The notes beneath the pieces were generated by a model. It saw only the letters and a list, made by a program, of their open reading frames with translations, searched no databases and was not told the origin of the DNA. Below, in pieces: positions 1 through 32,262 of a DNA stretch of 32,262 nucleotides; position 1 is the stretch's first letter, and every line of letters starts with the position of its first letter. Where the stretch lies: assembly GCA_015654795.1 (NCBI GenBank), contig JAATGF010000003.1:1-32262 (forward strand), written 5' to 3'. Position numbers and translations under genes: made by a program. This DNA comes from Bacteroidales bacterium. GTDB lineage: Bacteria > Bacteroidota > Bacteroidia > Bacteroidales > Prolixibacteraceae.

Positions 1-330
1 AAAGATCGTGGCATTCGCATGCTGCTTGTCAATATTGTCATGATGTATTATTGCAGCTGATTTGTTCTTCGCTGACAATGTCTTTTTCAATTGAGAGTGT
101 GTTTTTTTAGCATCTGCAAAACTTCTGCGGGCTTCGTTATACTGCAAAATTTGATCATTCAAAGATTTTGCCTCTCCCGATACAATAGCATTGGCATGCT
201 TCATAACTGACTGATGATCTGCGGTAAGAATGGCATTGATTTCACTTTTGGTCTGCGCAATAACATTGTCGGAAAAGAACACAAACAGAATCGCAACAAT
301 GATGGGAATCATTATTTTTGTTGTTCTCAT
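1..330 (-). CDS. Small exported protein, 5' part only (cut by window edge)
   Basis: An open frame of 110 codons starts at ATG 330-328 and runs without a stop to base 1, so the 3' end lies outside the window. The first 25 residues form a signal peptide: a short basic start (MRTTK), a hydrophobic stretch, and a likely signal peptidase I site near VIA-Q at residues 23-26. The rest is hydrophilic, rich in Ala, Lys, Asn, His and Ser, with a heptad-like helical character and no cysteine, so a periplasmic helical or coiled-coil protein is plausible. I recognise no family. The frame, signal peptide and lack of stops support a real gene; function is unknown. Confidence 0.6.
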   Translation of the reverse strand, partial: MRTTKIMIPIIVAILFVFFSDNVIAQTKSEINAILTADHQSVMKHANAIVSGEAKSLNDQILQYNEARRSFADAKKTHSQLKKTLSAKNKSAAIIHHDNIDKQHANATIF

Positions 331-694
331 AATATTACATTTTTTAGCCTGTGAATGGTTTTGAAAGTTATGCTAAAGTTACATTTAATTTTAGAAAAGG
401 TGACATAACTTTAAAAAAAAGCTTGCTTTATTCACAGATCTCGCTTAATAGAAATATTATATGCATTAGCACATGCAAATCCAACAACACCGCTAACCAA
501 ATATAATTATAAACACAGCAATTCCAACCCAATAAAAGTTTGCAATCAAAACTACTTCACTGATAATTAGGTAAATATTAGGGCACATGCAAATGTGAAG
601 CAAACTGATTTCCGGGATGCTTTTATGCCTGGAGTATGAAAGGGAAAATATGATTAACCTGACAGGTTTTGAGAACCTGTCAGGTTAAATCTTT
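331..694. other. Intergenic region of 364 bp
   Basis: AT-rich sequence between the start of the edge gene (minus) and the 3' end of the aminopeptidase gene (minus). It should hold the promoter of the edge gene: TAACTTTA and TAACTTTC, each one base from the Bacteroidota -7 consensus TAnnTTTG, can be read on the minus strand near 360-385, but no convincing -33 box accompanies them. The only strong structure is the inverted repeat at 654-688. No further coding frame was found. Confidence 0.5.
654..688. repeat. Perfect 15-bp inverted repeat (AACCTGACAGGTT type)
   Basis: The arms TTAACCTGACAGGTT (654-668) and AACCTGTCAGGTTAA (674-688) are exact reverse complements around a 5-nt TTGAG centre. It lies 6 bp beyond the stop of the minus-strand aminopeptidase gene, so it may end that transcript. 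The T-run that would make an intrinsic terminator, however, follows on the plus strand (CTTTTTATT) rather than on the minus strand. Each arm is also nearly palindromic by itself (AACCTGACAGGTT). From memory, similar AACCTGTCAGGTT hairpins recur in Bacteroidota genomes, so a dispersed repeat is as likely as a terminator. Confidence 0.75.
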
Positions 695-2071
695 TTATTG
701 TAATTGCAACGATCCAACCTCATCAGGATTGATTGGAATTCGCTTGCCAAGTACTCTTGCCCCGGTATCTGTTACAAGAATGTCGTCTTCGAGACGAATA
801 CCGCCAAAGTCAAGGTACTTTCTTGCCTGATCGAAATTAATAAAGGCATGGTTGATCTTTTCGTTATACCATTTTTCAATCAATGCAGGTATAAAGTAGA
901 GACCAGGTTCATTCGTGATTACAAAGCCTTTTTGTAGTTTGCGACCTAATCTTAAATAGGCAGTCCCAAACTGATCGATAGGGCGAACTTCATCATCGTA
1001 TCCCACATGAATCTGTCCGTAATTCTCCATATCGTGTACATCGAGTCCCATCATATGACCTAATCCGTGCGGCATGAAGAGTGCATGTGCGCCGCTTGCA
1101 ACGGCCTCTTTAACATCGCCTTTCATTAAGCCCAGCTCCTTTAATTCCGTTGTAATTACCTCTGCAATTTTAAGATGGATACTCAGATAGGTCTTCCCCG
1201 GTTTGATTAAGGCAGTGGCTGTATTGTTCGCCTTCAAAACAATGTTGTAAATCTCAAGCTGCTTTTGCGAAAACTTCCCTCCTACGGGAATCGTGCGCGT
1301 AAAATCGGAGGCATAATGGCCATTCGATTCGGCACCGGCATCAACAATCATCAATCTTCCTTTCTCTAACTGAAACGAATGCAGATGGTTATGAAGGGTC
1401 TGTCCGTTTTGGGTCAGAATAGTTGGAAAAGCAGTGCCGCCGCCATAAGCCAGCGCAATTCCCTCAATCGTACCGGCGATCTCCTGTTCCATTACACCGG
1501 GTTTTGCCATCTTCATCGCAGCCACATGCATTTTATAACCTGTTTCGCAGGCAACTTCAATCTCCGCAATCTCAGAATCATCTTTTACCGACCGCATCGC
1601 GACGAGGGCATGAATCAAATCCATCGAAGCGTGTTTTTCCAGATATGCTGTTGGTATTCCTAACAATTCTTCAAGCAAAAGCTTTACATCTGCACGATAA
1701 GGAGGAAGGAAATGAGCCTGACTTCCCTTGCCAACCTTTACGAAAAGATCTTTGAACGGCGCAGTATCCTTAACTCCAACCGAAACGGCCAGTTCACTCA
1801 ATGAGGGTTTTACGCCCGACCAAATGATATCCTCAATGGAATTATCGTTACCAAAAAGTGCATCATTCCCCGTGTTTGCATCAATAACTCCGAACAACCC
1901 GGGCATATCGAGGCCAAACAGGTACAAAAAGGTGCTGTCCTGTCTGAAATGATAAGTGTTATCGGTATAATTCATGGGAGCATCGTTATTCCCCGGAATT
2001 AGGATTATCCCGCTCCCCATCTTAGCCCTGAGCCGATTTCTCCGTTCAGTATAAACTTGTTTATCGAACAT
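695..2071 (-). CDS. pepP: Xaa-Pro aminopeptidase (M24B metallopeptidase)
   Basis: This 458-residue cytoplasmic enzyme removes the N-terminal residue from peptides with proline in second position. An N-terminal AMP_N (creatinase-like) domain covers about residues 1-140 and the pita-bread catalytic domain about 160-440. All five dinuclear metal ligands can be placed: D245 region in VDAGAE, D256 in SDFTR, H339 in HGLGHMMG, E388 in NEPGLYF and E428 in RLEDD. The length fits E. coli PepP (about 440). There is no signal peptide. The start at 2071 is the first ATG and gives the usual family N-terminus. The upstream lipoprotein gene ends 18 bp before it on the same strand, so the two are probably cotranscribed. 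The function is assigned from motifs; the substrate is not known. Confidence 0.93.
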   Translation of the reverse strand: MFDKQVYTERRNRLRAKMGSGIILIPGNNDAPMNYTDNTYHFRQDSTFLYLFGLDMPGLFGVIDANTGNDALFGNDNSIEDIIWSGVKPSLSELAVSVGVKDTAPFKDLFVKVGKGSQAHFLPPYRADVKLLLEELLGIPTAYLEKHASMDLIHALVAMRSVKDDSEIAEIEVACETGYKMHVAAMKMAKPGVMEQEIAGTIEGIALAYGGGTAFPTILTQNGQTLHNHLHSFQLEKGRLMIVDAGAESNGHYASDFTRTIPVGGKFSQKQLEIYNIVLKANNTATALIKPGKTYLSIHLKIAEVITTELKELGLMKGDVKEAVASGAHALFMPHGLGHMMGLDVHDMENYGQIHVGYDDEVRPIDQFGTAYLRLGRKLQKGFVITNEPGLYFIPALIEKWYNEKINHAFINFDQARKYLDFGGIRLEDDILVTDTGARVLGKRIPINPDEVGSLQLQ

Positions 2072-2089
2072 ATCTTATAATTTAGATAA

Positions 2090-3535
2090 TTATCCTGTAA
2101 TTTTAGCGGGCAACCCCATCTTCATCACCTTTTTATCATTGGCTGATCGTGGAAGGAAAATATCATCGGGGGTTAATCCCACTTCGTGAATCGCTTTCAG
2201 ACAATATTCAAGTCGTCCAAGATCATTGTTGGTGGCATTGTTGGTACCGAAAGTAAATTTCACGCCTGCTGCTTTTGCACGTTTAAGAAAAGCGATGCTT
2301 GGTATTTTGTATCGTGCATTAATTTCCAAAGCAACGTCGCTGTTTTTCAGAACGTTGACGACGCGATCTATTCGCTCGGGAGTCCACAGGCGATCGTAAT
2401 CGGCAGCTATCTTGTCAGGAAGGAAGGTCGGATTAACATGGATGTCAACAGGCTCGTGCGACACAATTGCTTCGATCTTACCAACGAGCATATCCATAAA
2501 CGCTTGTTCATCATCAACAAATGTCTCTTCGGGAATCCATAATCTGAGACGACGACCTTTATTGTCGGTCCAGGTCATTGCATCGGTAAAAATGTAGTCG
2601 AAACGGGCCACCGCCGCGGGAGTAAAGAGTGTAACCCACTCACGGCCTTCAGCTTGCATCGCCTTGAAAACAGGTTCGCGGCTGATGCCATCAAGATAGG
2701 CATTCAATGTTGAATCGCTGGTTACGGGGAATTTCAGTCCGCAATTGGCTGCAATGCCGTAATTATAACCATTATCCCTTGCATGCTGACAAGCCTGATC
2801 CATTGTAAGACCCCCTTTGAGGTGCCCGTGAAAATCGATCAGCGGAAACTCCTGCTGGTTGAGCAGATCGACCACCTTCATGATGCTGTCAGGTTCGGCG
2901 GCAGCCACACTCTTCATCGCATCATCCAAAGGAAGTACGGTCATCTCACCGACCAGTAATTCGCCTTCGGCGCTTGTTTTCCTGATCGTCAGGAATCCCT
3001 TTGAAAGGACTCTTCCGATAATATCGCCCGAACGCTGAACTTTAGCAGGTTCGTTATATTCGCTTACTGTTTTGTTGTTTACGCTTACCTTGATCTGGCT
3101 GCCATTAACCGTAACGGCCAGGGTGAACCATTCATTATCGGTTGCCGTGCGTACAAAGTTGTTCCTGATTTTAGAAAGGCTTCCCGTTTTTTGGCGATTT
3201 CCAATACGGTAATCGCTGTTGTTAATCTCAACGGCGTATCCTTTTTCGGAAGCGCCTGCGTCGGGTGCGGCAAAAACAAGGACACCCTCCGCCCCTGCCG
3301 TGGTCTTCAGCTTAGCAGTGAACTCGAAGTTCTTCACTTTAAAGTTTGATGAAACCGCAGATGACTGATTCTTAAGCAGGAATCCTTCACTTGAGACAGA
3401 AGCATCTTTCTGCAAACTGAATTTATCGGCGTTCGTAGCGTCAATTTTAATGAGTACCCCTTGCTTAGGCTCAGTCTGACACGAGAAAAGCACAAGGGAG
3501 ATAATGCTTACCGGTAGTAATTTTGTGATGCGCAT
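2090..3535 (-). CDS. Lipoprotein with DUF1080/LamG-like domain and PHP-like domain
   Basis: A 481-residue protein. The N-terminus is a lipoprotein signal peptide with lipobox LVLFSC and lipidated Cys19. Residues about 25-200 look like a DUF1080/LamG-type beta-sandwich, as in 3-keto-glycoside hydrolases and sugar-binding modules: repeated beta strands with FEFTAKLKT and EWFTLAVTVNG. Residues about 228-470 look like a PHP-type metal-dependent phosphoesterase or amidohydrolase-like barrel: DFHGH at 234-238 gives an HxH pair, H366 sits in DIHVN, and EINAR (404-408) and FTFGTNNAT (427-435) resemble the later PHP motifs. It is probably anchored in an outer or periplasmic membrane leaflet. It is 18 bp upstream of the aminopeptidase gene on the same strand. 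The substrate is unknown. The domain calls come from motif reading, the PHP-like part being the firmer. Confidence 0.7.
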   Translation of the reverse strand: MRITKLLPVSIISLVLFSCQTEPKQGVLIKIDATNADKFSLQKDASVSSEGFLLKNQSSAVSSNFKVKNFEFTAKLKTTAGAEGVLVFAAPDAGASEKGYAVEINNSDYRIGNRQKTGSLSKIRNNFVRTATDNEWFTLAVTVNGSQIKVSVNNKTVSEYNEPAKVQRSGDIIGRVLSKGFLTIRKTSAEGELLVGEMTVLPLDDAMKSVAAAEPDSIMKVVDLLNQQEFPLIDFHGHLKGGLTMDQACQHARDNGYNYGIAANCGLKFPVTSDSTLNAYLDGISREPVFKAMQAEGREWVTLFTPAAVARFDYIFTDAMTWTDNKGRRLRLWIPEETFVDDEQAFMDMLVGKIEAIVSHEPVDIHVNPTFLPDKIAADYDRLWTPERIDRVVNVLKNSDVALEINARYKIPSIAFLKRAKAAGVKFTFGTNNATNNDLGRLEYCLKAIHEVGLTPDDIFLPRSANDKKVMKMGLPAKITG

Positions 3536-3714
3536 AAATTATTTATTTTAGTTGATCTGATTTGACTGACGAAAATACCAAGATTATCGTTTTATCCGGT
3601 ACGTTTTGAAGATAATTTTTAAATGAAGCATTTTTTTTGACAGATATTATTGGCAAAACGATTTGCGGGTAAGAAATAGAATTAAAGTACGCAATATATT
3701 ACGACGATTGATTA

Positions 3715-3746
3715 GGAAAACCGAAATTCAGGTGCTGAATTTTTCC
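3715..3746 (-). terminator. Possible terminator after the SBF-like transporter gene
   Basis: The arms AAATTCAG (3724-3731) and CTGAATTT (3735-3742) pair around a 3-nt loop, and GGAAAA/TTTTCC can extend the stem. It lies just downstream of the transporter stop (3753) on the minus strand. The following U-rich stretch is interrupted, so efficiency is uncertain. Confidence 0.35.
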
Positions 3747-3752
3747 TCACCT

Positions 3753-4772
3753 TCACTCCTTCTCGCCCTCACCCCTCTCTGTTTCTTTCTTTTTGCCCAT
3801 TGCTTTTGCAATCGTACTTCCCGCCATCAATTGAAGCGCGTGGTAAAGCATCAGCGGGAGCAAAACCACCCCAAGTACTGCCTGATCAGGAAACAGAACC
3901 TTTCCCATCACAGCTCCCTGCACCAACGACTTCTTTGATCCGCAGAAGATTACCGCAATCCGGTCTTCCCGCTTGAATTTCATCCAGATCGAAAGCTGAT
4001 TCATCAGAATGAAGACAACCAAAAAGAGTGAAAGCATCATCGCACCCAGTTTCACAATCTCGGAGATTGCGAAACCATCGAACATGTGTCCCGAAAACGA
4101 TTCACAGAAAGAGGTATAGACAATGAGTAATATGATGAACTGATCGAAGTGCCCGAGTGTCTCTTTGTAACGCGCAACCCATCCCCCTAATTTACGATGG
4201 AGCATCAACCCAACAATTACCGGCAGCAACACCTGCAAACAAAGCAGAAGAATAGTATGACCAATGTCAAAACCCGCTTGCGATTTTCCCAGAACGGTAC
4301 TCATTAACATGGGTGTGATAAATATTCCAAGGATGCTCGATATACTTGCATTAAAGATGGCAGCAGCAATATTTCCACGCGCAATCGATACCATCACAAT
4401 TGATGAGGAAACTGTGGATGGCAAGGCTGCAAGGTAAAAGATACCCAAACCGATATTGGTTGAAAAGTATTCCTTGAAAATCAGGCGCAAAACAACAATT
4501 GTCAAGGGGAAAAGAACAAACGTCGAGAGTTGCACCGTCAGGTGCAGCCGCCATTTGCTCAACCCGCTCAGGAGACTTTCGGGACTTAGCTTTGCCCCGT
4601 AGAAAAAGAAAATGACCGAAACACCGTAGCCAGCAATTAAGGGGAGATGAAGCGGACTTTCCTCTATCCCAAGCGGAGGGTATAACCATGCAAGAAATAT
4701 AACACCAATCATCAGGAAAAAGAAAGGGCCCAGCCCTACCTTCGAGAGTGTATTGATCAGACTTTTAATCAT
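3753..4772 (-). CDS. SBF-like (SLC10A7/YfeH-type) sodium-dependent transporter
   Basis: An integral inner-membrane protein of 339 residues with about 9-10 hydrophobic segments and a charged C-terminal tail (KKKETERGEGEKE). The segment FFYGAKLSPESLLSGLSKWR, the AALPSTVSSSIVMVSIARGN stretch, and the conserved CGSKKSLVQGA motif match the SBF_like family (bacterial YfeH and vertebrate SLC10A7) rather than true bile-acid transporters. The substrate is unknown. I chose ATG 4772-4770. The frame extends upstream to a TTG at 4814, but that codon lies inside the terminator hairpin of the preceding gene and would add an unneeded hydrophilic N-terminus. The hairpin separates it from the aldolase operon, so it probably has its own promoter. 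Confidence 0.85.
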   Translation of the reverse strand: MIKSLINTLSKVGLGPFFFLMIGVIFLAWLYPPLGIEESPLHLPLIAGYGVSVIFFFYGAKLSPESLLSGLSKWRLHLTVQLSTFVLFPLTIVVLRLIFKEYFSTNIGLGIFYLAALPSTVSSSIVMVSIARGNIAAAIFNASISSILGIFITPMLMSTVLGKSQAGFDIGHTILLLCLQVLLPVIVGLMLHRKLGGWVARYKETLGHFDQFIILLIVYTSFCESFSGHMFDGFAISEIVKLGAMMLSLFLVVFILMNQLSIWMKFKREDRIAVIFCGSKKSLVQGAVMGKVLFPDQAVLGVVLLPLMLYHALQLMAGSTIAKAMGKKKETERGEGEKE

Positions 4773-4802
4773 TAACAAAGCAATATTCGAATTTAAATAT
4801 AA

Positions 4803-4830
4803 ATGGCCGCACAAATTCTGGTGCAGCCAT
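4803..4830 (-). terminator. Terminator of the class II aldolase operon
   Basis: ATGGC-C-GCAC (4803-4812) and GTGC-A-GCCAT (4821-4830) pair in nine positions, with one C/A mismatch and an 8-nt loop. On the minus strand the stem is followed by TTTATATTT. It sits between the stop of the tandem aldolase gene (4872) and the start of the transporter gene (4772). Confidence 0.65.
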
Positions 4831-4871
4831 AAATGTAATACTTTTATTAGAATTGGCTAAATCGGAGATGA

Positions 4872-6170
4872 TCAACTCAGAAACTTCTTCCTCAGGTCTT
4901 CAATCTCCTTTTCGCCAATTGGCTTTAACTCACCAATCGGTACACCCATTGTGAGCGACTTGGCACTAAATTCGGCAACTTCAAGTCTGTCGAATGTTTG
5001 AAGTAATTTGTCGCCGGTAATCAAAATGGAGTCGTTCTCAATGATTACTGCAGGCGTATCTTTGGAGATTAGATTCAGGATGGTCTCCTCACCCTGGAAA
5101 TGACTTCCAAACGGAACATTATCAACGTCCTGGAGGAAGATCCAGCTTTCGGGTATGGTACGTACGTCGAACTTGCTTCCTGTCACACTAAACGCCATTA
5201 GATAAGGCGATTGTGTCAATATAATCGAGTTGACATGAGGATTGCGGCGATAAATTTCCTGGTGCAGCCATGTAGCGCGGCTTGGAATCTTCCCGGGTTC
5301 GCGCTTCCCGTCTTTGATTTGGACAATATCATCCAGCGTGATATTCCACCTAAGAACATTGGTTGGGGTGATCAGGAAATCGTTTCCTCGCCAGCGGATC
5401 GACACTGTTCCATATGAGCTGATCATCAGTCCCTGATCGCAAGCCCTGCGAACAATACGCGTAATCTCTTCCCTGCGTTCACGCTCGTCGGACGGATGTT
5501 TCACCTCCTCAGTTATTTCGGGCAGAAGCCTTGGAATCTGAGCTTCGAAAGCTTCAATTTGATCGTCAGTCAGCGAATTAACGGTGCCTATTGTCTTGGC
5601 GTTGATGATGGTCCTGGCACAGAACTCAAGGGTCTCGAAACGCTGATAGGCATCTTTCATATCGGTACCGCCAACCACTGTTCCATGGTTTTCCATGATG
5701 ACAGCATTGAAACCTTTATCAAAGACAGCAGCAATCTTCTCGCCCAGCTCTTCGCTTCCCGGAAGCGCATATTCTGCGTAACCAATTGGTCCGCAAATAT
5801 ATTTTGCCTGCGGAATTACATTCGTATCGGGGATAACATGCGCAATACTGAAGGAAACCAATGCCGGCGGATGAGCATGAATAATCGCTTTGATGTCGGG
5901 ACGGATCTTGTAAATAGCCCGGTGAAAAGGATATTCCGACGAGGGCTTGTGTTTTCCAAGAACAGTTCCGTCAGCCTTGATACAGTTGATATCATCAGGG
6001 CCCAGCGTGCCCTTGTCAATTGCCGACGGAGTAACCCAAATATCACCCTGATCGTCGATGATCGACACATTTCCACCAGTGGTAGTAGTCATCCCGTTTT
6101 GATAGATACGACTAATAATCAGCACAATCTGATTACGGGGATGCATAAGGTTGATGTCAAGTAAATTCAT
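4872..6170 (-). CDS. Tandem-domain class II aldolase/adducin protein with degenerate second domain
   Basis: A 432-residue cytoplasmic protein made of two class II aldolase/adducin domains, about residues 5-220 and 230-430. Domain 1 has the expected residues: GGNVSI for phosphate binding, E79 in SSEYPFH, H98 and H100 in IIHAHPP, and H162 in ENHG, so it can bind zinc and act as an aldolase or epimerase. Domain 2 aligns well but carries A299 for E79, L318 and Q320 for the two histidines, and D380 for H162, so it cannot form the same metal site. I chose ATG 6170, which follows the stop of the upstream aldolase gene by 10 bp and gives a normal N-terminus; an upstream in-frame start would lie inside that gene. 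The substrate (probably a phosphorylated or deoxy sugar) is inference. Confidence 0.85.
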   Translation of the reverse strand: MNLLDINLMHPRNQIVLIISRIYQNGMTTTTGGNVSIIDDQGDIWVTPSAIDKGTLGPDDINCIKADGTVLGKHKPSSEYPFHRAIYKIRPDIKAIIHAHPPALVSFSIAHVIPDTNVIPQAKYICGPIGYAEYALPGSEELGEKIAAVFDKGFNAVIMENHGTVVGGTDMKDAYQRFETLEFCARTIINAKTIGTVNSLTDDQIEAFEAQIPRLLPEITEEVKHPSDERERREEITRIVRRACDQGLMISSYGTVSIRWRGNDFLITPTNVLRWNITLDDIVQIKDGKREPGKIPSRATWLHQEIYRRNPHVNSIILTQSPYLMAFSVTGSKFDVRTIPESWIFLQDVDNVPFGSHFQGEETILNLISKDTPAVIIENDSILITGDKLLQTFDRLEVAEFSAKSLTMGVPIGELKPIGEKEIEDLRKKFLS

Positions 6171-6180
6171 ATTGAAAGTA

Positions 6181-7311
6181 TTAAGATTTCGCCATTTTAC
6201 GCCGGTAATTTTCGACTTCCCAGTTGTCGATAAACTCAATCTGGGCCCTGGTCATAAATTTAGGACCACCAAAGTTCTCCGACAGAAAGCTGATTTTTAA
6301 TATATTTGAATAGACTTCGAGCACATTTAATACCGATTTTAGATTATCTTCAACAGCGATAATTCCCTGCCCTTCTACGGCCAAAACTTTAGGAAGATAG
6401 CCAAACGTATCTATATAACCAGCAATTTTTGTTCTGGCTGATTCAAGCTGATCTTTCTCGTAGTCGTAAGCCGGAATAAACAGATAATGAGCTTTGCAAT
6501 AGACGATATCGTCAGGTGTGAAAGCGGTATCAGCTTTTAAAAAACATTTCCGGCCGGTGGTAAAATGATGGATCAAATTGCTCTCAATTCCCTTTGCCAC
6601 AAAGGTTTCGAATTCGGGATGCAACTGCGTTATATGGTCAATGATCGGAGAAGCGAAAGGTTTTGCATCATCTGCCGGAAGCATTACCCTGATTTTATGA
6701 TTGATCTTTTCAATAATTGAGGAATACAGTTTATTTATCTCCGGAATTGTATTGCCAGCTACAAATACGCCGTGGTTTTCGAGAAATATAATTTGTGGTG
6801 CCTTCCCAAACTTTGAAGTAAACCGTGCTGTTTCAGCTTCGACCTTTTTGAAGAGAATATAACCCGGATCGGTATAAGGGATAAACAGCGCCTGATCACC
6901 AAATAGTTCATTACAAACACTTTCGGCATTATTTGAACACATCAGCGCATTGACCAGCGTAGGATGGGTGTGAACGACGAACTGATAATCAATAATCTCG
7001 TGCATCGAAGTTTCAACGGAAGGGCGATTGTCTCCCGCAGAAATGATTGCATTCGTGAGATCTGCTTTTACTTCAGCTTCACGTTCAGTTGCATCGTGGC
7101 TATATGTTTTTGCAGACACAATTTTGAGCCTGTCCCTTGACAGACAAACAAAGCCATTCCCGTCAATTGTTTCAAGTGCCACGCCGCTGGCCTTAATCCA
7201 GATATGGGTTCCATCCTTAAAAGAGGTGTTTCCGCCGCCGGCAATGACAAAGGTTTTATCTTTCCCGTAAAGTCTCGATACTTCAATTAGTTGTGTGAGG
7301 TTTTGATCCAT
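6181..7311 (-). CDS. Class II aldolase/adducin family protein, RhaD/YuxG-aldolase-like
   Basis: A 376-residue cytoplasmic protein. Residues 1-215 hold the class II aldolase core: IAGGGNTS at 23-30 for phosphate binding, E100 in SVETSMH as the likely acid/base, zinc ligands H114 and H116 in VVHTHP, and H180 in LENHG. The C-terminal 160 residues, ending in FIDNWEVENYRRKMA, resemble from memory the aldolase half of the bifunctional rhamnulose-1-phosphate aldolase/dehydrogenase proteins (RhaD-YuxG type), but the short-chain dehydrogenase half is absent. It is the first gene of a two-gene operon with the tandem aldolase gene 10 bp downstream. No kinase, isomerase or sugar transporter is adjacent, so the substrate cannot be named. 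The two proteins may form a mixed complex; this is inference. Confidence 0.82.
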   Translation of the reverse strand: MDQNLTQLIEVSRLYGKDKTFVIAGGGNTSFKDGTHIWIKASGVALETIDGNGFVCLSRDRLKIVSAKTYSHDATEREAEVKADLTNAIISAGDNRPSVETSMHEIIDYQFVVHTHPTLVNALMCSNNAESVCNELFGDQALFIPYTDPGYILFKKVEAETARFTSKFGKAPQIIFLENHGVFVAGNTIPEINKLYSSIIEKINHKIRVMLPADDAKPFASPIIDHITQLHPEFETFVAKGIESNLIHHFTTGRKCFLKADTAFTPDDIVYCKAHYLFIPAYDYEKDQLESARTKIAGYIDTFGYLPKVLAVEGQGIIAVEDNLKSVLNVLEVYSNILKISFLSENFGGPKFMTRAQIEFIDNWEVENYRRKMAKS

Positions 7312-7349
7312 TCTTGTATGATTATTTCATTTCTTCATTATCCGGAGAT

Positions 7350-7357
7350 CAAAAGTA
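7350..7357 (-). promoter_or_regulatory. Possible -7 box for the aldolase operon
   Basis: On the minus strand TACTTTTG matches the Bacteroidota -7 consensus TAnnTTTG exactly and lies 39 bp upstream of the start at 7311. No TTTG stands at the proper -33 distance, so support is partial. Confidence 0.35.
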
Positions 7358-7394
7358 AATCAAAAAACGATCAGGCCTGTTACAAATAATGATA

Positions 7395-7424
7395 TTTGAT
7401 TTACACTATTTGTTATTAACTTTG
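7395..7424 (+). promoter_or_regulatory. Bacteroidota-type promoter of the queuosine operon
   Basis: TTTG (7395-7398), an 18-bp spacer and TAACTTTG (7417-7424) match the Bacteroidota sigma-ABfr consensus TTTG/TAnnTTTG at the usual spacing. The expected transcript start near 7431 leaves a leader of about 50 nt, which contains the riboswitch. Confidence 0.75.
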
Positions 7425-7446
7425 CGGCTCAAATCGAGTTTAAACT

Positions 7447-7482
7447 CCGTGTGCTTGAACACCACGTAAAAAACAAGTTAAG
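7447..7482 (+). promoter_or_regulatory. preQ1-I-like riboswitch
   Basis: A compact H-type pseudoknot is visible. P1 pairs CGTG (7448-7451) with CACG (7463-7466). The 11-nt loop contains CTTG (7454-7457), which pairs perfectly with CAAG (7474-7477) in the tail. Between P1 and the tail lies an A-rich run (TAAAAAA, 7467-7473), the hallmark of preQ1-I aptamers, and the ACACC stretch at the 3' side of the loop matches the known class. The pseudoknot ends 5 nt before the ATG of the queuosine precursor transporter gene, so ligand binding would hide the initiation region. The downstream genes (transporter, queC, queF) are the expected regulon. Seen: pairings and context. Inferred: ligand and translational mode. 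Confidence 0.82.
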
Positions 7483-8163
7483 ATGAAGAAAACCGTTTCC
7501 GTTTTGTTTATGTTTGCAGGCATCCTGTTTGCAATTTGCTTATTGATTTCCAATATTTTAGCCACCAAAATTATTTTGATTGGTTCCTGGGCCGCACCCG
7601 CAGGAGTGTTAATTTTCCCCATTGCCTATATCATTAATGATGTGATTGTCGAGGTATGGGGCTATCAGAAAGCCCGGCTGATTATCTGGTCAGGTTTTGC
7701 TGTGAATATCATGGCAGTATTGTTCTTTACATTGGCACTTGTCGTGCCTGCAGCCCCTTTTTGGCAAAATCAGGCGGCCTTTTCAACCATTTTAGGAAGT
7801 ACCCCCCGAATTATTGCCGCCAGCTTACTTGCCTATCTTACAGGGTCTTTTCTAAATGCGTTTGTAATGAGCAAGGTAAAAATACTGATGAAGGGGAAAG
7901 ATTTTTCGGTGAGGGCCATTCTCTCAACATTGGTTGGCGAAGCTGCCGATTCCTTTATTTTTATAATCATTGCTTTCGCCGGAAACCTGCCTTTTAACGT
8001 TTTAATTGGCATGATCCTCACCCAGGCATGTATTAAAACGGTCTACGAGATTGTGATTCTGCCATTTACAATTATTGTTGTCAAATGGGTTAAAAGAGTC
8101 GAAGGCACCGATGTATATGATGAGTCGATTTCGTACAATCCATTTTCAATCAATCAGATCTGA
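7483..8163 (+). CDS. Queuosine precursor transporter (YhhQ/COG1738 family)
   Basis: A 226-residue inner-membrane protein with about six hydrophobic segments. Members of this family take up the queuosine precursors preQ0/preQ1. The family hallmark is visible in the block around residues 25-65: SNILATKI, then PAGVLIFPIAYIINDVIVEV and WGYQKAR; the later segment TLVGEAADSFIFI is also typical. ATG 7483 follows the preQ1-I-like element by 5 nt. The queC gene begins 5 bp after its stop, so transport and synthesis are coupled in one transcript. The length agrees with the family (about 220-230). The exact substrate is assigned by family and riboswitch context. Confidence 0.9.
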   Translation: MKKTVSVLFMFAGILFAICLLISNILATKIILIGSWAAPAGVLIFPIAYIINDVIVEVWGYQKARLIIWSGFAVNIMAVLFFTLALVVPAAPFWQNQAAFSTILGSTPRIIAASLLAYLTGSFLNAFVMSKVKILMKGKDFSVRAILSTLVGEAADSFIFIIIAFAGNLPFNVLIGMILTQACIKTVYEIVILPFTIIVVKWVKRVEGTDVYDESISYNPFSINQI

Positions 8164-8168
8164 TTTCT

Positions 8169-8825
8169 ATGTCTAAAGCATTAGTTGTATATTCGGGAGG
8201 ACAGGATTCGACAACATGTCTTTTCTGGGCTAAAAAGCATTTTGACGAAGTTATGGCAATAGCTTTTGACTATGGACAAAGGCATGTTGTCGAACTTGAC
8301 GCGGCAAGGCAAATTGCCAAAGAGGCAGATGTCAGATTAAACATCTTCAAAATCAACCTGCTTAGTGAAGTGTCCCATAATTCGTTAACCGACCAGGAAA
8401 TTGAGGTGGAATCAGATAAACCTGAACATCGTCCCCCAAATACATTGGTCGAGGGGAGAAATATGTTATTCCTCACTTACGCCGCTGTATTTGCAAAGGC
8501 AAATGGAATCAGCGATATTATCACAGGAGTTGGTCAGGCCGATTACAGTGGTTATCCCGATTGCCGGAATGAATTTATTCTGTCGCTTAATCAGACACTT
8601 AATCTGTCGATGGATTTTGAGTATCATATTCATACTCCGTTGATGTGGCTCGACAAGTCGGAAATCTGGCAACTGGCCGATGAATTAGGGATCTTCGAAA
8701 TAGTAAGGTATAAGACAATCACCTGTTATCATGGAATTTCGGGTGAAGGTTGCGGAACATGCCCCTCATGCAAACTGAGAAACAGGGGATTGATAAAATA
8801 TTTAAAATCGAAGAATAATGGATGA
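8169..8825 (+). CDS. queC: 7-cyano-7-deazaguanine (preQ0) synthase QueC
   Basis: A 218-residue cytoplasmic enzyme that converts 7-carboxy-7-deazaguanine to preQ0 using ATP and ammonia. The PP-loop SGGQDST is at residues 9-15, and the zinc site consists of C186 (ITCYHG), C195, C198 and C201 (CGTCPSC). The length is normal. The start is 5 bp after the transporter stop, and its last 8 bases (ATGGATGA) overlap the start of queF, which indicates translational coupling. No queD or queE is in the window; they may be elsewhere. Confidence 0.96.
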
Positions 8826-9288
8826 TTTAAAAAGTTTAGGAAAGTCAACCGGATATGAATTCAGCTATTCGCCCGAAGTGCTGGAAACGTTTGAAAACCG
8901 GCATCCCGAAAACGATTACTGGGTAAAATTCAATTGTCCTGAATTTACCTCACTTTGTCCGATCACGGGACAACCCGATTTTGCAGCCATTTATATCAGT
9001 TATATCCCTGACGTGAAAATGGTGGAAAGCAAAAGTCTAAAACTTTACCTCTTTAGTTTCCGCAACCATGGCGGATTTCACGAAGATTGCGTTAACATTA
9101 TCATGAAAGATCTGATCAGGTTAATGGAACCCAGGTATATTGAAGTCTGGGGGAAATTCACTCCCCGGGGAGGAATAAGCATCGATCCCTATTGCAACTA
9201 TGGAAAACCGGAAACCAAATTTGTGGCAATGGCCGATTTTAGAATGATGAACCACGACCTTTATCCTGAAAAAGTGGATAACCGATAA
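8818..9288 (+). CDS. queF: NADPH-dependent 7-cyano-7-deazaguanine reductase QueF
   Basis: A 156-residue enzyme of the unimodular T-fold type (B. subtilis-like) that reduces preQ0 to preQ1. The catalytic Cys47 is in [10 protein letters not shown] with Asp54; the QueF signature ESKSLKLY occupies residues 70-77, and H88/E89 in FHED bind substrate. The start ATG 8818 overlaps the end of queC by 8 bp. It is the last gene of the three-gene operon; the product, preQ1, is the presumed ligand of the leader riboswitch, so this gives feedback control of the operon. Confidence 0.96.
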
Positions 9289-9315
9289 ACTCACAACTTA
9301 AAATCCCTGATAAAG

Positions 9316-9381
9316 TATGAACCAAACATAGAGCAGGCATAGAGCGGACATAGAGCAAATACGAGGAAAATACGGAGCAAA
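9316..9381. repeat. 11-bp-period microrepeat array (CATAGAGC family)
   Basis: Six units of exactly 11 bp follow one another from 9316. The three clearest are CATAGAGCAGG, CATAGAGCGGA and CATAGAGCAAA (9327, 9338, 9349), flanked by the degenerate TATGAACCAAA (9316), TACGAGGAAAA (9360) and TACGGAGCAAA (9371). The same unit family recurs at 31812-31833 and 31906-31971. Confidence 0.8.
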
Positions 9382-9532
9382 CACTTCCGGGCTGTTTGTT
9401 TCAATTATAATAGATATGTATTAAAAGTGCACAGTGCTTCGAAAGTCCACAAATTCCGTATTGGCAAAAGACAACATCTATTGTTTCGCAAAACTTAAAT
9501 TCACAGTCAGTTGAAAAATGGCTTAAAAACAA

Positions 9533-9559
9533 AAAAGGTGCCCGACCAGAGCACCTTTT
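9533..9559. terminator. Terminator between enolase and queF (convergent)
   Basis: AAAAGGTGC (9533-9541) and GCACCTTTT (9551-9559) pair perfectly around a 9-nt loop. On the minus strand, where enolase ends at 9583, the stem runs into T6-G-T5. A shorter T-rich stretch (CTATTTTTA) follows on the plus strand, so it may serve both genes. Confidence 0.8.
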
Positions 9560-9582
9560 CTATTTTTATAGCGTTAAAGTGA

Positions 9583-10896
<1,314 letters not shown>

Positions 10897-11020
10897 TTAG
10901 AAATATTAAACAATTCAAATTATGGTCAGATTGACAATGTGATGCAAAGATCATATCTGAAATCTTAAAGCCTGACAAAGATAATCATTAATAAACATTG
11001 AAGAAAGGGAAAAGGTTCAA

Positions 11021-11061
11021 AAAAGTAAAAGCCCCGGAAAGAATTCCGGAGCTTTACTTTT
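11021..11061 (-). terminator. Terminator of the carboxypeptidase-regulatory-like gene
   Basis: A long hairpin: the left arm at 11021-11039 and the right arm at 11044-11061 include CCGGAA/TTCCGG and AAAAGTAAA/TTTACTTTT, with one bulge, one mismatch and an AGAA loop. On the minus strand it ends in TTTTACTTTTTTG, 55 bp beyond the stop at 11116. Confidence 0.8.
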
Positions 11062-11115
11062 GGCTATTTTGATAACGATGCGAATCAGGTCAATATAACG
11101 TAATTTTCTATTGTA

Positions 11116-12423
11116 TTACATTTTTGATTTCTCAAGTTTCTTCTGAATTTTTTTGATCGCTGTTTCAATTGGCTTTTCAGGTTCAATAACATTGTATTCT
11201 CCCCAAAACTCACGATCAGCAAATCCGGAAATTTCATCGCTCATCACGACGCTCGTTTTCATGCGATCGGCTAATTTTACTTGTTTATCGTTCGTTTTTT
11301 CCCAATCGGTCACTGCCATTTCAATGGTTGATTCATAAATTGTGTTGAATAATCGTCTGTTCCAATCAACCTTGAAAGTAATCTGACCCCTTGAATAACC
11401 ATAATACCATTTTCCGTCTTTTTCGCGATAGTCAATATGGTAAGCGGCCATTGTGGGATAAACCTTGGCTCCTGCCGGTTTCCTTTTGATAAACATTTCG
11501 CTGGCCATGGCTTTATTTTCAACATTCAGATTGAATGTCGCACTTGTAATCGCCAGACTTTCAGTGTCTATAAACAGTTTCCCAAAATAAAGTGGTTCCG
11601 TTGTGTGAGCACGTTGTTTAAATCCCAATACATAAATCAGGCGGTCGTTTACTTTTGTAATGTTCTCAAGCGTGAATTCATAATTGCCAATCATATCTTC
11701 CGTGAAAATCATTTCAGGATTTTTCATAATATCCAGATACAAAGTGGTATATGGCCCTCCCTGAAGTTTAAATGTCAATGTATCCAATTTGTTGTAATCG
11801 GTACTTTTTCTGGCTTTGAAGAGCTGTGCCGCATCGACCCGGTTCGACATATAAGGTTGTTTGTGTATTTCGACAACAGCCTCAGATAATGACACATAAG
11901 TTCTTTTCTTTTTGATTGTCTCGCGATAAAATGCCGACATTAAAGTTTGATCATTGAAATAGTTCTCAGCCCTCTTGTTCATCACCGCGCGGATCAGCAA
12001 CTCGGGATCTTTAGGAAAAACACTGATCTCATTCAACGTAATAACGAGTAATTCGAGTTCGATCCTTGTTTTTTCAGGTTTAAATTCCGTAAGGTTTATA
12101 TTCTTATTTTTGTATCCGAGAATGGATACTGTTACTTTTCCTTCTGTCAAATTCTTTGGAACTTTTAACGAGAATTCACCTTCAGAATTTGTGATCGTTG
12201 ATATATTCGTTCCATTCAATGTTAATGTAGCAAAAGCAAGCGGAGTTCTTGTCTCCTGATCAGTTACCGAACCCCTATACTGAACATAGGTCAATGTATC
12301 GGGCTGGTTTGATTTTGGAATAGCCGGAGAAGCAAGCGCTGCTTTCGAAAATCCCATTAAAATCAAAATAATAGCTGTTATTATTGTTGATCTTTTTACT
12401 AAGTGGAAAGTTTGTGTTTTCAT
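11116..12423 (-). CDS. Exported protein with carboxypeptidase-like regulatory domain
   Basis: A 435-residue protein starting at ATG 12423; an upstream in-frame start at 12471 would put extra hydrophobic sequence before a complete signal peptide and is less likely. Residues 1-33 form the signal peptide, ending near ALASPA. Residues about 50-130 match the CarboxypepD_reg-like beta-sandwich common in Bacteroidota (RGSVTDQETRTPLAFATLTL, then NSEGEFSLKVP and VSILGYKNK). The remaining 300 residues are beta-rich, without cysteines forming a motif or known catalytic residues, and end in a Lys-rich helix. It is probably periplasmic or surface-associated. It lacks a TonB plug and barrel. Function is unknown. 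Confidence 0.8.
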   Translation of the reverse strand: MKTQTFHLVKRSTIITAIILILMGFSKAALASPAIPKSNQPDTLTYVQYRGSVTDQETRTPLAFATLTLNGTNISTITNSEGEFSLKVPKNLTEGKVTVSILGYKNKNINLTEFKPEKTRIELELLVITLNEISVFPKDPELLIRAVMNKRAENYFNDQTLMSAFYRETIKKKRTYVSLSEAVVEIHKQPYMSNRVDAAQLFKARKSTDYNKLDTLTFKLQGGPYTTLYLDIMKNPEMIFTEDMIGNYEFTLENITKVNDRLIYVLGFKQRAHTTEPLYFGKLFIDTESLAITSATFNLNVENKAMASEMFIKRKPAGAKVYPTMAAYHIDYREKDGKWYYGYSRGQITFKVDWNRRLFNTIYESTIEMAVTDWEKTNDKQVKLADRMKTSVVMSDEISGFADREFWGEYNVIEPEKPIETAIKKIQKKLEKSKM

Positions 12424-12624
12424 GGCTTGAATTTTTAAAATTGGACTTATACTCAAGAGACAGGCAGCCATTAAAATACCCTTACACCGGGACCTTCTTT
12501 TTTACAATTCGTTCGAAAACTATTGCAACCGGACCGAATAAGAACCACAAATGTCAAATATTCATAGATTTTATTTATTTTGGCAGAGGAATCTGAATGA
12601 GGGATTTTTTAATTCGATAAAATT

Positions 12625-14808
12625 GTGAAACGAAGGATAATTATAGCGCTTTTAATGGCGTTTTCACTTTTTGGCCATGCAGAAGAATCTTTAAAAAGGC
12701 CTAAAATCGGATTGGTTCTTTCGGGTGGAGGAGCAAAAGGATTTGCCCATGTTGGTGCTCTTAAGGTGATTGAAGAGGCTGGAATCCCTGTTGATTTTAT
12801 TACCGGAACCAGTGTAGGCAGTATTGTGGGCGGACTTTATGCCGTTGGCTATGATGCCTGTATGCTTGAAGATATAATTCAGAGTCAGAATTGGGAGAAA
12901 TTGTTAAGCAACAGCTCTAAAAGAGAATATGTTTCTGCGATTACAAAAGAGGAGCAAACCCGCTATCTTATTTCGTTACCAATCGAAACCAGAAAAATCA
13001 GTATCCCTATTGGTTTACTGAACGGGCAGAACGTAATGGAGTTTTTCACTTATCTCACTTATGGTTACCACGATGTAACTGATTTTTCGAAATTGCCAAT
13101 TCCGTTTGAATGTATAGCAGCCGACATAGCCACAGGCGAAGAGGTTGTTCTGAATAAAGGATTTCTTCCGAAAGCAATTCGGGCAAGTATGGCTGTGCCG
13201 GCAGCGATAGCGGCCTGCGAGATCGATGGCCGTATGCTCGTCGATGGAGGAATTGTAAATAATTTTCCGGTCGATCGGTGTCGCGAAATGGGTGCCGATA
13301 TTATTATAGGAATTGATATCCAGGATGATTTACTGACGAAAGATAAAATTAAATCCATTCCTGATGTGATTTCGCAACTTACCAGCCTGATGTCGATTGA
13401 GCGAAGTGAAAAGAACCGGAAAAATGTCGATATTTTAATAAGACCCGATATATCAGGATATTCCGGATCGAGCTTTGATACCGAATCGGCAATAGTTTTG
13501 ATGAAACGGGGTGAGGAGGCTGCCCGAAAAATATTACCTGAACTCATCAGAATGCGCGATTCGCTCGGTATTGTCCCGGTCGTCAAAGAAACGCGGAAAT
13601 TGCCGGATGACAACGAATTAATCACAATAAGTAAGATTGAGGTTGAAGGAACTGAAAAAACAAATGTTGTTTCATTTCTTGGCAAAATGGGAATTACCAA
13701 AGACAAAAAGGTTACGATACAACATATAAGACAAAGTATTTCAAGAATATATGCTGCCGGGAATTATGAAAACGTTGATTTCAGAATATCGGGTGATGCA
13801 CAAAAAACAATCTATATCATCGTTAAGGAAAGCTCGACCCAACGACTAAATATTGGAGTGCATTACGATACTGATCTTCAGGCTTCTGCGCTTATTAATA
13901 CGACGATTTACAACGACAGGGTCAGCGGATCGAATCTTTCGCTTGATGCCAAGTTATCATCCCTGCCAATGTTCTCGGCACGGTATTCGCTCGACAGAGG
14001 CTGGAAACCTGGCTTTACTGCCTTATGTTCATTCACTTCCGATAAGATATGGGGGTATGAAAATGGCGACAAAGCTGCCGAAATTAATGTCCAACTGACC
14101 AATTTACAAGTAGCAACGCAGGCGGTAATTTCCGGGGCTTTCAGAATTTCGATCGGCGCTTCTTTAGAGCGTTTCCGTTTTGGAGATATTATCGGCACAC
14201 ACAATTTTATTGAATTAAGAGATGCAACTTTCTATAATTATTTTGCAAAACTGAAACTTGATGAATTCGATAAGCCTTATTTCCCTACAAAAGGCTGGGC
14301 TTTTGACGGATTTTTTAAACTTATCACTGACAATGGATGGACATATAATAAAAAAACACCCGTTGGACTATTCGGTTTTTCTATTAAGGGAGCAAACCGA
14401 ATCTCTGATCGGCTGACCTTGCTCCCATCATTTTATTCGCAGTTTACGTCTGCTTCAACTGCTCCTGTTTATTACCGGTCATTTATTGGCGGCTTTCAGC
14501 GAACTAATTATTTTGGCGGTTATATTCCCTTTGCGGGATTGAGAAGAATGGAACTCAGTGCTGATAATGCAGCGATAGCACGTTTGGACCTTCGCCTGAG
14601 AATGTGGCAGAAAGTCTTTGTATCAGTAGATTCGAATGTCGGAATGTATGGCGACAGTACTTCCCCGTTTACCAAAGGAAATTTTATGGTTGGCGGAGGC
14701 CTTTCAATTGCTTACGACAGCGTAGTCGGACCTATTGAATTCAATATCAGCACATCAAATTTAAATCAAAAAATAACTGCTTTTTTCGCTTTGGGATACT
14801 ACTTTTAA
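12625..14808 (+). CDS. Patatin-like phospholipase with BamA-type outer-membrane barrel
   Basis: A 727-residue protein with a signal peptide (residues 1-19, ending at GHA) and three parts. The patatin domain (about 25-300) has the oxyanion motif GGGAKG at 34-39, nucleophile S63 in GTSVGS, and catalytic D207 in DGG. A POTRA-like domain follows at about 330-400, then a bacterial surface antigen/BamA-type 16-strand-like barrel at about 405-727, ending in an aromatic residue (GYYF). The architecture is that of type Vd (PlpD-like) proteins, widespread in Bacteroidota, which place a lipase at the outer membrane. The start is GTG 12625; it gives the signal peptide directly. The dacB gene begins 36 bp downstream, so the two may be one operon for envelope maintenance. 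Lipid substrate unknown. Confidence 0.9.
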   Translation: MKRRIIIALLMAFSLFGHAEESLKRPKIGLVLSGGGAKGFAHVGALKVIEEAGIPVDFITGTSVGSIVGGLYAVGYDACMLEDIIQSQNWEKLLSNSSKREYVSAITKEEQTRYLISLPIETRKISIPIGLLNGQNVMEFFTYLTYGYHDVTDFSKLPIPFECIAADIATGEEVVLNKGFLPKAIRASMAVPAAIAACEIDGRMLVDGGIVNNFPVDRCREMGADIIIGIDIQDDLLTKDKIKSIPDVISQLTSLMSIERSEKNRKNVDILIRPDISGYSGSSFDTESAIVLMKRGEEAARKILPELIRMRDSLGIVPVVKETRKLPDDNELITISKIEVEGTEKTNVVSFLGKMGITKDKKVTIQHIRQSISRIYAAGNYENVDFRISGDAQKTIYIIVKESSTQRLNIGVHYDTDLQASALINTTIYNDRVSGSNLSLDAKLSSLPMFSARYSLDRGWKPGFTALCSFTSDKIWGYENGDKAAEINVQLTNLQVATQAVISGAFRISIGASLERFRFGDIIGTHNFIELRDATFYNYFAKLKLDEFDKPYFPTKGWAFDGFFKLITDNGWTYNKKTPVGLFGFSIKGANRISDRLTLLPSFYSQFTSASTAPVYYRSFIGGFQRTNYFGGYIPFAGLRRMELSADNAAIARLDLRLRMWQKVFVSVDSNVGMYGDSTSPFTKGNFMVGGGLSIAYDSVVGPIEFNISTSNLNQKITAFFALGYYF

Positions 14809-14844
14809 GGAAAAAACAGAAGAAAAGCATAAGAGGGAAGAAAA

Positions 14845-16299
14845 ATGTTTAGGAATATAGTTTTAATCATATTAGGATGTCTGCTTTTCCCTGAAGTATT
14901 TGCTCAATCCGGGATGGCACTCAAAAGCATCGCATTGCGAAATGCCGGATATTCCGTTTATGTTACTGATGCAGTGGACGGCAAAGTTTTATTTGCAACT
15001 CCCCAGGTAAGTTTGGTCCCTGCCTCAGTCATGAAAGTCATAACTACAGCTGCAGCATTAGAAATCTTAGGACCTGATTTTGTATTTCATACTCAATTAG
15101 GGACGACAGGCAAAGTGAATGCAGAGACGGGCTTGCTGGAAGGAAATCTTGTTCTCAAAGGTGGCTGTGATCCGGCATTTTACTCCGAATATTTTCCCGA
15201 ACATTACAGAGGAACCTTCGAAGCATGGGTTGCTGCACTTTTAAAAGCCGGGGTGAAAAGTGTTCATGGAGATTTTATCGTCGATTTGTCTCAACTGAAC
15301 GGCTCATCCATTCCTGGCGGTTGGTTATGGGAAGATATTGGGAACTACTATGGAGCTGGTATTTCAGCACTTACCTATTCCGACAACTATTACAAGATTC
15401 ATTTTTCCGCTCCTTCACAAACAGACATACCTGTAATAATCAGTAAAACGGAACCGCAAATCGACAGCCTGACCCTGATTAACAAAGTCCTTTCCTCTGA
15501 AGTTAACCGCGACCTCGCATTTATTTACGGTGCTCCGGGTTCTTATTCTCAACTTGTTGAAGGAACAATTCCCAAAGGCCATTCCGATTTTATTGTAAGA
15601 GCAGCAATGCCCGATCCCGCACATATTGCAGCCAATGAATTTATTAAGATTCTGAAATATAATAAAATAGAAATTTCCGGCAAAATATTGTTCGTCAATA
15701 AATCACCAAATGAGGCAATTACGCTGGTCGCAGATAAAACTTCTCCTCCGTTACGCGATCTGCTTATCCCGCTTAACAAGGAAAGTATCAATCTTTTCGC
15801 AGAGCATTTGTTGCGCGAAATTGGGCGTGCCCGAAAAGGTTCATATTCACTTGATAGCAGCATTGTCGCGCTGAAGGAATTTTGGCACGACAAGGGTATC
15901 TTTTTGAAAGGATTCTACCCAACAGATGGAAGCGGCCTTTCCCGTTCGAATGGGATTTGTCCGCGCACATTATCCGAAGTACTTCGCTACATGTATCTTA
16001 GCAAATATCGTGACGATTTTTTTAACTCACTTCCAGTTGCAGGACAAAGTGGAACGCTTCAATCTGCATTCAAAGGGACAAGACTCGAAAATAATCTGCG
16101 GGCGAAAACGGGTTCAATGACAAGAGTCAGAAGCATGGCCGGAATTTTCACCAGTCAAAATGGCAAAAAAGTGATATTTGCTATTATTACGAATAATTTT
16201 GAAGGAACTCAGGATTCAGCCCGATATTCAATTGAAGAACTTCTGAATAAAATTTATTCTCAGGATTCAGCACTGGATAAAAAATCAGTAGCTCATTGA
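14845..16299 (+). CDS. dacB: D-alanyl-D-alanine carboxypeptidase/endopeptidase, PBP4 type (S13)
   Basis: A 484-residue periplasmic enzyme that trims or cleaves peptidoglycan cross-bridges. The signal peptide is residues 1-20 (cut before QSG). The three penicillin-binding motifs of peptidase family S13 are all visible: SVMK at 61-64 with the acylated Ser61, SDN at 179-181, and KTG at 421-423. Between motif 1 and motif 2 lies the long insertion typical of class C PBPs. Length matches DacB (about 480). It follows the patatin gene by 36 bp on the same strand. Confidence 0.94.
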   Translation: MFRNIVLIILGCLLFPEVFAQSGMALKSIALRNAGYSVYVTDAVDGKVLFATPQVSLVPASVMKVITTAAALEILGPDFVFHTQLGTTGKVNAETGLLEGNLVLKGGCDPAFYSEYFPEHYRGTFEAWVAALLKAGVKSVHGDFIVDLSQLNGSSIPGGWLWEDIGNYYGAGISALTYSDNYYKIHFSAPSQTDIPVIISKTEPQIDSLTLINKVLSSEVNRDLAFIYGAPGSYSQLVEGTIPKGHSDFIVRAAMPDPAHIAANEFIKILKYNKIEISGKILFVNKSPNEAITLVADKTSPPLRDLLIPLNKESINLFAEHLLREIGRARKGSYSLDSSIVALKEFWHDKGIFLKGFYPTDGSGLSRSNGICPRTLSEVLRYMYLSKYRDDFFNSLPVAGQSGTLQSAFKGTRLENNLRAKTGSMTRVRSMAGIFTSQNGKKVIFAIITNNFEGTQDSARYSIEELLNKIYSQDSALDKKSVAH

Positions 16300-16422
16300 A
16301 TTTCAGGCGATATGATGTTTTGTGAGGGTAAATTAGAAACGAATCTAAATGGCACACCACATAAATATTAAAGGCTGTTGATCAGGTTATTGTGAACGAT
16401 GCACACACTTTCACTTTGGCTT

Positions 16423-16523
16423 ATCGATAAAGGCGCTCCACTTTCTTCGCACCTGGTCCGTATCAACTCCTGACCTTCCTCATACCAACTTCGGGTCCCT
16501 TTTTCCGGTGATCGTTTTATGGG
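16423..16523. repeat. 101-bp direct repeat, copy 1
   Basis: Ungapped match to 16696-16796 with 90 of 101 identical bases. Ten of the eleven differences are transitions. Read on the minus strand in the frame containing SPEKGTRSWYEEGQELIRTR, seven of eleven differences fall on third codon positions. Confidence 0.9.
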
Positions 16524-16695
16524 AAAGTTATAAATTGAAATAAACGACCTTCTCTTTTGGGGACGAGATTTTAATCTATCATTAAAGTCAATTGTCTGAT
16601 TATTTCGGTTAAACCTTTCGATTTCTCCCGTCTTCTCTGGCCTTCTCTCACATTGATTTAATAGTTCTTATCCCAATCCTTACTACTTTTATCGT

Positions 16696-16796
16696 ATCGA
16701 TAAAGGCGCCCCACTTCCTTCGTATCTGGTCCGTATCAACTCCTGACCTTCCTCGTACCAACTTCGGGTTCCTTTCTCCGGTGACAATTTCATGGG
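16696..16796. repeat. 101-bp direct repeat, copy 2
   Basis: Second copy of the repeat, 273 bp (91 codons) downstream of copy 1 and in the same minus-strand frame. Here the frame has an ATG, preceded by an in-frame stop, and ends after 34 codons in TAA. The peptide shares SPEKGTRSWYEEGQELIRTR with copy 1. I do not recognise it. Confidence 0.9.
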
Positions 16797-17056
16797 TATT
16801 TAGTGTTTAATAAGCTTCTTAAGTCTCTTTGAAACCGGCATCCGTGTTTAAATCCATTTTATTATACATTCTTAAATATCTTTCCCCTGAATTCTGTCTT
16901 GACCCGTTACTACGAATTTTGTTGTACACCCATCTTGAGAGAGCCGAATTTTATTAAAACTTTTGGCCTTTTTATTTAAAAATTCTTAAACATCACCAAA
17001 AGTGCTATTTAAATATCGAATTGCATTAAATAATTGTAAATTGCTTACGATTTTAT

Positions 17057-17086
17057 TTTGAGATAAAATTTTTATTTGTAGTTTTG
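17057..17086 (+). promoter_or_regulatory. Promoter of the ilv-leu operon
   Basis: TTTG (17057-17060), an 18-bp spacer and TAGTTTTG (17079-17086) match the Bacteroidota promoter consensus exactly. The transcript would start near 17093 and carry about 240 nt of leader before ilvD, containing the leader peptide and terminator. Confidence 0.75.
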
Positions 17087-17182
17087 CCCCGAAGTTTAAA
17101 CAAAATACGTTTGCCGTGATAATTCGGAAGAACAAAATTAAAACTTCGATTGTTATTTTGTTAGATTTGTATTTTAATAATT

Positions 17183-17248
17183 ATGAAGAATATAATTTTA
17201 CATAGCCTCCTCCTCGTGGTCATTATTATTCTCGTCGGTAATGGGTGA
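17183..17248 (+). CDS. Branched-chain leader peptide of the ilv-leu attenuator
   Basis: A 21-codon frame from ATG 17183 to TGA 17246-17248. Thirteen of its 21 codons are Leu, Val or Ile, including the unbroken run LLLVVIIILV at residues 9-18 (17207-17236). It sits between a consensus promoter and an intrinsic terminator ahead of ilvD, as the E. coli ilvL and ilvB leader peptides do. Its stop codon overlaps the first bases of the antiterminator arm (17247-17256), so a ribosome finishing the peptide would mask that arm, while one stalled on the Leu/Val/Ile run would leave it free. The peptide itself probably has no function apart from being translated. No strong Shine-Dalgarno sequence precedes it. 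Confidence 0.88.
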   Translation: MKNIILHSLLLVVIIILVGNG

Positions 17249-17314
17249 GGGAGGTTGTATATTGTATGATGAAACATATAGGAGCCTTTCTCAAAATGAG
17301 AAAGGCTTTTTTTT
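17206..17314 (+). promoter_or_regulatory. Transcription attenuator of the ilv-leu operon
   Basis: Four pairing segments can be drawn. Segment 1 (CCTCCT, 17206-17211, and CATTA, 17221-17225) pairs with segment 2 (GGGAGG, 17249-17254, and TAATG, 17239-17243). Segment 2 (GAGGGAGGTT, 17247-17256) can instead pair in ten positions, three of them G-U, with segment 3 (AGCCTTTCTC, 17283-17292). Segment 3 also pairs perfectly with segment 4 (GAGAAAGGCT, 17298-17307), followed by a T-run to 17314. The 2:3 and 3:4 helices exclude each other, so ribosome position on the leader peptide can decide between read-through and termination. Confidence 0.85.
17283..17314 (+). terminator. Intrinsic terminator of the attenuator (3:4 hairpin)
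   Basis: AGCCTTTCTC and GAGAAAGGCT form a perfect 10-bp stem with an AAAAT loop, followed by a T-run of eight, ending 18 bp before the ATG of ilvD. A factor-independent terminator directly ahead of a gene, with no gene ending before it, indicates conditional termination. Confidence 0.92.
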
Positions 17315-17332
17315 AAATAATATTTTAGTCTG

Positions 17333-19165
17333 ATGCAAAACAATCTGAGAAGCAACACAACTACGATGGGCCGCCGAATGGCAGGCGCACGAAGCTTATG
17401 GAGAGCTAACGGTATGAAGGAGGAGCAGTTTGGCAAACCCTTAATTGCCGTGGTTAACTCTTTTACCCAATTTGTTCCGGGGCATGCTCATCTTCACGAG
17501 ATTGGGCAAATGGTAAAAAAATTAATTGAAGAGCAGGGCTGCTTTGCCGCTGAATTCAATACAATTGCAATCGACGATGGTATCGCAATGGGACACGACG
17601 GTATGTTATATTCGCTCCCATCACGGGACCTGATTGCCGATAGCGTTGAATATATGATTAATGCACACAAGGCTGATGCAATGATCTGTATCTCGAATTG
17701 TGATAAAATTACTCCTGGAATGTTGATGGCTGCCATGCGACTGAATATTCCATGTATCTTTGTTTCAGGCGGTCCAATGGAAGCGGGTGTCGTAGCCAAT
17801 AAAAAATATGATCTGGTCGATGCAATGGTGATGGCTGCCGATCCTTCGGTTAATGAAAGCTTACTTTCCGAAGTCGAGCAAAAAGCCTGTCCCACATGCG
17901 GTTCCTGTTCCGGCATGTTCACCGCTAACTCAATGAACTGTTTAACAGAGGCATTGGGTCTTTCACTTCCCGGAAACGGCACTATCGTAGCAACCCACTT
18001 AAACCGAAAAAAACTATTCGAAAAAGCAGCTAAGCGATTGGTTGAAATCACCCTCGATTACTATCAGAATGGGAACGAGAAAGTACTTCCACGTAGTATC
18101 GCCTCGCGCGCAGCTTTTATGAATGCGATGACGCTTGATATTGCGATGGGTGGATCAACAAATACTGTATTACATTTATTGGCCGTTGCCCATGAAGCGG
18201 AGGTCGATTTTACAATGCAGGATATCGATACCCTTTCGCGAAAAGTTCCCTGCATATGCAAAGTATCGCCTAATTCACATTATCATATTCAGGATGTTAA
18301 CCGCGCCGGTGGCATCATGGGAATTTTGGGTGAACTCGAAAAAGGCGGATTGTTAAATACCTCTGTTTCACGCGTGAGCGAAGATACGCTGGCTGCGGCA
18401 ATTAATAAATGGGACATTCAGAGAACATCTTCTGACAATGAAGCACAAAAACTTTATACCTCTGCTCCAGGAAATATTGGACGTAATCTTACCTTAGGTT
18501 CGCAGGATACCTATTATGCTGAATTGGATGTTGATCGTACTAACGGTTGTATCCGCGATATTGAGCACGCCTATACAAAAGAAGGTGGTTTAGCGATTCT
18601 TTATGGAAATATTGCCCGTGATGGTTGTATCGTAAAAACAGCTGGCGTCGATCCTTCAGTTTTCCGGTTTAGCGGCGTTGCCCGTGTTTTTGAATCACAG
18701 GATGAGGCGTGTGAAGGTATTCTAAAACGTGAAGTAGTCCCCGGCGAGGTTGTGATTATCCGCTACGAAGGTCCGAAAGGTGGACCGGGAATGCAGGAAA
18801 TGCTTTATCCAACGTCTTATCTGAAAGCATCTAAGCTCGATAAAGTTTGTGCCTTGCTCACTGACGGACGTTTTTCAGGCGGAACCTCGGGCCTCTCCAT
18901 CGGACATGTATCACCCGAAGCTGCCGCAGGAGGAGAGATTGCACTTGTGAAAAATGGCGATCGGATTGAAATCGATATTCCTCAACGACGAATTGAGCTG
19001 ATTGTATCAGACGAAGAGTTGAAAACAAGGAAAAAAGCACAGGAGGCACGTGGAAAGATGGCCTATCAACCCGAAAAAAGAACCCGAATAATCAGTAAAG
19101 CATTAAAAGCATATGCCAGCCTTGTTGCCTCGGCAGATAAGGGAGCGGTTAGAATTATTGAATAA
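17333..19165 (+). CDS. ilvD: Dihydroxy-acid dehydratase
   Basis: A 610-residue cytoplasmic iron-sulfur enzyme that dehydrates 2,3-dihydroxy-isovalerate and 2,3-dihydroxy-3-methylvalerate to the 2-oxo acids of valine/leucine and isoleucine. It is very close to E. coli IlvD along its whole length. C123 ([10 protein letters not shown]) and C192 ([10 protein letters not shown]) supply cluster ligands, D82 in IDDGIAMGH is the metal site, and [20 protein letters not shown] is near the C-terminus. The start ATG 17333 gives the family N-terminus. It is the first structural gene after the attenuator; ilvB follows by 17 bp. Confidence 0.97.
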
Positions 19166-19182
19166 TTAAAAATCATTCAGCG

Positions 19183-20925
19183 ATGACATCTATAACTAAC
19201 GATAATATACTTGATCAGGAGGCAATCGAAATAACTGGTTCCGAAGCGGTTATCCGATCTTTAATTGCCGAAGGTGTTGATACGATCTTTGGATATCCCG
19301 GCGGTGCAATCATGCCGGTTTACGACGCACTATACGATTTTCGCCATATTCTCAAACATGTGCTTACCCGCCACGAACAGGGCGCAGTTCATGCAGCTCA
19401 GGGATATGCAAGGGTTTCGGGTAAAGTAGGCGTTTGCGTTGCAACCTCCGGACCTGGTGCTACAAATCTGATTACAGGTATAGCCGACGCATTAATTGAT
19501 TCGACACCGCTTATCTGTATTACCGGGCAGGTTGTTTCCGGATTATTGGGAACGGATGCATTCCAGGAATCAGATGTAATTGGCATAACGATGCCCGTAA
19601 CCAAGTGGAATTATCAGATTACCTGCGCCGAAGAGATTCCGGAAGCAATTGCGCGAGCTTTTTATATTGCGTTAAGTGGCCGTCCGGGACCTGTGGTTTT
19701 AGATATTACAAAGGATGCGCAATTTTCAAAATTGAAATATTCCTATGCGAAATGCAGTAAAATTCGTTCTTATGTTCCCGAATACCCTGCTGATAAATTA
19801 CTGATAAAGAAAGCTGCTGAGTTAATCAATAATGCGAAGAAACCGTTTTTACTTTATGGTCAGGGTGTTATCCTGTCAGGTGGAGAAAAGGAACTGATCC
19901 ACTTTATAGAGAAAACAGGAATTCCGGCAGCCGGAACCTTGCTCGGTTTATCAGCAATCCCAACCGACCATCCTTTGAACATGGGAATGCTCGGAATGCA
20001 TGGCAATTATGGACCAAATATCAAAACCAACGAATGTGATGTCCTGATTGCTGTCGGAATGCGTTTTGATGATCGGGTTACGGGTAGCATATCGACCTAT
20101 GCGAAGCAGGCCAAAATTATTCATGTTGAAATTGATCCTGCGGAAGTTGATAAAAATGTCAAAACTGACGTAGCTTTGATTGGAGATGCCAGGCATACAT
20201 TAAGATTGCTTTCGCGATTGATGGAAGATAAACAACATCCGGAATGGGTCGCCGAATTCCAGGAAGCCGGGGATATTGAAAATAAAAAAGTTATAAATGG
20301 CGATCTTTTCCCTGAAAAACCAGGTCTGACAATGGCAGAGGTAGTTCGGATGGTTTCGGATCTTACAGATAATAAAGCTATTGTAATTACTGATGTTGGA
20401 CAAAACCAGATGGCTGCTGCCCGCTATTCAAAATTTATCGATTCGCGTAGTTGGGTTACTTCCGGTGGATTAGGAACAATGGGATTTGGCTTACCCGCAG
20501 CAATGGGTGCCAAATTCGGGTCTCCTGATCGCGAAGTCGTTGTCTTTACAGGTGATGGCGGAATGCAAATGACGATTCAGGAGTTGGGTACGATTGCTCA
20601 GGAAAAGGTAGCCGTTAAAATTGTGATTCTGAATAACCATTTCCTTGGAATGGTGAGGCAGTGGCAGGAGCTTTTCTTCGAAAAACGGTACTCATTCACA
20701 GAAATTCTGAGTCCTGATTTTGTGAAAGTTGCTGATGCATACGGCATTCCAGGCAGCTCAGTATACAGCCGACATGAGCTGAAAAGTGCCATGCAGAAAA
20801 TGCTTGACAACGATGGCCCCTATCTGCTGGAAGTGATGATAGAAAAAGAGGACAATATTTTCCCGATGGTTCCGGCAGGAAAATCGGTTTCGCAAATCAT
20901 TCTTAGTGCAGACGAACTGAAATAA
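19183..20925 (+). CDS. ilvB: Acetolactate synthase, large (catalytic) subunit
   Basis: A 580-residue thiamine-diphosphate enzyme that joins two pyruvates to 2-acetolactate, or pyruvate and 2-oxobutanoate to 2-aceto-2-hydroxybutyrate. Catalytic E65 is in [15 protein letters not shown]. The FAD/regulatory central domain covers about 200-350, and the ThDP/Mg motif begins with GDGG at 457-460 and runs to the NNHFLGM segment. Length and motifs are normal. The ilvN gene for the regulatory subunit starts 34 bp downstream. Confidence 0.97.
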
Positions 20926-20959
20926 ATTTTCAAATCAGAAGAAAATTAAAATCAATAAG

Positions 20960-21526
20960 ATGAAGCAAGAATACATCATAACAGCTTACAGCGAAAACCA
21001 CATTGGTTTGCTGAACCGGATCACTATCATCTTCACGCGACGCAAAGTAAATATCGAGAGCCTCACGGTCTCGGAGTCTGCATTGCAAGGAATCAGTAAA
21101 TTCACGATTGTTGTAAACGAAGAGAAAGAGAAGGTTGTAAACATAGTCAAACAGATTGACAAGCAGATAGAGGTGCTGAAAGCTTTCTATTACACCAACG
21201 AGGAGATGATTTTTCAGGAAATCGCCCTTTATAAGGTTCCGACTACAGCATTGATGGAAAGCGATCAAATCGAAAAACTGATCAGGAAGCATAACGCCCG
21301 GATCCTGGAAATCACACACGAATACACGGTGATCGAAAAAACTGGTCATAAAGAGGAAACGCAGGAACTTTTCGAAGGATTGAACACTTTCGGCGTTTTG
21401 CAGTTTATTCGATCCGGAAGAGTGGCAATTACACGTTCACCTATCGAGCGATTATCCGAATTTCTGAATGAACGCGATGCGCTTTTCGAAAAATTGGAAG
21501 CGAAGAAAAAAGCTATAAACAACTAA
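20960..21526 (+). CDS. ilvN: Acetolactate synthase, small (regulatory) subunit
   Basis: A 188-residue ACT-domain protein that binds IlvB and makes it sensitive to valine. Residues about 3-75 are the ACT domain (ITAYSENHIGLLNRITIIFTRR, with IESLTVS), and residues about 85-170 are the ALS_ss_C-like domain (IRSGRVAITR near 155). It follows ilvB by 34 bp. A 277-bp gap then separates it from leuA. Confidence 0.94.
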   Translation: MKQEYIITAYSENHIGLLNRITIIFTRRKVNIESLTVSESALQGISKFTIVVNEEKEKVVNIVKQIDKQIEVLKAFYYTNEEMIFQEIALYKVPTTALMESDQIEKLIRKHNARILEITHEYTVIEKTGHKEETQELFEGLNTFGVLQFIRSGRVAITRSPIERLSEFLNERDALFEKLEAKKKAINN

Positions 21527-21803
21527 GTAAGTAATCGGAAAAGTAAGATGTCGCATTTCATTTTACTTTTACCGTACCTGTGTCGTACTTCAAGTAAGGT
21601 TTGAATAAGGTTTATGTAAGGTTGCTGTATCATTTGTTACAGTAATGATTACGGAAAGATTACACAAAGCCCGGAGTTGGTAGTATGAAAATTGGTAATA
21701 ACAGTATGATGGTGAAAAAAGCTTTTCAGTGATTAAAATCAGGAAAAAAATCGACATTGAATCTTGACAATTACTTAAATCATTTTAATAAAAAACAATA
21801 ATT
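21527..21803 (+). other. ilvN-leuA spacer with hairpin and 11-bp repeats
   Basis: This 277-bp gap is the only long one inside the operon. AAAAGTAAGATG (21539-21550) can pair with CATTTTACTTTT (21559-21570) at 11 of 12 positions, and a three-unit TAAGGTT array lies at 21595-21627. A short frame (21548-21604) encodes 18 residues with an ILLL run, but no terminator with a U-run follows it, so a second attenuator cannot be claimed. No full promoter consensus was found. Confidence 0.5.
21595..21627. repeat. Three TAAGGTT units with exact 11-bp period
   Basis: TAAGGTTTGAA, TAAGGTTTATG and TAAGGTTGCTG begin at 21595, 21606 and 21617. A seven-base core is kept and four bases vary. The layout is like the CATAGAGC arrays elsewhere in the window, with a different core. 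Confidence 0.75.
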
Positions 21804-23321
21804 ATGGATAATCGTGTATATATTTTCGACACAACACTTCGCGATGGCGAGCAGGTTCCTGGTTGCCAGTTAAATACAATAGAAAAGGTAGAAGTTGCAA
21901 AAGTTCTTGAACAACTGGGTGTTGATATCATCGAAGCAGGATTTCCCATCTCAAGTCCCGGCGACTTTAAGTCAGTTGTCGAAATCTCGAAAGCGGTTAC
22001 CTGGCCAACCATTTGCGCGCTTACCCGTGCAGTTGAAAAGGATATTGATGTGGCGGCTGAATCGCTGAAATATGCAAAGCGTGGCCGTATTCATACAGGA
22101 ATAGGAACTTCCCCCTATCATATTCAGTATAAGCTAAATTCAAATCCCGATGAGATACTTGCAAGAGCAGTTGCAGCGGTAAAATATGCTAAAAAATATG
22201 TTGAAGATGTTGAGTTCTATGCCGAAGATGCAGGTCGTTCCGATAATGTTTACCTTGCCCGGGTTATCGAAGCGGTCATCAAGGCAGGAGCCACTGTTGT
22301 AAATATACCTGATACAACAGGTTATTGTTTACCTAATGAATTTGGAGAAAAGATCAGGTTTCTGATGGAAAATGTCTCAAACATCGACAAGGCAATCATT
22401 TCGACGCATTGTCACAATGACTTAGGAATGGCAACGGCCAACTCCATCGCGGGTGTGATGAATGGAGCCCGGCAAGTGGAAGTAACGATTAACGGAATTG
22501 GCGAAAGGGCCGGAAATACGGCTCTCGAAGAGGTGGTTATGATCCTGCGTTCACACAAAGATCTTAATCTTTACACAAATATCAATACGAAAAATATTTA
22601 CAAGACCAGCCGCCTCATTTCGAGTTTGATGAATATGCCCGTTCAGCCTAATAAAGCAATTGTTGGCCGGAATGCTTTTTCCCACTCAAGCGGTATTCAT
22701 CAGGATGGCGTGCTGAAAAATCGTGAAAACTATGAAATTATTGATCCGGTTGAAGTTGGTATCAGCGAATCTTCCATCGTTCTGACTGCCCGCAGCGGAC
22801 GTGCAGCGCTGAAACATCGGCTTGATTTATTGGGAGTCTCATTGGACAAAGAAAAGCTCGACAAAGTTTACGAGGAGTTTCTACTGATGGCTGATAAGAA
22901 AAAAGATATCAAAGAAGACGATTTATTAGTGCTGGTAGGCGAGCAGGTAAAAAGCCAACACCGCATTAAACTTGATTTCTTACAAGTGGTTACGGGGAAA
23001 AATCTTGTTCCGATGGCGACAATACGATTGGATATTGCGGGCGAAAAATTCTCAGCTACCGAGTCGGGAAATGGCCCGGTTGATGCTGCCATCAAAGCCG
23101 TAAAAAGCATAATACATCGCAAAGTAACACTTCATGAATTTCTGATTCAGGCCATCAACAGAGGAAGTGATGACATTGGGAAGGTTCACATGCAGGTTGA
23201 ATACGATGAGAACATTTATAATGGGTTTGGTGCAAATACCGATATAATCACAGCTTCGGTCGAGGCATTTATTGATGCCATTAATAAAATTGGAAATGCA
23301 GAAATAGCTGCTGCTAAATGA
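21804..23321 (+). CDS. leuA: 2-isopropylmalate synthase
   Basis: A 505-residue enzyme that condenses acetyl-CoA with 3-methyl-2-oxobutanoate, the first step of leucine synthesis. The HMGL-like TIM barrel starts with [14 protein letters not shown] (residues 7-20); the metal-binding [15 protein letters not shown] and [12 protein letters not shown] motifs follow, and [13 protein letters not shown] marks the linker region. The LeuA_dimer allosteric domain occupies about residues 375-500, which implies leucine feedback. The start ATG 21804 is standard. leuC follows by 45 bp. Confidence 0.96.
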
Positions 23322-23366
23322 ACAATTGCCAATTTTGAATTGTAATAATTCAGTAAATTTAAAAAT

Positions 23367-24770
23367 ATGATTTTGGAACCAAAAACACTTTTTGATAAAA
23401 TCTGGGATGCCCATGTGGTGAAACAGGTAAAAGACGGCCCTGATGTATTGTATATTGACAGGCATTTTATTCACGAAGTCACGAGTCCTGTCGCTTTTTT
23501 AGGTTTGGAAAAGCGGGGAATGAAAGTATTCCGTCCTCAAAATACGATTGCAACTCCCGACCATAATGTCCCCACCATCGATCAGCATCTTCCTATTAAA
23601 GAAGAGCTTTCTCGTATTCAGGTTGAAGCACTTAAGGAGAACTGTGCAAAAAACGGCATCGAATTGTATGGCCTCGCTCATCAATATCATGGAATTGTCC
23701 ATATCATCGGGCCCGAGTTGGGAATCACCCAGCCTGGGATGACCATTGTTTGTGGAGATAGTCACACATCTACGCACGGCGCATTCGGAACGATCGCTTT
23801 CGGAATTGGAACAAGCGAGGTTGAGATGGTTTTTGCGAGTCAGTGTATCCTTCAGCCAAAACCTAAGAAGATGCGAATCAGTGTTGAAGGCAAACTACAA
23901 AAGGATGTTACAGCAAAAGATATTGCACTTTATGTTATTTCAAAAATATCAACTTCGGGTGGAACAGGTCACTTTATCGAGTTTGCCGGTTCTGCTATCC
24001 GGAGTCTGACAATGGAAGGTCGTATGACACTGTGTAATATGAGTATCGAATGTGGCGCACGTGGAGGAATGATTGCACCGGATGAGGTTACATTTGAATA
24101 TATCAAAGGACGCGAATTTGCCCCAAAAGGTGAAGAATGGAATGACAAACTGGCGCTTTGGGAACAATTAAAATCTGACGATAACGCTGTTTTTGATACA
24201 GAATATCAATATGATGCTTCAGATATTGAACCAATGATCACTTATGGTACAAATCCTGGAATGGGAATTGGTGTTAACGGGAATATTCCAACCGGTGAAA
24301 ACCTGACAGGTTCGGATCGGATCACTTTCGATAAGTCATTGGAATATATGGGTTTCAAACCCGGAGAGAAAATCAAAGGGAAAAAAGTGGATTATGTCTT
24401 TATCGGAAGCTGCACCAACGGACGTATTGAAGACTTCAGACTCTTCGCCAACTTTGTGAAAGGAAAAAAGAAAGCCAATTCTGTTACCGCATGGATTGTT
24501 CCGGGTTCAAAAAAGGTGGAGCAACAAATCAGGGAAGAAGGTTTGGTCGAGATATTCGAGGCTGCCGGTTTTGCATTGCGTCAGCCGGGCTGTTCAGCTT
24601 GTCTCGCTATGAATGACGACAAAATCCCTGCAGGAAAATATTCAGTCTCAACTTCGAACCGTAACTTCGAAGGTCGCCAGGGACCTGGTGCCCGCACGAT
24701 GCTCGCAAGTCCGTTAATGGCTGCGGCTGCGGCAATTGCAGGAGTTGTTTCCGATCCGAGAGAGTTCTGA
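23367..24770 (+). CDS. leuC: 3-isopropylmalate dehydratase, large subunit
   Basis: A 467-residue aconitase-family subunit that, with LeuD, isomerises 2-isopropylmalate to 3-isopropylmalate. The 4Fe-4S ligands are C349 (FIGSCTNGR), C409 and C412 ([13 protein letters not shown]); the substrate/cluster stretch [13 protein letters not shown] is at 129-141. The length agrees with LeuC. leuD is 36 bp downstream. If the neighbouring synthase makes citramalate, the same LeuCD complex would also isomerise that compound. Confidence 0.97.
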
Positions 24771-24806
24771 TCAATTATTCAATAACGTTTTTCAAAAATA
24801 TTAGAA

Positions 24807-25394
24807 ATGTCAATAGAAAAATTTCAAAAACTGGTCAGTACTGTTGTTCCGCTTCCCATTGAAAATGTGGATACTGACCAGATCATTCCTGCACGATTCC
24901 TCAAAGCTGTGGAACGAAAGGGATTTGGGGATAATCTTTTCAGGGACTGGCGTTACAAAAAAGATGGCACGCCAAATGCTGACTTTGTATTGAACAATCC
25001 CAAGTATTCGGGACAGATTTTGGTGGCCGGAAAGAATTTCGGCAGTGGCTCCAGCCGCGAACATGCTGCCTGGGCAGTTTATGATGCGGGATTCAGGGTT
25101 GTCGTTTCGAGTTTCTTTGCCGATATTTTCAAGAGCAATGTTTTGAATAACGGGCTGCTACCTGTTCAGGTTCCGGAAGCTTTTCTGGACGAAATATTCA
25201 GGATTGTTGAAACTGATCCGAAAGCTCAATTTGAAGTTGATCTTGAGAATCAAACGATCACAATTCTAAAAGCAGGAATTAGTGTAAATTTCGATATTAA
25301 TCCATACAAAAAGGAGTGTCTGTTAAATGGTTACGATGATATAGACTTTCTGCTAAGCCTGAAAGAGGAGATCGTCGCATTTGAACAGGCTTAA
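24807..25394 (+). CDS. leuD: 3-isopropylmalate dehydratase, small subunit
   Basis: A 195-residue swivel-domain partner of LeuC. The family motifs [14 protein letters not shown] (about 19-32) and [22 protein letters not shown] (about 74-95, holding the substrate-binding SSREHA) are clear. The length fits. It lies between leuC and the citramalate synthase-like gene with 36-bp gaps on both sides. Confidence 0.97.
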
Positions 25395-25430
25395 TTATAC
25401 AGGTTTGATCGAAAATACAAAAAAGAGCAT

Positions 25431-26951
25431 ATGGTTTATATAATGGATACTACCCTGAGAGATGGGGAACAGACCTCGGGAGTCTCCTTTTCCGAACTGG
25501 AAAAGCTGAACATTGCCAAGATTCTTCTGGACGAACTTCGGGTCGATTTTATAGAAGTGGCTTCTGCGCGTGTTTCAGATGGAGAGTTACGGGGAGCCAA
25601 AAAAGTGCTCGATTGGGCAAGTCAGGCTGGCTATCTCGAACAGGTTGAGATTCTTGGTTTCGTCGACGGAAAAACCTCTCTCGAATGGATCGCGCGCGCG
25701 GGCGGGAAGGTGATGAATCTTTTAGCCAAGGGATCGCTCCGGCATGTAACTCAGCAATTAAAGAAAACACCCGAAGAACATCTGGCCAGCATTAAAAGCT
25801 CTCTTCGTTTTGCTGAGAAGTTGGGAATCAGAGTGAATATTTACCTTGAAGATTGGTCGAACGGGATGCGACATTCGCCTGAATATGTCGATTTTATGCT
25901 CGAAGGTTTAAGATTCGAGAAAATAGGACGTATGATGTTGCCCGATACGCTTGGTATATTAAATCCTACCGAAACCTTTGAGTTTTGTTCGCTGATGATC
26001 CAAAAATATCCCGATCTTCGGTTCGATTTTCATGCCCACAATGATTACGATCTTGCGATTGCGAATGTTGATGCCGCTATTCGTGCCGGCATTACTACTG
26101 TTCACACAACCGTGAATGGTTTAGGGGAACGTGCAGGCAATGCTCCGCTCTCTAGTGTGATTGCTTTACTAAATGATCAGCTTAAACTTCCAAACTCAGT
26201 TAATGAGAGAAAGTTGAGTCTGATTAGCCGGATCGTTGAAAACTTTTCCGGAATTCGTATCTCTGGAAACAAACCGATTATCGGAGAAAATGTCTTTACT
26301 CAATGTAGCGGAATTCATGCAGACGGAGATAATAAAGACCATCTCTATTACAATGATTTGCTTCCCGAACGGTTTGGCAGAATACGGAAATATGCATTGG
26401 GCAAAACTTCCGGTAAGGCAAACATTGCCAAAAACCTTGAAGATATTGGCATTCGTCTCGATCCTGATGATCTAAAACGGGTTACGGATAAAATAATCGA
26501 ACTGGCCGACAAGAAAGAATCAGTCACATCCGACGATCTTCCTTACATTCTGTCGGATGTTTTGAAAAGTGAAGCCGTAAACGAGAAAATCAGGTTGCAC
26601 AATTATGCAATCTCTCACGCATTAGGACTCCGGCCTATGGCCACTGTGGCTATTGAAGTCGATGGTGAGCTTCACGAGGCCGCTTCGTCAGGCGATGGCC
26701 AATACGATGCCTTTATGAATTCCCTGCGAAAGATCTATCAGAAACAGAATAAGCAATTCCCAGCGCTGGTCGACTATATTGTCACAATTCCTCCGGGAGG
26801 GAAAACCGATGCCCTGGTTGAAACATTGATTACCTGGAAAATGGGACGCGAATTTAAAACCCGTGGTCTTGATCCTGACCAGACGACTGCTGCCATCAAA
26901 GCAACCATGAAAATGCTTAATATTGTTGAAAACGATAATCAAATGTTCTAG
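25431..26951 (+). CDS. Citramalate synthase-like (LeuA-family) acyltransferase
   Basis: A 506-residue second member of the LeuA/homocitrate/citramalate synthase family. The barrel begins with [20 protein letters not shown] (4-23); FHAHNDYDLAIANV and GERAGNAPL carry the metal and substrate motifs; ENVFTQCSGIHADGD marks the linker; and a LeuA_dimer-like domain ends the protein (GLRPMATVAIEVDG to MKMLNIVEN). It differs clearly from the LeuA four genes upstream and, in length and tone, resembles the CimA group. From memory a gene in this position is common in Bacteroidales leu clusters. With LeuCD and LeuB it would make 2-oxobutanoate from pyruvate and acetyl-CoA for isoleucine. The exact alpha-keto acid used is inference. 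Confidence 0.8.
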   Translation: MVYIMDTTLRDGEQTSGVSFSELEKLNIAKILLDELRVDFIEVASARVSDGELRGAKKVLDWASQAGYLEQVEILGFVDGKTSLEWIARAGGKVMNLLAKGSLRHVTQQLKKTPEEHLASIKSSLRFAEKLGIRVNIYLEDWSNGMRHSPEYVDFMLEGLRFEKIGRMMLPDTLGILNPTETFEFCSLMIQKYPDLRFDFHAHNDYDLAIANVDAAIRAGITTVHTTVNGLGERAGNAPLSSVIALLNDQLKLPNSVNERKLSLISRIVENFSGIRISGNKPIIGENVFTQCSGIHADGDNKDHLYYNDLLPERFGRIRKYALGKTSGKANIAKNLEDIGIRLDPDDLKRVTDKIIELADKKESVTSDDLPYILSDVLKSEAVNEKIRLHNYAISHALGLRPMATVAIEVDGELHEAASSGDGQYDAFMNSLRKIYQKQNKQFPALVDYIVTIPPGGKTDALVETLITWKMGREFKTRGLDPDQTTAAIKATMKMLNIVENDNQMF

Positions 26952-27019
26952 TAGCTTAGCTTGGCAAAACCACGTACCGCTCTATTACAAATTAAATATC
27001 TCATAAATCACATCAAATA

Positions 27020-28090
27020 ATGAAGCTTAACATAGCAGTGTTGGCCGGAGACGGAATCGGGCCGGAAATTATTGAACAGGCGCTCCGCGTCACCAAAGTA
27101 GTTTGTCAGAAATTTGGACATGAGCTGATTAGCAGAACCGCTTTGGTTGGTGCAGCTGCCATCGACAAGGTAGGTAATCCTTATCCTGACGAGACGCATA
27201 CCCTTTGTATGAATTCTGATGCAGTCCTTTTTGGGGCAATCGGTCACCCTCGTTTCGACAACGACCCATCTGCGAAAGTCCGTCCCGAACAAGGTCTGCT
27301 GGCCATGCGTAAGAAACTCGGGTTATATGCCAATATTCGTCCGGTAGCCATCTTTGAATCACTGCTTGACAAATCACCGTTAAAGAGAGATCGCGTCGAA
27401 GGCGTTGATTTTGTAGCGATCCGTGAACTGACAGGCGGCATTTACTTTGGACAACCGCAAGGCCGTTCTGAGGATGGGAATACCGCTTACGACTCATCGG
27501 TTTATACGCGTGAGGAAATTGAACGTATCCTTGAACTGGCATTCCAGTTTGCCATGAAACGCCGTAAAAAACTTACGGTGGTCGATAAAGCCAATGTACT
27601 GGCTACATCAAGGTTATGGCGTCAGGTTGCCAAAGAGATGGAACCATATTTCCCCGAAGTGGAAGTTGACTATATGTTTGTCGACAATGCCGCGATGCAG
27701 ATTATTCAATGGCCAAAAAAGTTTGATGTGATGGTTACCGAGAATATGTTCGGTGATATCCTCACCGATGAGGCCAGTGTAATTACTGGTTCAATGGGAC
27801 TTTTGCCATCGGCTTCAATCGGAACCCACACCTCAGTTTTTGAACCGATCCACGGATCATACCCGCAAGCCGCTGGTAAAAATATTGCCAATCCATGCGC
27901 AACTATCTTATCCGCTGCGATGATGTTCGAATATGCATTCTCGTTAATGGAAGAGGGAGCTTTGATTCGCAAAGCTGTCGAAGCCGCCATTGTTGCAGGC
28001 GCTGTTACGGAAGATCTATGCGAAGATAAATCAAAAGCACTGAGCACTTCAGCCGTTGGAGACTGGATTGTGGATTATCTTAGCAAATAG
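27020..28090 (+). CDS. leuB: 3-isopropylmalate dehydrogenase
   Basis: A 356-residue NAD-dependent enzyme that oxidatively decarboxylates 3-isopropylmalate to 4-methyl-2-oxopentanoate. The N-terminus [13 protein letters not shown] is typical, followed by ELTGGIYFG, the [15 protein letters not shown] motif, [28 protein letters not shown] with metal-binding aspartates, and [18 protein letters not shown] for NAD. It is the last gene of the run; a hairpin at 28134-28171 closes the block. It would also serve the citramalate route by converting 3-methylmalate to 2-oxobutanoate. Confidence 0.97.
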
Positions 28091-28133
28091 GGGCAAGGCA
28101 TATAATTACCAATATATTAATTGATTTAACAAA

Positions 28134-28171
28134 AGAAGCGGGATATTTCTTTGAAGAATTATCCCGCTTCT
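28134..28171. terminator. Terminator between leuB and the toxin gene
   Basis: AGAAGCGGGATA (28134-28145) and TATCCCGCTTCT (28160-28171) pair perfectly, and TTCTT/AAGAA extends the helix inside. It lies between convergent genes. On the minus strand TTTTGTTAAA follows; on the plus strand the T-run is weaker (TGTATTTCG). Confidence 0.75.
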
Positions 28172-28213
28172 GTATTTCGAATATTTGAAATCTTAAACTT
28201 GGATACCGCAATT

Positions 28214-28483
28214 TTAGTAAACTCCATCATGAGTTCCAATATCAACAAAAACAGCTCTTTTCGGCTTTTCCTTTGTAAAAAAGAAAACCACTCGAAGATC
28301 ATATTCAATTGAAAAACTCCACAAGTCCTTTAATCTTCCAGACAATTTATGAGTCTTCAACTTTGCCTCAAATGGATCATTTGTGAATAATTCCAGTCGA
28401 ATCCAGAACTCATTCTCTATCTCAGTCGATTTTATCCTTTTTTGAAATACTTTATTGAATGAATCACTAAATGAAACTTCCAT
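28214..28483 (-). CDS. RelE/YafQ-type mRNA interferase toxin
   Basis: An 89-residue basic protein of the RelE/ParE superfamily. It shows the usual order: an N-terminal strand and helix pair, KTHKLSGRLKDLWSFSIEYDLRVVFFF as the core beta-sheet (LWSFSI.YDLRVVFF), and a C-terminal strand ending in DIGTHDGVY, as in YafQ/RelE-type toxins where a terminal His and Tyr matter for catalysis. Its ATG shares one base with the TAA of the antitoxin gene (TAATG, 28481-28485), so the two are translationally coupled. It is predicted to cleave mRNA on the ribosome; ParE-like gyrase action is the less likely alternative. Confidence 0.8.
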   Translation of the reverse strand: MEVSFSDSFNKVFQKRIKSTEIENEFWIRLELFTNDPFEAKLKTHKLSGRLKDLWSFSIEYDLRVVFFFTKEKPKRAVFVDIGTHDGVY

Positions 28484-28698
28484 TAGAGCATATTTTTAAG
28501 GTCCTCAATCTTCGAAGTGAATTTTAATTTCCCGGCTTTTAACTCCTCTTGCGACTGTCTGAAATTATTAGCAATTTCACTTCTCCGCGTATCGGCAATA
28601 TTATGCTCTAACAGCGTCATGATTTCTAATCTTTCCTCAAGAGGCAGGCTATACAAGGTCTCTACAATATGATTGAACTTCAATATTTGAGCTTTCAT
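28483..28698 (-). CDS. Antitoxin of the RelE-type pair
   Basis: A 71-residue, mostly helical protein. The N-terminal half (FNHIVETLYSLPLEERLEIMTLLEHNI) is a conserved helical module seen in Bacteroidota antitoxins beside RelE-like toxins, and the charged C-terminal tail (EELKAGKLKFTSKIEDLKNML) would wrap the toxin. No ribbon-helix-helix or HTH motif is certain. It is the first gene of the pair and overlaps the toxin by one base. The assignment depends on size, order and the neighbouring toxin. Confidence 0.75.
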   Translation of the reverse strand: MKAQILKFNHIVETLYSLPLEERLEIMTLLEHNIADTRRSEIANNFRQSQEELKAGKLKFTSKIEDLKNML

Positions 28699-28727
28699 GC
28701 GTATATAATTTGTTTTTTAATGGTCGC

Positions 28728-28795
28728 ATGGAATAGCCATCCGTCAGCTGACGGATTCATTTCGATTTGTGATTTTTCAATCATGGCTATTTCAT
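28728..28795. repeat. Inverted repeat with inner 18-bp perfect palindrome upstream of the antitoxin
   Basis: ATCCGTCAGCTGACGGAT (28739-28756) is a perfect palindrome, 41 bp upstream of the antitoxin start. It lies inside a wider inverted repeat: ATGGAATAGCCAT (28728-28740) against ATGGCTATTTCAT (28783-28795), matching at 12 of 13 positions. It may be an operator for the toxin-antitoxin pair or a dispersed Bacteroidota palindrome. Confidence 0.6.
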
Positions 28796-28812
28796 CTCTA
28801 TTACTTTTGTTA

Positions 28813-28820
28813 CAAAGATA
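28813..28820 (-). promoter_or_regulatory. Possible -7 box of the toxin-antitoxin operon
   Basis: On the minus strand TATCTTTG matches TAnnTTTG exactly, about 115 bp upstream of the antitoxin start. No TTTG lies at the -33 distance. If used, the palindrome at 28739-28756 would be inside the 5' leader. Confidence 0.35.
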
Positions 28821-28897
28821 ATTAATTTCTAAAATGAGTGTTTCATTAGCTCGTATTGTTTGTACTTTCGTAAGCAACTCAAAATTAATTTGCCTTT

Positions 28898-29785
28898 ATG
28901 AAATTACCTGCCGAACAAATACCAGTTTACAGTCTGCATAACTTCAGTTCTCCTGAACGGAAAAGCCAGCAATTCCAGGTTGAAGTCTTCGATGCCAACC
29001 GGCATTTCAGTGTGAAATATCCACACCGGCACGATTTTTTCGAGGTGCTTTATCTGCAAAAGGGTTCGGGATATCATGTGATCGATGACAATAAATACGA
29101 GATTACGCCACCATGTGTGTTTTTCATGTCTCCCGGACAAGCGCACAAACTCGAACTTTCGCACGATATTGAAGGTTATATCTTTATTTTCACCTCCGAT
29201 TTTTACCTGCTTAACCGGAGTAATCAGGATAGTTTGATCGAATTTCCGTTTTTTTACACAATACATCAGGATAATCCGCCATTGTTGCTGAATAATGAGA
29301 GTGATGTTCACTTTTTGGAAACTTTGTTCAGGCGAGGCATTACAGAAATTGACCAACCTGGTGATCATATCCTCGAAATGCTGCGTTCGATACTCGACCT
29401 TATTTTGATCACATGTGCGGCACGTTATCCGGTGAATGAGAATCTGCTTAACAAAGGCAAAGGACAATTCCTTGTAAAACGTTTCTTTCATCTGATTGAA
29501 GAAAACAAACAGAAAAACCTATCGCTGAACGATTATGCCAATATAATTGGCGTTACCGCCAATCATCTGACCCAAACAGTTAAGGTACTGACAGGCAAAA
29601 CTTCCCTGCAAATTATAAAATCGAAGCAATTGCTCGAAATAAAACGATTACTGGTTCATACGAATCTGAGCATCTCCGAAATTGCCAGCCAGCTAAGTTT
29701 CGAAGATCAATCATATTTCTCGAAATTTTTCAAACGCGAGACTGGCTCAACGCCACTTCAGTATCGGGGTGAAACGCTGAAGTAG
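28898..29785 (+). CDS. AraC-family transcriptional regulator
   Basis: A 295-residue protein with an N-terminal cupin (about 15-150; PHRHDFFEVLYLQKGSGYHVI and PPCVFFMSPGQAHKLEL form the ligand barrel) and a C-terminal AraC/XylS double helix-turn-helix (about 190-290). The second HTH reads SISEIASQLSFEDQSYFSKFFKRETG followed by STPLQYR, the AraC signature. It is transcribed away from the toxin-antitoxin pair and toward ilvC, which starts 210 bp downstream. The effector and targets are unknown; AraC members with this layout in Bacteroidota often control sugar or stress genes, so control of ilvC should not be assumed. Confidence 0.92.
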   Translation: MKLPAEQIPVYSLHNFSSPERKSQQFQVEVFDANRHFSVKYPHRHDFFEVLYLQKGSGYHVIDDNKYEITPPCVFFMSPGQAHKLELSHDIEGYIFIFTSDFYLLNRSNQDSLIEFPFFYTIHQDNPPLLLNNESDVHFLETLFRRGITEIDQPGDHILEMLRSILDLILITCAARYPVNENLLNKGKGQFLVKRFFHLIEENKQKNLSLNDYANIIGVTANHLTQTVKVLTGKTSLQIIKSKQLLEIKRLLVHTNLSISEIASQLSFEDQSYFSKFFKRETGSTPLQYRGETLK

Positions 29786-29995
29786 CCTGTAAAATTACCA
29801 ATAGAACATAACTGGTAACTTACTGGTGTTTAGTAAATGTCTTCGTTTATGAAGTTCTAATCGGAACAAGTATCCATGAAAAGTGCCTAAAATAAATGGT
29901 TTTCTACATTTTTATTTGACGAATATTCAGTTGCTTTGTATTATCAAAAATCAATTATCGGCAGAATTAATAAACACTATAAAAAAATCATCAAA

Positions 29996-31471
29996 ATGGG
30001 AAATTATTTCAACACATTGCCGCTTCGTCTTCAGTTGGCCCAATTGGGAACCTGTGAATTTATGGATCGTTCGGAGTTTGCAGACGGCGTAGATAAGCTC
30101 GAAGACAAGAAAATCGTGATCATTGGTTGTGGCGCTCAGGGATTGAATCAGGGACTGAACTTACGCGATTCGGGACTGGACGTTTCCTACACCCTTAGGG
30201 CTGAAGCAATTAAAGAAAAACGTCAATCGTATAAGAATGCTGCTGAAAACGGATTTAAAGTTGGAACTTACGAAGAAATGATTCCGACTGCCGATCTTGT
30301 CATCAACCTCACTCCTGATAAACAACATAGTGGTGTTATTAAAGCAGTAATGCCTTTAATCAAAAAGGGAGCTACCCTTTCGTATTCTCACGGTTTCAAC
30401 ATCGTGGAAGAGGGGATGCAAATCAGGAAAGACATTACCGTAATCATGGTTGCCCCTAAATCACCGGGGTCTGAAGTCCGCGCCGAATACCTGCGCGGGT
30501 TTGGTGTTCCAACCCTTATTGCTGTGCATCCTGAAAATGACCCGAATGGCGACGGTTTCGAGATAGCGAAAGCCTATTGCGCAGGAACCGGCGGACATAA
30601 GGCTGGTGTGCTTAAATCGTCGTTTGTCGCCGAAGTAAAATCGGATCTCATGGGCGAGCAGACCATACTTTGCGGATTGTTGCAAACAGGATCAATCCTG
30701 TCGTTCAATAAAATGATTGAAAAGGGAATTGATGCAGGTTATGCCGCAAAACTGGTGCAGTATGGTATCGAAGTAATCACAGAAGCGTTGAAACATGGCG
30801 GTATCACCAATATGATGGATCGTTTGTCGAATCCCGCAAAGATCAAGGCTTTTGAACTTTCGGAGGAATTGAAAACGATTATGCGTCCCTTGTTCTGGAA
30901 ACATATGGACAACATCATGTCGGGTGAATTTTCGAAAACAATGATGGAAGACTGGGCCAACGATGATAAAGATCTGCTGAAATGGAGAGCTGAAACGGGC
31001 GAAACCGCCTTCGAGAAGACTCCGGCAAGCGATGTGAAAATTACCGAACAGGAATACTTCGACAATGGTACACTGATGGTTGCATTCATAAAATCGGGCG
31101 TTGAGCTTGCTTTCGAAACGATGACTGAAGCCGGCATCAAAGCTGAGTCGGCTTATTATGAATCGTTACATGAAACACCGCTGATTGCCAATACGATTGC
31201 ACGTAAGAAATTGTTCGAAATGAACCGTGTAATTTCCGACACTGCTGAATATGGCTGTTACCTTTTCGATCACGCCTGTAAACCATTATTGGCTGATTTC
31301 ATGGCAAAAATCGATACTAACGTAATCGGCAAAAACTTCAATGCCGGAATTGATGCTCACGTCGATAACAAGAAATTGATCCAGGTTAACGCAGCAATCC
31401 GTTACCACGAAGTTGAGATCATTGGCGAAGAATTGCGCGAAGCTATGGATGCGATGAAAGCGATTATCTAA
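29996..31471 (+). CDS. ilvC: Ketol-acid reductoisomerase, class II (long form)
   Basis: A 491-residue NADPH- and Mg-dependent enzyme that isomerises and reduces 2-acetolactate and 2-aceto-2-hydroxybutyrate. The start is ATG 29996, giving [18 protein letters not shown], which matches the E. coli IlvC N-terminus; an in-frame upstream ATG-less extension to 29936 is not conserved. The Rossmann motif is [12 protein letters not shown], and the length equals E. coli IlvC (491), i.e. the long form with duplicated C-terminal knotted domain. It is separated from the main ilv-leu operon by the toxin-antitoxin pair and the AraC gene. The 210-bp upstream region shows only small hairpins (for example TTACCA/TGGTAA at 29795-29818) and no clear leader peptide or attenuator. 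Confidence 0.97.
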
Positions 31472-31501
31472 GCGATAAAAAATTGATTAAAAACAGAAAT
31501 G

Positions 31502-31540
31502 TGGCTATCTCAAAAGAACGGGATAGCCATATTTTATTTG
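31502..31540 (+). terminator. Terminator of ilvC
   Basis: TGGCTATC (31502-31509) and GATAGCCA (31522-31529) form an 8-bp stem with a 12-nt loop, followed by TATTTTATTT, 31 bp after the ilvC stop. Confidence 0.75.
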
Positions 31541-31749
31541 TATACCACCCTTCTGTTCCACATCACATTTGAATATTCAACTATCGGGAATATAAATATC
31601 CGCACAATAATTACATAAATAAATTCGCAAATAATTGCGGGGAAACCGGAATTAAATTCCAAAGTTATCACTGCTGTTGAAATTGAGGATTTACCCGAGT
31701 CTAAAAATGCAGATAAGATACCAAGCCAAGAGGGCGAAAAGGAGAAAGG

Positions 31750-31800
31750 GTCATTAAAATAGTCATTGAAAAGGTCATTGGCTTCGCCGTCATTAAAAAG
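31750..31800. repeat. GTCATT microrepeats of about 12-bp period
   Basis: GTCATT begins at 31750, 31762, 31774 and 31789, with spacings 12, 12 and 15, mostly followed by an A-rich spacer. One more copy, GTCATTAAAG, lies near 31878. Confidence 0.65.
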
Positions 31801-31811
31801 TCCAGACTCGA

Positions 31812-31833
31812 TATGAACCAAACATAGAGCAGG
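31812..31833. repeat. Two 11-bp units of the CATAGAGC family
   Basis: TATGAACCAAA and CATAGAGCAGG (22 bp) are identical to the first two units of the array at 9316-9337. Confidence 0.75.
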
Positions 31834-31905
31834 AAAATGGGATGATGGGGCGCAAGGGCGAAAAGGCGATGAGGCGAGTCATTAAAGAATCTTTGATAAA
31901 CGAAG

Positions 31906-31971
31906 TATGGACCAAACAAGAACCAAACATAGAGCAAACATAGAGCGGGTATAGAGCAGGTAGGGTCCGTT
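31906..31971. repeat. 11-bp-period microrepeat array (CATAGAGC family)
   Basis: Consecutive 11-bp units: TATGGACCAAA, CAAGAACCAAA, CATAGAGCAAA, CATAGAGCGGG and TATAGAGCAGG, then a decayed TAGGGTCCGTT. They keep phase exactly from 31906 to about 31971. Confidence 0.8.
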
Positions 31972-32098
31972 CCCGAATAAATCGGCTATAAAGAGTCGTG
32001 AAAAACTGCAGAAAGCCTTGTTGAACCTCCTGATTTTGCACCCGGAGCTACATATGTTTAGTTCCTTCAGGATTTGGAGGCTGTTGGTTGAACAATTT

Positions 32099-32244
32099 GT
32101 GACAATAAAAACAGGCTCCCGCATGTAATTTAAAGTCACAAGATAACTGCTGATAATCATGTTAGTTACAAGGATATTTGTCGCAATAAAGTCACAAAAT
32201 AAGCAGATTTCCCGTGACTATATTGTGACTTTAAGTGTGACTTT
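32099..32244. repeat. Scattered GTGACTTT motifs in both orientations
   Basis: AAAGTCAC occurs at 32132-32139 and 32188-32195, its complement GTGACTTT at 32225-32232 and 32237-32244, and variants GTGACAAT at 32099 and GTGACTAT at 32214. The last three are spaced 11 and 12 bp. Confidence 0.6.
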
Positions 32245-32262
32245 ATTTATTAAAATATCCAT

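What the first reader, a model, noticed from the sequence alone, without database searches (positions are those of the whole stretch)
17057..17332. Complete leader-peptide attenuator in front of a Bacteroidota ilv-leu operon
A consensus promoter, a 21-codon peptide with a ten-residue Leu/Val/Ile run, a protector pairing (1:2), a ten-position antiterminator (2:3) and a perfect 10-bp terminator with a T-run (3:4) are laid out in order ahead of ilvD. The antiterminator uses exactly the terminator's 5' arm, and the peptide stop codon overlaps the antiterminator arm. This is the full logic of ribosome-mediated attenuation. It is classical in Proteobacteria, and I know of few worked-out cases in Bacteroidota, where weak Shine-Dalgarno use makes coupling less studied. 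One decision would govern eight genes.
Basis: partly seen in the sequence, partly recalled or inferred. Interest (0 to 1): 0.85.

Follow-up and report, generated by a model that had tools for sequence, protein, structure and literature searches.

The report
Amino-acid-sensing RNA switch before ilvD
Ahead of a bacterial gene cluster for making leucine, valine and isoleucine lies an RNA switch that very likely reads how fast a ribosome gets through a short run of codons for those same amino acids; the trick is textbook in other bacteria, but here it recurs in many relatives within a group where it has hardly been described.

Summary
Confirmed. Window 17057-17314 carries a promoter, the leader peptide MKNIILHSLLLVVIIILVGNG*, a protector pairing, a ten-pair antiterminator and a terminator with eight T, ahead of eight co-directional ilv/leu genes. 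Not chance: 55 of 57 family ilvD leaders hold the unit, against 1 of 1140 shuffles, 0 of 57 reverse strands and 0 of 25 non-Bacteroidota ilvD loci. Segments 2, 3 and 4 covary: 3:4 pairs form in 100% of cells, 2:3 in 92%, with changes on both sides in 4 and 3 of 10 pairs. In a folding model a ribosome waiting at Leu9 to Leu17 leaves the antiterminator free (P 0.95); at the stop codon it does not (0.00). Beyond the finding: relatives have like devices before leuA with Leu/Ile but almost no Val codons, and before a MocR-like aminotransferase with Ala/Ile/Val codons, so leader codons follow the product. Twelve of 57 carry two units in series at ilvD. The mechanism is classical; its use in this phylum is scarcely documented. 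No expression data were available; coupling and starvation response are inferred.

The parts
17057..17086 (+). Promoter: -33 TTTG (17057-17060), -7 TAGTTTTG (17079-17086); start expected near 17092 (inferred)
   Evidence: Consensus match; a TAnnTTTG lies within 160 nt upstream of the first leader ATG in 55 of 55 family leaders (shuffles 507 of 2750), and with TTG 17-21 nt upstream in 46 of 55 (shuffles 56 of 2750). Alternative -7 boxes at 17106 and 17162.
17183..17248 (+). Leader peptide MKNIILHSLLLVVIIILVGNG*
   Evidence: relatives
17207..17236 (+). Sensing codons: Leu3 Val2 Ile3 Leu Val
   Evidence: codon choice in family leaders differs from ilvD of the same genomes; occupancy model
17204..17227 (+). 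Segment 1 (protector, 5' side), inside the sensing codons
   Evidence: synonymous-codon null p 0.02 / 0.06
17246..17256 (+). Segment 2 (antiterminator 5' arm; overlaps the stop codon)
17283..17293 (+). Segment 3 (shared: antiterminator 3' arm = terminator 5' arm)
17297..17309 (+). Segment 4 (terminator 3' arm)
17307..17314 (+). T run of the terminator; predicted 3' end of the short RNA
17333..19165 (+). ilvD, dihydroxy-acid dehydratase
   Evidence: NF009103 1070.9 bits, cut-off 710
19183..20925 (+). ilvB, acetolactate synthase large subunit
   Evidence: TIGR00118 731.3 bits, cut-off 538.35
20960..21526 (+). ilvN/ilvH, acetolactate synthase small subunit
   Evidence: TIGR00119 108.5 bits, cut-off 56.9
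21804..23321 (+). leuA, 2-isopropylmalate synthase
   Evidence: TIGR00973 686.4 bits, cut-off 598.7
23367..24770 (+). leuC
   Evidence: TIGR00170 667.6 bits, cut-off 560.25
24807..25394 (+). leuD
   Evidence: TIGR00171 208 bits, cut-off 116.25
25431..26951 (+). cimA-like, probable (R)-citramalate synthase
   Evidence: best family NF042433 CimA, 649.3 bits, below its cut-off of 950
27020..28090 (+). leuB
   Evidence: TIGR00169 458.2 bits, cut-off 353.2

Best explanation
A ribosome-mediated transcription attenuator of the trp/ilv/leu type. RNA polymerase makes the leader while a ribosome follows it. With enough charged tRNA the ribosome reaches the UGA stop, covers segment 2, segment 3 pairs with 4, and transcription ends near 17314. 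If charged tRNA-Leu, -Val or -Ile is short, the ribosome waits in the run, covers segment 1 but leaves 2 free; 2 pairs with 3 before 4 is made, no terminator forms, and ilvD to leuB are transcribed. With no ribosome, 1 tends to pair with 2, which favours termination. Shown by sequence: the parts, their mutual exclusivity, conservation and covariation, and the match between leader codons and operon product in relatives. Inferred: coupling of ribosome and polymerase, the response to starvation, and that all eight genes share one transcript.
For: Unit present in 55 of 57 family ilvD leaders against 1 of 1140 shuffles, 0 of 57 reverse strands and 0 of 25 non-Bacteroidota loci. Antiterminator better than shuffles (p<0.05) in 49 of 55 ilvD-proximal units. 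Covariation in both alternative helices at shared columns: 17252/17287/17303 read T/A/T instead of A/T/A in 5 of 55 rows, 17248/17291/17299 read G/C/G instead of A/T/A in 6 of 55. Occupancy model: antiterminator probability 0.95 for A-site codons 8-17, 0.72 at Val18, 0.42 at Gly19, 0.00 from codon 20 to the stop, 0.25 with no ribosome. Leader codons follow the product: ilvD leaders L 19% I 18% V 19% A 3% (67 units); leuA leaders L 27% I 25% V 2% A 0% (18); aminotransferase leaders A 17% I 21% V 14% L 5% (7); at least 3 Val in 59 of 67 ilvD leaders and in 0 of 18 leuA leaders.
Against: No expression, 3'-end or starvation data. The protector is only moderately supported (21 of 67 units below 0.05 against an ilvD-codon null, 18 of 67 against a leader-codon null; some, such as L113, L114 and L132, pair worse than the nulls). 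In the finished RNA the terminator is more stable than the antiterminator in every state modelled, so the switch must be kinetic, as is usual for attenuators (recalled). The antiterminator test fails (p 0.05 or more) in 6 of 55 ilvD-proximal family units: L117, L125 and all four of one related group, L086, L091, L092, L093. Upstream units of tandem leaders reach p<0.05 in only 3 of 12; units outside the family in 21 of 38. For 2:3 the number of pairs changed on both sides (3) is not above shuffles (127 of 500 reach it) and is equalled by two slid controls.
Confidence: 0.92

Rival explanations
1. The hairpin is a plain, unregulated terminator or 5' UTR stabiliser, and the ORF is a small hydrophobic membrane protein or an accident.
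For: LLLVVIIILV could be a membrane stretch; no translation data.
Against: Peptide and terminator stay together in 55 of 57 relatives; stop-to-terminator distance is 24-39 nt, median 33, in 55 ilvD-proximal units; segment 2 covaries with the terminator arm; leader composition shifts to Leu/Ile at leuA and to Ala/Ile/Val at an aminotransferase; codon choice is unusual (Leu CTA 22% against 5% in ilvD, TTA/TTG 3% against 38%, Val GTC 57% against 13%).
Confidence: 0.03
2. A T-box, riboswitch or RNA-binding protein senses the amino acid, and the ORF is incidental.
For: Terminator/antiterminator logic is shared with those classes; the arm AGCC(T/A)TTCTC looks more constant than pairing alone demands.
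Against: No Rfam family at gathering score in the window; the best sub-threshold hits in 17000-17400 are far below cut-off (PyrR 23.6 of 54 bits, Phe_leader 19.7 of 55). Little room for an aptamer in most relatives: the nearest TAnnTTTG lies within 50 nt of the leader ATG in 37 of 55, and segment 2 begins at or near the stop codon. A ligand-binding RNA would not need peptide composition to follow the operon product.
Confidence: 0.03
3. Regulation is by translation or Rho (reinitiation, or exposure of the leader when translation stops) rather than by the 2:3/3:4 switch.
For: Leader ORFs close to genes may act through reinitiation (PMC4833913, passages).
Against: The leader's stop codon ends 84 nt before ilvD, far from the 11-14 bp peak that paper gives for Bacteroidetes; the same paper says attenuation needs at least 40 bp. 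A strong intrinsic terminator is present and covaries.
Confidence: 0.02

Closest known systems
trp/his/leu/ilvGMEDA leader attenuators of Enterobacteria (recalled)
   Same: Leader peptide rich in the regulated amino acid, segments 1-4, exclusive 2:3 and 3:4 pairing, intrinsic terminator with a U run.
   Different: No Rfam leader family matched at its cut-off. The leader start lacks a Shine-Dalgarno motif: SD-like tetramer in 4 of 67 family leader starts, mean A+T 0.77 over 20 nt. In the window the antiterminator arm overlaps the stop codon.
ilvBNC attenuator of Corynebacterium (PMC10272879, PMC11857589; search listing and start of abstracts only)
   Same: A uORF or hairpin attenuator controls an ilv operon.
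   Different: Different phylum and gene order; sequences were not compared here.
Leader-peptide attenuation reported in Flavobacterium psychrophilum (PMC9723704; passages read)
   Same: Same phylum; leader peptides ahead of amino-acid operons.
   Different: The passages name no operon or segments; details are in supplements that I could not open. Outside the order the IlvD differs: of 149 class genomes searched 39 matched the window's IlvD, 34 of them only at about 30-38% identity.
Salmonella mgtCBR tandem attenuators (PMC3641672; search listing and start of abstract only)
   Same: Two short ORFs in one leader, as in the tandem ilvD and aminotransferase leaders of relatives.
   Different: By the listing it is the leader of a virulence and Mg2+ transport operon; here both ilvD peptides are of BCAA type and each is followed by its own terminator.

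Membership tests
Ribosome-mediated transcription attenuator (amino-acid leader type) | Short translated ORF enriched in codons of the operon's end product | tested here: met
   10-residue L/V/I run; composition follows the product at ilvD and leuA, and is Ala-rich at an aminotransferase. That it is translated was not tested.
Ribosome-mediated transcription attenuator (amino-acid leader type) | Intrinsic terminator between leader ORF and first gene | tested here: met
   17281-17314; 100% of cells paired in 54 distinct rows (rows were chosen for having a terminator)
Ribosome-mediated transcription attenuator (amino-acid leader type) | Antiterminator that uses the terminator's 5' arm and covaries with it | tested here: met
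   92% of cells, 12 cells changed on both sides against 2.5 in shuffles; shuffle test passed in 49 of 55
Ribosome-mediated transcription attenuator (amino-acid leader type) | Protector pairing 1:2 that forms without translation | tested here: inconclusive
   Window p 0.02 / 0.06; 21 and 18 of 67 units below 0.05 under two nulls
Ribosome-mediated transcription attenuator (amino-acid leader type) | Geometry: stall in the run frees segment 2, stop codon covers it | tested here: met
   Occupancy model of the window leader, (a footprint edge 14 nt beyond the first A-site base was assumed)
Ribosome-mediated transcription attenuator (amino-acid leader type) | Readthrough rises when the cognate tRNA is uncharged | not testable with these tools
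   No expression data held
Rfam amino-acid leader families | Score above the family's gathering cut-off | tested here: not met
   0 matches in the window; Phe_leader 19.7 of 55 bits: works like them, not a member of those sequence families
T-box | Match to the T-box covariance model | tested here: not met
   No family at gathering score in the window, and no T-box among the 6 hits up to E 5 in 17000-17400

The most novel reading that the evidence does not exclude
Prolixibacteraceae, and in part Bacteroidales (GTDB sense) at large, run a regulon of ribosome-read attenuators with like terminator arms, AGCC(T/A)TTCTC, whose codon content is tuned operon by operon: Leu+Val+Ile at ilvD; Leu+Ile almost without Val at leuA-leuCD-cimA-leuB, whose products would be exactly Leu and, through citramalate, Ile; Ala with Ile and Val but hardly Leu at a MocR-like aminotransferase. 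In 12 of 57 genomes two complete units stand in series at ilvD with different arms (CCATTCTC, then CCTTTCTC). This would mean that a phylum that mostly starts translation without Shine-Dalgarno pairing nevertheless couples ribosome and polymerase tightly.
Probability: 0.7. Interest if true: 0.75.

Novelty: new member of a known kind. Interest (0 to 1): 0.6.

Why it matters
It supplies a sequence-level case, repeated in dozens of genomes, that Bacteroidota use ribosome-read attenuation. That needs a ribosome close behind RNA polymerase, so coupling in a phylum with little Shine-Dalgarno use becomes directly testable with an existing leader. Leader codons may also predict function: Ala codons before a MocR-like aminotransferase point to alanine-linked transamination, and Leu/Ile-only codons before leuA-cimA point to citramalate-derived isoleucine. 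Units also precede ilvD in loci titled Bacteroides and Phocaeicola, genera with laboratory strains (recalled).

Tried and rejected
Rfam at gathering and relaxed thresholds gave no member family. A search for poly-His codon runs in 8 genomes hit in 8 of 8, but the reversed control also hit in 6 of 8; not followed up, so attenuators for other amino acids remain unexamined. The idea that tandem units are insulated from each other by different arms was tested by duplex energies in the 12 family tandem loci: 2B prefers 3B over 3A in 11 of 12 (not L098) and 2A prefers 3A over 3B in 11 of 12 (not L094), but arm 3A pairs better with 2B than with its own 2A in 10 of 12, so insulation is not claimed. 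Upstream tandem units are weakly supported on their own (3 of 12). In L034, L050 and L057 (titled Marinifilum, Labilibaculum, Marinifilaceae) the antiterminator test fails for 4 of 6 tandem units. I looked for a second attenuator in the window's 277-nt gap before leuA and before ilvC and found none. Of 32 places away from ilvD fetched precede leuA, 5 the aminotransferase, 1 ilvB, and 9 none of these (L219 and L233 had no gene within reach; L242 and L245 look like ordinary terminators after a GroEL-like tail, my reading). A threonine deaminase search (TIGR01127, 12 genomes) found none over the curated cut-off; 7 of 12 have a weaker full-length match, and the window's own genome (69% complete), two genus relatives, G011 and G027 do not, so the route to isoleucine is not settled.

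Limits of the sets: of 60 family genomes 58 had ilvD; 57 leaders were examined (G020 was not fetched). Of the 80 loci, a capped list, 38 carry a unit; some repeat family genomes (L003, L005 and L007 carry leaders like those of the family set). The 25 non-Bacteroidota controls were picked by title; three had under 300 nt of upstream sequence. The alignment A1 leaves out the two family loci without a unit. The leuA and aminotransferase leaders were found through the terminator pattern, so their terminator likeness is by selection; their peptides were not chosen for composition, except that where two ORFs ended near the arm (L225, L148) I dropped the one without the hydrophobic run, and for L215 and L145 I used an inner ATG. 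The strict pattern finds nothing in 11 of 60 family genomes, some of which do have an ilvD unit.

Full report
What is there. The leader lies between 17057 and 17314 on the + strand. The promoter fits the Bacteroidota consensus (TTTG at 17057, TAGTTTTG at 17079; the -7 consensus TAnnTTTG is also given in a passage of PMC9723704), with two further -7 boxes at 17106 and 17162, so the start site is not fixed by sequence. The ORF 17183-17248 encodes MKNIILHSLLLVVIIILVGNG. Its stop codon overlaps segment 2 (17246-17256), which can pair with segment 3 (17283-17293); segment 3 can instead pair with segment 4 (17297-17309), followed by T 17307-17314. Energies: 1:2 -16.5, 2:3 -16.6, 3:4 -17.8 kcal/mol. 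The stretch 17090-17332 folds better than shuffles (z -3.44, 1 of 200 as good). Downstream follow ilvD, ilvB, ilvN, leuA, leuC, leuD, a cimA-like gene and leuB; gaps are 17-68 nt except 277 nt before leuA.

Where it comes from. The genome's family is very probably Prolixibacteraceae: two family contigs have the same length, and carry the same leader peptide, as public contigs so titled (G037:C22, 96126 bases = DBPT01000004.1; G016:C11, 8491 bases = SKHV01000237.1). The genome itself is 69% complete. NCBI places the family in Marinilabiliales; 'order' and 'Bacteroidales' here follow the grouping of the genome tool.

Chance. In the 450 nt before ilvD, an ATG ORF with at least 6 of 10 Ile/Leu/Val followed by a terminator occurs in 55 of 57 family leaders (window included), in 1 of 1140 dinucleotide shuffles, on 0 of 57 reverse strands, and in 0 of 25 non-Bacteroidota ilvD loci. 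Of the two family loci without a unit, L134 keeps a peptide with only a weak terminator and L136's genome has a leader before ilvB (L226).

Covariation. 3:4: 100% of cells paired, 4 of 10 pairs with changes on both sides, 18 such cells against 3.4 in shuffles. 2:3: 92% paired, 3 of 10 pairs, 12 such cells against 2.5; the number of pairs itself is not above shuffles (127 of 500 reach it) and two slid controls also give 3. Slid controls are lower on percentage paired and covariation score in both helices. Two columns change in all three segments at once (17252/17287/17303 in 5 rows, 17248/17291/17299 in 6), which a plain terminator would not require. Cells count related sequences, so these are fewer events than rows. 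RNAalifold on the same alignment returns the terminator alone, as expected when two structures compete.

Mechanism. With the ribosome's leading edge taken as 14 nt beyond the first base of the A-site codon (an assumption), the antiterminator forms with probability 0.95 when codons 8 to 17 are in the A site, 0.72 at Val18, 0.42 at Gly19 and 0.00 from Asn20 to the stop; with no ribosome 0.25. The sensing run thus sits where a stall works, and ends where it stops working. After segment 4 is made the terminator wins in every state modelled (0.97 or more), so the decision must be kinetic. The leader starts mostly lack Shine-Dalgarno motifs (SD-like tetramer in 4 of 67 units), as expected in this phylum.

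Codons. In the leader runs Leu is CTT, CTC or CTA in 190 of 203 cases and TTA/TTG in 6, against 641 and 696 of 1843 in ilvD (whole or part) of the same 57 genomes; Val is GTC in 132 of 230 against 213 of 1626; Ile is ATA in 2 of 174 against 198 of 1747. Either pairing constraints or the choice of starvation-sensitive tRNA isoacceptors (an idea I recall from Elf and others 2003, not looked up) could cause this; I did not separate them.

A regulon. The pattern of the terminator arm hits only the ilvD leader in the window's genome. In 60 family genomes the reversed control gives 0 hits, and the pattern hits in 49. Of 32 fetched places away from ilvD, 17 precede leuA, 5 a MocR-like aminotransferase, 1 ilvB and 9 none of these; with L140, L145 and L148 this makes 18 leuA and 7 aminotransferase leaders. 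The leuA leaders hold Leu and Ile but 6 Val in 386 residues; ilvD leaders hold 254 Val in 1345. The leuA antiterminator beats shuffles in 17 of 18. In the 6 leuA loci opened further (of 18), leuA, leuC, leuD, cimA and leuB follow in that order in all 6, and in G024 the leuA leader lies on the same strand just behind ilvD-ilvB-ilvN. That operon would make leucine and, through citramalate, isoleucine, not valine: the leader reads what the operon makes (inference; the cimA assignment rests on a below-cut-off match). The aminotransferase leaders hold Ala 23, Ile 28, Val 19 and Leu 7 in 136 residues; 5 of 7 loci have a second Ala/Val-rich ORF before the gene. NCBIfam places that protein among MocR-like and general aminotransferases, none of the 25 shown over cut-off.

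Tandem units. Twelve of 57 family ilvD loci, and L034, L050 and L057, carry two units in series. The upstream ones are weaker than the downstream ones (3 of 12 at p<0.05 against 49 of 55 ilvD-proximal units). Series attenuators would multiply termination and give a lower basal level and a steeper response; this is inference.

Range. Units also precede ilvD in loci titled Bacteroides graminisolvens (L037), Phocaeicola (L047, L055) and Alistipes (L066, L076), and were not found in L067, L068 and L081 (Prevotella, Prevotellaceae), among others. Over the 80 loci, 38 have a unit and 21 of the 38 pass the antiterminator test. Elsewhere in the class the IlvD found is mostly a distant one; of 25 such loci examined (L160-L184), five had an ILV-rich ORF followed by a terminator (L164, L167, L171, L176 and, with a 40-residue ORF, L183).

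Literature. Ten searches of the held library ran (several lists were capped far below the number of papers found) and their listings showed no worked-out leader-peptide attenuator of Bacteroidota. PMC9723704 (passages) reports strong clues in F. psychrophilum; PMC7366714 (passages) mentions short ORFs reminiscent of leader peptides in B. thetaiotaomicron; PMC2965389 (passages) said in 2010 that, before its own Firmicutes case, none had been shown outside Proteobacteria and Actinobacteria; PMC12596196 has no occurrence of the six words searched. Lopatovskaya 2010 (Mol Biol 44:128) was seen only as a reference and may include Bacteroidetes predictions; most subscription journals are not held.

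Verdict. Real, conserved and very probably a ribosome-read attenuator; ordinary in mechanism, little documented in its phylum, and part of a larger set in which the codons follow the product.

Noticed in passing
L140, L215, L216, L218, L221-L225, L227-L229, L232, L235-L239: Separate attenuators before leuA in 18 relatives, with Leu/Ile-rich leaders almost free of Val; the cluster continues leuC leuD cimA leuB in the 6 opened.
   Followed up: partly
L145, L148, L217, L220, L231, L234, L240: Ala/Ile/Val-rich leader peptides with terminators before a MocR-like PLP aminotransferase, 5 of 7 with a second Ala/Val-rich ORF. In L217 and L231 the second unit shows GTCACATAG facing GATGTGAC, with variants in others (by eye). 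Suggests an alanine-linked transaminase under amino-acid control.
   Followed up: partly
L094-L101, L104, L106, L110, L129; also L034, L050, L057: Two leader-peptide units in series before ilvD; in the 12 family loci the upstream arm is CCATTCT(C) and the downstream arm CCTTTCTC.
   Followed up: partly
17283-17292 and homologous columns of alignment A1: The terminator 5' arm AGCC(T/A)TTC(T/C)C is nearly constant across the family, more than pairing alone seems to need; the reason is not known.
   Followed up: no
window 28214-28698, - strand: YafQ-like toxin gene (Pfam PF15738, 32.1 bits, cut-off 30) with a small upstream ORF that may be its antitoxin, between leuB and an AraC-type regulator.
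   Followed up: no
window 28898-31471, + strand: AraC-type regulator, then ilvC standing apart from the ilvD cluster, with no TAnnTTTG in 29786-29936 and no leader peptide seen there.
   Followed up: partly
L164, L167, L171, L176, L183: ILV-rich ORFs followed by terminators before a distant ilvD (34-37% identical) elsewhere in the class.
   Followed up: no
G015:C36:11192-13007 (upstream part in L131): In this genus relative ilvD matches in two pieces in different frames; the leader is intact. Sequencing error or real break was not examined.
   Followed up: no
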